Shown here: piece by piece, positions 1 through 64,000 of the stretch
Layout of the letters: each line of letters begins with the position of its first letter
Numbering within the stretch: the first letter of the stretch is position 1
Origin: Pseudomonas sp. KBW05
Lineage (GTDB): Bacteria; Pseudomonadota; Gammaproteobacteria; Pseudomonadales; Pseudomonadaceae
Length of the DNA: 64,000 nt
Direction: 5' to 3'
Assembly (NCBI RefSeq): GCF_003852405.1
Contig: NZ_QAJM01000009.1
Location: 124,001-188,000, forward strand
The notes under the pieces: model-generated
What the model was told of the DNA's origin: nothing
What the model saw: only the letters and a program-made list of their open reading frames with translations
Database searches by the model: none
Made by a program: the position numbers and the translations under genes

Positions 1-621
1 GACGAAGAAAAACTCGACATGCGCGCCGAACTGGCGGCTCTTAAAGGCGCCGGTATCTGGTTGTCGCTGACCATGACCGCGCTGTTCTCCGCGTCGATGT
101 TCACCCTCTTCACCTACGTCGCGCCGCTGCTGGGCGACGTCACCGGCATCTCGCCCAAAGGCGTGACCTGGACCCTGTTGCTGATCGGCCTGGGCCTGAC
201 CCTGGGCAACATCATCGGCGGCAAGCTGGCGGACAAGCGCCTGGCAGCCACCCTGATCGGCGTGTTTATCAGCATGGCGGTGATCTCCACCGCGCTGACC
301 TGGACCAGCATCGCCGTGATCCCGACGGAAATCACCCTGTTCCTGTGGGCCACCGCCGCGTTCGCCGCCGTGCCGGCGTTGCAAATCAACGTGGTGACCT
401 TTGGCAAGGCGGCGCCGAACCTGGTGTCCACCCTGAACATCGGCGCCTTCAACATCGGCAACGCCCTCGGTGCCTGGGTCGGCGGCAGTGTGATTGCCCA
501 CGGTTTCGGCCTGACCAGCGTGCCATTGGCCGCCGGTGCCCTGGCGATCCTCGCGCTGCTGGTGACCTTGATTACTTTCCGTCAGAACGGCGACGCCGAC
601 CTGGCCCCTGCGACCCACTGA
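1..621 (+). CDS. MFS transporter, C-terminal part (5' truncated by window edge)
   Basis: The frame is open from base 1, so this is the C-terminal part of a gene that begins upstream; the ATG at 19 lies inside a hydrophilic loop and is unlikely to be the start. About 206 residues hold roughly six hydrophobic segments separated by short loops, with a GGKLADKR stretch between two of them, as in the second half of AraJ/YdhP-type major facilitator exporters of the inner membrane. It ends 27 bases before xenB on the same strand, so the two may be cotranscribed. Substrate cannot be read from sequence. Confidence 0.85.
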   Translation, partial: DEEKLDMRAELAALKGAGIWLSLTMTALFSASMFTLFTYVAPLLGDVTGISPKGVTWTLLLIGLGLTLGNIIGGKLADKRLAATLIGVFISMAVISTALTWTSIAVIPTEITLFLWATAAFAAVPALQINVVTFGKAAPNLVSTLNIGAFNIGNALGAWVGGSVIAHGFGLTSVPLAAGALAILALLVTLITFRQNGDADLAPATH

Positions 622-648
622 TCAACTTCAAAGAGAAGGTGTTATCCC

Positions 649-1704
649 ATGACGACTATTTTCGACCCGATCAAACTGGGCGACCTGGAACTGTCCAACC
701 GTATCATCATGGCGCCGCTGACCCGCTGCCGTGCCGACGCCGGTCGTGTGCCCAACGCGTTGATGGCCGAGTATTACGTGCAACGAGCTTCCGCCGGGCT
801 GATCCTCAGCGAAGCCACCTCGGTGACGCCACTGGGCGTGGGTTACCCGGACACGCCGGGCATCTGGTCCAACGACCAGGTGCGTGGCTGGGCCAACGTG
901 ACCAAGGCGATCCACGGCGCGGGCGGCAAGATTTTCCTGCAACTGTGGCATGTGGGCCGTATCTCCCATGAGTCGTACCTGAACGGCGAAACCCCGGTAG
1001 CGCCAAGCGCGATCCAGCCCAAAGGCCACGTCAGTCTGGTGCGCCCATTGGCCGACTACCCGACGCCGCGCGCCCTGGAAACCGCGGAAATCGCCGACAT
1101 CGTCGACGCCTACCGCACCGGTGCAGAGAACGCCAAGGCCGCCGGCTTCGACGGCGTGGAAATCCACGGCGCCAACGGCTACCTGCTGGACCAGTTCCTG
1201 CAAAGCAGCACCAACCAGCGCACCGACCAGTACGGCGGCTCCCTGGAAAACCGTGCGCGCCTGCTGCTGGAAGTGACCGATGCTGCCATCGAAGTCTGGG
1301 GCGCCGGCCGCGTGGGTGTGCACCTGGCACCGCGTGCCGACTCCCACGACATGGGTGATGACAACCTGGCGGAAACCTTTACCTACGTGGCCAGCGAACT
1401 GGGCAAGCGTGGCATCGCGTTCATCTGCTCCCGCGAGAAAGAAGCCGGCGACAGCCTCGGCCCGCAATTGAAGAAGGCATTTGGCGGCGTGTACATCGCC
1501 AACGAACGCTTCACCAAGGACAGCGCCAACGCGTGGCTGGCCGAAGGTAAAGCGGATGCCGTGGCCTGGGGCGTACCGTTCATTGCCAACCCGGATTTGC
1601 CGGCACGCTTGAAAGCCGATGCGCCGCTCAACGATGCACGCCCGGATACGTTCTATAGCAAGGGCCCGGTCGGTTACATCGACTACCCAACGCTGGCGAT
1701 CTGA
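649..1704 (+). CDS. xenB: Old Yellow Enzyme family xenobiotic reductase (XenB-like)
   Basis: A 351-residue FMN-dependent NAD(P)H:flavin oxidoreductase of the Old Yellow Enzyme family, which reduces activated alkenes and nitro compounds such as N-ethylmaleimide or nitrate esters. The N-terminus carries the family start FDPIKLGDLELSNRI and the MAPLTRCRA strand. The substrate-binding pair of the family is visible as His173 and Asn176 in the IHGANGYLLDQF motif, followed by the RTDQYGGSLENR signature. Length fits XenB (about 350). An AAGAGAAGG Shine-Dalgarno precedes the ATG. A terminator follows directly. Related names are NemA or morphinone reductase; XenB is favoured by overall similarity as I recall it. 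Confidence 0.9.
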   Translation: MTTIFDPIKLGDLELSNRIIMAPLTRCRADAGRVPNALMAEYYVQRASAGLILSEATSVTPLGVGYPDTPGIWSNDQVRGWANVTKAIHGAGGKIFLQLWHVGRISHESYLNGETPVAPSAIQPKGHVSLVRPLADYPTPRALETAEIADIVDAYRTGAENAKAAGFDGVEIHGANGYLLDQFLQSSTNQRTDQYGGSLENRARLLLEVTDAAIEVWGAGRVGVHLAPRADSHDMGDDNLAETFTYVASELGKRGIAFICSREKEAGDSLGPQLKKAFGGVYIANERFTKDSANAWLAEGKADAVAWGVPFIANPDLPARLKADAPLNDARPDTFYSKGPVGYIDYPTLAI

Positions 1705-1720
1705 TCGCCTGAAACGCAAA

Positions 1721-1752
1721 AAGCCCCGGTTCGCAAGAACCGGGGCTTTTTT
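1721..1752 (+). terminator. Rho-independent terminator of xenB
   Basis: An 11-bp inverted repeat AAGCCCCGGTT / AACCGGGGCTT with a six-base loop, followed by a T-run, 17 bases after the xenB stop. Confidence 0.9.
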
Positions 1753-1782
1753 ATGCTGACCAGAGCCACACCCACCATCCCC

Positions 1783-1887
1783 TGTGGGAGCGGGCTTGTG
1801 TGGGAGCGGGCTTGCTCGCGAAGGCGGTGTGTCAGGCAACTCATCTGTTACTGACCCTCCGCATTCGCGAGCAAGCCCGCTCCCACA
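1783..1887. repeat. REPIN with an extra tandem REP half
   Basis: Two inverted REP units (TGTGGGAGCGGGCTTGCTCG from 1799 and its complement ending at 1887) flank a 40-base spacer. The first 16 bases of the left unit are repeated immediately upstream (1783-1798), a partial tandem duplication. This is the mobile repeat family of fluorescent pseudomonads. The stretch 1705-2096 otherwise holds only the xenB terminator and the 3' flank of ttgR. Confidence 0.9.
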
Positions 1888-2096
1888 AAAAACCGCACAT
1901 GTTTCTGAACCTGAGTGATGTGAGGGAAACACTCCTTCACACCCCTGCAACAAAATCCCTACAAAATACTTAGCCGGCTACCTATCAACCCCAGGCCAGC
2001 GCGTATATAAAGTCACCCCACAAATAAGGCAGAAGGACGATTGACCATCCTTAAGCTTTACTGTTGACACAACGTGATGCAATTACGCATTTTGTC

Positions 2097-2729
2097 TCAA
2101 TTGCGCAGGCTGGGGCTCAGGCGCAGCATGTCCAATCCGGCATCGACCCAGCGCTCGGCGTCCTGGTGCAGTTGGAAGCTGTCGGGGACCAGCAGCCACT
2201 GGCCAATCAGCCCGTTGATATAGGCATGAATGCACACGGCACCACGGGTGGTGTCGAGGTTTTCCGGCAGTTGGCCACGATGCACTGCATTGCGCAGGGT
2301 CAAGCCGATACGCAGATTGCACTCCAGGCTGTGGGTCTGGCGTTGACGGCGCATGTCACACATTTCATCGGTGAATTCACACTTATGGAAGAGGATCTCA
2401 TTGATGCGCCGGGTTTTCGGGTCCAGGGCCACTTGATGAAACAGATGGATCAACAGCTTGCGCATGCAGCCCAGCGGGTCGAGTTCGTCCTCGCTCTCAC
2501 TGGCCCGGGCCAGCTCGTCCAACGGTTCGTGCAGCGTGTCGAGCAACGCTTGGAGCAAATCGGACTTGTTACTGAAATGCCAATAGATGGCGCCCCGCGT
2601 CACGCCCGCCAACGCGGCGATGTCGGCCAGGGTGGTGCGCGCCACACCGCGCTCATAGAAGGCCTGCTCGGCGGCTTGGAGAATCTGGCTGCGCGTTTCC
2701 TGAGCTTCCTCTTTGGTGCGACGAACCAT
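2097..2729 (-). CDS. ttgR: TetR-family repressor of the TtgABC efflux operon
   Basis: A 210-residue TetR repressor divergent from ttgA. The N-terminal helix-turn-helix covers about residues 10-57 ([12 protein letters not shown], then [21 protein letters not shown]), the TetR signature. The C-terminal domain (about 60-205) is the hydrophobic ligand pocket that in TtgR/EmhR binds antibiotics, flavonoids and solvents. Length is identical to P. putida TtgR as I recall it. The divergent arrangement and the conserved operator at 2898-2919 argue that it represses ttgABC and itself, released by effectors. EmhR of P. fluorescens and NalC-like names are alternatives for the same kind of protein. Confidence 0.92.
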
Positions 2730-2896
2730 GGCAGTAAAACCTCAATCAGGACACTTGGGACGATTGTTAACGCACAATTAATAGCGGCTAACGATCATCT
2801 GAATATTTGTGGGACGACACCATCGTGGGTGCCGAACGTAATGAAATCGAGGCTTTGGGCGTTGCTTTGTCAACATTCCGCGAAGCCTGTCAAGAG

Positions 2897-2926
2897 TTTA
2901 CAAACAACCGTGAACGTAAGTATATT
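2897..2926 (+). promoter_or_regulatory. ttgABC promoter with overlapping TtgR operator
   Basis: TTTACA at 2897-2902 and TATATT at 2921-2926, 18 bases apart, form a sigma-70 promoter. Inside it, TTAC (2898) and GTAA (2916) bound an interrupted palindrome, and the sequence around ACAAACAACCGTGAACGTAAG closely resembles the TtgR operator known from P. putida. Repressor binding here would block polymerase directly. The remaining bases between 2730 and 3015 show nothing else firm. Confidence 0.8.
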
Positions 2927-3015
2927 GCGTAGCAAGCTACTTATCTACTCACAGCTTGTTTTTTACCCTTCCACATTTCTTGTGCGCACCCTGCGCGCCT
3001 GACCCGAGGATCTTC

Positions 3016-4161
3016 ATGCAACTTAAGCCAGCTGTTACCGCTCTGGTCACTGCCGTCGCCCTGGCATCGCTGCTCAGCGGATGTAAAAAGGAAGAAGCGG
3101 CTCCGCCCGCTCAAACCCCTCAGGTCGGCGTGGTCACCATTCAACCGCAAGCCTTTACCCTGACGTCCGAGCTGCCAGGCCGCACCACCGCCTACCGCAT
3201 TGCGGAAGTTCGCCCACAGGTCAACGGCATCATTCTCAAGCGCCTGTTCAAGGAAGGCGGCGACGTGAAGGAAGGGCAACAGCTCTACCAGATCGACCCG
3301 TCGGTGTATGACGCCACCCTGAAAAGCGCACAAGCCAGCCTGACCCAGACCAAGTCCATCTCCGACCGCTACAAGCAGTTGGTCGATGAGCAAGCCGTCA
3401 GCCGCCAGGAATACGACACCGCCGTCGCCAATCGCATGACGGCCGAAGCCAACCTGCAAACCGCCCAGATCAATGTGCGCTACACCAAAGTGTTCGCGCC
3501 GATCTCCGGGCGTATCGGCCGTTCTTCGGTGACCGAAGGCGCACTGGTCAGCAATGGCCAGACCGATGCCATGGCCGTGATCCAGCAACTGGACCCGATC
3601 TACGTCGACGTCACCCAGTCTTCGGCAGAAATGCTGAAACTGCGCCGCGACCTGGAAAGCGGCCAGTTGGAAAAAGCCGGCGCCAATGCCGCCAAGGTCA
3701 AGCTGACCCTGGAAGACGGTACCGACTACAACCAGGACGGCAAACTGGAATTCTCCGAAGTCTCGGTTGACCAGACCACCGGTTCGGTCACCCTGCGCGC
3801 CGTGTTCCCCAACCCTGACCACACCCTGCTGCCGGGCATGTTCGTGCACGCCCAACTGCAAGCCGGTGTGAACAGCAAGGCCATCCTGGCGCCACAGCAA
3901 GGTGTGACCCGCGACATCAAGGGCATCCCGACCGCGCTGGTGGTGAACAAGGACAACAAAGTTGAGCAACGCACCCTGGTTGCCAACCGTACGTCCGGCG
4001 CCTACTGGCTGGTGGAAAAAGGCCTCGACGCCGGTGACCGCGTGATCACCGAAGGCCTGCAATTCATCAAGCCGGGCATCGAAGTCAAGGTCAAGGACGC
4101 CGACAACGCCAAGCCTGCCGGTTCTGCTGCTCCTGCTGCCGCTGCTGGCAAAGGGGAGTAA
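3016..4161 (+). CDS. ttgA: RND efflux periplasmic adaptor lipoprotein TtgA/EmhA
   Basis: A 381-residue membrane-fusion protein linking the inner-membrane pump TtgB to the outer-membrane channel TtgC. The signal peptide ends in a lipobox LLSGC, placing lipidated Cys at residue 23. After it come the beta-barrel/lipoyl strands (VRPQVNGIILKRLFKEGGDVKEGQ), an alpha-helical hairpin (about 95-165) and the C-terminal membrane-proximal domain. The ATG at 3016 is chosen over upstream frames because a GAGGA precedes it and it gives a proper signal peptide and family length. First gene of a three-gene operon; ttgB starts three bases after its stop. Low-complexity Ala/Pro tail. Also called EmhA or MexA-like. 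Confidence 0.93.
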   Translation: MQLKPAVTALVTAVALASLLSGCKKEEAAPPAQTPQVGVVTIQPQAFTLTSELPGRTTAYRIAEVRPQVNGIILKRLFKEGGDVKEGQQLYQIDPSVYDATLKSAQASLTQTKSISDRYKQLVDEQAVSRQEYDTAVANRMTAEANLQTAQINVRYTKVFAPISGRIGRSSVTEGALVSNGQTDAMAVIQQLDPIYVDVTQSSAEMLKLRRDLESGQLEKAGANAAKVKLTLEDGTDYNQDGKLEFSEVSVDQTTGSVTLRAVFPNPDHTLLPGMFVHAQLQAGVNSKAILAPQQGVTRDIKGIPTALVVNKDNKVEQRTLVANRTSGAYWLVEKGLDAGDRVITEGLQFIKPGIEVKVKDADNAKPAGSAAPAAAAGKGE

Positions 4162-4164
4162 TCC

Positions 4165-7100
4165 ATGTCGAAATTTTTTATCGACCGTCCCATTTTTGCC
4201 TGGGTAATTGCCCTGGTGATCATGCTGGTCGGGGCACTGTCGATCCTGAAGTTGCCCATCAACCAATACCCGGCCATCGCGCCGACCGCCATCGACATCC
4301 AGGTGACCTACCCAGGCGCGTCCGCACAAACCGTGCAGGACACCGTGGTGCAGGTCATCGAGCAACAGCTCAACGGTATCGACAACCTGCGTTATGTCGC
4401 CTCGGACAGTAACTCCGACGGCAGCATGACCATCACCGCGACGTTCAACCAGGGTACCAACCCGGACATCGCCCAGGTTCAGGTACAGAACAAGCTGAAC
4501 CTGGCGACCCCACTGCTGCCGCAAGAAGTGCAGCAGCAGGGTATCCGCGTGACCAAGTCGGTGAAGAACTTCCTGATGGTGATCGGTCTGGTGTCGGAAG
4601 ACGGCAGCATGACCAAGGACGACCTGTCCAACTACATCGTGTCCAACATCCAGGACCCGATTTCCCGTACCGCGGGTGTGGGTGACTTCCAGGTCTTCGG
4701 TTCGCAGTACGCCATGCGTATCTGGCTCGACCCGGCCAAGCTGAACAACTACCAGTTGACCCCGGTAGACGTCAGCACCGCCATCGCCGCGCAGAACGTG
4801 CAGGTGGCCACCGGCCAACTGGGCGGCCTGCCTGCCCTGCCCGGCACTCAGCTGAACGCGACCATCATCGGCAAGACCCGTCTGCAAACCGCAGAAGAGT
4901 TCGGCAAGATCCTGATGAAGGTCAACGCCGATGGCTCGCAAGTTCGCCTGCGTGATGTTGCACGCATCGAACTGGGCGGCCAGAACTACAGCATCAGTGC
5001 ACAGTTCAACGGCAAGCCGGCTTCCGGTATGGCGATCAAGCTCGCCTCGGGCGCCAACGCCCTGGACACCGCCAAGGCCATCCGCGCCACGGTTGCGTCC
5101 CTGGAACCGTTCTTCCCGCCAGGCATGAAGGCGGTGGTGCCGTATGACACCACCCCGGTTGTAACCGAATCGATCTCCGGTGTAGTGCACACCCTGGTCG
5201 AAGCGATCGTGCTGGTGTTCCTGGTGATGTTCCTGTTCCTGCAGAACTTCCGCGCCACCATCATCACCACCATGACTGTACCGGTGGTATTGCTGGGCAC
5301 GTTCGGCATCCTTGCGGCGTTCGGTTTCACCATCAACACCCTGACCATGTTCGGCATGATCCTGGCCATCGGCTTGCTGGTGGATGACGCCATCGTCGTG
5401 GTGGAAAACGTCGAGCGGGTAATGGCCGAGGAACATCTGTCGCCCAAGGAAGCGACGGTCAAGTCCATGGGCCAGATCCAAGGCGCCCTGGTGGGTATCG
5501 CGCTGGTGCTGTCGGCGGTATTGCTGCCAATGGCCTTCTTCGGCGGCTCCACCGGTGTGATCTACAAACAGTTCTCCATCACCATTGTTTCGGCGATGGC
5601 GCTGTCGGTACTGGTTGCCCTGATCTTCACCCCGGCCTTGTGCGCCACCATGCTCAAGCCAATCGACCCGGAAAAGCACGGCCAACCCAAGCGTGGTTTC
5701 TTCGGCTGGTTCAACCGCACCTTCGACCGTGGCGTACTGAGCTACGAGCGCGGCGTGGGCAACATGATCAAGCACAAATTCCCAGCGTTTTTTGTGTACC
5801 TGGTCATCGTCGTCGGCATGGTCTGGTTGTTCACCCGTATTCCAAGCGCGTTCCTCCCGGAAGAAGACCAGGGCGTGATCTTTGCCCAGGTGCAGACCCC
5901 GGTCGGCTCGTCGGCGGAACGTACGCAGAAAGTCATCGACGACATGCGCGCATTCCTGCTGAACGACAAGGAAGGCGAGCCAGGCGAAGGCAAGGCTGTG
6001 AAGTCGGTGTTTACCGTGAACGGTTTCAACTTCGCCGGCCGTGGCCAGAGCTCGGGCCTTGCGTTCGTGATGCTCAAGCCATGGGATGAACGCGACGCCT
6101 CCATGTCGGTGTTCGAAGTGGCCAAGCGTGCCCAGGGTTACTTCTTTGGTGCCTTCAAGGACGCCATGGTGTTCGCCATCGTGCCGCCTTCGGTTCTCGA
6201 ATTGGGTAACGCCACTGGTTTCGACGTGTTCCTGCAAGACCAGGGCGGCGTCGGCCACGAAAAACTGATGGAAGCGCGTAACCAGTTCCTTGGTATGGCC
6301 GCACAAAGCAAGATCCTTGCAGGCGTGCGTCCTAACGGCGTGAACGATGAGCCGCAATACGAGCTGACCGTTGACGACGAGAAAGCCAGTGCCCAAGGCA
6401 TCACCCTGTCGAGCATCAACCAGACCCTGGCGATTGCCCTGGGTGGCAGCTACGTCAACGACTTCATCGACCGTGGTCGGGTGAAGAAGGTGTACGTGCA
6501 GGGCGAGGCCGCTGGCCGTATGTCCCCTGAAGACCTGGACAAGTGGTTCGTGCGCAGCGACTCCGGGAAGATGGTGCCGATGTCGGCCATTTCCTCGGGC
6601 AAGTGGATCTTCGGTTCGCCGAAACTCTCGCGCTACAACGGTGTAGCGGCGATGGAAATCCTCGGCACCCCGGCACCGGGCTACAGCACCGGTGACGCCA
6701 TGGCCGAAGTCGAGCGCATCGCCAAGCAATTGCCGGCGGGTGTCGGCTATGCGTGGACCGGTCTGTCGTACGAAGAACGCCTGTCCGGCTCCCAGGCGCC
6801 GGCGCTGTACGCGCTGTCGCTGCTGGTGGTGTTCCTGTGCCTCGCGGCACTGTACGAAAGCTGGTCGATCCCGATTGCGGTGGTGCTGGTAGTGCCGCTG
6901 GGTGTGGTCGGGGCGTTGATCGCCACGAGCATGCGCGGGTTGTCCAACGACGTGTTCTTCCAGGTGGGCTTGTTGGTGACGGTGGGCCTGGCGGCGAAAA
7001 ACGCCATCCTGATCGTCGAATTCGCCAAAGAGTTGCACGAGCAAGGCAAAGGCATTGTCGAGGCGGCCATCGAAGCGTCCCGCATGCGTCTGCGGCCGAT

Positions 7101-7326
7101 CATCATGACGTCCATGGCGTTCATCCTCGGCGTATTGCCGCTGGCGATCTCCTCGGGCGCCGGCTCGGGCAGCCAGCACGCGATTGGTACCGGCGTTATC
7201 GGCGGTATGATCACGGCCACTGTCCTGGCGATCTTCTGGGTGCCACTGTTCTTTGCAACCGTGTCTGCCGCGGGCGAGCGCAAAAAGACTGAACCTACTG
7301 AAACCCCTAAAGAGGCTGGCCTATGA
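4165..7326 (+). CDS. ttgB: RND efflux inner-membrane pump TtgB/EmhB
   Basis: A 1053-residue proton-driven resistance-nodulation-division pump of the AcrB/MexB group, exporting antibiotics, aromatic hydrocarbons and solvents from periplasm and membrane. Twelve membrane segments and two large periplasmic loops are visible. The proton relay is intact: Asp407 and Asp408 in [17 protein letters not shown] of TM4 (same numbering as AcrB) and the TM10 Lys at about 945 in [12 protein letters not shown]. It starts with the typical [14 protein letters not shown]. Its stop overlaps the ttgC start by four bases (ATGA), so translation is coupled. Length equals the usual 1040-1055. Confidence 0.95.
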
Positions 7327-8780
7327 GCAAGTCGCTCCTTTCCTTAGCCGTCACGGCATTCGTGCTCAGTGGCTGCTCGCTGATACCTGACTATCAGCGC
7401 CCTGAAGCGCCGGTGGCCGCTCAGTTCCCGCAGGGGCCGGCGTATTCGTCGGCCCAGGCGCCGAACCAGGCCGCTGCCGAGCAGGGCTGGAAGCAGTTTT
7501 TCCATGACCCTGCCCTGCAACAGCTGATCCAGGTTGCCCTGGAAAACAACCGCGACCTGCGTGTCGCGGCGCTGAACATCGACGCCTATGCCGCGCAGTA
7601 CCGCATCCAGCGCGCCGACCTGTTCCCGGCCGTCTCGGCCAATGGCAGCGGCAGCCGCCAGCGGGTGCCAGCGCGTGCCTCGCAGACCGGCGAGTCGAAC
7701 ATCACCAGCTCGTATTCGGCCACCCTCGGGATCAGTTCCTATGAGCTGGACCTGTTCGGCCGTGTGCGCAGCCTGAGCGAAGAAGCCCTGCAAAAGTACT
7801 TCGCTACCGAAGAAGCCCGACGCAGCACGCAGATCAGCCTGGTCGCCAACGTGGCCACGGCCTACGTGACCTGGCAGGCCGATAAAGAGCTGCTCAAGCT
7901 GACCCAGGACACCCTCGGTGCCTACGAGCAGAGCTTCAAGCTGACCTCGCGCAGCAATGAAGTCGGCGTGGCTTCGGCTCTCGACCTCAGCCAGGCGCGC
8001 ACCTCGGTAGAAAACGCCCGGGTTGCCCTGGCGCGTTACACCCGCCAGGTGGCCCAGGACGAAAACAGCCTGACCCTGCTGCTGGGCACCGGCCTGCCGG
8101 CGAATATCGCCAGCCAGCCGCTGTCGGACAACCTGCTCAGCGAAGTGCCTGCCGGGTTGCCCTCGGACTTGCTGCAACGTCGTCCCGACATCCTGCAAGC
8201 CGAGTACAACCTCAAGGCCGCCAACGCCAACATCGGCGCCGCCCGTGCAGCGTTCTTCCCGAGCATCAGTTTGACGGCCAACGCCGGCACCCTGAGCCCG
8301 GACCTGAGCGGCCTGTTCAAAGGCGGCTCGGGCACCTGGTCGTTCGCCCCGCAGATCAACATCCCGATCTTCAACGCCGGCAGCCTGCGCGCCAGCCTGG
8401 ACTACGCGAAGATCCAGAAAGAAATCAACGTGGCGACCTACGAGAAGGCCATCCAGACCGGCTTCCAGGAAGTTTCCGACGGCCTCGCCGCGCGTGAGAC
8501 CTACAAGGAACAGCTGGAAGCACAGCGTGGTTTCGTCGCCGCCAACCAGGATTACTACCGCCTGGCCGAGCGTCGCTACCGCATTGGCGTGGACAGCAAC
8601 CTGACGTTCCTCGACGCCCAGCGCCAACTGTTCAGTGCCCAGCAATCGCTGATCACCGACCGCCTGGCGCAGCTCACCAGCGAGGTCAACCTGTACAAGG
8701 CCCTCGGCGGTGGCTGGAACGCGCAGACCGCGAAGAACGAGCCGTTGAAAGAACAAGCGCCAGAACTGAAGTTGTTCTGA
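7323..8780 (+). CDS. ttgC: RND efflux outer-membrane channel TtgC/EmhC (OprM-like lipoprotein)
   Basis: A 485-residue TolC-like outer-membrane factor. The signal peptide ends in LSGC (Cys18), so it is a lipoprotein like OprM. Two repeated OEP domains follow (about 60-260 and 270-460), each with long helices and the internally duplicated pattern that forms the trimeric alpha-barrel; [20 protein letters not shown] marks the second repeat. Last gene of the operon, followed by a strong terminator. Together the three proteins make a complete tripartite pump. Confidence 0.94.
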
Positions 8781-8796
8781 TCGCGCTGATGTAAAC

Positions 8797-8831
8797 AAAA
8801 AACCGCTTTCGTTACCGGAAGCGGTTTTTTT
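8797..8831 (+). terminator. Rho-independent terminator of ttgABC
   Basis: AACCGCTTTC / GGAAGCGGTT stem with flanking A and T runs, 17 bases after the ttgC stop. Confidence 0.9.
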
Positions 8832-8927
8832 ATGCCCACACATCCGATGTCATGAGGGGTAGATCTCATCGCCTGGACACATTCAGAGCTGACAACTCGC
8901 ATCAAGAGTTGACACCTTGAAACGGTG

Positions 8928-9407
8928 TTAAAGGGGAGCTTCGATATCTAATTGGTACCCAAACACGCCCATCTCTCGAGCTGGAACCTGGCTATTTTCG
9001 ACGAAGTGGAAGAAAAACTGCACGCTCAAATACAACCGTCCGTTAACTTCACTTAGCCTCATGACTTTCATTTCACCTGATTTAATATCCTCTTGCGGAT
9101 AGCCAACGAATCCACGCATCGCAAATCCGCCTTCAACTTCTCCTTCGTCAGGAATGGTTTTGATCGGATAAACCCTCAGGTATTCCAGCGTGACCTCTCC
9201 ACGCAAAACCAATTCATCTTCTGGGGAGTCCGACCCTGTCGGCACCAGTCTGATAAAAAAATAGTTGCTCGTGCGATAAAAGTAGATTTGTTGGAAATCA
9301 ATCTTGGTCGCACGTTTTCCATTGATATCCAACTGGCCACTGAAACTCCCCTCAACAAGATCGAGTTTTTCGGAATTAGCGATGGGCCTACCTTTTTGAT
9401 CATCCAT
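8928..9407 (-). CDS. Hypothetical protein, AT-richer orphan
   Basis: A 159-residue soluble protein with no signal peptide, membrane segment or motif that I recognise. It is rich in alternating hydrophobic residues (KIDFQQIYFYRTSNYFFIRLV, EVTLEYLRVYPIKTI), suggesting mostly beta structure. The start at 9407 has an AGAGGTG Shine-Dalgarno seven bases upstream. Third codon positions are clearly less GC-rich than in ttgABC or hscC beside it, a sign of transfer or weak expression. It stands alone between the ttgABC terminator and hscC and is transcribed opposite to both. No function is proposed. Confidence 0.65.
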   Translation of the reverse strand: MDDQKGRPIANSEKLDLVEGSFSGQLDINGKRATKIDFQQIYFYRTSNYFFIRLVPTGSDSPEDELVLRGEVTLEYLRVYPIKTIPDEGEVEGGFAMRGFVGYPQEDIKSGEMKVMRLSEVNGRLYLSVQFFFHFVENSQVPAREMGVFGYQLDIEAPL

Positions 9408-9550
9408 CTCACACCTCTAACAGTTAAACCAAGATTCTATAAAATAGGTCTGTCGAAACACTGCCACAACTGTCAACTCTCACAGGTAGGCCGTTGTCAC
9501 TGGCCGGCATTAGGGCTTGCCCCTCCCACATTTAAGCCCCCACTGTCGCC

Positions 9551-9580
9551 TTGCATTTGGCTCAACCTTTCAGGATAAAA
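9551..9580 (+). promoter_or_regulatory. Candidate sigma-70 promoter of hscC
   Basis: TTGCAT (9551-9556) and GATAAA (9574-9579) are 17 bases apart, about 45 bases before the hscC start. Weak consensus to both boxes, so moderate belief only. A CTTGCCC / CCCCCACT pair just upstream (9515-9545) has a loose likeness to heat-shock promoters. Confidence 0.4.
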
Positions 9581-9622
9581 TTGGTCACAGATTCTTACAG
9601 ACCACAGAGGGAGCTTGTCGTA

Positions 9623-11320
9623 ATGATCGTAGGAATCGACCTGGGGACCACCAACAGCCTCGCCGCCGTCTGGCGCGGTGACGCAGCCGAAATGGTGCCC
9701 AATGCCCTTGGCCAGTTGCTCACCCCCAGCGTGGTGGGCCTGGATGACCAAGGCCGCATCCTGGTAGGCCAGGCCGCCAAGGAACGCCTGCACACCCACC
9801 CGCATCTGACCACCTCGCTGTTCAAGCGCTACATGGGCAGCGCCACCGAAGTGCGCCTGGGCGACCGCTCGTTCCGCCCCGAAGAACTCTCGGCACTGGT
9901 GCTCAAAAGCCTCAAGGAAGACATCGAACGCACCTACGGCCACACCGTCACCGACGCCGTGATCAGCGTGCCCGCCTACTTCAGCGACGGCCAACGCAAA
10001 GCCACGCGCATCGCCGGTGAGTTGGCCGGGCTCAACGTCGACAAACTGATCAACGAACCCACCGCTGCCGCCCTCGCCTACGGCCTGCATCAGCGCGACA
10101 AGGAAACCTCGTTCCTGGTGTTCGACCTTGGCGGCGGCACCTTTGACGTGTCGATCATCGAGCTGTTCGACGGCGTGATGGAAGTGCGCGCCAGCGCCGG
10201 CGACAACTTCCTCGGCGGCGAAGATTTCGACACCCTGCTGCTGGAACACTTCGTCGACAGCCAGCGCCACGCCGCAGGTTTCCCGCCCACCAGCAGCGTG
10301 TTGCACGCCCTGCGCCGTGAAGCCGAGCGCGTGCGCAAGGCCCTGGGCCAGGACGACAGCGCCGAATTCGCCCTGCGCGTCGACGGCCAGCAGTGGGTCA
10401 CAACCATCACCCAGCAGGAACTCGCCAAGCTCTACACGCCCCTGCTGGAGCGCCTGCGTGCGCCCATCGAGCGAGCCCTGCGCGATGCGCGGATTCGCGT
10501 CGGCGACCTGGATGAAATCCTTCTGGTGGGCGGCACCACACGCATGCCGCTGGTGCGCAAGCTCGCCGCCGGTTTGTTCGGGCGCTTCCCGTCCATCAGC
10601 CTCGACCCGGACCAGGTGGTCGCCCACGGCGCCGCGATCCAGGCCGCGCTCAAGGCGCGCTCGGCAGCGCTGGAAGAAGTGGTACTGACCGACGTCTGCC
10701 CCTACACCCTGGGCATCGAAACCTCGCACCAATATGGCGGCCATATCGAAAGCGGCCACTACCTGCCGCTGATCGAACGCAACAGCAGCGTGCCGGTGAG
10801 CCGGGTCAAGAGCGTGGTCACCCTGCACGACAACCAGAGCCAGGTGCTGCTGAAGATCTACCAGGGCGAAAGTCGCCTGGTCAAAGACAACATCGAGCTG
10901 GGCCAACTGGACATTGCCGTGCCCAAGCGCAAGGCCGGTGAAGTCTCGCTGGAGGTGCGCTTCACCTACGACAACAACGGCCTGCTGGAGGCCCAGGTGA
11001 ACATCCCGCTGACCGGCGAGCAGCACTCCCTGGTCATCGAGAACAACCCCGGCGTGTTGAGCCCGGACGAAATCCAGCAACGCCTGCAAGCCCTGGCGCA
11101 GTTGAAGGTCCACCCGCGCGACCAACAGGTCAACACCGTCCTCAGCGCCCGCCTCGAACGGCTCTACCAGGAAAACCTCGGTGAGCTGCGCGAACAACTC
11201 GGCCACTGGGCCGCACAGTTCCAGCAGGTGCTCGACACCCAGGACGAGCGGCGCATCCGCGAGGCCCGCAGCGAACTGACCCGTCAACTCGAACAGCTCG
11301 ACAACGGGTTCTGGCGCTGA
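9623..11320 (+). CDS. hscC: Hsp70-family chaperone HscC
   Basis: A 565-residue Hsp70 homolog, shorter than DnaK (about 640). The ATPase domain spans residues 1 to about 360 with the phosphate-1 loop [14 protein letters not shown], a phosphate-2 loop [15 protein letters not shown], and [13 protein letters not shown] in the adenosine site. The substrate domain follows, starting near [10 protein letters not shown], with a short helical lid and without the DnaK acidic tail. The ATG at 9623 is chosen because it gives the family start [12 protein letters not shown] and has GAGGGAG upstream. The next gene, 11 bases on, is a J-domain protein, the same pairing as E. coli hscC with djlC, so it is probably a specialised chaperone rather than the housekeeping DnaK. 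Confidence 0.9.
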
Positions 11321-11331
11321 GGAAACACCCC

Positions 11332-12939
11332 ATGGATTGTTGGACCGTACTGCAACTGCCGGAAGACACCGACGAACGCACCATCAAGCGCACCTACGCA
11401 CGGCTGCTCAAAAGCTGCCGCCCGGACGATGACGCCGAAGGTTTCCAGCGCCTGCGCGAAGCCTACGAAGAAGCGCTGGCCTACGCACGCTGGCGCGCTG
11501 ACTGGGAAGACGACGACACCCGCGTGGAAGAGCCCGTGGCCGCACAGACCTACGGCAACCTCAACGACCTCGCCGAGCTGATGGACGTCAGCGCCCTGCA
11601 CCCGGCCCCGCTCGAAACGTCCCAGCCCGACCGGGCCCAGGCGCTGATCAGCGGCCTCAACCTGCATAATCTCGACGAGCGCTGGGCCCAGGCGCAGCAG
11701 CAAGGCTGTAGCGAAGCGTTCCAGGCCGGCCTGTTGCGCCATTGCTTCGACAGCCCCGGCGAGCGCGGTGCGATTGTCAGCTGGGCCGTGCACCACCTGG
11801 AATGGCTGACACCCTGGCAACAGGTGGCCATGACCCCGTGGCAACACGACGCGCTGACCGGCGAGCTGCTCCAGGAATACCGCCGCACCTTGCAGGAACT
11901 GCTGGAGCAAAAGGCCGAACGCGAGTTCATCACCCAGCTCAGCCAGTACAACAGCCAACCCTGGCTGCGGGTGTTCGACCTGCAACAGCAGTGGCAACGC
12001 ATCGTCCTGCACTTGCTCCACGACACCACCTGGAGCGTGCCGCTGTTCGAACGCGTGTGCCAGGCGTTCGGCTGGGACGACCAGCAAGGCGTGTACCCGG
12101 AACCGGCCTGGATGTGGCGCGACCTGGTCGCGCGTTGCGAGCAGGAGAGTTTCTACGAGCACTTGCAGGCCAAAGCGCAGGACCCCACCTGGAAATCCGC
12201 CGATGCCATGGCCGCGCGCCTGCTGCTGACGCCGCTGTCCGAAACCCAGCAAAGCTGGATGACCGCGCAATTCAGTGACAACGACTGGCACGCCTGCCAA
12301 CAGCTGGCCGAAACCCTCAACTGGCGTTATCCGCAACTGCTGGAACGCCTGCCCCAGGCCGACGTGTTTTTCTGGCGCAAATTCCTCCCGCGCCCCGTGT
12401 CCCATCGCAGCTGGATACGGCTGTGGGGCGCGCTCGCCTTGGCCACGGGACTGGCCGTCGCCCCCGAGACCAAAACACTGAGCACCGAGGCGGTCCTGGT
12501 GGTGCTGCTGACAGTCATTCCGGCCTTCCTCGCGATCCGTGCCACCCAACTGTGGGCCGCCGTGACCTCACGCTTGATCATCCCCGACTTGTGGCTGACC
12601 CAGCGCCTGCTGCCCGAACGGTTCAACCCGCATCAGCAGTGGCTGGTGCTGCGCCACGGCATCCCGCAACTGTGCCTGCTGGTGTTCTTCGGCATGCTGC
12701 TGGGGGTGATGGGCATGCTGGGGTACGCCGGGATGATCCTGATCCACTGGCTGCACCCCAAGCGCATCGGTCAGGTCAGCGAGCACGTCGAGCACTATTA
12801 CCCGTGGTTCAGCGGCCTGCATTGGGCGCATTGGAGCCCGTTGCAAGTGGCGTTTCTGACGCTGATGGTGCCCGCCACCCTGCTGTGTCAGCGCTACTTG
12901 CCCGAGATCCCATGGACCAGCCTGGCACACGTTCTCTAG
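11332..12939 (+). CDS. J-domain membrane co-chaperone, DjlC-like
   Basis: A 535-residue protein with an N-terminal J-like domain (about 1-50: CWTVLQLP, then TIKRTYARLLK, then FQRLREAYEEAL), a long hydrophilic middle and about four membrane segments between residues 365 and 530. The conserved J-domain tripeptide His-Pro-Asp is here Arg30-Pro31-Asp32. By position it is the partner of the HscC chaperone before it (11-base gap, same operon). The C-terminal membrane region would tether it to the inner membrane, presumably with the J-domain cytoplasmic. A GC-rich hairpin (12950-12969) without a T-run follows the stop. Confidence 0.8.
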   Translation: MDCWTVLQLPEDTDERTIKRTYARLLKSCRPDDDAEGFQRLREAYEEALAYARWRADWEDDDTRVEEPVAAQTYGNLNDLAELMDVSALHPAPLETSQPDRAQALISGLNLHNLDERWAQAQQQGCSEAFQAGLLRHCFDSPGERGAIVSWAVHHLEWLTPWQQVAMTPWQHDALTGELLQEYRRTLQELLEQKAEREFITQLSQYNSQPWLRVFDLQQQWQRIVLHLLHDTTWSVPLFERVCQAFGWDDQQGVYPEPAWMWRDLVARCEQESFYEHLQAKAQDPTWKSADAMAARLLLTPLSETQQSWMTAQFSDNDWHACQQLAETLNWRYPQLLERLPQADVFFWRKFLPRPVSHRSWIRLWGALALATGLAVAPETKTLSTEAVLVVLLTVIPAFLAIRATQLWAAVTSRLIIPDLWLTQRLLPERFNPHQQWLVLRHGIPQLCLLVFFGMLLGVMGMLGYAGMILIHWLHPKRIGQVSEHVEHYYPWFSGLHWAHWSPLQVAFLTLMVPATLLCQRYLPEIPWTSLAHVL

Positions 12940-12976
12940 GCACAAACACGCCGGGCCCCAGCGCCCGGCAACTTGC

Positions 12977-12991
12977 GTGCGATCATCGCCC
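12977..12991. promoter_or_regulatory. Possible PcaR box upstream of the OprD-type porin
   Basis: GTGCGATCATCGCCC matches 12 of 15 positions of the reverse of the PcaR site GTTCGATAATCGCAC recalled from P. putida. It lies about 95 bases before the porin start. Similar sites sit before pcaI, pcaK and pcaR in this window. Inference only. Confidence 0.4.
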
Positions 12992-13083
12992 ACAACCCGC
13001 CCTCCCCCGATTGAACCGCTCGCACCACGCCCCGCACCATGGCCCGCACCTGCACAACCCCCAATAACAATAGGTTCAACGCC

Positions 13084-14334
13084 ATGAGCACATTCCATCC
13101 TCGCCAGCTATTGCTGGCTGCCGCCGTCACCAGCCTTGCCTTGCCCGTCGTCGCCGAAGAGCACGGCTTCCTGGAAGACGCCAGCGCCAACCTCAACCTG
13201 CGCAATTTCTTCTTCAACCGCAATTACACCAACCCCACCAAGACCCAGGGCGGCGCGCAGGAGTGGACGCAGAGTTTCATCCTCGACGCCAAGTCCGGCT
13301 TCACCCAGGGCACAGTCGGTTTCGGCGTGGATGTGTTGGGCATGTACTCGTTGAAGCTCGATGGCGGACGCGGCACCGGCGGCACCCAGTTGCTGCCGCT
13401 GGACCACGACGGCCGCCCGGCGGATGAGTTCGGGCGCCTGGGCGTGGCGTTCAAGGCGAAGATCTCCAAGACCGAATTGAAGGTCGGCGAATGGATGCCG
13501 GTGCTGCCGATCCTGCGCGCGGACGATGGCCGCTCCCTGCCGCAAACCCTGCGCGGCGGGCAGATCACCTCCAGGGAAATCGACGGCCTGACCCTCTACG
13601 GCGGCCAGTTCCGCGCCAACAGCCCGCGTGACGACAGCAGCATGAGCGACATGTCGATGGTCGGTAAAACCGCCTTCACCTCCGACCGCTTCAACTTCCA
13701 GGGCGGCGAATACGCGTTCAATGACAAGCGCACCCAGGTCGGCCTGTGGAACGCCCAGCTCAAGGACATCTACCGCCAGCAGTTCGTCAACCTGATCCAC
13801 AGCCAGCCCCTGGGCGCCTGGACCCTGGGCGCCAACCTCGGCTTCTTCTACGGCAAGGACGACGGCAGCGCCCGCGCCGGCAGCCTCGACAACAAGACCT
13901 GGTCCGGCCTGTTCTCGGCCAAGTACGGCGGCAACACCTTCTACGTTGGCCTGCAAAAACTCACCGGCAACAACGCCTGGATGCGCGTCAACGGCACCAG
14001 CGGCGGCACCCTGGCCAACGACAGCTATAACTCCAGCTACGACAACGCCCAGGAAAAATCCTGGCAACTGCGCCACGACTACAACTTCGCCGCCCTCGGC
14101 GTGCCCGGCCTGACCCTGATGAACCGCTATATCAGCGGCAGCAACGTACACACCGGGACCATTACCGACGGCAAGGAATGGGGCCGCGAAAGCGAAGTGG
14201 GTTATACCGTGCAAAGCGGCGTAGCCAAGAACCTCACCGTGCGCCTGCGCAACTCCAGCATGCGCCGTGACTACAGCAATAACGAATTTGACGAAAACCG
14301 GTTGATCGTCAGCTATCCGATGAACCTGCTGTAA
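13084..14334 (+). CDS. OprD-family outer-membrane porin (aromatic-acid type suspected)
   Basis: A 416-residue 18-strand OprD-type channel. The start at 13084 gives a signal peptide ending LALPVVA before EEHGFLEDASANLNLRNFFFNR, the family's N-terminal strand; the frame is open further upstream but that region is not signal-like. Recognisable OprD blocks are LKVGEWMPVLPILRADDGRSLPQTLRGGQI, the external-loop region, and the C-terminal strand ending IVSYPMNLL. In P. putida a BenF-like OprD porin lies between ttgC and pcaC; this gene has the same neighbours, so uptake of benzoate-like or protocatechuate-like substrates is inferred, not shown. A PcaR-like box upstream agrees. Confidence 0.88.
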   Translation: MSTFHPRQLLLAAAVTSLALPVVAEEHGFLEDASANLNLRNFFFNRNYTNPTKTQGGAQEWTQSFILDAKSGFTQGTVGFGVDVLGMYSLKLDGGRGTGGTQLLPLDHDGRPADEFGRLGVAFKAKISKTELKVGEWMPVLPILRADDGRSLPQTLRGGQITSREIDGLTLYGGQFRANSPRDDSSMSDMSMVGKTAFTSDRFNFQGGEYAFNDKRTQVGLWNAQLKDIYRQQFVNLIHSQPLGAWTLGANLGFFYGKDDGSARAGSLDNKTWSGLFSAKYGGNTFYVGLQKLTGNNAWMRVNGTSGGTLANDSYNSSYDNAQEKSWQLRHDYNFAALGVPGLTLMNRYISGSNVHTGTITDGKEWGRESEVGYTVQSGVAKNLTVRLRNSSMRRDYSNNEFDENRLIVSYPMNLL

Positions 14335-14382
14335 GACCCCATAACAACTCGCCGGGAACTGGTTGCCACGGAGGGCCACTTT

Positions 14383-14411
14383 CAGGAGACAGGCATATCG
14401 CCTGGCTCCTG
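14383..14411 (+). other. Imperfect hairpin before the RTX-M91 gene
   Basis: CAGGAG at 14383-14388 pairs with CTCCTG at 14406-14411, and flanking bases extend the stem imperfectly. It ends four bases before the AAGGAC Shine-Dalgarno. There is no T-run, so it is either a weak terminator for the porin or a structure limiting translation of the next gene. Confidence 0.35.
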
Positions 14412-14425
14412 GACAAGGACCTCAA

Positions 14426-15964
14426 ATGGACGCCACCAAAAACGTTGCCCCTCAACCCCATCAACAGCCGGAAGGCCCGCACAGCTCACCACGCGATTGC
14501 GTGGCCACGTTTGACAACAGTCACTACGTGCCTTCTCGACCGCCACACTTGATGTTCACGCCCGACCATCAAATACAGGTCCATCTACAACCGTTCCTGG
14601 ATGACGGAAATTTAAAAGCCGCCGGTCAATCCGTCTGGGAACAGGGCATCACCTACAGCCTGCAAAACAGCCTGGTTCTTGAAACCGGTGACAAAGCAGA
14701 TCGGATTCATATAAGCCAACTCCATCCTGGTCAATTGGATGTGCGGGTCAATGGCAAGTTGTACCGCTTTGACAGCGAAGACAAGGAAAACGAGCCCGTT
14801 ACCTTCCACCTCAAGAGCCAAGGCGGCAATGACAACATCATCATTGACGGCAATGTTACGGTGCCCATTACGGTGCATGCCGGCGACGGCGATGATCGGA
14901 TACGCGCCGGGGGTGGTTATACCCGCCTGTTCGGCGGCAAGGGTAACGATGTGATGCGCCTTGGCAGTGGTCGCGGCTATGCCGAAGGCAATGATGGTGA
15001 TGACCTGATCTTCGGCGGTCACGGCGATGACGTCATGTATGGCAACAACGGCAATGACCGGCTGTACGCCGGAGCAGGAACCTCCGGTAAAACCAGTTAC
15101 CTCGATGGCGGTAACGGCAATGACCGCCTGTACGCAGGCAACGGGCATACCGTGCTGCACGGCGGCGCCGATGATGACTGGCTGTTAGGCCATGACCGCA
15201 GTACCTTCTACACCGGCAGCGGCCATGACACGGTGATCGCCAACCGCCCGGGTGACCTGATCTACGCTGAACCCGACGACACCATTGCCCACCTCAATGG
15301 CTCGGCACTCATCACCGTGTCGGCCTCCAGCAAAGAGCACAACGGTTTCGTGATCAGAGGGTCAGCCGAGTTCGTCCAGAGAGTCGAAGACGACTTGGCG
15401 TTGCTGCGCCAATCCCCTGTGGGCAAGCAAATGCTCGCCGAAATGGACGCTATCGTCCAACGCAACGGCGGGCCGGTGACCATTGTCGAAGATCTGCCTG
15501 ACACCGGCAGTGGCTACGTCTACGGCAGCCTGGCACTCAAAGCGTCGATGGGTTACGAACGCCCGCGAGTGGTCGGCGACGATCCCAAGTGGGGCTTCAT
15601 GGTCGATGGCGTGCCGGGGGCTCCAGCTGATCGTGCTGAAATCAATTACAACCTCTCCGCCTTAGACGTACTGGCAGGTGTTACCTACTCGCCCATCACG
15701 ACGCTTTACCACGAGATGGTCCACGCCTGGAACGCCGCCAACGGCACCGCGCTGGCGGGGTCAACGGCGGGAGTGTTTGAGGGTGAAGCCCACAGTGTCC
15801 CCAATAGCGAGCGTCAAGCCCTGGGCTTGCCCACCACGGCAGAGCCATATGACTTCGACAACGACCCCGCCACGCCCGCGACCACCACCAACCCCAAGCC
15901 CTTCACTGAAAACGCCTTGAATGAAGAAATGGGCAAGCCGATACGCCAGCAATACGTGGACTGA
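14426..15964 (+). CDS. RTX calcium-binding repeat protein with C-terminal M91-type zinc peptidase
   Basis: A 512-residue protein. Residues about 133-275 hold degenerate RTX nonapeptides (HAGDGDDRI, FGGKGNDVM, FGGHGDDVM, YGNNGNDRL, DGGNGNDRL, HGGADDDWL), which fold as a calcium-bound beta-roll. The C-terminal third has a zincin motif His429-Glu430-x-x-His433 (YHEMVHAWN) with acidic candidates for the third ligand in FEGEAH (Glu452, Glu454), and VPNSERQALGLP, the layout of the M91 family (NleD/HopH1-like effectors). No signal peptide. The ATG at 14426 has AAGGAC six bases upstream. No type I secretion genes are adjacent. Codon use is less GC-biased than its neighbours. The target is unknown; proteolysis is inferred from the motif. 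Confidence 0.8.
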   Translation: MDATKNVAPQPHQQPEGPHSSPRDCVATFDNSHYVPSRPPHLMFTPDHQIQVHLQPFLDDGNLKAAGQSVWEQGITYSLQNSLVLETGDKADRIHISQLHPGQLDVRVNGKLYRFDSEDKENEPVTFHLKSQGGNDNIIIDGNVTVPITVHAGDGDDRIRAGGGYTRLFGGKGNDVMRLGSGRGYAEGNDGDDLIFGGHGDDVMYGNNGNDRLYAGAGTSGKTSYLDGGNGNDRLYAGNGHTVLHGGADDDWLLGHDRSTFYTGSGHDTVIANRPGDLIYAEPDDTIAHLNGSALITVSASSKEHNGFVIRGSAEFVQRVEDDLALLRQSPVGKQMLAEMDAIVQRNGGPVTIVEDLPDTGSGYVYGSLALKASMGYERPRVVGDDPKWGFMVDGVPGAPADRAEINYNLSALDVLAGVTYSPITTLYHEMVHAWNAANGTALAGSTAGVFEGEAHSVPNSERQALGLPTTAEPYDFDNDPATPATTTNPKPFTENALNEEMGKPIRQQYVD

Positions 15965-16030
15965 TGCTGATCAGCGCGCGTTTGTCAGCCTGTAAACTCA
16001 CACTGGCCATCTTGCTGTATGGTGCGCGCC

Positions 16031-16066
16031 TGCCGCTGCTGAGCTGAATCAGCAGCGGCTTTTTAT
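16031..16066 (+). terminator. Rho-independent terminator after the RTX-M91 gene
   Basis: GCCGCTGCTGA / TCAGCAGCGGC stem with a short loop and a TTTTT run, 70 bases downstream of the stop. Confidence 0.85.
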
Positions 16067-16083
16067 TCGAGCCCGTGCACACC

Positions 16084-16983
16084 ATGAAATCCTTCGCTTT
16101 AGCGTGCGCCCTGTTTGCCCTGGCCTTGAGCCTCAGCGGCTGCATCGGCGCGCCCATCGCCCTCACGCCGCACACCGAGCAACGCCTGCAAGCCCAGGCG
16201 CCGATCCGTTTCCTGCTGACCTTCGATGACGGCCCCAGTGCTTCCGGCTACAACAACCCGAGCCGCTCGGTGGTCGCCGACCTGGCGCACAACCCGGTGT
16301 TGCCGGGGATCAAGGCGGTGTTCTTCCTGCAGACCGAGTCCTCACGCTCCGGTGGCAGCTCACGTGGGCGCAAGACCATGGAACGGGAGTACGCCGGCGG
16401 GCATATCCTGGCCTTCCACACGGCCACGACGTTCCACACCAACCATCGCTGGCTGAACGACACCGAGCTGGAAAGCACCCTCAGCCAAGGCGCGGCCGAC
16501 ATCGCTTCGATCACAGGCAACCCGCCCCTGCTGGTGCGCCCGCCGTTCTGGAACTACGACCGCCGCACCTTCGCCGCCTACCAGCGTCATGGCATGCACG
16601 TGCTGCTGACCGACTTGAGCGCCAACGACGGCAAGATCTGGGGGTTCAACGGCAGCCCGCGGCGCCGCGCGAATTTGTATCGCCAGCTGTCGGTGGTGCG
16701 CGAGCGCATCGCACTGGGTGAATTGCCGACGGTAGACGGAGTGATTCCGGTGGTGGTGACGTTTCACGACATCAACCGCTACACGGCGCGGCACATTCAG
16801 GAGTACCTGCAGATCCTGCTGGACAGCGCACGGATCAACGGCATGAAGACGGCGGCCGAGCCGTTCTACACCGACACGGCCCAACTCGAACGCGCCGCGC
16901 TGGCCCGCACGGTGAAGGATGTGAGTGAACCGGTGCACCTGCCGGGCGTGTGGAATTGGGTGTGGGATGCCGACTCCCACTGA
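16084..16983 (+). CDS. Polysaccharide deacetylase (NodB-fold) lipoprotein
   Basis: A 299-residue carbohydrate esterase 4 family protein. The leader MKSFALACALFALALSLSGC places a lipidated Cys at residue 20. NodB motifs appear in order: TFDDGPS (catalytic base and metal Asp), HTATTFHTNH (metal His pair), RPPFWNYDRRTF, LTDLSAND and TFHDINRYT. It probably removes N-acetyl groups from an envelope or extracellular polysaccharide in the periplasm. The ATG at 16084 is preferred to the in-frame GTG at 16075; the Shine-Dalgarno is weak for both. It is a single gene between a terminator and a REPIN. Confidence 0.85.
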   Translation: MKSFALACALFALALSLSGCIGAPIALTPHTEQRLQAQAPIRFLLTFDDGPSASGYNNPSRSVVADLAHNPVLPGIKAVFFLQTESSRSGGSSRGRKTMEREYAGGHILAFHTATTFHTNHRWLNDTELESTLSQGAADIASITGNPPLLVRPPFWNYDRRTFAAYQRHGMHVLLTDLSANDGKIWGFNGSPRRRANLYRQLSVVRERIALGELPTVDGVIPVVVTFHDINRYTARHIQEYLQILLDSARINGMKTAAEPFYTDTAQLERAALARTVKDVSEPVHLPGVWNWVWDADSH

Positions 16984-16997
16984 CACCCTGCAATCAA

Positions 16998-17087
16998 TGT
17001 GGGAGCGGGCTTGCTCGCGAAGGCAGTGGGTCAGTTTGCACATGTATTGGCTGATCCACCGCATTCGCGAGCAAGCCCGCTCCCACA
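16998..17087. repeat. REPIN (inverted REP pair)
   Basis: TGTGGGAGCGGGCTTGCTCG at 16998 and its complement ending at 17087, with about 42 bases between. It sits between the 3' ends of two convergent units (deacetylase and pcaC) and could fold as a terminator-like structure for both. Confidence 0.9.
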
Positions 17088-17107
17088 TTTTTTACTGTAT
17101 TTCAGGT

Positions 17108-17506
17108 TCAAGAGGGTTGGCGGGATTCCACGCCCAACTCATCCCACACCGACTCCGCCAGGTGGAATGTCGCATTCGCCGCCGGTATCCCGCAGTAGAT
17201 CGCGCTCTGCATCAGCACTTCCTTGATCTCGGCACGGCTCACACCATTGCTGGCGGCGGCGCGCAGGTGCAGCTTCAGCTCTTCATTGCGGTTCATGCCA
17301 ATCAACATTGCAATGGTGATCAGGCTGCGGGTGTGCCGGGGCAGGCCCGGGCGGGTCCAGATGTCACCCCAGGCGTGGCGGGTGATCATGTCCTGGAACT
17401 CGCCGTTGAACTCGGTCAAGGCATTGAGGCTGCGGTCGACATGGGCGTCGCCCAGCACTTCGCGGCGCACTTGCAGGCCGTCGGCGTAACGTTGTTTCTC
17501 GTCCAC
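17108..17506 (-). CDS. pcaC: 4-carboxymuconolactone decarboxylase
   Basis: A 132-residue enzyme of the protocatechuate branch, converting 4-carboxymuconolactone to beta-ketoadipate enol-lactone. The CMD/AhpD-like domain shows EFQDMITRHAWGDIWTRPGLP, and QSAIYCGIPAANATFHLAESVW near the C-terminus. The start is a GTG at 17506 with GAGGAG six bases upstream; it gives the family N-terminus DEKQRYADGLQVRR. Upstream ATGs in the frame lie inside pcaD and are rejected. Last gene of pcaTBDC, ten bases after pcaD. Not fused to PcaD, unlike PcaL of some bacteria. Confidence 0.95.
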   Translation of the reverse strand: MDEKQRYADGLQVRREVLGDAHVDRSLNALTEFNGEFQDMITRHAWGDIWTRPGLPRHTRSLITIAMLIGMNRNEELKLHLRAAASNGVSRAEIKEVLMQSAIYCGIPAANATFHLAESVWDELGVESRQPS

Positions 17507-17516
17507 AAAAAACTCC

Positions 17517-18308
17517 TCAGTGGGCCAGCAAAAATTCGATAACCCGGTCGCTGAACGCAGCGCCGGCCTGGACATTGGACAGGTGCGCCGCATAGAACTC
17601 GGCGTATTCGGCGCCCTGCACATGGTTCTGGATAAAGTGGCTGCCCTCTGGTGGCGTAACAGCGTCGTCGGTCCCGGCAATCACCAGGGTCGGGGCCTTG
17701 ATCGACGCCAGCTGCTCACGAAAATCCGCATCGCGCACGGCGGCGCAGTTGGCGGCATACCCCTCGGGGGATGTGGCGGCCAGCATGTCGGTGATCTGCT
17801 TGGCCTGGTGCGGATTGGCCACCGCAAAATCGGCGGTGAACCAGCGCGCAATCGACGCATCACGCAGGGCGACCATCGCCGCCGCGCCGTCGCGCAGGAC
17901 CATCTCGATACGCGGGTCCCAAATCTGCGGCGTGCCGATCTTGGCGGCGGTGTTGCACACCACCAGGCGGTGCAGGCGCTCGCCCGCGTTGATGCCCAGC
18001 CACTGGCCGATCAAGCCACCCATGGACAAGCCACAGAAATGCGCGCGTTGGATGTCCAGCGCATCCAACAGCGCGATCACGTCGCGGCCCAGTTGCTCGA
18101 TGCTGTAGGGCCCTGGGGTGACCAGGGATTTGCCATGGCCACGGGTATCAAAGCGCAACACACGGAAATGCTCGGTGAACGCCGGGATCTGGATGTCCCA
18201 CATGTGCAGGTCGGTGCCCAGGGAGTTGGACAGCACCAAGACCGGCGCCCCCACAGGGCCGTCCAGTTGGTAGTGCAGTTCGCCATCGGCGAGTTGTACA
18301 AAGGCCAC
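17517..18308 (-). CDS. pcaD: 3-oxoadipate enol-lactonase
   Basis: A 263-residue alpha/beta hydrolase turning beta-ketoadipate enol-lactone into beta-ketoadipate. The nucleophile elbow GLSMGG holds the catalytic Ser, AGTDDAVTPPEG carries the acid Asp and AAHLSNVQ the His. The GTG at 18308 is taken as start because GAGGAG lies six bases upstream and the protein then begins AFVQLADGELHYQLDGP as in the family. Lies ten bases after pcaB in the same operon. Confidence 0.95.
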   Translation of the reverse strand: MAFVQLADGELHYQLDGPVGAPVLVLSNSLGTDLHMWDIQIPAFTEHFRVLRFDTRGHGKSLVTPGPYSIEQLGRDVIALLDALDIQRAHFCGLSMGGLIGQWLGINAGERLHRLVVCNTAAKIGTPQIWDPRIEMVLRDGAAAMVALRDASIARWFTADFAVANPHQAKQITDMLAATSPEGYAANCAAVRDADFREQLASIKAPTLVIAGTDDAVTPPEGSHFIQNHVQGAEYAEFYAAHLSNVQAGAAFSDRVIEFLLAH

Positions 18309-18318
18309 GGTGGTCTCC

Positions 18319-19674
18319 TCAAGCAAAGTGTTCGGTTACGGCGCGGCTGACCCAGGTGCGGGCCAGCCCCAGGTAATGGGCGGGATCGAGCAGGCGGTCG
18401 AGTTCGGCCGCGGACAGTTCGGCGGTGACCTGCGGTTCGTCCGCCAGCACCCCACGCAAGTGCCGCCCTTCGGCGACGGCGCGTTTGCAGCAGTGTTCCA
18501 GCAGATGGTGCGCGGTCTCACGGCCCAGGCGCTGGGCGAGCACGATGCTGACGGCTTCGGCCAACACCAGGCCTTGGGTCAGGTCGAGGTTGTGGGCCAT
18601 GCGCTGCGCGTCCACTTCCAGGCCTTCGCTCACCAGCAACGCCTGTTGCAGCGCGCCGGACACCAGCCGGCAGATCTCCGGCAGGGTTTCCCATTCGGCA
18701 TGCCACAGGCCCAGGCTACGCTCGTGCTCTTGCGGCATGGCGCTGAACATCGTCGCCACCAGGCCGGGCACGCGGGTAGCGGCGCTGATCAGCACGGCCG
18801 CGCCCACCGGGTTGCGTTTGTGCGGCATGGTGGACGAGCCACCTTTGCCCGGCGCGGAGGGTTCGAATACCTCCCCCGCTTCGGTCTGCATCAACAGGCT
18901 GATGTCGCGCCCCAGTTTGCCCAGGCTACCGGCGATCAGGCCAAGCACGCTGGCGAACTCCACCAGGCGATCGCGCTGGGTGTGCCAGGGCTGTTCCGGC
19001 AGGCTCAGTTGCAACTCATCGGCCAGGGCTTGTGCCACCGGCAGTGCTTGTTCGCCGAGCGCCGCCAACGTGCCGGAGGCGCCGCCGAATTGCAGCACCA
19101 GCAAACGCGGTTTCAACTCGGCCAGGCGTTGTCGGCTACGGGTCACCGCCCCCAGCCAACCGGCGATTTTCATGCCCAGGGTGACCGGCGTCGCATGCTG
19201 CAACCAGGTGCGTCCGGCCAGCGGCACGTCGGCATACCGCTGGGCCTGGGCGGCGAGCACATCGCCCAGGCGCGCCAGGTCCGTTTCGATCAGCACCACA
19301 GCCTGGCGCAGTTGCAGCACCAGGCCGGTGTCCATCACATCCTGGCTGGTGGCGCCCAGATGCACATAACGTTCAGCACCAGCGTCTTCACTGGCGATCA
19401 ACTTGCCCAGCGCCTTCACCAGCGGAATCGCCGAGTTGCCCGCCGTGGCAATCGCCACGCCGAGGGCATCGACGTCGTACAGCGAGGCCAGGCAAGCCTG
19501 GGCAATCGGCGCGACGGCGGCTTGCGGGATCAAACCCACCCGCGCCCCGGCCCGCGCCAGCGCCGCTTCGAAATCCAGCATGCCCTGCAAGCGCCCCTGA
19601 TCGCAGAACACCTCGGCCATGCTGCCCGCAGTGAAGTAAGCGTCGAACAGTTGATTGCTCGTGCGCAGTGTCAT
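18319..19674 (-). CDS. pcaB: 3-carboxy-cis,cis-muconate cycloisomerase
   Basis: A 451-residue member of the fumarase/aspartase superfamily that lactonises 3-carboxymuconate to 4-carboxymuconolactone. The superfamily signature GSSTMPHKRNP is present in the catalytic loop, along with YVHLGATSQDVMDTGL and the region TWLQHATPVTLG. Length agrees with PcaB of other pseudomonads. Ten bases separate it from pcaT upstream and pcaD downstream, so one transcript is expected. Confidence 0.95.
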   Translation of the reverse strand: MTLRTSNQLFDAYFTAGSMAEVFCDQGRLQGMLDFEAALARAGARVGLIPQAAVAPIAQACLASLYDVDALGVAIATAGNSAIPLVKALGKLIASEDAGAERYVHLGATSQDVMDTGLVLQLRQAVVLIETDLARLGDVLAAQAQRYADVPLAGRTWLQHATPVTLGMKIAGWLGAVTRSRQRLAELKPRLLVLQFGGASGTLAALGEQALPVAQALADELQLSLPEQPWHTQRDRLVEFASVLGLIAGSLGKLGRDISLLMQTEAGEVFEPSAPGKGGSSTMPHKRNPVGAAVLISAATRVPGLVATMFSAMPQEHERSLGLWHAEWETLPEICRLVSGALQQALLVSEGLEVDAQRMAHNLDLTQGLVLAEAVSIVLAQRLGRETAHHLLEHCCKRAVAEGRHLRGVLADEPQVTAELSAAELDRLLDPAHYLGLARTWVSRAVTEHFA

Positions 19675-19684
19675 AACCCGTCCC

Positions 19685-20980
19685 TTACAAGTCGTGGTGC
19701 AAGTACGCCGCCTGTTTCGGCAGGCGCAAGCTGAACAGGAAAGCGATCGCCATCATCGCCGTCACGTACCAATAAAAACTGTTTTCCATGCCGATGGATT
19801 TGAGGCTCAACGCGACAAATTCCGCCGAGCCGCCAAAGATCGCATTGGCCACTGCATATGCCAGGCCCACACCCAAAGCGCGCACCTGAGGCGGGAACAT
19901 TTCCGCTTTGACCAGGCCGCTGATGGAGGTGTAGAAGCTGACAATCGCCAGCGCCAGGGTGATCAACACAAAGGCCAGGAACGGGCTGCTGACGGTTTTC
20001 AAGGTAAGCAGGATCGGCACGGTGAACAACGTGCCAAGGCCGGCAAACCACAGCATCGAGTTACGGCGGCCGATCTTGTCCGCGAGCATGCCAAACACCG
20101 GCTGCATGCACATATACAGGAACAGCGCGCCGGTCATGATGTAGCTCGACGTCTTGGCGTGCATGCCGACCGTGTTCACCAGGTACTTCTGCATATAAGT
20201 GGTGAACGTGTAGAAAATCAGCGAGCCGCCAGCGGTGTAGCCCAGCACCGTGATAAACGCCGCCTTATGGTCGCGGAACAGCGCGGCAATGCTGCCGGCG
20301 TCCTTGTCTTCGCGCATTTCCTTGCTGGTGGTTTCTTTCAGGGTGCGGCGCAGCAACAGGGAGATCACTGCCGCAATGGCACCAATCACAAACGGAATCC
20401 GCCAGCCCCAGGCACGCAGTTCTTCCTCAGTGAGGATTTGCTGCAGGATCACCACCACCAGCACCGCTAGCAGTTGGCCGCCGATCAGGGTCACGTATTG
20501 GAAGGACGCAAAGAAGCCACGCTGGCCCTTGAGGGCCACTTCACTCATATAGGTCGCGGTGGTGCCGTATTCGCCGCCCACCGACAGGCCCTGGAACAGG
20601 CGCGCGATCAGCAGCAGGATCGGTGCCCAGACACCGATGTCGTTATAGGTCGGCAAAAATGCGATGACCAGGGAGCCGGCGCACATCATCAGCACCGAGA
20701 TCATCATCGAGTTTTTACGGCCGTGTTTGTCGGCCACGCGCCCGAACAGCCAGCCGCCGATGGGCCGCATCAGGAAACCGGCGGCGAATACGCCCGCCGT
20801 ATTCACCAGCTGCACGGTGGGGTTGTCCGACGGAAAGAAGGCCGGGGCGAAGTAGATGGCGCAGAAGGCGTAGACGTAGAAGTCGAACCATTCGACGAGG
20901 TTGCCGGAGGAAGCCCCGACAATCGCAAAAATCCGTTTGCGGCGTTCTTCTCCGGTGTAGTGACTGGTGGTTGTTGTCAT
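19685..20980 (-). CDS. pcaT: MFS dicarboxylate/beta-ketoadipate transporter
   Basis: A 431-residue major facilitator protein of the metabolite:H+ symporter family with twelve membrane segments. Typical sequences are [14 protein letters not shown] in TM1, the loop [14 protein letters not shown] and [19 protein letters not shown]. PcaT of P. putida imports beta-ketoadipate and adipate-like dicarboxylates; place in the pca operon supports the same role. First gene of pcaTBDC. The 197 bases before it hold a REPIN, and I see no PcaR-like box there. Confidence 0.92.
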
Positions 20981-21080
20981 GATTTTTTCACTCAGTGGGA
21001 ACGGTTATAGCCTAGACATACTTTGCAACAAGCTCGTTCCGCAACCAGACTTTTGGAGGTGTGTTGCCTGGGAGGGCCTC

Positions 21081-21162
21081 TTCGCGAGCAAGCCCGCTCC
21101 CACAGTTGACTGCATTCCAGAGTTGGAACTCGATCAAATGTGGGAGCGGGCTTGCTCGCGAA
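21081..21162. repeat. REP pair in outward orientation
   Basis: TTCGCGAGCAAGCCCGCTCC at 21081 and its complement ending at 21162, separated by about 34 bases. The order is reversed relative to most other copies here. It lies between pcaG and pcaT and may lower read-through from pcaIJFHG into pcaTBDC. Confidence 0.88.
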
Positions 21163-21177
21163 TGATCTCAAGCCAAC

Positions 21178-21744
21178 TCAATAATCAAAGAACACTGTTT
21201 CCCGGTCTGCCCCCTGCAAAATCACATTCCACTGATGCACACCCGCTGCATCCTGCTTGGCAATCAAGGTCTCACGCCGCGCAGCCGGCACACATGCCAG
21301 CAACGGGTCATCCCCATTCATCGGTTCGCCGTCAAAATAAATGCGCGTGAGCAAGTGCTTCACCAGGCCCCGCGCAAACACCAGCACCACCAGGTGCGGC
21401 GCCTGGGTCGTGCCCTTCAACCCTGGCACGGCGCCCGGCTTGATGGTGGTAAAGCGAAACCGCCCTTCGGCATCCACCGGCACCCGGCCGAAACCTTCGA
21501 AGTTCGGGTCGAGCGCTTTGTCCTGCTCATCTTCCGGGTGGTCATATTTGCCGGCAGCGTTGGCCTGCCAGACTTCCAGCATGGCGTCATTGACGACATC
21601 ACCATTGCCATCCACCACTTGCCCGCTGATCGCCACGCGTTCACCCAGGGTGGCGGCAGTGGTCAGGTCTTCGCGGTTCAGCCAGGTCAGGCCGATGTGG
21701 TAATACGGCCCGACGGTGTGGGACGTGGTCGCGTTGAGTGTCAT
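21178..21744 (-). CDS. pcaG: Protocatechuate 3,4-dioxygenase alpha subunit
   Basis: A 188-residue intradiol dioxygenase alpha subunit that pairs with PcaH. It begins TTSHTVGPYYHIGL and has the conserved core VVNDAMLEVWQANAAGKYDHP. Like other alpha subunits it lacks the full set of iron ligands, which are in the beta chain. The ATG at 21744 sits next to the pcaH stop with one base between, so translation is probably coupled. The frame runs further upstream but inside pcaH. Confidence 0.95.
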   Translation of the reverse strand: MTLNATTSHTVGPYYHIGLTWLNREDLTTAATLGERVAISGQVVDGNGDVVNDAMLEVWQANAAGKYDHPEDEQDKALDPNFEGFGRVPVDAEGRFRFTTIKPGAVPGLKGTTQAPHLVVLVFARGLVKHLLTRIYFDGEPMNGDDPLLACVPAARRETLIAKQDAAGVHQWNVILQGADRETVFFDY

Positions 21745-21745
21745 C

Positions 21746-22450
21746 TCATTTCTCCATCGGCGTGGCGTCGCGGCCGCGCAGGACGATGTCCCAGCGGTAG
21801 CCGAGGGCATAGGAAGGAATGGTTTTTTCCAGGTCGAAACGGGCGATCAAGCGCTCCTTGGCGCTAGTGTCCGGCACGCAGTTGTAGATCGGGTCGTATT
21901 CCAGCAGCGGGTCGCCGGGGAAGTACATCTGCGTGACCAGCCGCGTCAGCACGCTGGGGCCGAACAGCGAAAAGTGGATATGCGCCGGGCGCCACGCGTT
22001 GTGGTGGTTGCCCCACGGGTAGGCGCCGGGCTTGATGGTCTGGAACTGATACCAACCGTCGGCGTCGGTGACGGTGCGGCCGGTGCCGGTGAAGTTCGGG
22101 TCCAGCGGCGCGTCGTGCAGGTCACGCTTGTGGTTGTAGCGACCGGCGGCGTTGGCCTGCCAGATCTCCACCAGGATGCCCGGCACCGGCAAGCCGTTTT
22201 CGTCGAGCACACGCCCGTGAATGATGATGCGTTCGCCCTGGGGCTCGCCGTCATGCTGGGCGGTCAGGTCGTTGTCCTTCGCGTTGATGCGCTCGGCGCC
22301 GATGGTCGGGCCGGTAATTTCCGACAAGGAATGGGGCAGAAACACCAACGGCTGCGACGGCGAACGGACATTCGTCGATTGGTAGGCCGGGTGCAGGTAA
22401 TCAGGTTGAGTGCCCGCTTGCGGGCGCCGGTAACCGGGCTTGTCACTCAT
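21746..22450 (-). CDS. pcaH: Protocatechuate 3,4-dioxygenase beta subunit
   Basis: A 234-residue catalytic subunit opening protocatechuate between its hydroxyls to 3-carboxymuconate. The four Fe(III) ligands of the family are visible: Tyr105 in AAGRYNHKRD, Tyr144 in PGAYPWGNHH, and His157 and His159 in RPAHIHFSLFG. Follows pcaF after 17 bases. In P. putida pcaHG is elsewhere on the chromosome, so its inclusion here makes the cluster complete. Confidence 0.96.
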   Translation of the reverse strand: MSDKPGYRRPQAGTQPDYLHPAYQSTNVRSPSQPLVFLPHSLSEITGPTIGAERINAKDNDLTAQHDGEPQGERIIIHGRVLDENGLPVPGILVEIWQANAAGRYNHKRDLHDAPLDPNFTGTGRTVTDADGWYQFQTIKPGAYPWGNHHNAWRPAHIHFSLFGPSVLTRLVTQMYFPGDPLLEYDPIYNCVPDTSAKERLIARFDLEKTIPSYALGYRWDIVLRGRDATPMEK

Positions 22451-22467
22451 TGAGCAGTCCTCTCTTA

Positions 22468-23667
22468 TTAGATGCGTTCAATCGCCAGGGCCAACCCTTG
22501 GCCGACGCCCACACACATGGTCGCCAGGCCTTTGCGGCCACCGGTTTTTTCCAATTGGTGCAGGGCCGTCAACACCAGCCGTGCGCCGCTCATGCCCAGC
22601 GGATGGCCGAGGGCGATGGCGCCGCCGTTCGGGTTGACCTGCGGCGCGTCGTCGGCGATGCCCAGTTCACGCAGCACCGCCAAGCCTTGGCTGGCGAAGG
22701 CCTCGTTGAGTTCGATGACGTCAAAGTCGGTGACCGCCAGGCCGAGGCGTTCCACCAGCTTGCGTACCGCTGGCACCGGGCCGATGCCCATCACTCGCGG
22801 CGCAACGCCGGCGCTGGCCATGCCCAGTACGCGGGCGCGGGCGGTCAGGCCGTGTTTTTTCACCGCTTCGGCGGACGCGAGGATCAACGCCGCAGCGCCG
22901 TCGTTCACGCCGGAAGCATTGCCGGCCGTCACGGTTTTGTCCGGGCCGTTCACCGGTTTGAGCTTGGCCAGGGCTTCCAGGGTGGTGTCCCGTGGATGCT
23001 CATCGTGCTCCACCACGGTCTCGCCTTTTTTATGGGCGACCCGTACCGGTACGATTTCCTCGGCGAAGAACCCAGCGGCTTGCGCGGCAGCGGTACGTTG
23101 CTGGCTGCGCAGGGCGAAGGCGTCCTGGTCGGCGCGGGATACCTGGTAATCGTCGGCAACGTTATCGGCGGTCTGCGGCATCGCATCCACACCGTATTGA
23201 GCCTTCATCAACGGGTTGATAAAACGCCAGCCGATGGTGGTGTCTTCCAGCTTCATGTCGCGCGAAAACGCCGCGCCGGCCTTGCCCATCACGAACGGTG
23301 CGCGGGACATCGACTCGACGCCGCCGGCAATCGCCAGTTCCATTTCGCCACTGGCAATGGCGCGAAAAGCCGTGCCAATGGCGTCCATGCCCGAAGCGCA
23401 CAAGCGGTTAAGGGTCACGCCCGGAATACTTTCCGGCAGGCCCGCCAGCAACAGCGCCATGCGCGCGACGTTGCGGTTGTCTTCGCCCGCCTGGTTGGCG
23501 CAGCCGAGGAACACCTCATCCACCGCGGTCCAATCCACCGAGGGGTTGCGCTCGATCAGCGCCTTGATCGGCAAGGCCGCCAGGTCATCGGCGCGCACCG
23601 TGGCCAGACCACCGCCGAAACGGCCGATGGGGGTGCGGATGGCATCACAGATAAATACGTCGCGCAT
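22468..23667 (-). CDS. pcaF: Beta-ketoadipyl-CoA thiolase
   Basis: A 399-residue thiolase splitting beta-ketoadipyl-CoA into succinyl-CoA and acetyl-CoA, the last pathway step. The acyl-accepting Cys90 is in [11 protein letters not shown]; the C-terminal [11 protein letters not shown] His and CVGVGQG Cys complete the active site. The start overlaps the pcaJ stop by one base (TGATG). PaaJ of phenylacetate breakdown is a close relative, but position supports PcaF. Confidence 0.95.
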
Positions 23668-24446
23668 CAGGCTTCTCCTGGCGCTTGGCCGTGGGCGGCG
23701 GCGGTGCGTGCTTCCAGGTCACGCAGGGCTGTCAGCTCTTTCTCGGTAGGTTCAGCGGTGGTGCTGACCTGCTCGGCAAAACGAATCGCCCAGCCGGTGG
23801 CGGCCGTCACTTGCTCGCGGGTCACACCGGGGTGCAACGCGGTGACGACAAATTCATGGGTGCCCTCTTCCGGCTCCATGATGCACAGGTCGGTAATGAT
23901 CCCTACAGGCCCGGCGCCCGGCAGGCCCAGACGTTTGCGTGAATCGCCGCCTTCGCCGTGGCCCACCGAGGTAATGAAATCCAGCTTGTCGACAAACGAA
24001 CGCGCCGACTGCTTGAGGATGATCAGCACGCTCTTGGCAGAGCCGGCAATCTCCGGCGCGCCACCGGCACCCGGCAGGCGCACTTTAGGCTGGTGGTAAT
24101 CACCGACCACGGTGGTGTTGATGTTGCCGAAGCGATCGACCTGGGCCGCGCCGAGAAAACCGACGTCGATGCGCCCGCCTTGCAGCCAGTAGCGAAAGAT
24201 CTCACCGGTTGGCACGACGGTGTCGGCGGTTTCCGCCAGCTCGCCATCACCGATGGACAGCGGCAACACGCTCGGCTTGGCGCCGATCGGGCCGGACTCG
24301 TAGATCAGCACCACGTCCGGCGACGAGGTCAGGCGCGCCAGGTTGGCGGCCTTGGAGGGCAGGCCGATGCCGACAAAACACACGGAGCCATTCTTGAGGC
24401 GACGCGCGGCGGCGACGGTCATCATTTCATTGGTGGAGTAAGCCAT
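23667..24446 (-). CDS. pcaJ: 3-oxoadipate:succinyl-CoA transferase subunit B
   Basis: A 259-residue CoA-transferase beta subunit. The likely catalytic Glu is Glu50 in [12 protein letters not shown], and the fold is shown by the start [25 protein letters not shown]. The ATG at 24446 is chosen; it overlaps the pcaI stop (TGATG), and the in-frame GTG three bases earlier is less likely. With PcaI it moves CoA from succinyl-CoA to beta-ketoadipate. Confidence 0.95.
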
Positions 24447-25303
24447 CACTTGGCCTCCTGTGCAGTGGCCAGCTTGGCCTGGAATTCACTGAAGTCGGCG
24501 GTGCCGTGGATGTATTCGTCGATCCAGGCAGTAAAGGTCTCACGGTCGCGGGCGATGGGGTCCCACGCCTGATAGAAGCGGTTGTCGCGCTCGTTGTAGC
24601 CGTGGGCGTAGGACGGATGCGCGCCACCGGGCACATGGCACACCGCAGTCAGGGCCCAGGTCGGCAATACGCAGCTGTTCATCGGTGCATTCAAGTCATC
24701 GACGATTTCTTCGACGGTGACGATGCAGCGCTTGGCCGCCAGGGCCGCTTCCTTCTGTACACCCAGAATGCCCCAGAGCAGCACGTTGCCCTTGCAGTCG
24801 GCCTTTTGCGCGTGGATCACGGTCACGTCCGGGCGCACCGACGGCACGGCCGCCAGCACTTCACCGGTGAACGGGCAGGTCACGGTCTTGATCAGCGGGT
24901 TGACCTTTGGCAGGTCGGAACCGGCGTAGGCACGCAGTACCGCGAACGGCAGGCCGGAAGCGCCAGCGACGTAGGCGTTGGCCAGGTCGGCGTGGCTGTG
25001 TTCTTCGATCTCCAGCGGTTGCGGCCATTGCTTCTCGACCGCGTCGCGCAGGCGATGCAGGGAACCCACACCCGGGTTGCCGCCCCAGGAGAAAATCAGC
25101 TTGCGGGCGCAACCGGCACCGATCAATTGGTCGTAGACCAAGTCAGGCGTCATACGCACCAGCGTCAGGTCTTTCTTACCCTGACGAATGATTTCATGAC
25201 CCGCCGCCGTGGGGATCAGGTGGGTGAAGCCTTCGAGCGCAACGGTATCGCCGTCGTTCACGAAACGCTTTACCGCGTCGGTCAGGGTGAGCATTTCAGC
25301 CAT
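24446..25303 (-). CDS. pcaI: 3-oxoadipate:succinyl-CoA transferase subunit A
   Basis: A 285-residue CoA-transferase alpha subunit, starting MAEMLTLTDAVKRFVNDGDTVALEGFTHL and containing the SWGGNPGVGSLHRLRDAVE region of the family. First gene of pcaIJFHG, whose promoter region carries two PcaR-like boxes (25391-25424). It works only with PcaJ, translationally coupled behind it. Confidence 0.95.
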   Translation of the reverse strand: MAEMLTLTDAVKRFVNDGDTVALEGFTHLIPTAAGHEIIRQGKKDLTLVRMTPDLVYDQLIGAGCARKLIFSWGGNPGVGSLHRLRDAVEKQWPQPLEIEEHSHADLANAYVAGASGLPFAVLRAYAGSDLPKVNPLIKTVTCPFTGEVLAAVPSVRPDVTVIHAQKADCKGNVLLWGILGVQKEAALAAKRCIVTVEEIVDDLNAPMNSCVLPTWALTAVCHVPGGAHPSYAHGYNERDNRFYQAWDPIARDRETFTAWIDEYIHGTADFSEFQAKLATAQEAK

Positions 25304-25390
25304 GGGGTTGGGCTCCCGGTGTGGATCGAAAAAGGCGCAGAGGTGGCGCCGAAGTGCCTTGAAGATTAAGTCGGGGAAATGGCTCTAACA

Positions 25391-25424
25391 ATCCGATAAT
25401 CGACTAAGTGTTCGATAATCGAAC
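25391..25424 (-). promoter_or_regulatory. Two PcaR-like boxes upstream of pcaIJ
   Basis: ATCCGATAATCGACT (25391-25405) and GTTCGATAATCGAAC (25410-25424), centres 19 bases apart, about 90-120 bases before the pcaI start. The second differs at one position from the P. putida pcaIJ PcaR site (GTTCGATAATCGCAC, recalled) and is itself nearly palindromic. The 300 bases before pcaI hold only these and the REPIN at 25482. Confidence 0.75.
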
Positions 25425-25481
25425 TGATTGTTGCCTGGCTAACTTTTCCTCCGTGCAGGACTTAAAGTGGGCACCGTCCCT

Positions 25482-25570
25482 TGTGGGAGCGGGCTTGCTC
25501 GCGAATGCGGTGGATCAGTTTAAATATCTGTGACTGACACACCGCATTCGCGAGCAAGCCCGCTCCCACA
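25482..25570. repeat. REPIN (inverted REP pair)
   Basis: TGTGGGAGCGGGCTTGCTCG at 25482 and its complement ending at 25570, about 41 bases apart, between pcaK and the pcaI promoter region. It may act as the pcaK terminator. Confidence 0.9.
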
Positions 25571-25603
25571 CAAGCCCGGTAGCCACAAAATCAGCGCCGG
25601 ACC

Positions 25604-26944
25604 CTAGGTCGCATCCGCATGGCTGACCATGCCCTTGATCACCACCGCAGTGGTGGCCAACGCCGCCGGAATCACCAACGCCGTCAGCACCTGCTCGAAA
25701 TTCCAGCCCAGCCCCAGCAACGTTGCGCCCATCCACGCCCCGAGGATCGCGCCGAAACGCCCAATCCCAAGCATCCACGACACGCCAGTGGCACGCCCCT
25801 GAGTCGGATAAAACCGCGCCGCCAGCGAGGGCATCGCCGATTGCGCGCCGTTGACACACATCCCGGCGATCAACACCAAGGTCGCCAGCAGCGTGATATT
25901 GCCCAGGCTCTGGCCTACCGCGTAGGCAAACACCCCGGCCAGCAGGTAGAACGTGCCGATAACCTTGTGCGGATTGAAGCGGTCCATCGCCCAGCCCACG
26001 CCGACGGCGCTCAGCACCCCGCCAAACTGGAACAACGCGCCGATAAACGCGGCTTGCTCCATGCTTGCGCCACTGTCACGCATCAGGGTCGGCAGCCAGC
26101 TGGTCAGCAGGTAGACGATCACCAGGCCCATGAAGTAGGTGAGCCACAGCAACAAGGTGCCGGCGCTGTAGGTGCCGGAAAAGATCACCGCAAACACGTT
26201 GCGGGCCTTCACGGTTTTTTGCTCGGGCACGCTGAAGTCGCTGGCTTGGGCGACGATATTCGGCTCGATGGGTGCCAGGGTCTTGCGCACCTTGTCGGTG
26301 CCGCGATTGCGCACCACCAGGTAACGCGCCGACTCCGGCAGCCACACCAGCAGCACCACCGCGAGGATCAACGGCAGGATGCCGCCGATCAACAGCAGGC
26401 TGTGCCAGCCGAACGCCGGGATCAGCTTGGCCGAGATAAACCCGCCGCCGGCCATGCCCAGGTTGAAACCACAGAACATGCTGGTCACCAGCAGTGATTT
26501 GTGGCGCTCGGGGGTGTACTCGGAGAGCAACGTGGTGGCGTTCGGCATGCCTGCCCCCAGGCCAAGCCCGGTGAGAAAGCGCAGTACCAGCAACTGGTCG
26601 ACGTTGGCGGCGTAGGCCGAGGCCAGGCTGAACGCACCAAACACCAGCACCGCGCCCACCAGCACCATTTTGCGGCCAAAGCGGTCGGCCAACGGGCCGG
26701 AGCCGAGGGCACCGAACACCATGCCGATCAGGGCGGCGCTCATCACCGGGCCGAGGCTGGCGCGGTCGATGCCCCAATCCTGGGACAGCGCAGGCGCAAT
26801 AAAACCCATGGCCGCCGTGTCGAGGCCATCAAGGAAGACAATCAGGAAACACAGGATCACCACGCGCCATTGGTAGCGCGACAGTGGCTGGGCGTTGATG
26901 AAGGACTGGACGTCCAGGGTCGTACCAACAGACGGTTGATTCAT
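25604..26944 (-). CDS. pcaK: 4-hydroxybenzoate/protocatechuate MFS transporter
   Basis: A 446-residue aromatic acid:H+ symporter with twelve membrane segments. FLDGLDTAAMGFIAPALSQ in TM1 holds the DGxD pattern of the AAHS family, and GPLADRFGRKMVLVGA is the loop 2-3 motif. It starts SVGTTLDVQSFINAQPLSRYQWRVV as in P. putida PcaK. The ATG at 26944 is preferred over an in-frame GTG at 26959. Besides uptake, PcaK is reported to serve chemotaxis to aromatic acids. It lies downstream of pcaR with a 150-base gap that contains its own box. Confidence 0.95.
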   Translation of the reverse strand: MNQPSVGTTLDVQSFINAQPLSRYQWRVVILCFLIVFLDGLDTAAMGFIAPALSQDWGIDRASLGPVMSAALIGMVFGALGSGPLADRFGRKMVLVGAVLVFGAFSLASAYAANVDQLLVLRFLTGLGLGAGMPNATTLLSEYTPERHKSLLVTSMFCGFNLGMAGGGFISAKLIPAFGWHSLLLIGGILPLILAVVLLVWLPESARYLVVRNRGTDKVRKTLAPIEPNIVAQASDFSVPEQKTVKARNVFAVIFSGTYSAGTLLLWLTYFMGLVIVYLLTSWLPTLMRDSGASMEQAAFIGALFQFGGVLSAVGVGWAMDRFNPHKVIGTFYLLAGVFAYAVGQSLGNITLLATLVLIAGMCVNGAQSAMPSLAARFYPTQGRATGVSWMLGIGRFGAILGAWMGATLLGLGWNFEQVLTALVIPAALATTAVVIKGMVSHADAT

Positions 26945-27078
26945 TATTGTTATTTCCACACCGATGGGCGGGTTGACGACCTGGGGCCGTCATTATTATT
27001 GAGTGAGGCGGCGCCCTAGAGCGCTGCCGCACAGTAATAAGGCGGGGGAAACATCGTCAATTGATCAAACCGGGATCT

Positions 27079-27093
27079 GTGCGATCAGCGAAC
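27079..27093 (-). promoter_or_regulatory. PcaR-like box upstream of pcaK
   Basis: On the minus strand GTTCGCTGATCGCAC, matching 13 of 15 positions of the recalled PcaR site. It is just downstream of the pcaR stop and about 135 bases before the pcaK start, so pcaK can be induced independently of pcaR read-through. Confidence 0.6.
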
Positions 27094-27096
27094 AGC

Positions 27097-27939
27097 TTAG
27101 GTAAACAACTGCGCGCTCAGCTCGCGGCTGGCGCTGAGCATGCTGGGCAGGAAACGCTGCTCCAGCTCGCTGCGGCTGACGCGGCCGGCGTGGGTGCTGA
27201 CATTGAGCGCCGCCAGCACCTGGCCGGAGGCGTCATACACCGGCACCGCGATGGAGCGCAGGCCCTGCTCCAGTTCCTGATCGACAATGCACCAGCCCTG
27301 CTGACGCACTTGTTGCAGGCACTCAAGCAAGGCCGCCGGGGTGGTCAGGGTGCGGCTGGTCTTGGTTTGCAGGTCGGCGTGGTCGAGGTAGTCCTGCAGG
27401 GAGGCGTCATCCAGCGCGGCGAGCAAGATGCGGCCCATGGACGTGCAGTACGCCGGCAGGCGCCCGCCCACCGACAGGTCCACCGAGATCAGGCGCTGGG
27501 TCGTGGCGGAGCGGGCGATGTAGAGGATGTCATCGCCTTCGAGGGTGGCCATGTTGCAGGCTTCGTGGAGTTGCTCGCTCATGCGGTCCAGGTAAGGCTG
27601 CGCAGACACCGCCAATGGCGTGGACGACAGGTACGCATGGCCCAGGGTCAACACCTTGGGCAACAGCGAATACGTGCGCCCATCGGTGGTGGCGTAGCCG
27701 AGTTTGATCAGGGTATAGAGGCAACGGCGCACGGCGGCGCGGGGGATTTCCGTGCGATGGCTGATCTGGGCGATGGTCAGGTGGCGCTTGCGCTCCTGGA
27801 ACGCCTGCACCACGGCCAGGCCGCGGGCCAGGGAAGTCATGAAATCGGGATCGCCGGTAAACGCCTGGATGCGCTTGGCCGGTGAGGCCACGATCGGTGG
27901 CGCCACTGATGCGAAGGAGTTGCGCAATTGATCGTTCAT
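27097..27939 (-). CDS. pcaR: IclR-family activator of the pca regulon
   Basis: A 280-residue IclR-type regulator. The winged helix lies at about residues 38-95 (SLARGLAVVQAFQ, HLTIAQISHRTEIPRAAVRRCLYTLIKLGY) and the effector domain follows to the C-terminus (TSMGRILLAAL, GWCIVDQELEQGLRSIAVPV). PcaR activates pca genes with beta-ketoadipate as effector and represses itself. The ATG at 27939 has AAGGACT upstream and gives the usual start; the frame opens nine codons earlier. Two PcaR-like boxes about 100 bases upstream fit autoregulation. Confidence 0.94.
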   Translation of the reverse strand: MNDQLRNSFASVAPPIVASPAKRIQAFTGDPDFMTSLARGLAVVQAFQERKRHLTIAQISHRTEIPRAAVRRCLYTLIKLGYATTDGRTYSLLPKVLTLGHAYLSSTPLAVSAQPYLDRMSEQLHEACNMATLEGDDILYIARSATTQRLISVDLSVGGRLPAYCTSMGRILLAALDDASLQDYLDHADLQTKTSRTLTTPAALLECLQQVRQQGWCIVDQELEQGLRSIAVPVYDASGQVLAALNVSTHAGRVSRSELEQRFLPSMLSASRELSAQLFT

Positions 27940-28035
27940 TTCATGAGTCCTTTTTCTTGTTTTCAACCGTCAGCAGGTTTGGCCGCTATTACAAGCCGCA
28001 CGGGGCGCAATGCACAACGCCAGGCCAGTGACACT

Positions 28036-28069
28036 GGGCGATTATCGGACACTACTCCGATTATCGCAA
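28036..28069 (-). promoter_or_regulatory. Two PcaR-like boxes upstream of pcaR
   Basis: Minus-strand GTCCGATAATCGCCC (28036-28050) and TTGCGATAATCGGAG (28055-28069), with nearly the same spacing as the pair before pcaI. Position about 100-130 bases upstream of pcaR supports autoregulation. Confidence 0.65.
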
Positions 28070-28442
28070 TTTGCGGCGCCCTGCTATTGCTCAAGCACTG
28101 AAAACTTTCTGGCGCCAGATTTTCCGCAATCGACTGACGCGCTTAAGTAACAAAACGCTCACACGAAGTTCGCATTTTTTAACTTTATGGTGATAGTGTT
28201 CTTAGAATGCGCCGCTATACTGCAACCTGTGCAGAGGTCAACCCGGTTTCACTATCGGGGCCAGAGCTCGCCAGGCGACACATTCAGTGTGCATCGCCGG
28301 TCACAAGTAACCGCTTAAAGTATCGACCTCAGGCCATTCACTCGAACTTGAACGTTAAACCGTTCAACTTTGAACAGTCTGAAGGCGACTTTCCGGTATG
28401 GCACTGCACAATAATCAAACTCAACTCATATTAGGTAATACA
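28070..28442. other. Long intergenic stretch between pcaR and a small gene
   Basis: Less GC-rich than the genes around it. A possible promoter (TTAACT near 28179, TAGAAT near 28203) and a TATACT at about 28215 could drive the gene at 28443. A 75-codon frame at 28207-28434 lacks codon bias and was not called. No RNA gene was recognised. Confidence 0.35.
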
Positions 28443-28643
28443 GTGACGAAAGATGAACTGCGCGCGGAACTTGAGCGCCAGGAACAACGTTACAAGGACG
28501 TTTACGGCGGGGAAGTCACCACCTACGCCGCGCAGCCTGAGCCCGAGCGTAAACCTTGGCGTAAACGCGCCAGCTTGCTCGATCAGGCGTTTGCCCAGGA
28601 AATCCAAAAGATTGAACAGGAACTCAAGGCTGAAGAGCCATAA
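28443..28643 (+). CDS. Small conserved hypothetical protein
   Basis: A 66-residue charged soluble protein beginning [28 protein letters not shown] and ending in a Glu/Lys-rich helix. The start is taken as GTG at 28443, with AGGT eight bases upstream; an in-frame ATG at 28398 would add 15 residues that look poorly protein-like. I recall similar small proteins in many Pseudomonas genomes but no function. Confidence 0.6.
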
Positions 28644-28965
28644 GCCCTTCGACCTGAGCTGCGGCACTTGCCACCTCCGCTGGCGCATTGCCAGCCGAGG
28701 GCTGCGATGATTCGGCACGCGTCCTATCGTCGCAAACGAAATTTCATACAAATGTTTCAGATATGCCGTTTCAGTGGCATTTCCCCCCTGAAACACGCCC
28801 TCGCTTTATAAATCAAAGACTTGCCAAAGCCCCGGAAACCCTGGGATGGGCGCCTTTCGCCCCTGGCATTTCAATGAAGATTGTGACCGATGAGCAGCTA
28901 GTGCATCGATTACCGAGGTTTTCTGGCATAATCGCGCCCCCTTACGACCGGGTCAGAAAACCTTC
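28644..28965. other. Intergenic stretch before the phosphate transporter
   Basis: No convincing gene. A 93-codon plus-strand frame (28688-28969) lacks a ribosome site and typical codon bias. CATAAT at about 28926 may be the -10 box of the pit gene, but no good -35 box is placed. Confidence 0.35.
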
Positions 28966-30441
28966 ATGATCGATTTATTCAGCGGACTGGATGCTTGGGT
29001 TCTAGTGAGCCTGCTGCTCGCCCTGGCCTTTGTCCTCGCCTTCGAGTTCATCAATGGCTTTCATGACACCGCTAACGCGGTGGCCACAGTCATCTATACC
29101 AAAGCCATGCCGCCGCACCTGGCCGTGTTCTTCTCCGGGGTGTTCAACTTCCTCGGCGTGTTGCTCGGTGGTGTCGGTGTCGCCTACGCCATCGTGCACT
29201 TGCTGCCCGTGGAGTTGCTGATCAATGTGAACACCGGCCACGGCCTGGCCATGGTCTTCTCTCTATTGGCAGCGGCGATCACCTGGAACCTGGGCACCTG
29301 GTACTTCGGTATCCCGGCCTCCAGCTCCCACACCCTGATCGGCTCGATCCTCGGTGTCGGCCTGGCCAATGCCCTGATCAACGATATCCCCCTGGCTGAC
29401 GGTGTGAACTGGCAGAAAGCGATCGATATCGGTGCGTCCCTGGTGTTCTCGCCAATGGCCGGCTTCCTGGTCGCAGCCCTGGTGCTGATCGGCCTGAAAT
29501 GGTGGCGCCCACTGTCGAAGATGCACAAGACGCCGGACCAGCGCCGCAAGCTTGATGACAAGAAGCACCCACCGTTCTGGAACCGCCTGGTCCTGGTGAT
29601 CTCCGCCATGGCCGTGAGCTTCGTGCACGGTTCCAACGATGGCCAGAAAGGCATTGGCCTGATCATGCTGGTGCTGATCGGTATCGTGCCGGCGCAGTTC
29701 GTCCTCGACCTGGGCAGCACCACCTACCAGATCGAACGCACCCGTGATGCCACCCTGCACCTCAACCAGTTCTACCAGCGCAACCACGAGACCCTCGGTG
29801 AGTTCCTGGCCTTGGGCAAAAGCGTGAAGGATGACCTGCCGGGCAAGTTCCGTTGCAACCCGCAGCAGACCGAGCCGACCATCAACGCCCTGCTGGGTAC
29901 GTTGAAAGGTGTGTCCGACTACCACTCGCTGACCGCCGACCACCGCATTGAAGTGCGTCGCTACCTGCTCTGCCTGGACGACACCGCGAAGAAAGTCGGC
30001 AAGCTGCCGGGCCTGGATGCGCGTGAGAAGTCCGACCTGGACAAGCTGCGCAAAGACCTGACCGCCACCACCGAGTACGCACCGTTCTGGGTGATCCTCG
30101 CCGTCGCACTGGCCCTGGGCCTGGGCACCATGGTGGGCTGGAAGCGTGTGGTACTGACCATTGGTGAGAAGATCGGCAAGCAAGGCATGACCTATGCCCA
30201 GGGCATGTCGGCGCAGATCACCACGGCCACCATGATTGGTTTCGCCAATATCTTTGCACTGCCGGTGTCCACGACCCACGTACTGTCGTCGGGTGTGGCC
30301 GGTACCATGGTTGCGAACAAAAGCGGCCTGCAAGGCGGGACGGTCAAGACCATCCTGATGGCGTGGGTACTGACCTTGCCAGCTACCGTTGGCCTGTCGG
30401 CCGGGTTGTTCTGGCTGGCGTCGAAGGCGCTGGGCAGCTGA
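28966..30441 (+). CDS. pit: Inorganic phosphate transporter, Pit family
   Basis: A 491-residue low-affinity metal-phosphate:H+ symporter of the inner membrane. Both halves of the internal duplication are visible: FEFINGFHDTANAVATVIYT near the N-terminus, and VSFVHGSNDGQKGIG followed later by ALPVSTTHVLSSGVAGTM. A hydrophilic cytoplasmic loop of about 110 residues separates the halves. About ten membrane segments. Single gene with its own terminator. Shine-Dalgarno is weak at the ATG. Confidence 0.93.
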   Translation: MIDLFSGLDAWVLVSLLLALAFVLAFEFINGFHDTANAVATVIYTKAMPPHLAVFFSGVFNFLGVLLGGVGVAYAIVHLLPVELLINVNTGHGLAMVFSLLAAAITWNLGTWYFGIPASSSHTLIGSILGVGLANALINDIPLADGVNWQKAIDIGASLVFSPMAGFLVAALVLIGLKWWRPLSKMHKTPDQRRKLDDKKHPPFWNRLVLVISAMAVSFVHGSNDGQKGIGLIMLVLIGIVPAQFVLDLGSTTYQIERTRDATLHLNQFYQRNHETLGEFLALGKSVKDDLPGKFRCNPQQTEPTINALLGTLKGVSDYHSLTADHRIEVRRYLLCLDDTAKKVGKLPGLDAREKSDLDKLRKDLTATTEYAPFWVILAVALALGLGTMVGWKRVVLTIGEKIGKQGMTYAQGMSAQITTATMIGFANIFALPVSTTHVLSSGVAGTMVANKSGLQGGTVKTILMAWVLTLPATVGLSAGLFWLASKALGS

Positions 30442-30456
30442 TAAGCCGCCTGCAAT

Positions 30457-30492
30457 AAAAAAGGTGCGATCCGCGAGGGTCGCACCTTTTTT
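30457..30492 (+). terminator. Rho-independent terminator of pit
   Basis: AAAAAAGGTGCGA / TCGCACCTTTTTT stem with a ten-base loop, 16 bases after the stop. Confidence 0.92.
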
Positions 30493-30514
30493 TATACCTG
30501 TACTTCGGCACAAA

Positions 30515-30603
30515 TGTGGGAGCGGGCTTGCCCGCGATAGCGGTGGATCAGCACCTGATTCATCAACTGACAGACTGCTATCGCGGGCAAGCCCGCTCCC
30601 ACA
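30515..30603. repeat. REPIN, variant sequence
   Basis: TGTGGGAGCGGGCTTGCCCG at 30515 and its complement ending at 30603. The unit reads GCCCGCGATAG where the other copies read GCTCGCGAA, a sub-family difference. Confidence 0.88.
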
Positions 30604-30650
30604 CAATCCCACTCATATTGGAGAGCGGCGGTGTTAGTTAAATAGCAGGC

Positions 30651-30676
30651 AAAAAAAAGGGCGACCGAAGTCGCCC
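30651..30676 (-). terminator. Rho-independent terminator of the CcoM-like gene
   Basis: GGGCGAC / GTCGCCC stem closed by a four-base loop; on the minus strand it is followed by eight T. It lies 36 bases after the ccoM stop. Confidence 0.88.
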
Positions 30677-30711
30677 AAAATGCCTTGCGTGCTCATGTAA
30701 TCCAGAAAGAT

Positions 30712-30825
30712 CTATTTTTTCCGCTTATTGGCGTCTTTCCAGATAAAAAAACCAAACCCTACAAAAAACAGCACCATGAGGCTGACAGTCAGCACTCCGG
30801 CAAAAACCACATTATCGAAAAACAT
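30712..30825 (-). CDS. ccoM: CcoM-like small membrane subunit of cbb3 oxidase
   Basis: A 37-residue protein: a short polar start MFFDNVVFAG, one membrane helix (VLTVSLMVLFFVGFGFFIW) and a basic tail KDANKRKK. A near-perfect AGGAGGCC Shine-Dalgarno lies five bases upstream of the ATG and a terminator follows, so it is a genuine gene although very short. The pattern DNVV-AG-(helix)-FGYFIWKD matches, as I recall, CcoM, the small subunit stabilising the cbb3 cytochrome oxidase of P. stutzeri. The cco operon itself is not in this window, so the name is an inference from sequence. Confidence 0.75.
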   Translation of the reverse strand: MFFDNVVFAGVLTVSLMVLFFVGFGFFIWKDANKRKK

Positions 30826-30968
30826 GACCGGCCTCCTGCACTTGCCCTGTTGCGATAGGGCTAAGTTAATCGAGAAGGCGGATTGGAAAATTGACGGGGA
30901 TCAATGCCGCCCACAACGGGGCGTAAAGAAGGGCAATAACTGACCTGCATCAACAGATGCAGGCTGTT

Positions 30969-31130
30969 TCAACGCTTTTTCGGTTTGTTCTTGGGTTTCT
31001 TCTTGGCCTTGCCCAACGGCATGGCCTGCTCGAAGGCCTGGCGTACTTCATTCAGGCGCTTGTCGTTGAGGTCGTGCACGCGCTTGGCACGTTCGGCATT
31101 CAGGTCGATCAGCTTGTCATCATCACTCAT
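30969..31130 (-). CDS. Small basic conserved hypothetical protein
   Basis: A 53-residue soluble protein starting MSDDDKLIDLNAERAKRVHDL, mostly one charged helix, ending in a Lys/Pro tail KAKKKPKNKPKKR. The ATG at 31130 is preferred to one 11 codons upstream. A hairpin CCTGCAT / ATGCAGG (30944-30963) sits just past the stop but lacks a T-run. Function unknown; the basic tail could bind nucleic acid. Confidence 0.6.
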   Translation of the reverse strand: MSDDDKLIDLNAERAKRVHDLNDKRLNEVRQAFEQAMPLGKAKKKPKNKPKKR

Positions 31131-31261
31131 GGCTTGGCTTACGTTGTGGCGGGAATGCCTCAATAATGCGGCCTGCCCCGCCCGACGGCAAATCAGCGGG
31201 CGACAAAATGCAGGTCATCGCCCAAAATCGGCACTTCTCTCAGGCAACGGAGCGCACTCAC

Positions 31262-32128
31262 GTGGCACTGCACAAGGACCTTCCGCCCTTGCTGGCCCTG
31301 CGCGCCTTTGAGGCCGTGGCGCGGCACTTGAGTTTTATCAAGGCGGCGCATGAGTTGTCGGTGACCCAGAGCGCACTGAGCCATCACGTGCAAAAACTTG
31401 AGCAGCACTTGGGCAAACCGCTGTTTATCCGACGCACCCGTGCGATTGATCTGACTGGCGACGGCCAACGCTACTACGACGAAATCCGCCCAGCCCTCGA
31501 CGCCATCGCTGCCGCCACCCGCACCCAACGCGCCGCCCCCAGCACCACGGTGCTGCGCATCGGCCTGCTCGCCTCCTTCGCCACCTTGTGGCTGGCGCCA
31601 CGCCTGGCGGACTTTCTGCATCGCTACCCGCATATCCAGGTGGAGTTGTTACCGGCGATTCAACTGGCTGATGTCGCCGCCGCCGAAGTGGACCTGGCGA
31701 TACGCTATGGCAAGGGCGATTGGCCCGATGTACAGGCCACACGCCTGATGGCGGAAGTGATCTCGCCGGTGTGCAGCCCGGCGTTCAAGGCACGGCATGA
31801 CAGCCCGCTGCTGATGGCCACCTCCCACCGGCCGTTCGAATGGACCGATTGGTCCGCGCACTACCATGCCGATCTCACCGGCCACCCCCGCGTGATGCTG
31901 CACGACTACAACATCGTGGTCGAAGCCGCCGTGGCCGGCCAGGGCATCGCCATGGGCCGCCACCGCTTGATCGAGCGTCGGCTCAAGGACGGCAGCCTGG
32001 TGCAAGCCTTTGACTGGCCGCCGTATCACAGTGACATCGGTTACTGGCTGATCGCCCCCCAAGGCCCTGCCAGCGCGGCGGCCGCATGTTTCAGCCAATG
32101 GCTGAAGGACGCCTGTGGCGATGCGTGA
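31262..32128 (+). CDS. LysR-family regulator, GcvA-like
   Basis: A 288-residue LysR regulator if the GTG at 31262 is used (GGAG eight bases upstream); an in-frame ATG at 31208 is the alternative. The helix-turn-helix is LRAFEAVARHLSFIKAAHELSVTQSALSHHVQKLE, typical of GcvA-like members, followed by a periplasmic-binding-protein-like effector domain with IRYGKGDWPDVQATRLM. It precedes a RidA/aminotransferase pair on the same strand by about 90 bases and may regulate it. Confidence 0.85.
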   Translation: MALHKDLPPLLALRAFEAVARHLSFIKAAHELSVTQSALSHHVQKLEQHLGKPLFIRRTRAIDLTGDGQRYYDEIRPALDAIAAATRTQRAAPSTTVLRIGLLASFATLWLAPRLADFLHRYPHIQVELLPAIQLADVAAAEVDLAIRYGKGDWPDVQATRLMAEVISPVCSPAFKARHDSPLLMATSHRPFEWTDWSAHYHADLTGHPRVMLHDYNIVVEAAVAGQGIAMGRHRLIERRLKDGSLVQAFDWPPYHSDIGYWLIAPQGPASAAAACFSQWLKDACGDA

Positions 32129-32219
32129 GTTTTTTCGATTCATTGGGTGAGAACTATCCGTTTGTCGCCGGCCGGCCTGGCCGACATGCTCAAGCCTCTT
32201 TTACCGTTGAGGATTGATC

Positions 32220-32690
32220 ATGAGCGACTCCCTGCGCCAACGCGTGCAAGCCCTTGGCCTCACGCTGCCGACACCCAGCCAGCCGGCGGCCAACTACCTC
32301 AACTATGTGATCAGCGCGAACCAGTTGTTCGTCTCCGGGCAGATTCCGCTGGTGGAAGGCAAACCGGCCTACATCGGCCGCCTGGGCGAATCCCTCAGCG
32401 ATGAGGAAGGTACCCAGGCCGCCGAACTGGCGGCGCTGGGCCTGCTGGGGCAATTGAGCCATGCGCTGGGGGATGACCTGTCGCGCCTGGTGCGCACAGT
32501 GCGCCTGGGTGTTTTTATCGCCAGCAGCGGCGAATTCACGCACCAGAGCGCGGTCGCCAACGGTGCGTCGAACCTTTTGGTGAATGCCCTCGGCGACAAA
32601 GGTCGGCATGTGCGCACCGCCGTCGGGGTGGCCAGCCTTCCCGCCGGTGTCGCGGTGGAGGTGGACGGGATTTTCGAGCTGCAACCATGA
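32220..32690 (+). CDS. RidA-family (YjgF/UK114) protein
   Basis: A 156-residue member of the Rid family, which hydrolyses reactive enamine/imine products of PLP enzymes. Sequence such as LFVSGQIPLVEGKPAYIGRLG and LVRTVRLGVFIASSGEF fits the YjgF-like sub-family with longer chains rather than archetypal RidA; the key Arg of RidA is not obvious. ATG at 32220 with GAGGA six bases upstream. Its stop overlaps the start of the aminotransferase gene by four bases, so the two act together. Confidence 0.85.
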   Translation: MSDSLRQRVQALGLTLPTPSQPAANYLNYVISANQLFVSGQIPLVEGKPAYIGRLGESLSDEEGTQAAELAALGLLGQLSHALGDDLSRLVRTVRLGVFIASSGEFTHQSAVANGASNLLVNALGDKGRHVRTAVGVASLPAGVAVEVDGIFELQP

Positions 32691-33868
32691 ACCTGCTCGA
32701 CACCCAAGCGCTGCGCGACGCCACACCCGGCTGCCAATCCGGCATCGTCCACCTCAATCATGCCGGCGCCTCGCTGCCGAGCCAGGCCACCCTCGATGCA
32801 ATCATCGCGCAACTGCACCGCGAAGCCCGCGACGGTCCGATGGAAGCCGGCGAGCATGGCGCCCTGCTATTGGAAAACGCCCGCCGCGCGGCCGCGCAAT
32901 TGCTCAATGCGCCCGCCTCGTCGATTGCCTTCGCCAGCAGCGGCTCGGCGGCCTGGAATATGGCGTTCCAGGCACTGGCCCCGTGGCAGCCGGGCGACCG
33001 TATCCTGGTGGGCCGCCATGAATGGGGCGGCAACCTGGCGAGCATGCAGCTCGCGGTGCAAGCCGGCGCCCGCGTGGAGGTCATCCCCTGCGATGCAAGC
33101 GGCGCGGTGTGCCCGCTGGCGCTGGAAGCGATGATCGACGCCAACGTGAAGCTGATCGACCTCACCTGGTTGCCGGCCAACGGCGGCCTGATCAACCCGG
33201 TCCAGGCTATCGGCGAGGTCGCCAAAAAATACGCGATCCCTTATTTCATCGACGCCGGCCAAGCTGTCGGCCAGGTGCCGGTGGATGTCCAGGCGCTGCA
33301 CTGCGATGTGCTCAAATCGGCGGGCCGCAAGCACCTGCGCGGGCCGCGCGGTACCGCGTTGCTGTATGTCCGGCCGGCGTTCCTTGCGCAGTTGAACCCG
33401 GCCCAGCGCGATGTGTTTTCCGCGCCGTGGACGGCCGACGGATTCGACCTGCGCAACGACGCCCGCCGCTTTGAAACCAGCGAAGTGTCCTACGCCTTAT
33501 TGGCGGGATTGGGTAATGCATTGCAGGAGATAAATCGCCTGGGTATCGAGCAGGTGTGGGAAACCATCAGGCAGACCAGCCAGCAGAGTCGGGAAGCGCT
33601 GCGCCAGATCCCAGGCATTGCCTTGCATGATCTGGGCGCCAGCCAATCGGGCCTGATCGCCTTCAACCTGGCCGGTTGGGACGCCTTTGAACTGAAACGG
33701 CGGCTGGGCTTGCAGGGCATCAATATCGGCGCCAACGGCGTGGCCTACACCCCGCTGGATATGCAGGCGCGCGGCCTGGCCAGCGTGGCGCGGATTTCCG
33801 TCAGCCCGCTCAATAACGCGGACGACATCGAGCGGCTGCTGGCCGCCCTGCGGGCATTGTGCGGCTAG
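32687..33868 (+). CDS. Class V aminotransferase (cysteine desulfurase / isopenicillin epimerase-like)
   Basis: A 393-residue PLP enzyme. FASSGSAAWNMAFQAL is the phosphate-binding region, YFIDAGQAVGQVPVDV carries the PLP-ring Asp, and SAGRKHLRGPRG contains the probable PLP Lys at residue 215. The C-terminal domain includes NIGANGVAYTPLDM and ARISVSPLNN. No desulfurase Cys loop is evident, so the substrate is unclear. Translationally coupled to the RidA-type gene, suggesting an imine-releasing reaction. Converges with the next gene, overlapping by four bases. Confidence 0.85.
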   Translation: MNLLDTQALRDATPGCQSGIVHLNHAGASLPSQATLDAIIAQLHREARDGPMEAGEHGALLLENARRAAAQLLNAPASSIAFASSGSAAWNMAFQALAPWQPGDRILVGRHEWGGNLASMQLAVQAGARVEVIPCDASGAVCPLALEAMIDANVKLIDLTWLPANGGLINPVQAIGEVAKKYAIPYFIDAGQAVGQVPVDVQALHCDVLKSAGRKHLRGPRGTALLYVRPAFLAQLNPAQRDVFSAPWTADGFDLRNDARRFETSEVSYALLAGLGNALQEINRLGIEQVWETIRQTSQQSREALRQIPGIALHDLGASQSGLIAFNLAGWDAFELKRRLGLQGINIGANGVAYTPLDMQARGLASVARISVSPLNNADDIERLLAALRALCG

Positions 33869-34206
33869 ACTTCGACATCCACCCACAAGCCCTGGCGCGG
33901 TGCATCTTCAATCAGCGGGATCACCGGCACGGTATTGTCGGCATTGAGCACATCCCCCGGAATCGCCAGGTGCTGCTCCGGGTCTTCGTCGGCTTCACGC
34001 CGGCGCTTCTGTTGCTCTTGCTGGCGCCGCTGTTCTTCGCGCAGCAGCAGGGTCGATTGCTCGGCGTCACGGTTTTTCAGGTCGATGGTGCTTTCATTGG
34101 AGCCCGGTTGTACTGGCACCACGGGCGGGATGTCCGGCTTCTGGCGCACCGGATCGAGTTGTGACGTGACCGGCACAACGCTCACGGGCAGCATGGGTGG
34201 CAGCAT
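33865..34206 (-). CDS. Conserved hypothetical Pro/Gln-rich protein
   Basis: A 113-residue protein: a Pro-rich N-terminal third (MLPPMLPVSVVPVTSQLDPV, then IPPVVPVQPG), a charged Gln/Arg/Glu coiled-coil-like stretch (LLLREEQRRQQEQQKRRREADEDPEQHLA) and an acidic end. No signal peptide. ATG at 34206 with AGGAGAG ten bases upstream. I recall homologs only in Pseudomonas. The 220 bases between it and rapA must hold both promoters. Confidence 0.65.
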   Translation of the reverse strand: MLPPMLPVSVVPVTSQLDPVRQKPDIPPVVPVQPGSNESTIDLKNRDAEQSTLLLREEQRRQQEQQKRRREADEDPEQHLAIPGDVLNADNTVPVIPLIEDAPRQGLWVDVEV

Positions 34207-34426
34207 AAGGTTTACTCTCCTGATCAACAGGCTGTCGGCACGCCGGATTGCGACTTGAGCGCGCACTCGCCAAGCTGTGACCCAGTCGACACTCCCAAGT
34301 GCCCGCCACCCGTCGATCCGACTTCCGCGCAGCCACGCAAACGGAGTAGTTTTTGTCAGGAGTCCTTTGGCTGAGGGCCGTGTTCCGTTAAGATAGTCGG
34401 CTTTTTCACGGCGGGAGTCAGGCAGC

Positions 34427-37273
34427 ATGGCGCAGCAGTATCAACCGGGGCAACGCTGGATTAGTGACAGCGAAGCAGAGCTGGGGTTAGGCACCGTTCT
34501 GGCACAGGACGGGCGCTTGTTGACCGTGCTCTATCCGGCCACTGGCGACACCCGCCAGTATGCGCTACGGAATGCGCCCCTCACCCGCGTGCGGTTCTCG
34601 CCGGGTGACAGCATCACCCATTTCGAAGGCTGGAAAATGACCGTACAGGAAGTCGACGACGTCGATGGCCTGCTGGTCTACCACGGCCTCAATGGGCAGA
34701 ACGAGCAGGTCACCCTGCCGGAAACCCAACTGTCCAACTTCATCCAGTTCCGCCTGGCCAGCGACCGTCTGTTTGCCGGGCAGATCGACCCGCTGGCCTG
34801 GTTCTCGCTGCGTTACCACACCCTGGAACACACCAGCCGCCAGTTGCAGTCCGCCCTGTGGGGCCTGGGTGGCGTGCGCGCACAACCGATTGCCCACCAA
34901 TTGCACATTGCCCGTGAAGTCGCTGACCGTATCGCGCCGCGGGTATTGCTGGCCGACGAAGTAGGCCTGGGCAAGACCATCGAAGCCGGCCTGGTGATCC
35001 ATCGCCAGCTGCTGTCGGGCCGCGCCAACCGCGTGCTGATCCTGGTCCCGGAAAACCTGCAACACCAGTGGCTGGTGGAAATGCGCCGCCGCTTCAACCT
35101 GCAGGTTGCGCTGTTCGACGAAGAACGCTTTATCGAAAGCGATGCCGCCAACCCGTTCGAAGACACCCAGCTTGCCCTGGTTGCGTTGGAATGGCTGGTG
35201 GACGACGAGAAGGCCCAGGATGCGCTGTTCGCAGCCGGCTGGGACTTGCTGGTGGTCGATGAAGCCCACCACCTGGTCTGGCACGAAGAAAAAGCCAGCG
35301 CCGAATACGCCCTGGTCGAGCAACTGGCCGAAGTGATTCCTGGCGTGCTGCTGCTGACCGCCACCCCGGAACAACTGGGCCAGGACAGCCACTTCGCGCG
35401 CCTGCGCCTGCTGGACCCGAACCGCTTCCACGACCTGGCCGCCTTCCGCGCCGAGAGCGAGAACTATCGCCCGGTGGCCGAAGCCGTGCAGGAGTTGATG
35501 GACAAGGGACGCCTGTCGCCCAAAGCGCATAAAACCATCCAGGGTTTCCTCGGTGACGAAGGCGAAGCCCTGCTCACCGCCGTCAACGATGGCGACACCG
35601 AAGCCAGCGCACGCCTGGTGCGTGAGCTGCTCGACCGCCACGGCACCGGCCGCGTGCTGTTCCGCAACACCCGCGCCGCCGTGCAGGGTTTCCCGGAGCG
35701 CAAGCTGCACGCCTACCCGCTGGCCAACCCGGACGAATACCTCGAACTGCCGCTGGGCGAGCACGCCGAGCTGTACCCGGAAGTCAGCTTCCAGGCACAA
35801 CCGGACATCGAAGAAGAACACCGCTGGTGGCGCTTCGACCCACGGGTCGAGTGGCTGATCGACCAGCTGAAAATGCTCAAGCGCACCAAGGTCCTGGTGA
35901 TCTGCGCCCACGCCGAAACCGCCATGGACCTGGAAGACGCCCTGCGCGTGCGTTCCGGTATTCCGGCCACGGTGTTCCACGAGGGCATGAACATCCTCGA
36001 ACGTGACCGCGCCGCCGCCTACTTCGCCGATGAAGAATTCGGCGCCCAGGTGCTGATCTGCTCCGAGATCGGCAGCGAAGGCCGCAACTTCCAGTTCTCC
36101 CACCACCTGGTGCTGTTCGACCTGCCGTCCCACCCCGATCTGCTGGAACAGCGCATCGGCCGTCTGGACCGGATCGGCCAGAAACACGTGATCGAACTGC
36201 ACGTGCCGTACCTGGAAACCAGCCCGCAAGAGCGCCTGTTCCAGTGGTACAACGAAGCGCTGAATGCCTTCCTCAACACCTGCCCGACCGGCAACGCCTT
36301 GCAGCATCAGTTCGGCCCTCGCCTGCTGCCGCTGCTGGAAGCCGCCGACGACGGCGAGTGGCAAGCCCTGATCGACGAAGCCCGCACCGAGCGCGAGCGC
36401 CTGGAGCAAGAGCTGCACACCGGTCGCGACCGCCTGCTGGAACTCAACTCCGGCGGTGCCGGCGAAGGCGATGCGTTGGTCGAGGACATCCTCGAGCAAG
36501 ACGATCAGTTCGCCCTGCCGATCTACATGGAAACCCTGTTCGATGCGTTTGGCATCGACAGCGAAGACCATTCGGAAAACGCCCTGATCCTCAAGCCGAG
36601 CGAAAAAATGCTCGACGCCAGCTTCCCCCTGGGCGACGACGAAGGCGTGACCATCACCTACGACCGCAACCAGGCGCTGTCGCGCGAAGACATGCAGTTC
36701 ATCACCTGGGAACACCCGATGGTGCAAGGCGGCATGGACCTGGTGCTGTCTGGCTCGATGGGCAACACCGCCGTGGCGCTGATCAAGAACAAGGCGCTCA
36801 AGCCGGGCACCGTGTTGCTGGAACTGCTCTACGTCAGCGAAGTGGTGGCACCGCGCGCCCTGCAACTGGGCCGTTACCTGCCGCCGGCGGCACTGCGCTG
36901 CTTGCTGGATGCCAATGGCAATGACCTGTCGGGCCGTGTGTCGTTCGTGACCCTCAACGACCAGCTGGAAAGCGTACCACGCGCCAGCGCCAACAAGTTT
37001 ATCCAGGCTCAGCGCGACCAACTGACGCCACGGATCAACGCCGGTGAAGAGAAAATCACCCCGCAACATGCCGAACGCGTGGCCGAGGCCAAGCGTCGCC
37101 TGGCGGCGGACACCGACGAAGAACTGGCGCGCCTGACCGCGTTGCAGGCGGTCAACCCGACTGTGCGTGACAGTGAGTTGGTGGCGTTGCGCAATCAGCG
37201 CGAGCAAGGGTTGGCGATGCTGGATAAAGCGGCTTTGCGCCTGGAAGCGATTCGAGTGCTGGTCGCCGGCTAA
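34427..37273 (+). CDS. rapA: RNA polymerase-associated ATPase RapA
   Basis: A 948-residue SWI2/SNF2 ATPase that recycles RNA polymerase. The N-terminal Tudor-like domains (about 1-110) start [22 protein letters not shown]. Walker A is [11 protein letters not shown] near residues 175-185, the DEAH box is at 278-281, and the helicase C-terminal domain includes [20 protein letters not shown] and [11 protein letters not shown]. Length is close to E. coli RapA (968). Single gene with a strong terminator. Confidence 0.96.
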
Positions 37274-37275
37274 AC

Positions 37276-37304
37276 AAGAAGGCCCGCGCAATGCGGGCCT
37301 TCTT
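37276..37304 (+). terminator. Rho-independent terminator of rapA
   Basis: A perfect 12-bp inverted repeat AAGAAGGCCCGC / GCGGGCCTTCTT with a five-base loop, followed by a T-rich tract, three bases after the stop. Confidence 0.92.
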
Positions 37305-37323
37305 TATTTGCCTTTCGGGCCTC

Positions 37324-37406
37324 TTCGCGAGCAAGCCCGCTCCCACATTTGATTGCATTTCAACTGGAGAAACTCAGTCGAATGTGGGAGCGGGCTTGCT
37401 CGCGAA
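37324..37406. repeat. REP pair in outward orientation
   Basis: TTCGCGAGCAAGCCCGCTCC at 37324 and its complement ending at 37406, about 35 bases apart; same orientation as the copy at 21081. It lies between convergent rapA and the MFS gene. Confidence 0.88.
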
Positions 37407-37421
37407 GGCGTCACCTAAGTC

Positions 37422-38768
37422 TCAAGCTGTCACCGCCGAACCCGGCACCTCCACCGCACTCAACCCCTCCTTCATCTTCTTGGCATCGCGCACAAAACAC
37501 CGCGACGCCTGGAACAGAAACAGCATGGTCAAGAACAGCGCCACCGGAATCAGGTACATGGCGTCATGCAACCCCACCGCCTTATAAGCTTCCGTCATCT
37601 GCTCCGCCCCCGCCGCATACATCGCCGAATGGGCAAAATGGTCCGACAAGCCCCCCACCACGATCGGCCCCATGCCACCGCCCAGCAAGTACAGCCCGGC
37701 AAAAAACAGCGCCATCGCCGTGGCCCGCAGACGCGGCTCGACCACGTCCTGGATCGCCGTGTACACGCAGGTGTAGAAGTTATAGGCAAACAGCCAGCCC
37801 ACACTGAATACCGCGACAAACACGCCAATCTCAATGCGCCCGGCGTGGAGCGCCCAGGCCGTGGTCACGGTGGAGATAATCAGGCTGAACGCAGCAAACA
37901 GCAGCCGGCCATTGGCGATGCGCTGATGGATCTTGTCGGCCACCCAGCCGCCCAGGGTCAGGCCCACCAAACCGGTCAGGCCAACGATCACCCCGGTGGC
38001 CACCGCCGCATCCTGCAACGGCATCAGAAAGTAACGCTGCAGCATCGGCACCAGGAACGAGTTGCACGCATAGGTAGCAAAGTTGAAGCACAGCCCAGCC
38101 AGTACCAACCACAGGAAGGTCGGCACCGCCAGGACGCGGCGGATCGGGCGGTCCACACGCTCCTGGGAGACTTGCACGGTTTCCGCCGCGCCGCGCTTGG
38201 GTTCCTTGATATAGAACATGAACACCGCCAGGATCATCCCCGGCACGGCGGCGATAAAGAACGGCGCGCGCCAGCTGTCGAACGCCTTGACCATCCAGCC
38301 GATGGTGAAAAAGGCCAGCAACAAGCCCAGGGGCAGGCCAAGCATAAAGATGCCCATGGCCCGGGCGCGGCGGTGGGCGGGAAACAGATCGCCGATCAGC
38401 GAGTTGGCGGCCGGTGCGTAGCTGGCCTCGCCGATACCGATGCCCATGCGCACCAGCAAGAAGGTCCAGAAACTGCCGACCAGGCCATTGACCGCCGTCA
38501 GCCCGCTCCAGGCGAACAGGCCCCAGCCCATCAGTTTGCTGCGCGAACCGGTGTCGGCCATGCGCCCGAGGGGCAGGCCGGCAATGGCGTAGACGATGGT
38601 AAAGGCGGTGCCGATGATGCCGAGCTGGAAGTCGCTCAGGTGCCATTCCATGCGGATTGGCTCGATGATGATCGCGGGAATGGTGCGGTCGAAGAAATTG
38701 AACAGGTTGGCGAGGAACAGCAGGAACAGAATGCGCCAGGCATTCGCCGCTTGGGTCGAGTTCTGCAT
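37422..38768 (-). CDS. MFS transporter, Spinster-like
   Basis: A 448-residue inner-membrane transporter with twelve membrane segments. NLFNFFDRTIPAIIIEPI in TM1, the loop GLPLGRMADTGSRSKLMGWG, and GIGIGEASYAPAANSLIGDLFP in TM4-5 are typical of the Spinster/phthalate-permease-like group often found beside dehydrogenases for hydroxy acids. Here there is no catabolic neighbour, so the substrate is open. The ATG at 38768 gives the usual short N-terminus. Confidence 0.88.
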   Translation of the reverse strand: MQNSTQAANAWRILFLLFLANLFNFFDRTIPAIIIEPIRMEWHLSDFQLGIIGTAFTIVYAIAGLPLGRMADTGSRSKLMGWGLFAWSGLTAVNGLVGSFWTFLLVRMGIGIGEASYAPAANSLIGDLFPAHRRARAMGIFMLGLPLGLLLAFFTIGWMVKAFDSWRAPFFIAAVPGMILAVFMFYIKEPKRGAAETVQVSQERVDRPIRRVLAVPTFLWLVLAGLCFNFATYACNSFLVPMLQRYFLMPLQDAAVATGVIVGLTGLVGLTLGGWVADKIHQRIANGRLLFAAFSLIISTVTTAWALHAGRIEIGVFVAVFSVGWLFAYNFYTCVYTAIQDVVEPRLRATAMALFFAGLYLLGGGMGPIVVGGLSDHFAHSAMYAAGAEQMTEAYKAVGLHDAMYLIPVALFLTMLFLFQASRCFVRDAKKMKEGLSAVEVPGSAVTA

Positions 38769-39019
38769 GGGTCCGTCTCTTTTATTGTTATGAGAGCTGC
38801 GATGCCCGATGCATCCTGCCCGGTATCAGCAACATAGTCAGGCTGGCGGCGGTTGTCTGTAATGATTCGTAAAGCTGATAGGGCATGATTTCACCCACGA
38901 TCCCGGGACTTTCCCTACGAAAATATATGTGTGCGCCCCTCTTCCCAACGGCCATGGCGCAGATAGAATGGCGAGCCTTCCGGTAGTACCCCCTCTTACT
39001 TTTCTTATCGATGACGTCC

Positions 39020-39385
39020 ATGTCCGAAGCCAGTCCGTGCCTGAATTGTGGTGCCTGCTGTTCACACTTCCGTGTGTCTTTTTTCTGGGGCGAGTGCGCC
39101 TCATCCGGCGGGACGGTACCGGACGAATTGGTGGTGCAGATCAATCCGACGCGCGTGGCGATGATCGGCACCGACCAGAAACCCGTACGTTGCTGCAGCC
39201 TTGAAGGGGAAGTGGGCAAAGGCACCAGCTGCTCGATCTACGCGCAACGGTCGAGCACTTGCCGTGAGTTTGAAGCGTCCTGGCACGAGGGCGTGCAGAA
39301 CGTCGATTGCGATGCCGCCCGCGCTGCCTTTGGCCTGGCGCCGCTGGAGATGCCCTTCGAGTTGGACCTGCCCATCAGCGCTTAG
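39020..39385 (+). CDS. YkgJ-family cysteine-cluster protein
   Basis: A 121-residue protein with the CxxCxxCC cluster at its N-terminus (CLNCGACC), then RCC, and further Cys in SCSIYAQRSSTCREF and DCDAAR. Such proteins are thought to bind zinc or an iron-sulfur cluster; the role is unknown. An in-frame ATG three codons earlier (39011) is possible; neither has a clear Shine-Dalgarno. In P. aeruginosa a similar gene precedes nbdA, the same order as here. A TTCCCA/TAGAAT pair near 38935-38962 may be its promoter. Confidence 0.78.
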   Translation: MSEASPCLNCGACCSHFRVSFFWGECASSGGTVPDELVVQINPTRVAMIGTDQKPVRCCSLEGEVGKGTSCSIYAQRSSTCREFEASWHEGVQNVDCDAARAAFGLAPLEMPFELDLPISA

Positions 39386-39479
39386 CATCAAACGCTATGG
39401 CAGGCATGCCAAAATCGTTGAGAGCAAAGTGCCATTATCCATGGCGAATTCCGCGGGGCTTCTATACTCGAGGTCGTAG

Positions 39480-39500
39480 GCCATTGCTGTAGGCAATGGC
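39480..39500. other. Hairpin before the nbdA-like gene
   Basis: GCCATTGC / GCAATGGC, an 8-bp stem with a five-base loop, 24 bases before the chosen start. It could affect ribosome access. A TATACT at about 39466 just upstream may be a -10 box. Confidence 0.4.
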
Positions 39501-39524
39501 GCAATGACTTTAACGGGACATGCT

Positions 39525-41789
39525 ATGGAATGGCTTGGTCTGCATTTCTTTACCGAGCTTCCAGAGAACGGGCACTTATTACTCAATTGCAGTCATAACC
39601 CCTTCCTGGTTCTGCTGGCCTACTTGGTCGCCTGTGCGGCGGGTTTTGGCACCCTTGATATGGCTGAGCGGGTTGGCCACGTCGAAGACCCTACCGCCCG
39701 ACGCCGCTGGCGCTGGCTCGGCGCCGGTTGCCTGGCCGGCGGCATCTGGTCCACCCACTTCATCAGCATGCTGGCCTTCCAGGCCCCTATCGCTATTCAT
39801 TACGAACTGATCATGACGTTCGCCTCGCTGCTGATCGCCATGATCGCATCGCTGTTCGCCATGCAAACCCTCAGCCACACCCATTTGCGCTTGCATCAGT
39901 ACCTGCTGGCATCGGTATGGATGGGCCTGGGCATCGCCTTGATGCACTACGTGGGCATGTCGGCCATGCGTTCCCAGGCCCAGGTGTACTTCGAATCGGG
40001 GCTGTTCATGGCCTCGGTGGGTATTGCCATCGGTGCCAGCCTGGCGGCGCTGCTGCTGTCGAGCTACCTGCGCAATGGTGCCGGGGTGTTCCACCAATTA
40101 CTCAAGTACGCCGCCAGCCTGGTGCTGGGCGCCGGCATCCTGAGCATGCACTTCACCGGCATGGCGGCGATGCGCATGATGGTGCCCACGGGCGCGGATC
40201 TGTCGTTGCCACTGGACAACAACCCCATCCAACTGGGCCTGTCCGTGGCGGTGATCACCCTGCTGGTGATCGGCAGCAGCGTCAGCGCGGCCCTCGCGGA
40301 TAAAAAGCTGCAACATAAGGAACGCGATCTGCGCCGGGTCAACGCCTTGCTTACCGAACTGGATCAGGCGCGCGCCTCTCTGCAACAGGTGGCACATTTT
40401 GATGCGCTGACCAGCCTGCTCAATCGGCGTGGGTTCAATCAGATCTTTGCCGAGAAATTGGCGGAAAAAACCGCTTCAAACGGCATGATGGCGGTGATCT
40501 TCCTCGATATCGACCACTTCAAACGCATCAACGACAGCCTCGGCCACGATGCGGGCGACCAATTGCTCACCGTGCTCGCCGCGCACATCAAGGGTTCGGT
40601 GCGCAGCCATGAAGACGTGGTCGCACGGTTTGGCGGCGATGAGTTCTGCATTCTGATCAGCGTCCATCACCGGGATGAAGCCCGGCACATGGCACAGCGC
40701 ATCATGCAAAAAATGAAAGAACCCATCGAACTGGCCGGGCGGCGCATGGTGATGACCACCAGTATTGGTATCAGCCTGTTTCCCGATGACGGCCTCACCG
40801 GTGAAGAGTTGTTGAAAACCGCCGACCTGGCGCTGTACCAATCCAAGGACGCCGGGCGCAACGGCCTGACCTTCTTCAGCTCCAACCTGAAAACCCGCGC
40901 CTTCCTCGAACTGCAACTGGAAGAAGAACTTCGCGGTGCCCTGCGCGCACGCAACCAACTGGTGCTGTTCTACCAGCCGATCTTCGACATGAAGCTGGGC
41001 AAGGTCACGCGCCTGGAAGCCCTGGTGCGCTGGCAGCATCCGGTGCATGGCCTGCTTGCCCCCGATCGCTTTATCGGCATCGCCGAAAGCAATGGGTTGA
41101 TTGCCGAACTGGACCACTGGGTGTTGCGCCAGGCCTGTCATGAACTCAGCCTGCTGTCTGACCGCGGCTACACCGAACTGACCATGGCGGTGAACTGTTC
41201 TGCCCTCAACCTGGCCCGCGACGAACTGGCCGATGAGATCGAAGATGCCCTGCGTTTCAGCGGGATCGCAGCCCACCGCCTGGAACTGGAAGTCACCGAA
41301 AACGCACTGATGGGCAATATCAGCAGCACCCTCGCCCTGTTGCGGCAGATCCGTGCGCTGGGCGTTTCGCTGGCCATCGACGACTTCGGCACCGGGTATT
41401 CATCCCTCGCCTACCTCAAGCGTTTGCCGCTGAACACCTTGAAGATCGATCGCTCATTTATCCAGGACATCCCCAAGTCCACCGCCGACATCGAGATCGT
41501 CCAGGCAATTATCGGTATGGCCCACACCCTGCACCTGCAAGTGGTGACCGAAGGCGTGGAAACCCAGGCGCAATTCGAGCTGCTGCTCAAACATGGCTGT
41601 GATTACGTCCAGGGTTACCTGTTGAGCCCGGCCGTGTGTGCCGCTGACGTTATCGGTGTCATCCAGGGCATTCAGATGCGTAATCCGTTGTACCCGTTCA
41701 GCGTGGCGGGCACCAAGGACCCGCTGGCCCCCAGAGCCTCCGCCCCGGTCCGTATCGGACCGACTTCGGTGATCCGGCCAATTCGCTGA
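39525..41789 (+). CDS. nbdA: MHYT-GGDEF-EAL membrane c-di-GMP protein (NbdA-like)
   Basis: A 754-residue protein. Residues about 10-255 form seven membrane helices of an MHYT sensor, with the repeated motif visible as THFISML, MHYVGM and MHFTGMA (proposed to bind a metal and sense NO or O2). A GGDEF domain follows with an intact motif at 370-374 (FGGDEF), then an EAL domain with E498-A-L in RLEALVRW and DDFGTGYSSLAYLKRLP. It may make and break c-di-GMP; NbdA of P. aeruginosa mainly degrades it during NO-induced dispersal, MucR is the paralog. The ATG at 39525 has GGGA seven bases upstream; 39504 is an in-frame alternative. Gene order rapA...YkgJ-nbdA supports NbdA. Confidence 0.85.
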   Translation: MEWLGLHFFTELPENGHLLLNCSHNPFLVLLAYLVACAAGFGTLDMAERVGHVEDPTARRRWRWLGAGCLAGGIWSTHFISMLAFQAPIAIHYELIMTFASLLIAMIASLFAMQTLSHTHLRLHQYLLASVWMGLGIALMHYVGMSAMRSQAQVYFESGLFMASVGIAIGASLAALLLSSYLRNGAGVFHQLLKYAASLVLGAGILSMHFTGMAAMRMMVPTGADLSLPLDNNPIQLGLSVAVITLLVIGSSVSAALADKKLQHKERDLRRVNALLTELDQARASLQQVAHFDALTSLLNRRGFNQIFAEKLAEKTASNGMMAVIFLDIDHFKRINDSLGHDAGDQLLTVLAAHIKGSVRSHEDVVARFGGDEFCILISVHHRDEARHMAQRIMQKMKEPIELAGRRMVMTTSIGISLFPDDGLTGEELLKTADLALYQSKDAGRNGLTFFSSNLKTRAFLELQLEEELRGALRARNQLVLFYQPIFDMKLGKVTRLEALVRWQHPVHGLLAPDRFIGIAESNGLIAELDHWVLRQACHELSLLSDRGYTELTMAVNCSALNLARDELADEIEDALRFSGIAAHRLELEVTENALMGNISSTLALLRQIRALGVSLAIDDFGTGYSSLAYLKRLPLNTLKIDRSFIQDIPKSTADIEIVQAIIGMAHTLHLQVVTEGVETQAQFELLLKHGCDYVQGYLLSPAVCAADVIGVIQGIQMRNPLYPFSVAGTKDPLAPRASAPVRIGPTSVIRPIR

Positions 41790-41822
41790 CGCCGAAACTT
41801 TGGCATTTCGCCATCATTTGCT

Positions 41823-41849
41823 TAAAGAAACCCGACAGACGGCCGATTC
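41823..41849 (+). promoter_or_regulatory. Sigma-28 (FliA) type promoter upstream of the tubulin-like gene
   Basis: TAAAGAAA, 11 bases, then GCCGATTC: close to the flagellar consensus TAAAGTTT-N11-GCCGATAA. It is oriented toward the gene at 41994 and would give a leader of about 135 bases. No flagellar gene is nearby. Confidence 0.6.
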
Positions 41850-41993
41850 ATCAGAGTCCGGTCACGATTTCCCTTGAAAAAGCAGGGTTAAACCCGAGCG
41901 TCCCGGACTAAGACGCGCTGCAAAGTCGCGAACTTTCATTCAGTGATGGCTCCTTGAATTTTTGCAGCCATCCGCCCAGGTACATGGCGCCCA

Positions 41994-44171
41994 ATGACTT
42001 CCAAAAATAACTCTGCCACCGTGGTCCCCGACGTGTTGCCGACAGCACCTGCGGAAAAATCCCCAGGCTCAAAGTCATTGAGCAGCGCCCGCCCGCTGGC
42101 GACCCAGCAGTACTTGTACTTCACCGAAACCAATACTGACCGCATCCTCGATAACCTCGACGGCCTGCGCGAAATGGTGTTCCCGCGCCTGCCCCAGCAG
42201 GAGGGCGACGGCGACCCGCGCAACGAGCAGGAATTTCCCTCGGTGTGCCTGATCGGCCTGGGCCGCTGCGGTTCGAACATCGCGCTGGACGTCGCCGAGC
42301 TGGTGTACAACGCGCGCAAGTTTTACCTGAACGAATTCAGCAACGAAGACAAGTCGGTGGACAAGGGCTACAGCCCGGCCCAGTGGATCCGCAACAACCT
42401 GCGCCTGGGCGGCGGCAAGGCCAGCAAACCGGTGTTCCTGGTGGAACCGCTGGTGATGCTGGGCGACTTGGACAAGGACATCGCCGGGCGCATCCGCTTC
42501 TCGCGCAAGGGCGAAAAAAGCGGCTTTTTGCGCGACTACAGCAAGATGAAAATCATGGACCTCTCGGAAGTCCATGCCGGTGGCGCCGGTAACGCGCCGA
42601 TCCTCGGCCAGTACCTGGCCAAGATCATCCTCAACAAAGACACCCAGCGGTTCTCCAGCCCCGACTGGAAGATGATCCACTCGTACCTGATCGACTCCTG
42701 CGGCATCAAGGCCAACCAGTCGCGCCTGTACTTCTCGATCTTCAGCGCCGGCGGTGGTACCGGCTCGGGCATGGCTTCGGAATTCGGCCTGGCCCAGCAG
42801 CACTCCTACATGAACAAGACGTTCGACACCAAGCCCGCCGACGAGCACGACAGCAAGAGCGGCCATGCGTTTGTGTTCGAGCCGATCTTCACCAGCGGCA
42901 TCTGCGTGCTGCCGAATATCTCCGACCACCGCAGCGAAATGTCCGAGGCGCTGCACATCAACGCCGGGCGTTTGCTCTGCAAGTATCTGTCGGAAGAATG
43001 GGATTTCTCGTACAACTTCGCCAACGAAGACAGCAGCGAAGCCAGCGTGAAGGGGCGCATCCGGCCGTGGAACGCGATGATGTTGATCTCCAACGACATC
43101 ATGCGTTACGCCGAAGAAAGCGATGACGGCAATATCCAGAACATTGACGTCAATGCCATGGAAAAACACGCCAACCAGTACATCTCCCAGCAGATCTTCA
43201 ACATCCTCACCGCCCAGGCGGTGACCACCGACTACGACCAGAACTACTTCCGTCGCGCCGGTATCGACATTGGCGAGACCATCCGCCTGGATGCCAACGA
43301 CCTGTTCATGAGCCTGGCCGGCCCGGTGGCGATTGCCTACGCCGAATCCGTCGTCCCGGAAACCCCGGCGCCGTCCAATGACAAGTTCAAGGTATTCGAT
43401 AAAGAACCGCAGCGCCTGAACATCGACGATCTGTTCTTCCGCTCCATCGACCTGCCGCACTTCAACAAGGTCACCCAGGCCATCGAAGGCATCAGCCTGT
43501 TGCCGATCGAGTCCAAGCGCTACAAGGCGTCCCTGGAGCAGTACAAGAACTCCGGCTACGACGCGGCGGCGCTGCATGACTTGCACTTTTTCAAGAACTG
43601 CTCGTCGGTGGTGTCCATCGTCTCGTTGCCCAAGGACTACAAGCTGTCCTACATGGACCTCAACCGGCTCAAGACCCACCTCAACAGTCTGTTCCCCAAC
43701 ACCACGCTCAAGCGCTACGCCTTGGTGATCGGCGCTTCGGCCAACCTGTCGCTGACCACCCTGATCGCCAAGAGCCCGTGCCTGTCGGATGATTTCCTCA
43801 CGTTGATCGTGGCGTTTATCAAACGCTGCTTTGCGCGCAACCCGTACCGCTTCGATGAGACGCTGGACAACTCGATCCTGGACTTCATCATCCACGAGGA
43901 CTTCGACGAAGACCGCATCGACGAGTTGCTCAACGAGTTTGAAAACCCGGCGAAGATCCTCGATACCAACTGGTACGCGATCAAGCCGATGTATGAAAAG
44001 AAGTACCGCGAGCTGATCAACGACAAAGAGAAGTTTGTCTCGATCAATGACATTCGCCTGTCACGGGATTGCGTGAAAAAGGCGATCAAGTACCTGCGCG
44101 AGATTTACCGTCACCGCATCGGCAAGACCAAGGTGATTTCGCTGAATAACTACACCGGCAAGACGTTCTAG
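41994..44171 (+). CDS. Large tubulin/FtsZ-superfamily GTPase
   Basis: A 725-residue protein with the two hallmark nucleotide loops of tubulin/FtsZ: an N-terminal glycine loop GLGRCGSN at 88-95 (after the strand VCLIG) and the tubulin signature GGGTGSG at 253-259 in FSAGGGTGSGMASEF. The N-terminal 80 residues are extra and the C-terminal half (about 420-725) is unlike FtsZ. This fits the Tubulin_2 / FtsZ-like families proposed to remodel membranes, and is much longer than FtsZ (about 390). No membrane segment. It stands alone, convergent with the next gene. Upstream lies a sigma-28 promoter. The ATG at 41994 has a poor Shine-Dalgarno. Polymerisation and role are untested. Confidence 0.82.
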   Translation: MTSKNNSATVVPDVLPTAPAEKSPGSKSLSSARPLATQQYLYFTETNTDRILDNLDGLREMVFPRLPQQEGDGDPRNEQEFPSVCLIGLGRCGSNIALDVAELVYNARKFYLNEFSNEDKSVDKGYSPAQWIRNNLRLGGGKASKPVFLVEPLVMLGDLDKDIAGRIRFSRKGEKSGFLRDYSKMKIMDLSEVHAGGAGNAPILGQYLAKIILNKDTQRFSSPDWKMIHSYLIDSCGIKANQSRLYFSIFSAGGGTGSGMASEFGLAQQHSYMNKTFDTKPADEHDSKSGHAFVFEPIFTSGICVLPNISDHRSEMSEALHINAGRLLCKYLSEEWDFSYNFANEDSSEASVKGRIRPWNAMMLISNDIMRYAEESDDGNIQNIDVNAMEKHANQYISQQIFNILTAQAVTTDYDQNYFRRAGIDIGETIRLDANDLFMSLAGPVAIAYAESVVPETPAPSNDKFKVFDKEPQRLNIDDLFFRSIDLPHFNKVTQAIEGISLLPIESKRYKASLEQYKNSGYDAAALHDLHFFKNCSSVVSIVSLPKDYKLSYMDLNRLKTHLNSLFPNTTLKRYALVIGASANLSLTTLIAKSPCLSDDFLTLIVAFIKRCFARNPYRFDETLDNSILDFIIHEDFDEDRIDELLNEFENPAKILDTNWYAIKPMYEKKYRELINDKEKFVSINDIRLSRDCVKKAIKYLREIYRHRIGKTKVISLNNYTGKTF

Positions 44172-44179
44172 GTCGTGGA

Positions 44180-44201
44180 GGCGGCGCCACTCGGCGCCGC
44201 C
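44180..44201. other. GC-rich perfect hairpin between convergent genes
   Basis: GGCGGCGCC / GGCGCCGCC with a four-base loop, between the stops of the tubulin-like gene and the glycosyltransferase-like gene. No T-run on either strand; possibly a Rho-assisted end. Confidence 0.45.
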
Positions 44202-44207
44202 ACCCTG

Positions 44208-45299
44208 TTACTGGGCCAGGCGCTGGCGCAGGAAGGCCAGGATGGTTTGCTCGTCAGCCGCCTTGGCGGGCCGGGGCATGTGTTGCGGCCAGCCGGCGTC
44301 TTTCGCCTCCAGCAGTTTTCTTTGCTCAGCTTCGTCCCAACGTCGTATTTCCTTGCAGGCCGATTCCCACCAGCCGTGTCGGCATACGTCGTAGTACGGG
44401 TTCTGCGGCGCCGAGCTGCCGTAGAGCAGATCACGACCGACCTTCTTCAGATGCTTGCGCTGGTTGCGCAACTGCCACTTGATCCACACGCGTTGCAGAG
44501 GCGATGGCATCGGCTTGAAACGCGGCACGTCCAGGCTACGGGCGATCAGCTCAGGGCTGAACGCCTCACCGTGCAGGCTGAAAAAGTGCGCCTGCATGGC
44601 ATGGAAGAAACGTTTGTCGGCATAAAAGTGGTGCACGAACTTGCGCGCCTCGCGCACCGGCTTGCCGCGCATTGCGAAGGAAATCGCGACTTGCTCGATG
44701 GTGTGGATGTCGAACGACTCGCGGGTCCACTCGTCGATAAAGCCGATGGCGGTTTCGAGCAACGGTGCGTCACTCGCCTGCACGCCGCACAGGCCGCTGT
44801 TGTAAAGCTTGAAGCCGTTGCTGGCGCTGATGCCATGGGCCTGTAGGTCGCGGCCCAACTTGAGGTAGTCCGGGCGCTGGCAGACGTAGCTCCAGTCGTA
44901 TTCAAACTCGTCCATCACATACTGGCCGGGCTCGATCAGTTCGAGTACGCGATGGGGCGATTTGAGAAACAGCGTATCGGTATCGACGAACAAGGTTTTG
45001 TCCGCCAGCGTCAGCCCTTGGGCGATGGCGCAGGCCTTGCGGCGGTGGGTATAGCCGTTGTCGCCCTGCCAGCGGGTCAAGGTCGGCTCATCCAGGGCGA
45101 TGGTTTCAACCGGCCAGCCAGTGTAGTCCTGCGGACGATCCGTCATGACCCGAATGCACAGCGATTCGCCCTGTTTGAGCTGCGACAGGGCGGTGAGGAT
45201 GCTGAACTTGGCCTCGCGTCGATAAACATCCTGTTCACCGTAGACAAGGTAGAGCAGCTGGTGCGGTGTTTTTTGCAAGGGGGGCAGCGTGGACGACAT
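44208..45299 (-). CDS. Nucleotide-diphospho-sugar transferase-like protein
   Basis: A 363-residue soluble protein with GT-A glycosyltransferase features: an N-terminal Rossmann-like start (HQLLYLVYGEQDVYRREAKFSILTAL) and a metal-binding DxD motif in KTLFVDTDTLFLKSP, followed by GFKLYNSGLCGVQ and IHTIEQVAISFAM. It ends with a long charged helical tail. The ATG at 45299 has GGAG six bases upstream. No saccharide operon is nearby, so donor and acceptor are unknown. Confidence 0.75.
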   Translation of the reverse strand: MSSTLPPLQKTPHQLLYLVYGEQDVYRREAKFSILTALSQLKQGESLCIRVMTDRPQDYTGWPVETIALDEPTLTRWQGDNGYTHRRKACAIAQGLTLADKTLFVDTDTLFLKSPHRVLELIEPGQYVMDEFEYDWSYVCQRPDYLKLGRDLQAHGISASNGFKLYNSGLCGVQASDAPLLETAIGFIDEWTRESFDIHTIEQVAISFAMRGKPVREARKFVHHFYADKRFFHAMQAHFFSLHGEAFSPELIARSLDVPRFKPMPSPLQRVWIKWQLRNQRKHLKKVGRDLLYGSSAPQNPYYDVCRHGWWESACKEIRRWDEAEQRKLLEAKDAGWPQHMPRPAKAADEQTILAFLRQRLAQ

Positions 45300-45569
45300 G
45301 ACGAGCTCCATGGAACAAGCGGGGAACTTTACCGGAATCCACCGACAAATCCCCGAGCCCACAGATTTTTCTTACAAATGGCTCCTGTTTATTCACACCA
45401 GGAAACAATTCCCTCACCGGTTTGGCAGGGTCAAAACTGTTCCCATGACGCGCACGTCACCCTGCGCTGTGACCTTTCTCTACGGCAACATGCCATCACG
45501 GCGTCAGCAGTTACTCCGCTACACACTTCTGCCTGGGAAAAACACGCACCTTTTTTGTGCGCGACTTTC

Positions 45570-45872
45570 TTACGCTGCCCTTTCCTGGATCAGAATCCAC
45601 GGCGAAACCACCACGGCCCATAGGCTCGGATCACGCTCGACCAGGTCCAATGCCCGCGTCGCAGACACTTCGCCAAGGCTGCCCGAGGCCAGCCAGGCAG
45701 CGACTTTGTCACGGTTGTCCTCGGCCATTCCTTCGGCGGCTTCGATCAAATCCAGGCCGGCATCGACCCACAATAGGGCACCCTTGGCAAAGAACGGTTC
45801 AAGCTCCTTCCAGGAAATTTCGGCGGTTTCACCGAGCAGCTTGGCATAGAGGGTGCTAGGTTCTTGCGTCAT
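45570..45872 (-). CDS. DUF2288 domain protein
   Basis: A 100-residue soluble protein covering nearly the whole DUF2288 family: MTQEPSTLYAKLLGETAEISWKEL, then FAKGALLWVDAGLDLIEAAEGMAEDN and a C-terminal VERDPSLWAVVVSPWILIQE. Function unknown. The 270 bases separating it from the glycosyltransferase-like gene show no further gene. Confidence 0.8.
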   Translation of the reverse strand: MTQEPSTLYAKLLGETAEISWKELEPFFAKGALLWVDAGLDLIEAAEGMAEDNRDKVAAWLASGSLGEVSATRALDLVERDPSLWAVVVSPWILIQERAA

Positions 45873-46095
45873 GGGAGTTCACCTTGGGGAAAAAACGGCG
45901 CAATCATAACGTCACGCCCCAAGTAGAAAAACCCAGTTGCAAATGAGGCATCGATAGAAAGTGTCAGAAAAGCCAAGGATTGCCCGAGACTCTGGCATTA
46001 ACCCGCCGCAATTCTGTCTTTTTCTTTCATTTAAGCGACACGCCCGGGTTTTGCCCCCAGCAGCCAGCTTTTCAAGCGATCAACCGGCGCTCTAC

Positions 46096-46148
46096 ACTGT
46101 ACCGGTACAGTTGCCAGGCCGCTGCCGGGGGGATATCCGAGATATCCG
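46096..46148. promoter_or_regulatory. Palindrome and tandem repeat upstream of braC
   Basis: ACTGTACCGGTACAGT (46096-46111) is a perfect 16-base palindrome, and GATATCCGA occurs twice in tandem at 46132-46149, 65-115 bases before braC. They look like regulator sites; the protein is unknown. The rest of the 341-base gap 45873-46213 shows nothing else firm, except TATAAA at about 46185 as a possible -10 box. Confidence 0.5.
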
Positions 46149-46213
46149 ATCCGGTTCTGCAGCTCACAAGGCCGCTAGAACTATAAAAAATACAACAGTA
46201 AGAGTGGAGCACT

Positions 46214-47341
46214 ATGAATAAGGCTACTAAGCAGATTTCCAAACTGTTTGCCGCTATGGTCCTGGCTGGGGTTGCCGGCCATTCGTTCGCAGCTGATACC
46301 ATCAAGATCGGTATCGCCGGGCCTAAGACCGGTCCAGTGACGCAATACGGCGACATGCAGTTCATGGGTGCCAAGCAAGCCATCAAAGACATCAACGCCA
46401 AGGGCGGCGTAGACGGCAAGATGCTTGAGGCCAAGGAATACGACGACGCTTGCGATCCTAAACAAGCCGTGGCCGTAGCCAACAAAGTGGTCAACGACGG
46501 CGTCAAGTTCGTAGTCGGCCACCTTTGCTCCAGCTCCACTCAGCCAGCGTCCGACATCTATGAAGACGAAGGCGTGATCATGATCACCCCGGCTGCCACC
46601 AGCCCGGACATCACTTCCCGTGGTTACAAACTGGTGTTCCGCACCATTGGCCTGGACAGCGCCCAAGGCCCGGCTGCCGGCAACTACATCGCCGACCACG
46701 TGAAGCCGAAAGTCGTTGCGGTGATCCACGACAAACAGCAGTACGGTGAAGGTATCGCCACCGCCGTTAAACAGACCCTCGAGAAAAAAGGCGTGAAAGT
46801 CGCCCTCTTCGAAGGCATCAACGCTGGCGACAAAGACTTCGGCTCGCTGATTCAGAAGCTCAAGCAAGCCAACGTCGATTTCGTCTACTACGGCGGCTAC
46901 CACCCCGAGCTGGGCCTGATCCTGCGCCAAGCCAAGGAAAAAGGCGTGAACGCCAAGTTCATGGGCCCTGAAGGCGTCGGCAACGATTCCATCTCGCAAA
47001 TCGCCCAAGGCGCTTCCGAAGGCCTGCTGGTCACCCTGCCGAAGTCCTTCGACGCAGATCCAGCGAACAAAGCCATCGTCGACGCCCTCGTCGCCGACAA
47101 AAAAGACCCAAGCGGCCCATTCGTGTTCCCGGCCTATTCGGCTGTTGAAGTCATCGCCGGCGGTATCGCTGCCGCGAAGAGCGAAGACACCGCCAAAGTG
47201 GCTGCTGCTATCCACGCAGGCACCTTCAAGACCCCTACCGGCGACCTGAGCTTCGACGCCAAGGGCGACCTGAAGGACTTCAAGTTCGTGGTCTACGAAT
47301 GGCACTTCGGCAAATCTAAAACCGAAGTTTCCCCTCAGTAA
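46214..47341 (+). CDS. braC: Branched-chain amino acid periplasmic binding protein
   Basis: A 375-residue periplasmic binding protein for Leu, Ile, Val and Ala (LIV-BP type I fold). The signal peptide ends GHSFA before ADTIKIGIAGPKTG, and the DACDPKQAVAVANKVVNDGVKFVVGHLCSSST block and EGVIMITPAATSPDI ligand region are typical. GTGGAG lies seven bases before the ATG. A terminator follows, then a 230-base gap to braD, so braC can be made in excess of the membrane parts. Confidence 0.96.
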   Translation: MNKATKQISKLFAAMVLAGVAGHSFAADTIKIGIAGPKTGPVTQYGDMQFMGAKQAIKDINAKGGVDGKMLEAKEYDDACDPKQAVAVANKVVNDGVKFVVGHLCSSSTQPASDIYEDEGVIMITPAATSPDITSRGYKLVFRTIGLDSAQGPAAGNYIADHVKPKVVAVIHDKQQYGEGIATAVKQTLEKKGVKVALFEGINAGDKDFGSLIQKLKQANVDFVYYGGYHPELGLILRQAKEKGVNAKFMGPEGVGNDSISQIAQGASEGLLVTLPKSFDADPANKAIVDALVADKKDPSGPFVFPAYSAVEVIAGGIAAAKSEDTAKVAAAIHAGTFKTPTGDLSFDAKGDLKDFKFVVYEWHFGKSKTEVSPQ

Positions 47342-47360
47342 GCCAGGCGTTACTGGTCCA

Positions 47361-47394
47361 ACAAGCCCACTGTGAGAGCAGTGGGCTTTGTTTT
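47361..47394 (+). terminator. Terminator between braC and braDEFG
   Basis: AAGCCCACTG / CAGTGGGCTT stem with a six-base loop and a TGTTTT tail, 21 bases after the braC stop. Partial read-through would set the ratio of binding protein to transporter. Confidence 0.85.
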
Positions 47395-47570
47395 ACGAGG
47401 TTTATGGGCCTGTCACCCGCGATCCGGGCGCTGGCTCACCTGAAAATCTTAAAACCGTCACCAGCGGTTCGCTGGCAAACGCTTTGTGCAAATGTGCTCA
47501 CAGAACACAGCGCAGGGCCGGAACATGACTCCACCAGTGAAATGCGTATCGGGTTTTTAGGAGCGCTGTA

Positions 47571-48490
47571 ATGCCTGAGATCTATCATTTTTTCCAAACG
47601 CTGGTTAACGGCATGACCGTTGGCAGCACCTATGCCTTGATAGCCATTGGCTACACAATGGTTTACGGCATCATTGGAATGATCAACTTCGCCCATGGCG
47701 AGGTGTACATGATTGGTTCCTACGTGGCCTTTATCGCCCTTGCCGGGCTGGCCATGATGGGGATCCACTCCCTGCCGCTGTTGATGACCGCTGCGTTCCT
47801 TGCGTCGATCATCGTGACCAGTGCCTATGGCTACAGTATCGAGCGTGTTGCCTATCGTCCCTTGCGTGGCAGCAACCGTTTGATCCCGCTGATTTCCGCC
47901 ATCGGCATGTCGATTTTCCTGCAGAACACCGTATTGCTGTCCCAGGACTCCAAGGACAAGTCCATTCCCAACCTGATCCCGGGGAGCTTCTCCTTTGGTC
48001 CGGGTGGCGCACAAGAAGTGCTGGTTTCGTACATGCAGGTCCTGGTCTTCGTCGTCACCCTGGTGGCCATGCTGGGCCTGACCCTGTTCATCTCCCGCTC
48101 CCGTCTGGGGCGCGCCTGCCGGGCTTGCGCCGAAGACATCAAGATGGCCAACCTGCTGGGCATCAACACCAACAACATCATCGCCCTGACCTTCGTGATC
48201 GGTGCCGCACTGGCCGCCGTCGCGGCGGTGCTGCTGAGCATGCAGTACGGCGTGATCAACCCCAACGCCGGTTTCCTGGTGGGCCTCAAGGCCTTTACCG
48301 CAGCGGTCTTGGGCGGCATCGGCAGTATCCCGGGCGCGATGCTCGGTGGCCTGGTGCTGGGTGTGGCCGAAGCGTTCGGTGCCGATATCTTCGGCGACCA
48401 ATACAAGGACGTCGTGGCGTTCGGCCTGTTGGTTCTGGTGCTGTTGTTCCGTCCGACCGGCATCTTGGGCCGCCCGGAGGTTGAGAAAGT

Positions 48491-48494
<4 letters not shown>
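47571..48494 (+). CDS. braD: Branched-chain amino acid ABC permease (LivH type)
   Basis: A 307-residue inner-membrane permease with about eight membrane helices. [38 protein letters not shown] is the LivH start, and [21 protein letters not shown] is the cytoplasmic loop that meets the ATPases. Its stop overlaps braE by four bases (ATGA). Confidence 0.95.
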
Positions 48495-49740
<1,246 letters not shown>

Positions 49741-49744
<4 letters not shown>

Positions 49745-50508
49745 GCCGCGAGATCCTGAAAGTCGAAAATCTGAGCATGCGCTTCGGCGGTTTGCTGGCG
49801 GTCAACGGCGTGGCCCTGACCGTAAAAGAGAAACAGGTGGTTGCCTTGATCGGCCCTAACGGCGCCGGCAAGACCACGGTGTTCAACTGCCTCACCGGTT
49901 TCTACAAGCCGAGCGGTGGCAGCATCCTGCTGGACGGCCAGCCAATCCAGGGCCTGGCCGGCCACGAGATCGCCCGCAAGGGCGTGGTGCGCACCTTCCA
50001 GAACGTGCGGCTGTTCAAGGACATGACGGCGGTCGAGAACCTGCTGATCGCCCAGCACCGTCACTTGAACACCAACTTCCTGGCGGGCCTGTTCAAGACC
50101 CCGGCGTTCCGCAAGAGCGAGCGCGAGGCCATGGAATTTGCCGCGTACTGGCTGGACAAGGTCAACCTCACCGAGTTTGCCAACCGCCCTGCCGGCACCC
50201 TGGCCTACGGCCAGCAACGTCGCCTGGAAATCGCCCGCTGCATGATGACCCGCCCGCGGATCCTCATGCTCGACGAACCGGCCGCCGGCCTCAACCCCAA
50301 GGAGACCGAAGACCTCAAGGCGCTGATCGGCGTGCTGCGTGAGGAACACAACGTCACCGTGCTGTTGATCGAACACGACATGAAACTGGTCATGAGCATT
50401 TCCGACCACATCGTGGTGATCAACCAGGGCACGCCGCTGGCCGACGGGACGCCGGAGCAGATCCGCGACAATCCTGAAGTGATCAAAGCCTATTTGGGGG
50501 AAGCGTAA
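49741..50508 (+). CDS. braF: Branched-chain amino acid ABC ATPase (LivG type)
   Basis: A 255-residue cytoplasmic ATPase. Walker A is GPNGAGKTT, the signature region is [13 protein letters not shown] (LAYGQ in place of LSGGQ, normal for LivG), Walker [12 protein letters not shown], and the switch His is in [10 protein letters not shown]. Separated from braG by one base. Confidence 0.96.
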
Positions 50509-50509
50509 A

Positions 50510-51211
50510 ATGCTGCAATTCGAAAACGTTTCCACTTTCTACGGCAAGATCCAGGCCCTGCACAGCGTCAACGTGGAAGTGCGTCAAGGCGAGATCGTCA
50601 CGCTGATCGGCGCCAACGGCGCGGGCAAATCCACCTTGCTGATGACCCTGTGCGGTTCGCCCCAGGCCCACAGCGGCAGCATCCGCTACATGGGTGAGGA
50701 ACTGGTGGGCCTGCAATCGTCGCAGATCATGCGCAAGAGCATTGCCGTGGTGCCGGAAGGTCGTCGGGTGTTTTCCCGCCTGACCGTGGAAGAGAACCTC
50801 GCCATGGGTGGGTTCTTTACCGACAAGGGCGACTTCCAGGAGCAAATGGACAAGGTGCTGCACCTTTTCCCACGGCTCAAGGAGCGCTTCAGCCAGCGCG
50901 GCGGCACCATGTCTGGCGGCGAGCAGCAAATGCTCGCCATCGGCCGCGCGCTGATGAGCAAACCCAAGCTGCTGCTGCTGGACGAACCGTCCCTGGGGCT
51001 GGCGCCGATCATCATCCAGCAGATCTTCGACATCATCGAACAGCTGCGCAAGGACGGTGTGACGGTGTTCCTGGTGGAGCAGAACGCCAACCAGGCCCTG
51101 AAAATCGCCGACCGTGCCTATGTGCTGGAAAACGGCCGAGTGGTGATGGAAGGCTCGGGTGAGCAATTGCTGACGGATCCGAAGGTGCGTGAGGCGTACC
51201 TGGGCGGTTAA
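50510..51211 (+). CDS. braG: Branched-chain amino acid ABC ATPase (LivF type)
   Basis: A 233-residue cytoplasmic ATPase with Walker A GANGAGKST, signature MSGGEQQMLAIGRAL and Walker B LLLDEPSLGLAP. Forms the ATPase pair with BraF. Last gene of the operon; a REPIN follows instead of a T-run terminator. Confidence 0.96.
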   Translation: MLQFENVSTFYGKIQALHSVNVEVRQGEIVTLIGANGAGKSTLLMTLCGSPQAHSGSIRYMGEELVGLQSSQIMRKSIAVVPEGRRVFSRLTVEENLAMGGFFTDKGDFQEQMDKVLHLFPRLKERFSQRGGTMSGGEQQMLAIGRALMSKPKLLLLDEPSLGLAPIIIQQIFDIIEQLRKDGVTVFLVEQNANQALKIADRAYVLENGRVVMEGSGEQLLTDPKVREAYLGG

Positions 51212-51243
51212 CCACCGGTTGCTGAATGAACCGGGTCAAAAAA

Positions 51244-51332
51244 TGTGGGAGCGGGCTTGCTCGCGAATGCGGTGGATCAGCTAAGTATCTGTTGGCTGAC
51301 ACTTCGCATTCGCGAGCAAGCCCGCTCCCACA
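51244..51332. repeat. REPIN (inverted REP pair)
   Basis: TGTGGGAGCGGGCTTGCTCG at 51244 and its complement ending at 51332, about 41 bases apart, between braG and the bufferin-type operon. Confidence 0.9.
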
Positions 51333-51388
51333 TTTGCTTTGTGTGATGCTCAAACTGTTGTGCATCCTGAATTAATTTTCGGCGGGCG

Positions 51389-51417
51389 TGTAACGGATTC
51401 CGCCCAACTGCCTCTAG
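51389..51417 (+). promoter_or_regulatory. Candidate ECF-sigma promoter of the bufferin-type operon
   Basis: TGTAACGG at 51389 and CTCTAG at 51412, about 15 bases apart. This resembles GTAAC-type -35 boxes of extracytoplasmic-function sigma factors; bufferin operons elsewhere are reported under such a factor (SigF in Caulobacter). No sigma-70 promoter is evident in this gap. It is 55-85 bases before the first gene. Weak evidence. Confidence 0.35.
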
Positions 51418-51471
51418 TGGTACAAGCAGGCACTCAAGCCCGCCAATTCAACCCACTGCTGGAGATCCACC

Positions 51472-51768
51472 ATGACCACCAAACTGTCCGCTGCCACCCT
51501 CGTCCTGGCCCTCGGTTCCGCCCTGAGCCTGTCCGCCCTGACCTCCACCGCCCACGCGGCCGATGACATGCAGAAATGCTTCGGCGTCGCTGAAGCCGGC
51601 AAGAACGATTGCGCCGCGGGCGCCGGCACATCCTGCGCAGGCACGTCGAAAACCAAAGACCAGGCCAACGCCTGGAAACTGGTCCCGGCCGGCACCTGCA
51701 CCCAAACCCCAAGCTCCACCTCGCCGACCGGTTTCGGCCAGGAAGCCGCCTTCACCGCCAAGTCCTGA
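51472..51768 (+). CDS. bufA1: DUF2282 bufferin-like RiPP precursor (BufA1 type)
   Basis: A 98-residue small secreted protein. The signal peptide (about 1-29) ends STAHA before ADDMQKCFG. The mature part has four Cys: Cys36 ([12 protein letters not shown]), Cys47 (NDCAAG), Cys55 (TSCAGTS) and Cys76 (PAGTC). This is the DUF2282 pattern of bufferins, in which an MNIO enzyme turns the two central Cys into 5-thiooxazoles and the product binds copper. CTGGAGATCC is the ribosome site. First of four genes in a tight operon with DUF692, DUF2063 and DoxX. The modification here is inferred from family and context. Confidence 0.85.
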
Positions 51769-51791
51769 AACCCTGCGCCGCCTGAGTACTG

Positions 51792-52670
51792 ATGATGACC
51801 CTTTCATCCTTGCCAGCCGTCTCCCAGGCTCAGGCGCCCGGCCTGCCGCGCCGGGCCGGGCTGGGGCTGAAGCACGAGCACTTCGCCGAAGTGCTCGAGA
51901 CCGCCCCCGACATCGGCTTTTTTGAAGTGCACGCCGAAAACTACATGGTCGCCGGCGGGCCGTTTCACCACTACCTGGGATTGATCCGCGAGCAGTACCC
52001 GCTGTCATTGCACGGCGTGGGCCTGTCCATCGGCGGCGAAGGCCCGCTGGACCGTGAGCACCTGGCACGGCTGGCCACGCTGATCGAGCGATATCAACCT
52101 CACTCCTTTTCCGAACACCTGGCCTGGTCAAGCCACGGCCCGGTGTTTCTCAACGACCTGCTGCCCCTCGCCTACGATGCCGCCACCCTCAAGCGCGTCT
52201 GCGAACACGTGGATCAGGTGCAAAGCACGCTCAAGCGGCCAATGCTGCTGGAGAATCCGTCAACCTACCTGCAATTCCAGCGTTCGACCCTGGACGAGAC
52301 GGACTTCATCAGCGAAGTCATCCGCCGCACCGGCTGTGGCTTGCTGCTGGACGTGAACAACGTCTACGTGTCGTGTATCAATCATCAACGCGACCCACTG
52401 GCCTACATCGACGCACTGCCGTTGCACGCTGTCGGTGAGATTCATCTGGCCGGGTTTGCCGAAGACACTGACAACCTTGGCGACCGCCTGCTGATCGACG
52501 ACCACGGCGCGCCCATCGATAACGCCGTGTGGCGCCTGTACGAAACCGTACTGGCACGCATCGGCCCGGTGGCCACGCTGATCGAACGGGATAACCAGGT
52601 GCCGGACTTCAGCGTCCTTCACGCTGAAGCTCGACAAGCCGACTGGCACTTGTCGCAGGTGCTCTCATGA
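51792..52670 (+). CDS. bufB: DUF692 multinuclear iron oxidative enzyme (MNIO, BufB type)
   Basis: A 292-residue TIM-barrel enzyme of the DUF692 (MNIO) family. Metal-ligand motifs of the family are visible in order: [67 protein letters not shown] and LIERDNQVP. With a di- or tri-iron centre and O2 such enzymes oxidise Cys in peptide substrates. The start is uncertain by one codon (ATG ATG). It overlaps the DUF2063 gene by four bases; these two proteins are expected to form a complex. Confidence 0.9.
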
Positions 52671-53443
52671 GCCTCTATGACATGTTTGCCAGCGCCCTGC
52701 TGGCGCCTGACCTGCCCTGTCCCGAGGGTCTGTTCAGCAGCAACGGTGCCGACCCGGCCAGCCGGTTTGCGGTGTACCGCAACAACGTACATAGCTCGTT
52801 GATCAACGCGTTGGCTGCGGCACACCCAGTGACCTTGCAACTGGTGGGCGACGCATTCTTTCGTGCCATGGCCGGCCTCTATGTACAGGCCAGTCCGCCG
52901 ACCAGCCCGCTGATCAGTGAATACGGCGACTCATTTGCCGCGTTCATCCGCGGCTTCGAACCCGCTGCCAGCGTGCCGTACCTGGCCGATGTCGCACAGC
53001 TCGAACGCCTGCGCGTACGGGCTTATCACGCCGCGGATACGCCGGGCCTGGAGCAGCATGCCGTCCTCCAGTACCTGCAAAACCAGGCAGACCTGGGGAC
53101 ATTGCGCCTACACCTGCACCCGTCCCTCGCCACGCTGGACAGCGCGTATGCCGTGGTTGCCGTGTGGGCCGCGCACCAGACCGAAGGCGCCCTGGCCACC
53201 TTGAACCCCTGGCACCCACAGAGTGCGCTGGTGTTGCGCCACGGCCTGGGCGTCAAGGTGTTCGCCATCGACAGCGGCACCGTGGCGTTTATCAACAGCC
53301 TGAACCACGGTTCACCGCTGCAACGGGCCGTCGCTCATGCCCTTGAGACGTCGACCGAGTTCGACTTGCACAAATGCCTGTCGCTGCTGGTCAGTCACGA
53401 GGCCATCACCCATCTGCACCTGGAACAAAAGGTATCGCCATGA
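52667..53443 (+). CDS. bufC: DUF2063 partner protein (BufC type)
   Basis: A 258-residue protein starting [14 protein letters not shown] with an N-terminal DUF2063 helical domain ([65 protein letters not shown]). The C-terminal half is a smaller mixed domain. In MNIO systems this subunit is thought to recognise the precursor and present it to the enzyme. Overlaps bufB and the DoxX gene by four bases each. Confidence 0.88.
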
Positions 53444-53925
53444 ACACAGCCCCCACCTGCCTGATAAAACGGGCAATCGCGCTTTTAGAGAAAATCCCCT
53501 ACAGCCTGATCGCCTTTCTCGCACGCTTCTCCATCGCGGCAGTGTTCTGGAAGTCGGGGCAAACCAAGGTCGAAGGTTTTGTCGTTGACCTGATCAGCGG
53601 CACCTTCCAACTGGGCGAACCGCGCCTCGCCGCCTCGACATTGCCGTTGTTTCGCAGTGAATATCACGTGCCATTGCTGTCGCCGGAGGTGGCCGCGCAC
53701 ATGGCGGCGTTTGCCGAGCACTTCTTCCCGGTGTTGATCCTGGTGGGCTTTGCCACACGCTTTTCGGCCCTGGCGCTGATCGGCATGACCCTGGTCATTC
53801 AGTTGTTCGTCTACCCGGATGCTTACCCGACCCACGGCACCTGGCTGGCCATACTGTTACTGCTGACAGCCAAGGGCCCGGGGCGCCTGTCCATCGACCA
53901 CCTGATCGCCCGACGCTACGGCTAA
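53440..53925 (+). CDS. DoxX-family membrane protein of the bufferin operon
   Basis: A 161-residue inner-membrane protein with four hydrophobic segments (IAFLARFSIAAVFWKSGQTKVEG, then FFPVLILVGFATRF, ALALIGMTLVIQLFVY, and WLAILLLLTAKG). DoxX members occur with MNIO operons and are suggested to act in redox reactions of thiols or quinones. ATG at 53440 overlaps the bufC stop (ATGA); an upstream frame opening is inside bufC. Its end is four bases from the convergent LysR gene (overlap). Confidence 0.86.
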   Translation: MNTAPTCLIKRAIALLEKIPYSLIAFLARFSIAAVFWKSGQTKVEGFVVDLISGTFQLGEPRLAASTLPLFRSEYHVPLLSPEVAAHMAAFAEHFFPVLILVGFATRFSALALIGMTLVIQLFVYPDAYPTHGTWLAILLLLTAKGPGRLSIDHLIARRYG

Positions 53926-54830
53926 AGACGGTCCAGGGCCTCGCCGCTGCGCTTGAACCAGTCCACCAGATAATCGGCCAGCACTTGGGTGCGACGGGGC
54001 AGACCGCCTTGATAAGGGTGTACCAGGTACATTGGCATGCTCCGTGTCTGATAATCCCGCAGGAGCCAACGCAAGCGTCCGTCGGCCAATTCCGCCGGTA
54101 GTACGTAGGATGGCAGACGGGCAATACCGGCCCCCACCAAGGCGGCCTTCTTCAGCAGGTTGTAGTGGTTGGACGCGAAGGTGCCGCTGACCCGCACCCG
54201 CAACAATTCATGTTGCTGGTGGTAAAGCCACTCTTCGCGGCCGCTGTAATGACTGTTGAGCAGGCAGGTATGGGCAGCCAAGTCCGCCGGCGTCTGCGGT
54301 TCGCCATGCTGTTCCAGGTAAGCCGGGCTGGCGCAGGTCATCTCCTGCCAGGCCAGCAGCGGCTTGGCGACCAGGCGCTCGTTTTCAATCGCGCCCGAGC
54401 GCACCCCCAAATCAAAGCCATCCCGTGCCAGGTCGCGGTAGCTGTTGTTCAGCTCCAACTCGATCTGGACCTGCGGGTATTGCTTGGAAAACTCCAGCAA
54501 TAAGCCATCAAAGAAGGTTTCGCCCAGCGACACCGGAACTGTCATACGTACCGGCCCGGCCAAATCGTCTTTCAGCCGAGCCAATGCCTGACGGGCGCGA
54601 TCAACCTGCACCACCAGCGCCTGCGCCTGGGGCAACAGCGCCGCACCGGCAGCAGTAAGGCTCAGCTTGCGCGTGGTGCGATGCAGCAACACCACCGAGA
54701 ACTGCGCCTCCAACTGGCTGATGCGCTTGGACAACTGCCCCTTGCTGCAACCCAATTGCTCGGCTGCCACGGTGAAACTGCCCGCTTCGATCAGCACGGC
54801 AAAGGCCGCCAGGTCATCCATCTCGCTCAT
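53922..54830 (-). CDS. LysR-family regulator
   Basis: A 302-residue LysR regulator with helix-turn-helix DLAAFAVLIEAGSFTVAAEQLGCSKGQLSKRISQLE and a CrgA-like effector domain (GPVRMTVPVSLGETFFDGLL, ELNNSYRDLARDGFDLGVRSG). The ATG at 54830 is preferred to upstream in-frame codons as it gives the usual family N-terminus. It is divergent from the SDR gene at 54934 with 103 bases between, the classical layout for a LysR regulator and its target. Confidence 0.88.
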   Translation of the reverse strand: MSEMDDLAAFAVLIEAGSFTVAAEQLGCSKGQLSKRISQLEAQFSVVLLHRTTRKLSLTAAGAALLPQAQALVVQVDRARQALARLKDDLAGPVRMTVPVSLGETFFDGLLLEFSKQYPQVQIELELNNSYRDLARDGFDLGVRSGAIENERLVAKPLLAWQEMTCASPAYLEQHGEPQTPADLAAHTCLLNSHYSGREEWLYHQQHELLRVRVSGTFASNHYNLLKKAALVGAGIARLPSYVLPAELADGRLRWLLRDYQTRSMPMYLVHPYQGGLPRRTQVLADYLVDWFKRSGEALDRL

Positions 54831-54933
54831 GGATTGTTTCCAATAGAAAACCAAAGGTTGCCTATTAGCACGTTTATCCATGAAAAAAGCCACTCTAGAC
54901 TGAAACCTCACTTACCCCTGGAGGAACAGCCCC

Positions 54934-55533
54934 ATGAAAATCCTATTGATTGGTGCCAGCGGCACCGTCGGCTCGGCGATCAAGGCAGAACTGGCACAGC
55001 GTCACGAGGTCATCAGCATCGGCCGCAGCAGCGGTGACTTCCAGGTGGACATCAGCGACAGCGCCTCGATCCGCAAGCTGTTTGAACAGACCGGCACGTT
55101 CGACGCCCTGGTGTGCGCGGCGGGTAGCGTGAACTTCGTCCCTCTGGGGGACATGAGCGAAGCCGATTTTGAGCTGGGCCTGCGCGACAAGCTGATGGGC
55201 CAGGTCAACCTGCTGCTGATCGGCCGCGAGTACGCCAACGACGGCGCCTCGTTCACTTTCACCAGCGGCATTCTCAACCGTGACCCGATCCGCACCGGCG
55301 CCTCGGCGGCGCTGGTCAATGGCGCACTGGATGCGTTCGTCAAAGCGGCGGCGATTGAGTTGCCGCGCGGCCTGCGCGTCAACTCCGTGAGTCCTACGGT
55401 GTTGGTGGAAGCGATGGGCAGTTATGCGCCGTACTTCCGCGGCTTCAAGCCGGCGCCAGGTGCGGATGTAGCATTGGCCTACGCGAAAAGTGTTGAAGGC
55501 CTGCAGACTGGGCAGACCTACATCGTCGGCTGA
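54934..55533 (+). CDS. Atypical short-chain dehydrogenase
   Basis: A 199-residue Rossmann-fold protein. The cofactor loop is GASGTVGSA at residues 8-16 and the VCAAGSV strand is present, but the catalytic YxxxK is missing: the equivalent region reads TGASAALVNGALDAFVKAAAIEL, without Tyr or Lys at those places. The chain is shorter than usual (about 250). GGAGG lies upstream of the ATG. Divergent from a LysR gene that may control it. A similar short SDR type occurs widely in Proteobacteria; substrate unknown. Confidence 0.82.
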   Translation: MKILLIGASGTVGSAIKAELAQRHEVISIGRSSGDFQVDISDSASIRKLFEQTGTFDALVCAAGSVNFVPLGDMSEADFELGLRDKLMGQVNLLLIGREYANDGASFTFTSGILNRDPIRTGASAALVNGALDAFVKAAAIELPRGLRVNSVSPTVLVEAMGSYAPYFRGFKPAPGADVALAYAKSVEGLQTGQTYIVG

Positions 55534-55541
55534 AAACGCCG

Positions 55542-55901
55542 TCAATTCAGCAGCGATGGCAGCAAGTCGGGCAGCATTTCTTTCGGGATTGAAAAGCTCA
55601 AGCGTCCTGAGTCGAGCGCACTCCGTACGGTTGAAGTGCTCAACTGTCGGCCGTTGAGATATAGCGTCAACGACTTGTTGAGCGCCTGAGTGGTAACCGC
55701 CGCCGTGCGCGCCTGGGCTTCTGGACTCAAGGTAACGCTCATACCGACATACTGAGCATTGGCATTGTGGGCCGTCTTTAACACTAGGCTCATGTCCACA
55801 AAGTCAGTCTGCGAGCGGTAAAAAATCTTGGCCGGCTGTTCAGCCCAACTGGTGAGTGGGACCAACAGCGCGGCTGAGAGGCCGATAGCTAATTTCATCA
55901 T
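55542..55901 (-). CDS. Hypothetical periplasmic protein
   Basis: A 119-residue protein with signal peptide MMKLAIGLSAALLVPLTSWA. The mature part is a single small domain (AKIFYRSQTDFVDMSLVL, YVGMSVTLSPEAQARTAAVTTQALNKSLTLYLNGRQL) resembling SecD-type beta-alpha folds: TVTL-SPEA-a-f-a-T----n--l-l-l-G is a pattern I know from such proteins. The ATG pair at 55901/55898 has AGGGAAC upstream. Function not assigned. Confidence 0.7.
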   Translation of the reverse strand: MMKLAIGLSAALLVPLTSWAEQPAKIFYRSQTDFVDMSLVLKTAHNANAQYVGMSVTLSPEAQARTAAVTTQALNKSLTLYLNGRQLSTSTVRSALDSGRLSFSIPKEMLPDLLPSLLN

Positions 55902-56056
55902 TGATGTTCCCTGGCAAAAAACCAACGTGACATTCAAACCGAAAGTTCCGTATAGGAAAAAGCCTGGCGGCTCTTTGTACATCATCTGTTCGGATTCCTG
56001 GCTTGTGATACATCGCCAGCCTGCGTAACGTGGCGGCACTTGTCTGGAGACCCTCT

Positions 56057-56728
56057 ATGCGTGCCGCACGTACCCTTGCCCTGTTTGCCCTGCTCCCCCT
56101 GTTCGCCGCCTGCCAGATGTTCGAAAGCGAGCCGGCCAAGCCGTCAACTGCCGGCCTGACCCGCATGCAGGGCGAGCTCACGGCAGTCAATGGCAAGCTG
56201 CTGTTCCAGCCGTGCAACGACCAACGCAACTATGTGGTCAATGACACCGGCGGCACCAGCATCCTGCAGGAGGCCGCCTCCCTGGCCGGCCAGCAAGGGG
56301 CGCTGTTCGCCGACCTGCGCGGCAAGTTCTCCGGTGTGGCCAGCGGCACCCAGAGCAACGTGGACCTGCAGCAGCTCTATCGTGTGGAGCGCTCGACCTC
56401 GGCCTGCAACGACCCGGACTTCAAGCGCATGACCCTGCGCGCCAACGGCCACAAGCCGGCCTGGGCGATGAATGTCACGGCCAAGGGCATGGTCCTGGAA
56501 CGTGAAGGCCAGCCGCCACTGGCGGTGCCGTACGTAGAAGAGCAAATCGGTGACGGCCGCTTCAACCTGATGACCGAGGCCAACAACCAGCACGTCGAGC
56601 TGTGGGTGGCCCCTCAACGCTGCGTGGACAGCGTCAGTGGCAGCCTGCAACACATGACCGCCGAATTGCGCGTCAACGGCCAGGTGCAGCGCGGTTGCGC
56701 GGCGTTTGGCGGCTCGCGCGACGACTGA
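56057..56728 (+). CDS. Conserved lipoprotein (COG3650-like)
   Basis: A 223-residue protein with a lipobox LFAAC (Cys19) after a short signal peptide. The mature part has two similar beta-rich modules: GELTAVNGKLLFQPCNDQRNYVV and later NVTAKGMVLEREGQPPLAVPYVEE, the second like META-type domains. Cys pairs (PCND, SACND, RCVDS, GCAAFG) may form disulfides. CTGGAGA precedes the ATG. Role unknown; probably outer-membrane anchored. Confidence 0.78.
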   Translation: MRAARTLALFALLPLFAACQMFESEPAKPSTAGLTRMQGELTAVNGKLLFQPCNDQRNYVVNDTGGTSILQEAASLAGQQGALFADLRGKFSGVASGTQSNVDLQQLYRVERSTSACNDPDFKRMTLRANGHKPAWAMNVTAKGMVLEREGQPPLAVPYVEEQIGDGRFNLMTEANNQHVELWVAPQRCVDSVSGSLQHMTAELRVNGQVQRGCAAFGGSRDD

Positions 56729-56834
56729 CGCGGCCCTCGGCTGTTTTAACATGACGGGAAATGTCCATTGGGGCTTATAATCACCGGTTTGCAAAACAGC
56801 CGGCCTCTTTGCCTGCCGCCTACCGGATCCCGTC

Positions 56835-58448
56835 ATGCTACGAATCACCGAACTCAAGCTGCCCATCGACCATCCCGAAGAAGACCTGCGGCCTGCCATC
56901 GTGCAGCGCCTGGGCGTCGCCAGTGATGACCTGCTCGATTTCACCCTGTTCAAACGCAGCTACGATGCGCGCAAGAAATCGTCGGAGCTGTGCTTCATCT
57001 ACACCATCGACTTGAATGTGAAGGGCGAAGCCGCCTTGCTGCTCAAGTTCGCCGATGACCGCAACATCAACCCGGCGCCGGATGTCAGCTACAAAGTGGT
57101 TGGCCAGGCGCCCGAAGGCCTGACCGAACGCCCGATCGTGGTCGGCTTTGGCCCGTGCGGGATCTTCGCCGGGCTGTTGCTGGCACAGATGGGCTTCAAG
57201 CCGATCATTCTTGAGCGCGGTCGCGAAGTGCGCCAGCGCACCAAGGACACTTGGGGCCTGTGGCGTAAAAACGTGCTGAACCCCGAGTCCAACGTGCAGT
57301 TTGGAGAGGGCGGCGCCGGGACGTTTTCCGACGGCAAGCTGTACAGCCAGATCAAGGACCCGAAATTCCACGGGCGCAAGGTCCTGCACGAGTTCGTCAA
57401 GGCAGGTGCACCGGAAGAGATCCTGTACGTCAGCAAGCCGCACATCGGTACCTTCCGCCTGACCGGCGTGGTGGAAAACATGCGCGAGCAGATCATCGCC
57501 CTCGGCGGTGAAGTGCGTTTCGAGCAACGCGTCACTGACGTGCTGATCGAGGACGGCCAGTTGCATGGCGTCGTCGTTGACGGCGGCGAGCAGATCCTCT
57601 CCAAGCACGTGATCCTGGCCCTCGGCCATAGCGCCCGCGACACCTTCCGCATGCTCCACGGCCGCGGCGTGTACATGGAAGCCAAGCCGTTCTCGGTGGG
57701 TTTCCGTATCGAACACCCGCAATCGCTGATCGACGCGGCACGCCTGGGTAAATACGCTGGCCATCCAAAACTTGGCGCTGCGGACTACAAACTGGTGCAC
57801 CACGCCAAAAACGGCCGCTCGGTCTACAGCTTCTGCATGTGCCCGGGCGGTACGGTGGTCGCTGCCACCTCCGAGCCGGGCCGCGTAGTCACCAACGGCA
57901 TGAGCCAATACTCGCGTAACGAGCGCAATGCCAACTCCGGCATCGTGGTCGGCATCACGCCTGAGGTGGACTATCCAGGTGGCCCGCTGGCGGGTATCGA
58001 ACTGCAGGAACGCCTGGAATCCCACGCCTACATCCTCGGCGGCAGCAACTACGAGGCACCGGCGCAGTTGGTAGGCGATTTCATCGCTGGCAAGCCGTCC
58101 ACCGCCACTGGCAGTGTGGAACCTTCCTACAAGCCGGGTGTGTCCTGGGGGGATCTGGCCCTCGCGCTGCCGGAGTTCGCCATTGAGGCGATCCGCGAAG
58201 CGCTGCCGGCGTTCGAGAAACAAATCAAAGGCTACTCGCTGCACGATGCCGTGTTGACGGGTATCGAGACACGCACGTCCTCGCCACTGCGGATCACCCG
58301 CAATGAATCGATGCAAAGCTTGAACGTGAAGGGCCTGTTCCCGGCCGGTGAAGGCGCGGGTTACGCCGGTGGGATTCTGTCGGCGGGCGTGGACGGAATT
58401 CGGATTGCCGAGGCATTGGCGCGGGATATGCTGGGTATCGAGGCCTGA
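56835..58448 (+). CDS. FAD-dependent oxidoreductase (COG2509-like)
   Basis: A 537-residue flavoprotein. A N-terminal domain of about 95 residues (LRITELKLPIDHPEEDLRPAIVQRLG) precedes the FAD-binding loop VVGFGPCGIFAGLLLAQMG (residues about 100-118) and ILERGREV. FGEGGAGTFSDGKLYSQIKD and the C-terminal GLFPAGEGAGYAGGILSAGVDGIRIAEALA (FAD site) are family hallmarks. Reaction unknown in proteobacteria. Single gene, 106 bases after the lipoprotein gene. Confidence 0.88.
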   Translation: MLRITELKLPIDHPEEDLRPAIVQRLGVASDDLLDFTLFKRSYDARKKSSELCFIYTIDLNVKGEAALLLKFADDRNINPAPDVSYKVVGQAPEGLTERPIVVGFGPCGIFAGLLLAQMGFKPIILERGREVRQRTKDTWGLWRKNVLNPESNVQFGEGGAGTFSDGKLYSQIKDPKFHGRKVLHEFVKAGAPEEILYVSKPHIGTFRLTGVVENMREQIIALGGEVRFEQRVTDVLIEDGQLHGVVVDGGEQILSKHVILALGHSARDTFRMLHGRGVYMEAKPFSVGFRIEHPQSLIDAARLGKYAGHPKLGAADYKLVHHAKNGRSVYSFCMCPGGTVVAATSEPGRVVTNGMSQYSRNERNANSGIVVGITPEVDYPGGPLAGIELQERLESHAYILGGSNYEAPAQLVGDFIAGKPSTATGSVEPSYKPGVSWGDLALALPEFAIEAIREALPAFEKQIKGYSLHDAVLTGIETRTSSPLRITRNESMQSLNVKGLFPAGEGAGYAGGILSAGVDGIRIAEALARDMLGIEA

Positions 58449-58494
58449 CATTGACCCTACAGCTTCCACACATCCACTGTGGAAGCTGGCTTGT

Positions 58495-58584
58495 GTGGGA
58501 GCGGGCTTGCTCGCGAAAGCGGAGTGTCAGTCGCTGGATAGGTTGACTGATACACCGCTTTCGCGAGCAAGCCCGCTCCCACAT
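58495..58584. repeat. REPIN with a degenerate extra REP half
   Basis: TGTGGGAGCGGGCTTGCTCG at 58495 and its complement ending at 58584. Directly before it, TGTGGAAGCTGGCTTG (58479-58494) is a decayed copy of the first 16 bases, the same partial duplication as at 1783. Confidence 0.9.
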
Positions 58585-58600
58585 TGGTACTTGTGTTGGG

Positions 58601-59695
58601 TCAGATATTGGCGCGCAGGACGCTGGCAGGCAGAGGCTCGCCCCGCTCAACACTGGCCGCAACAGCCGCAATCAACCCCTCCAACGCATAGCCCTGGTTT
58701 TTGAGCCACGCCTGATCATAGTAAGTAGTGGCATAGCGCTCGCCCCCATCACACAAGATCGCCACGATCGACCCCGACTCCCCCACCGCTTTCATCTGCT
58801 GCGCGGCCATCAACGCGCCAATCAAGTTGGTCCCACTGGACCCGCCGACCCGCCGCCCCAACCGTTCAGCCAGGTAATGCATGGCCGCCAACGACAACGC
58901 GTCCGGCACTTTGACCATGGCATCAATCACCTTGGGCAGAAACGACGCCTCTACCCGTGGCCGGCCAATGCCTTCGATACGTGAGCCGCAGTCCAGGCGC
59001 AAGCTGGCATCGCCACTCAAGTAGTAATCAAAAAACACCGACCGCTCGGCATCGGCGCACAGCACGCGGGTGCAATGCTGGCGATAACGCACGTAACGCC
59101 CCAGGGTCGCGGTGGTGCCGCCGGTGCCTGGGCTGGAAATCAACCAGCTCGGCTCGGGATAATGCTCAAAGCGCATCTGTTGGAAGATGGATTCAGCAAT
59201 GTTGTTATTCGCCCGCCAGTCGGTGGCCCGCTCCGCGTAGGTGAACTGGTCCATAAAGTGACCGCCACTTTCCCGCGCCAAACGCTCGGATTCGGCGTAG
59301 ATCTGCGTCGGATCGTTCACCAAGTGGCTCTTGCCACCGTAAAAGGCAATCTGAGCGATCTTTTCCTGGGAAGTGGTGGCCGGCATCACCGCGATAAACG
59401 GCAAGCCGAGCAGGCGGGCGAAGTAGGCTTCGGAAATCGCCGTCGAACCACTGGAGGCTTCGATCACCGGCGCCCCCGGCTTGAGCCAGCCATTGCACAG
59501 CGCATAGAGGAACAACGAACGTGCCAGCCGATGTTTCAGGCTGCCAGTGGGATGGCTGGACTCATCCTTGAAGTACAACTCGATACCCGGCAAACCCGGC
59601 AAGGGCAGCGGGATCAGGTGCGTGTCAGCGCTGCGCTGGAAGTCCGCTTCGATGATGCGAATGGCTTCGCGGGCCCAGGGACGATGGTCGCTCAT
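58601..59695 (-). CDS. PLP-dependent cysteine-synthase-like enzyme
   Basis: A 364-residue fold-type II PLP enzyme. The PLP Lys is Lys54 in [13 protein letters not shown], the substrate loop is [12 protein letters not shown], and the phosphate loop [32 protein letters not shown] segment binds the pyridine side. It is longer than CysK/CysM and lacks a CBS domain; it may be a cysteine synthase or cystathionine beta-synthase-like desulfhydrase. ATG at 59695; the Shine-Dalgarno is weak. Divergent from nhaA. Confidence 0.85.
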
Positions 59696-59911
59696 GAGGA
59701 GTTTCTCTAAGGATTTCACCCCCAATCTTAGGAGGTTTCCTACACTCCACACAGATACAGTACCGACTCAATTGGACACACAATTGCTAGGCTTTGGCGC
59801 ACCGTCATACCGGACCATCGCTTATAACAAATAAGAATATAACTTTTGTTTTAACAACTAACGGTACGGGTTAGGGTAACCCCCTATTGAACCTGGATTG
59901 GAGAGCATCCC

Positions 59912-61093
59912 TTGCCTCTGCGTAGCACTTTCACCCGTTTCTTCCAGCTGGAAGCCGCCAGCGGCCTGTTGTTGATCGCCGCTGCCGCGCTGGCGCTGAT
60001 CATCAACAATTCGCCGTTATCGCACCTCTACAGCGCCTTTCTCGACGTGCCGGTGGTGGCACAGATCGGTGCCCTGAAAATCGCCAAGCCCGCGCTGCTG
60101 TGGATCAACGATGGCCTGATGGCACTGTTCTTCCTGCTGATCGGCCTGGAGGTCAAGCGCGAGCTGATCGATGGGCACCTGTCCAAGCCCTCGCAAGTGG
60201 TACTGCCCGGTGCCGCGGCGATTGGCGGTATGGTCGTCCCCGCGCTGATCTACTGGGCGATCAACAAGGACTACCCCGCCGCACTCTCCGGCTGGGCGAT
60301 CCCCATGGCCACGGACATTGCCTTCGCCCTTGGCGTCCTGGCCCTGCTGGGCAAGCGCGTGCCGGTGTCGCTGAAGCTGTTCCTGATGACCCTGGCGATC
60401 ATTGATGACCTGGGCGCAATCATCGTGATTGCCGTGTTCTATTCCGCCGACCTTTCGGGGGCCGCATTGGCGGGCGCAGGTGCTTGCCTGGTTGCCTTGA
60501 TCGCGATGAATCGCCTGGGCGTGATCAAGCTAGGACCGTACCTGATCATCGGGCTGATCCTGTGGGTCTGCGTACTGAAAAGCGGCGTGCATGCAACGTT
60601 GGCCGGCGTGACATTGGCGTTCTGCATCCCGATGCGCACCAAGAACGCCGAACCTTCGCCCCTGATGACCCTGGAACACGCCCTGCACCCGTGGGTGGCC
60701 TATGGCATCCTGCCGCTGTTTGCGTTCGCCAACGCCGGCGTCTCCCTGACCGGCGTCAGCCTGGAAAGCTTCACCCACCATGTGCCGATGGGCATTGCTG
60801 CCGGCCTGCTGATCGGCAAGACCGTCGGCGTGTTCGGCCTCACCTGGCTGGCCATCAAGACCGGCCTGGCCGCACTGCCCGAGGGCGCCAACTGGGGCCA
60901 GGTGTTTGGCGTGGCGATCCTGTGCGGGATCGGCTTTACCATGAGCCTGTTTGTCGGCTCTCTCGCGTTTGTGCCAGGCGCCAGCGAGTTTGCCGGGGAG
61001 GATCGAATGGGGATTCTGACCGGGTCGATTCTGGCGGCGTGTATTGGGTATGCAGTGACGGCGATGGCGAGTCGCAAGAAAGTGTCCCACTAA
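59912..61093 (+). CDS. nhaA: Na+/H+ antiporter NhaA
   Basis: A 393-residue electrogenic antiporter with twelve membrane segments. The paired essential Asp residues are in [16 protein letters not shown], and the unwound-helix region [20 protein letters not shown] is present. Residue [21 protein letters not shown] opens the protein. The start is a TTG at 59912, preceded by TTGGAGAG at good distance; no ATG gives the full family N-terminus. Controls cytoplasmic pH and Na+. Confidence 0.93.
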
Positions 61094-61102
61094 GGTCAAT
61101 AT

Positions 61103-61191
61103 GGCGAGGGAGCTTGCTCCCGCTGGGCCGCGAAGCGGCCCCAAAAGCCTTGGGAGCGCTTCGCACTCCAACGGGAGCAAGCTCCCTCGCC
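61103..61191. repeat. Second-type REP-like inverted repeat
   Basis: GGCGAGGGAGCTTGCTCCCG at 61103 and its complement ending at 61191, with a mid-section that also folds (GGGCCGCGAAGCGGCCCC, then GGAGCGCTTCGCACTCC). The sequence differs from the other eight REPINs (GTGGGAGCGGGC type). The rest of 61094-61384 holds only the terminator below. Confidence 0.8.
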
Positions 61192-61330
61192 ACAGGCAAA
61201 CTTAGACATACTCGGCCCTCCGTGAGTTGGGCCTCACTTCCAGCGCACTTACCGGAACTTGTGGGCCTTCGGATACAGGTCATTGTTTCCTGTGAACAGG
61301 CAACTCCAGCCACTAACTGGGCTTGCAACA

Positions 61331-61364
61331 AAAAACCCCAACCGGTCACCCGGTTGGGGTTTTT
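61331..61364 (-). terminator. Bidirectional terminator, end of the glycine-zipper gene
   Basis: AACCCCAACCGG / CCGGTTGGGGTT stem with A-run on one side and T-run on the other; works on both strands. It lies 20 bases past the minus-strand stop at 61385. Confidence 0.88.
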
Positions 61365-61384
61365 ATTTGCCGACTGTTTACTGC

Positions 61385-61849
61385 TTAGCGAGTAACCCGG
61401 CTAGTCCCATCAACAGTCATGATGCGCACACGGTCACCAATGCGGAAGATTTCATTCTCCTGCACGGCCTGCACGTAGGCACGCATGCTGCCGTCGTCTT
61501 CGCGTACGGTGATTTCCACGCCTTGGGTGCGGGTCAGGCCTTCTTCGGTGGCCGAGCCCAGCAGGCCACCGGCGACTGCGCCGATCACTGCGGTGACGAT
61601 GCTGCCACGACCGCCGCCGATGGCGCTGCCGCCAACGCCGCCGATGACTGCGCCAGCAGCGCCGCCGATTGGGGTCTTGGTGCCTTCGATTTTCACCGGG
61701 CGCAGGGATTCGATGGTGCCCATGCGAACGCTCTGTACACGACGCGCTTCGTCACGGGAGTACGAGTCGCCGGTCAGACTCGAAGCACAGCCACCCAGCA
61801 GAAGTGACAGGGTGGTGAAGCAGGCAACTAGTAAAACGGACTTACGCAT
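61385..61849 (-). CDS. Glycine-zipper outer-membrane lipoprotein (SlyB-like)
   Basis: A 154-residue lipoprotein: signal peptide with lipobox LLGGC (Cys21), a linker, and a glycine-zipper hairpin TPIGGAAGAVIGGVGGSAIGGG followed by IVTAVIGAVAGGLLGSATEEG that inserts in the membrane, then a C-terminal beta domain (VEITVREDDGSMRAYVQ, GDRVRIMTVDG). This is the SlyB/PA1053 type. ATG at 61849 with GGAG nine bases upstream; the frame is open further but not signal-like. Followed by pdxH genes on the same strand with a 264-base gap that shows no gene. Confidence 0.86.
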   Translation of the reverse strand: MRKSVLLVACFTTLSLLLGGCASSLTGDSYSRDEARRVQSVRMGTIESLRPVKIEGTKTPIGGAAGAVIGGVGGSAIGGGRGSIVTAVIGAVAGGLLGSATEEGLTRTQGVEITVREDDGSMRAYVQAVQENEIFRIGDRVRIMTVDGTSRVTR

Positions 61850-62113
61850 AGCATCAACTCCAAAGGACAGGTGGTCATTAGACGCTGCGGCTTGGCGCCT
61901 GTCACGGCAAGCACCGCAGAAAATAGCTTTCATTCAGCCTGAGTACAGACTGCTAGCACCACAAAACTCGACCAACGGTAGCCCAGCGTTTGTGCCAAGT
62001 GATGTCACGACTGTTTCATCATTGTAGCCGCACAGCCGCATGCGGCCGAAGTCTCTGCCATAGAGACGTCGGCGCAGCGGGAAACATTCAGGCGGGATGA
62101 CGAAAGGCGCTGC

Positions 62114-62761
62114 TCAGGGTGCCAGGCGTTCGCGGGTCCAGTCGGCCCCTTGCAGGCGGTAGTTCAAGCGATCATGCAGGCGGCTGGCGCGGCCTTGCCA
62201 GAACTCGATGCGCTCAGGCAGCAGGCGATAACCACCCCAGTGCTCGGGGCAGTCGGGTTGGATATCGCTGAAACGCTGCTCGGTAGCCTTGAGCAAATCG
62301 TGCAGTTCTTCACGGTCACGAATGACCTTGCTCTGCGGTGAAGCCCAAGCGCCCAGACGACTGCCCAACGGGCGGACCTGGTAATAAGCATCCGACTCCT
62401 CAGGCGACACCTTGACCACCCGCCCCTCGATCCGCACCTGGCGCTCCAGGGTCGGCCAAAAGAACGTCATGGCCGCAAACGGCCGCGCGGCAAGCTGTTC
62501 GCCCTTGGCACTCTGATAGTTGGTGAAGAAGGTAAAGCCCTGTGCATCCAGGCCCTTGAGCAGCAGGATGCGACAGTGCGGGCGCCCCTCCTGGTCAACC
62601 GTGGCCAGGGTCATGGCATTGGCTTCTACCGGTGGCTGCTCGGTTTTCACCGCGTCGGCAAACCACTGGTGGAACAACGCAAACGGCTCGCCCGGGGCCT
62701 GGGCCTCGCTCAAACCGTCCCGGGTGTAGTCACGGCGCATATCGGCCAGTGCCTGGGTCAT
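62114..62761 (-). CDS. pdxH: Pyridoxamine 5'-phosphate oxidase
   Basis: A 215-residue FMN enzyme making pyridoxal 5'-phosphate. FMN-binding blocks include [40 protein letters not shown] and [16 protein letters not shown]; the C-terminal signature [19 protein letters not shown] is complete. Lies 27 bases after the OmpA-family gene on the minus strand, so the two are probably cotranscribed. Confidence 0.96.
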
Positions 62762-62788
62762 GCGGCTTTATCCTTCTACTTCAACAGG

Positions 62789-63829
62789 TCAGTTTTTTGC
62801 CTGGTCGTTAGCCGGTGCAGCAGCCTTGGCCTTGGCCGGAGCCGCTTTCTTCGCAGCAGGCTTGGCCGGGGCTTTTTTGGCAGCTGGCTTGGCAGCGGCT
62901 TTTTTGGCGGCAGGCGCTTTTTTCGCCGGGGCTTTGGCAGCAGGTGCTGGCGCAGGAACGTCCTGTACGGCCACCATTTCAGCCACGGGCGGGGTCTTGC
63001 CCGAGTTGTACTTGCTCAGCAAGGCCAACATAGTTGTACGCTGAGTGAACATAATTTCCATGCGACGGTTCAGCGCACGGCCCTGGGTGCTGTCGTTGGC
63101 AGCACGTGGCATAAGGTCACCCATGCCACGCAGCATCAGGCGATCCTGCTTCAAGCCGCTGAGGCTGAAGATCGAGGCGATCGACTGCGCACGCTCCTTG
63201 CTCAAGGCCTGGCTCGCTGGCGCGGTGCCGGTGGCATCGACGTGGCCCAGGACCAAAACGGCGGTCTTCGGGTCGGCTTCAACGGCCTTGGCAACGCGAG
63301 TGAACGGGCCCAGGGTGACCGGCAGCAGCATCGCCGGGCGTTTCGGGTTGTAGGAGCCGTCTACCGGGGCGATCACGACGAGTACGTTGTCACGACGTTC
63401 CAGTTGCAGGTTGCTGTCCTTGATGGCAGCGCGCAGGCGCGGCTCATAGTCGTCCAGCCAGGCCTGGGTGATTTTTGGGTCTGGCATCGGGATGTTGGTC
63501 ACATCGACTTTGGCCAAGGGTTTTGGCTTGCTTTCGAACGGCCACCACCAGTGAGTTTCGCTGTCGGTCTTGGCCACGGCTGGCGTGGTGGCTGGGGCTG
63601 GAGTGGCAGCCTTGAGGTCGGCTTTCAGGTCAGCAGCCTTGGCATCGGCGGCGGCTTTGGCATCCGGCTTGGCGGCAACCTGAGTCGCGGCGTCCTTGGC
63701 GGCGGTTTTATCAGACCCAAATGACCCAAATGACCACCAATGTCCGCCATCGGCATCATTTTGTGGAGTTTGTGCGCAGCCAGTAATAGTGAGGCAAAGC
63801 GCCAGTGCCAAGGACTTGTTCGATAACAT
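62789..63829 (-). CDS. OmpA-family lipoprotein with Lys/Ala-rich tail
   Basis: A 346-residue protein. A signal peptide with lipobox ITGC (Cys18) leads to an Ala/Lys-rich linker (about 40-95), a module starting HWWWPFESKPKPL, and a peptidoglycan-binding OmpA domain (about 140-280) with VLVLGHVDATGTAPASQALSKERAQSIASI and the end NRRMEIMF. The last 60 residues are a histone-like repeat of Ala, Lys and Pro (PAKKAPAAKKAAAKPAAKK). It may bridge outer membrane and peptidoglycan; the tail is unusual for this family. ATG at 63829; the upstream frame is not signal-like. The 170 bases to the window end hold its promoter region. Confidence 0.86.
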   Translation of the reverse strand: MLSNKSLALALCLTITGCAQTPQNDADGGHWWSFGSFGSDKTAAKDAATQVAAKPDAKAAADAKAADLKADLKAATPAPATTPAVAKTDSETHWWWPFESKPKPLAKVDVTNIPMPDPKITQAWLDDYEPRLRAAIKDSNLQLERRDNVLVVIAPVDGSYNPKRPAMLLPVTLGPFTRVAKAVEADPKTAVLVLGHVDATGTAPASQALSKERAQSIASIFSLSGLKQDRLMLRGMGDLMPRAANDSTQGRALNRRMEIMFTQRTTMLALLSKYNSGKTPPVAEMVAVQDVPAPAPAAKAPAKKAPAAKKAAAKPAAKKAPAKPAAKKAAPAKAKAAAPANDQAKN

Positions 63830-64000
63830 GAGATATCCACAAAATGAGAAAAATGCCAAGGGTCTGGATGACCCGTTAAACAGACGCCAGGACAAGAATA
63901 AAGTTACAACTTTTCCGTCAGCCTCTTCTTATAGTTGCCTTTGTAACAAAAAAACGTGAAACAGCAAGGGGTTTACAGACAACCGGCCAATATTCTGACC

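Follow-up and report, generated by a model that had tools for sequence, protein, structure and literature searches.

What looks to be new in our analysis of a 64,000-nt stretch of DNA from Pseudomonas sp. KBW05 (the window) is that one distinctive promoter-like sequence precedes both kinds of bufferin operon and, in a few species, a gene for a Met-rich peptide. Bufferins form a large class of modified peptides that has been recognised only recently, and by family assignment and gene order the operon in the window is a Buf1-type bufferin system, which probably yields a chemically modified metal-trapping peptide. The sequence before it would be an ECF-type promoter driving a small regulon for metal buffering, with copper the most likely metal.

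We propose a model that, taken as a whole, we consider probable, in which a Buf1 bufferin buffers excess metal, most likely Cu(I), and is expressed from an ECF-type promoter common to the Buf2 operon. BufA would be synthesised with a Sec signal peptide and, in the cytoplasm, BufC would present it as substrate while the MNIO enzyme BufB oxidises the central Cys47 and Cys55 to 5-thiooxazoles. Following export a disulfide would form between Cys36 and Cys76, and the periplasmic peptide would take up excess metal, most likely Cu(I). DoxX may help at the inner membrane, perhaps via redox chemistry with quinone. Transcription of this operon, and also of the Buf2 operon, would start from the conserved promoter TGTAAC-N17-CTCTAG and, as it is common to both, the two would form one small regulon. 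The sigma factor would be encoded elsewhere and be distinct from the SigF-NrsF pair that lies near some other Pseudomonas Buf1 operons. The same element, together with a related signal peptide, appears in three genomes now to serve a Met-rich, Cys-free peptide; such a replacement, without adjacent enzymes, is consistent with a need for a metal sink in the periplasm and not for thiooxazole chemistry as such. The chemistry and function assigned to BufA follow the published Buf1 account, in which the central Cys are modified, the outer two are disulfide-linked and copper is buffered (PMC12452194). As a counter-case, an MNIO RiPP operon of Microbulbifer is described as undetected under copper (PMC12538549).

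The four-gene operon and its relatives

The features of the locus are as follows.

51389-51417, + strand: ECF-type promoter-like element, TGTAAC (51389-51394)-N17-CTCTAG (51412-51417), from sequence conservation
51472-51768, + strand: bufA, DUF2282 precursor, 98 aa, with Cys 36, 47, 55 and 76 (PF10048, 76.3 bits, cut-off 22.4)
51472-51558, + strand: signal peptide of BufA, likely of the Sec type, a hydrophobic N-terminus of 29 aa with AHA at its end, read by eye
51792-52670, + strand: bufB, MNIO (DUF692) maturase, 292 aa (NF050167 MNIO_BufB, 391.6 bits, cut-off 310)
52667-53443, + strand: bufC, DUF2063 partner protein, 258 aa (PF09836, 86.4 bits, cut-off 27.2)
53440-53925, + strand: doxX, DoxX-family membrane protein, 161 aa from the ATG at 53440 (PF07681, 56.2 bits, cut-off 23.6)

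Open reading frames and family searches resolve 51472-53925 into the genes for the precursor, the MNIO enzyme, its DUF2063 partner and DoxX, and all four products score above their curated Pfam cut-offs (the MNIO enzyme as MbnB_TglH_ChrH, 356 bits against 25). The original prediction had described four genes in a row, the last three overlapping by four bases, and both overlaps are present (bufB/bufC at 52667-52670, bufC/doxX at 53440-53443); bufA is set off by 23 nt from the MNIO gene, which directly follows it, in keeping with the original prediction. The small peptide with four Cys and the DUF692, DUF2063 and DoxX identities likewise held, and the profile search that it had named as a check does place the precursor in DUF2282. 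Because all four families exceed their Pfam cut-offs, NF050167 is reached and the order bufA-B-C agrees with that published (PMC12452194), we assign the operon by homology to the Buf1-type bufferins, so that the predicted bufferin-type operon appears to be borne out. A DUF2282 precursor with four Cys, a BufB-family MNIO and a DUF2063 partner in this order are what marks a Buf1 system; the DoxX gene, frequent but not required in Buf1 clusters, is present here. Among solved structures BufB aligns with 3BWW over residues 18-279, and no match was found for the partner, DoxX or the precursor. DoxX has 30 invariant columns among 39 diverse sequences, with His94 and His132 among the invariant residues and no invariant Cys. 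Unmodified mature BufA, from residue 30, has a computed monoisotopic mass of 6829.11. The original prediction expected a loss of 4 hydrogens per thiooxazole pair, which needs correction: the published cost is 4 H per modified Cys (PMC12668002), so that with two rings, and one disulfide at 2 H, the peptide should be 10 H lighter.

A search for relatives matched 447 stretches, 426 of them confirmed, and in the best 80 of the 426, all titled Pseudomonas, tblastn matched all four genes in the same order (80/80), with the DUF2063 match partial in one locus (L036) where the other three genes were matched. The four-gene set is therefore not a chance assembly. A convergent LysR gene accompanies it in all of the same 80 loci, partially in L056. 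The soil strain P. fluorescens FW300-N2E3 (L073) is one carrier of the operon. All four Cys are kept in the precursors of the window and these 80 relatives (81/81) and in a further 39 of 39 homologues, 120 of 120 in total. A set of 40 additional stretches was picked by hand in favour of motif-free genomes (39 Buf1 loci and one Met-rich locus, L206), and counts taken from this set do not give frequencies for Pseudomonas.

A 2021 account of the P. fluorescens group already lists the same four-gene cluster, under the name 'Pep1' (PMC8719888), and the operon itself is therefore not new. Pep1, with its DUF2282 peptide, DUF692, DUF2063 and DoxX, differs in no visible way from the window in composition; the passages of that account covered here describe neither a promoter element nor chemistry. 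Caulobacter CC3254-CC3257 has the same order of precursor, MNIO, DUF2063 and DoxX (PMC3511200, PMC12452194), and the GIG operons of Cupriavidus and Legionella, likened here by description, hold the same four families, although other regulation, through RpoS, is suggested for them (PMC5413113). An MNIO, an RRE-type partner and a DoxX-like protein also occur in the HvfABCX oxazolin and other captophorin systems, for which 5-thiooxazole chemistry is known (PMC12668002, PMC13419390). The window proteins stay below the Hvf equivalog cut-offs (HvfB 238.6 of 360 bits, NF050145 HvfC 39.1 of 142, NF050144 HvfX 42.6 of 80), and the precursor, unlike the HvfA type, has no EGKCG repeats. Against the methanobactin model MbnB TIGR04159 the window MNIO scores 44 of 325 bits.

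A promoter-like element before two bufferin families

The element ends 54 nt before the start of bufA. Across the window and the best 80 of 426 relatives, TGTAAC-N17-CTCTAG is found with at most one mismatch and a spacer of 17 in 81 of 81 sequences, and in all 81 the interior between the blocks is variable. Two conserved blocks at a fixed spacing within 16-17 nt, tens of nucleotides before a start codon, are the form of an ECF promoter. The start given in the original prediction, 51389, falls exactly on the opening T of TGTAAC, an element that went unmentioned there.

In the home genome the shortened form TGTAAC-N17-CTCTA has two exact matches, as many as its reversed control, and one of the two lies before the window operon, the other before a BufA2 bufferin operon on another contig (C8), the one further MNIO operon that the genome has. 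Over 200 Pseudomonas genomes the full pattern has 94 exact matches against 3 for the reversed control, and every one of the 94 precedes a small secreted peptide: a Buf1 operon in 41 cases, a Buf2 operon in 50 and a Met-rich Cys-free peptide in 3. A DUF2063 match lies further downstream at 89 of the 92 matched loci fetched. The pattern ends 51-65 nt before the precursor start in Buf1 operons and 49-65 nt in Buf2 operons, which is as expected of a promoter. Its coverage is incomplete, the exact form being missing at 15 of 65 BufA2 loci with at least 61% identity, and the form with at most one mismatch at 7 of 17 fetched Buf1 loci with MNIO identity of at least 65%, a hand-picked sample. Outside the genus, 378 genomes gave 3 matches against 11 in the control, so we do not claim the exact element beyond Pseudomonas.

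The second operon, which lies outside the window and was absent from the original prediction, resembles the first in having an MNIO, a DUF2063 protein, a secreted Cys peptide and the same element; it differs in its precursor family and in that the window DoxX has no match in the 19-kb stretch around it. Its peptide scores 95 bits against the BufA2 model NF050166 (cut-off 60) and matches no Pfam family; the window peptide, at 20.8 bits, does not belong to the BufA2 family. The element lies 61 nt from bufA2 and 14 nt from the stop codon of the preceding gene, a P-type ATPase that scores above its cadmium-family cut-off and below its copper-family cut-off. A methyltransferase and a phospholipase-D-type protein follow in the operon. 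The element would link two bufferin families in one response.

Met-rich peptides and the metal

In three genomes the chromosomal slot of the operon, livF | x | LysR, holds a Met-rich gene and the enzyme genes are absent, the same element standing before it at a distance similar to that of bufA. The peptides have 13-14 Met and no Cys; Met-rich copper sites suit Cu(I), the metal that these peptides fit best. Full-length relatives occur in 3 of 299 genomes, possibly through one event, and these three genomes gave neither a DUF2282 nor a BufA2 match. Five further weak hits cover only residues 3-34, and three of the five, read in the right frame, are the start of a BufA; window BufA in turn matches two of the three Met-rich peptides at residues 1-34 (E 3e-5 and 0.008). 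No Pfam family matched the two peptides scanned, nor any NCBIfam family the one scanned, and the penta-MxKDx family, considered as a name, was dropped for lack of a match in either database.

We tentatively suggest, with somewhat less than even confidence, that in Pseudomonas the peptides acting as metal sinks in the periplasm form a dedicated ECF-controlled regulon, transcribed from TGTAAC-N17-CTCTAG, and that its members can replace one another although their chemistry differs. Most carriers would use Buf1 or Buf2 thiooxazole RiPPs; in the three genomes, which may be a single lineage, a Met-rich peptide that is not modified would have arisen in the bufA slot. It would have kept the bufA promoter and signal peptide, while the mature part of the precursor was lost along with the MNIO, its partner and DoxX. 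Were this swap true, the selected trait would be metal (copper) sequestration itself, and copper would be argued for independently of peptide chemistry. That the Met-rich gene came into the slot by chance, is unrelated and says nothing of the operon's role is a reading that we find unlikely; the lack of family matches for the peptides scanned and the possible single event would suit it, but the shared slot, the same element at a similar distance and the match of the signal peptide to those of BufA speak against it.

Similarly doubtful is that the operon answers another stress, such as hypochlorite or other oxidants, gold or cadmium, with the peptide acting as a thiol sink or other soft-metal binder and copper being incidental. 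The DUF692 RiPP iModulon of P. aeruginosa is expressed with NaOCl and on GlcNAc (PMC9023270), the Caulobacter operon is induced by chromate (PMC3511200), the Legionella GIG operon responds to gold as well as copper (PMC5413113), and the ATPase before the BufA2 operon scores as a cadmium-family protein. Against this, copper binding is published for bufferins and for the related captophorins (PMC12452194, PMC12668002), and the Met-rich peptides fit Cu(I) best, as set out above. In treating the function of DoxX, the metal and the stress that induces the operon as points still to be established for Pseudomonas, the original prediction agrees with the published accounts as far as covered here.

Sigma factor, operator and product

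The first block of the element and its spacing resemble the Caulobacter sigma-F promoter, GTAACC-N16-CGAA, which precedes the DUF2282 operons of that organism (PMC3511200): the Caulobacter Buf1 operon and the window both have a -35-like GTAAC and a 16-17 nt spacer. The second block differs (CTCTAG in the window, CGAA in Caulobacter), and the window element, unlike the Caulobacter Buf1 case, also precedes a Buf2 operon. The Caulobacter Buf1 operon is under sigma-F/NrsF. A cognate ECF gene beside the operon, as there, was rejected for the window, given that no sigF/nrsF match lies in the window slice or in the 80 related loci (best 80 of 426) and that NrsF (PF06532) has no match in the home genome. 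A SigF-NrsF pair does lie nearby in 15 of the 39 hand-picked Buf1 loci, and the element in none of these 15; such a linked pair belongs to some Buf1 clusters and is no requirement for the type. Nor did an autoregulated ECF gene emerge elsewhere: when 51 stretches of the home genome, most of them surrounding PF08281 matches and together covering part of the 62 such matches, were scanned with a position-weight matrix, only the C8 BufA2 site and the window's own scored. With two mismatches allowed, the complete home genome yielded 5 hits, fewer than the 18 of the reversed control, and no further targets are therefore claimed. For SigX, the parts of the P. aeruginosa sigma regulon paper covered here (PMC4362757) give no readable motif, and for two RskA-paired ECFs we found evidence neither for nor against.

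That a search of the home genome found no cognate sigma factor would suit a different reading, in which TGTAAC-N17-CTCTAG belongs to an RNA leader or is an operator bound by a repressor or an activator, as would the extension of conservation downstream of the second block in close relatives. We regard this as quite unlikely, as the short blocks, the spacer fixed at 17 nt with its variable interior, the position 49-65 nt before the start codon and the likeness to the sigma-F elements point to a promoter, and the two blocks form neither a palindrome nor a direct repeat. The promoter reading makes the element a handle with which standard genetics could identify the sigma factor and the signal behind it, and the element can be used to find members that lack a recognisable domain, as the Met-rich peptides were found. 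Counted against the explanation as a whole were the incomplete coverage of the element, the short-form home-genome matches equal to the control, the unreached HvfC and HvfX cut-offs, the sigma factor not found, the cadmium-family score of the ATPase and the GlcNAc/hypochlorite response in P. aeruginosa.

Pep2 of the 2021 account comprises a peptide, DUF692, DUF2063, a methyltransferase and a cardiolipin synthase (PMC8719888); the C8 operon, followed by its methyltransferase and phospholipase-D-type protein, resembles it, and so the two clusters correlated with inhibition there are the two that share the element here. That the product is a secreted, bacteriocin-like antimicrobial, as its antiSMASH label has it, is very improbable: inhibition of Streptomyces scabies correlates most strongly with Pep1 and strongly with Pep2, but this is correlation only, for which the authors call for further work (PMC8719888), no exporter or immunity family matches among the four genes in Pfam or NCBIfam, and the Cys pattern is fixed and all four genes are kept in 80 of 80 close relatives (best 80 of 426). 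The Pep2 peptide is called DUF2282 in that account (PMC8719888), whereas the C8 peptide matches BufA2 instead.

The window operon and its conservation

As originally predicted, the operon encodes a DUF2282 precursor (BufA), an MNIO enzyme (the DUF692 maturase BufB), a DUF2063 protein and DoxX, all four of which reach curated Pfam cut-offs.

Features of the operon and its flanks in the window
50510-51211, livF, upstream flank
51472-51768, + strand, bufA, precursor, DUF2282 match over cut-off
51792-52670, + strand, MNIO gene, Pfam match over cut-off and NCBIfam BufB at 391.6 (cut-off 310)
52667-53443, + strand, DUF2063 protein gene, Pfam match over cut-off
53440-53925, + strand, DoxX gene, Pfam match over cut-off
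53922-54911, convergent LysR gene, downstream flank

The 3' ends of doxX and the LysR gene share four bases (53922-53925), and an inverted repeat at 51241-51335, between livF and the promoter-like element described below, has 44-nt arms of 89% complementarity and a 7-nt loop, which we take to resemble a REP element. The precursor's four Cys lie at residues 36, 47, 55 and 76. Of 426 confirmed relatives from named genomes the best 80, all Pseudomonas, were compared; four Cys are conserved in each of them, as well as in 39/39 precursors of DUF2282-type (Buf1) operons from other stretches of the genus. Every one of the 80 relatives matches all four genes and the LysR gene, with the DUF2063 match incomplete in L036 and the LysR match incomplete in L056; the next SDR gene is matched in 79, and 72 have livF upstream; of the eight lacking livF, five are shortened stretches (L011, L022, L025, L040, L054), leaving L029, L062 and L082 as exceptions. 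A DUF2282 match is present in 122 of 200 evenly drawn Pseudomonas genomes.

By itself the operon is of an already known kind, since exactly this cluster is listed as Pep1 in a P. fluorescens pan-genome paper (PMC8719888), where it is the strongest cluster correlate of Streptomyces scabies inhibition, and since other papers describe the bufferin core of precursor, MNIO, DUF2063 and DoxX, with the central Cys modified and the outer pair forming a disulfide (PMC12452194), and the 5-thiooxazole chemistry, in which each modified Cys loses 4 H (PMC12668002). Literature searches, judged by the titles and abstract openings of open-licence papers, turned up no account of a promoter that Pseudomonas bufferin operons have in common. 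An alignment of 39 diverse DoxX proteins has 30 invariant columns, including Arg29, Glu74, Tyr75, Glu93, His94, Arg107, His132, Trp135 and Asp153, and none of them is Cys. This would speak against thiol exchange via Cys residues of DoxX itself and would favour binding of a cofactor, metal or quinone.

A promoter-like element shared by two kinds of bufferin operon

When the 200 nt preceding bufA are aligned across 81 sequences, two blocks at least 90% conserved stand out on either side of a more variable interior, and part of the stretch downstream of the second block is likewise well conserved. The resulting element, TGTAAC-N17-CTCTAG, is exact in 69 of the 81 sequences and has one mismatch in the other 12, its spacer always being 17 with 16 to 18 permitted in scoring; in a control of one shuffle per sequence, the best match has 4 or 5 mismatches in 64/81 and never fewer than 2. 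Two exact matches to TGTAAC-N17-CTCTA occur in the home genome, a count that is uninformative by itself because the reversed pattern also has two. The positions are informative: one match precedes the window bufA and the other, on contig C8, ends just ahead of the gene for another secreted Cys peptide, where 61 nt separate the longer pattern, TGTAAC-N17-CTCTAGTG, from the peptide's start codon.

With 95 bits against a cut-off of 60, the C8 peptide belongs to the BufA2 bufferins, and its operon, the sole other MNIO locus found in the home genome, carries its own BufB-family MNIO (380, cut-off 310) and a DUF2063 protein. Beyond it lie a cyclopropane-synthase-type methyltransferase gene and a phospholipase-D-type gene, which make the operon resemble Pep2 of PMC8719888, although the Pep2 peptide is there termed DUF2282 and the C8 peptide has no DUF2282 match.

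Across 200 Pseudomonas genomes the longer pattern has 94 matches in 64 genomes, against 3 for the reversed control. All 92 matches outside the home genome were fetched and classed by the best downstream precursor and MNIO match, giving 40 at Buf1 operons, 49 at BufA2-type (Buf2) operons, 3 without MNIO before another small secreted peptide and none elsewhere (41, 50 and 3 with the two home matches included), and a DUF2063 match follows further downstream in 89 of the 92. By genome, 30 of the 64 carry the element at both Buf1 and Buf2, 20 at Buf2 only, 11 at Buf1 only and 3 at the other peptide. The distance from pattern end to precursor start is 51-65 nt for Buf1 and 49-65 nt for Buf2. Sensitivity of the exact pattern is partial, with 50 having it among the 65 BufA2 homologues whose identity reaches 61%. 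Outside Pseudomonas it occurs at chance level: across 378 other genomes of the order it has 3 matches and the control 11.

Buf1 element and BufA2 precursor stand about 4 kb apart in one genome (G135:C1:656174 and 660144), making the two operons neighbours. In a third arrangement, seen in L201, L205 and L217, doxX comes after the DUF2282 precursor gene and the MNIO gene is some 2 kb away from the latter; in genomes G044, G006 and G017 there is a weakly BufA2-like peptide (41-43% identity) nearby, as in Pep4 of PMC8719888.

A Met-rich peptide in the bufA slot and the choice of metal

In G007, G089 and G096 (L157, L240 and L245) the element lies between livF and LysR, as at the Buf1 slot, before the gene for a Met-rich peptide. 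This is 82-86 aa long and, as judged by eye, begins with a signal peptide; the mature part contains 13-14 Met, 15-16 Lys and 16-17 acidic residues but lacks Cys. These genomes have no DUF2282 or BufA2 match, and the stretches of 3.0 to 12 kb around the peptide have no match to MNIO, DUF2063 or DoxX. Full-length relatives of the peptide occur in these 3 of 299 genomes only. Five weaker hits cover its signal peptide and nothing more; all three of those read in frame are BufA precursors, and the element lies about 100 nt before the hit in 5/5. In two of the three Met-rich peptides the signal peptide is also matched by the window BufA. The simplest reading would be that the Met-rich gene retained the bufA promoter and signal peptide while its mature part was altered, a replacement that probably happened once.

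Cu(I) is the usual ligand of periplasmic Met-rich peptides, and for this reason copper is favoured as the metal. The Met-rich case may be a single event, which counts against the main explanation. Counted against copper is the heavy-metal P-type ATPase encoded immediately upstream of the BufA2 operon and in the same orientation (L280, home genome C8:355000-374000, 10472-12358, - strand), whose stop codon lies 14 nt before the element and which by cut-offs scores as cadmium family (483.5, cut-off 313.5) rather than copper family (350.2, cut-off 397). Two further papers report a Microbulbifer MNIO RiPP operon undetected under copper (PMC12538549) and a P. aeruginosa DUF692 cluster responding to hypochlorite and GlcNAc (PMC9023270). 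Pep2, too, correlates with S. scabies inhibition in PMC8719888, and the correlation of Pep1 and Pep2 is left unexplained by the copper reading.

Two proposed modes of Buf1 control

In the first block and in spacing the element is similar to the Caulobacter sigma-F promoter, GTAACC-N16-CGAA, as given in PMC3511200, but it differs in the second block, and we infer that it is served by an ECF sigma factor other than SigF. A scan of 51 home-genome stretches, mostly around PF08281 matches, found no candidate, nor does the home genome have a match to NrsF, and neither sigF nor nrsF has a match in any of the 80 related loci or in the slice taken from the window. Hand-picked stretches supplied 39 Buf1 loci for comparison. 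In 15 of these, matches to sigF and nrsF lie no more than about 6 kb away from the precursor, adjoining it in L179 and L183 (NrsF profile 234 and 224 bits); in these 15 the MNIO is at most 50% identical to that of the window, and none has the element. Ten of the 39 carry the element with no more than one mismatch; their MNIO enzymes are all at least 65% identical to that of the window, and nrsF is absent from all ten. Neither is found in 7/17 close and 7/22 distant Buf1 loci. This distribution suggests two ways of Buf1 control within one genus. At the BufA C-terminus (window residues 77-98) most close relatives have SPTGFGQxxxF-type tails, whereas SigF-linked precursors have tails of TPxGxGxL type.
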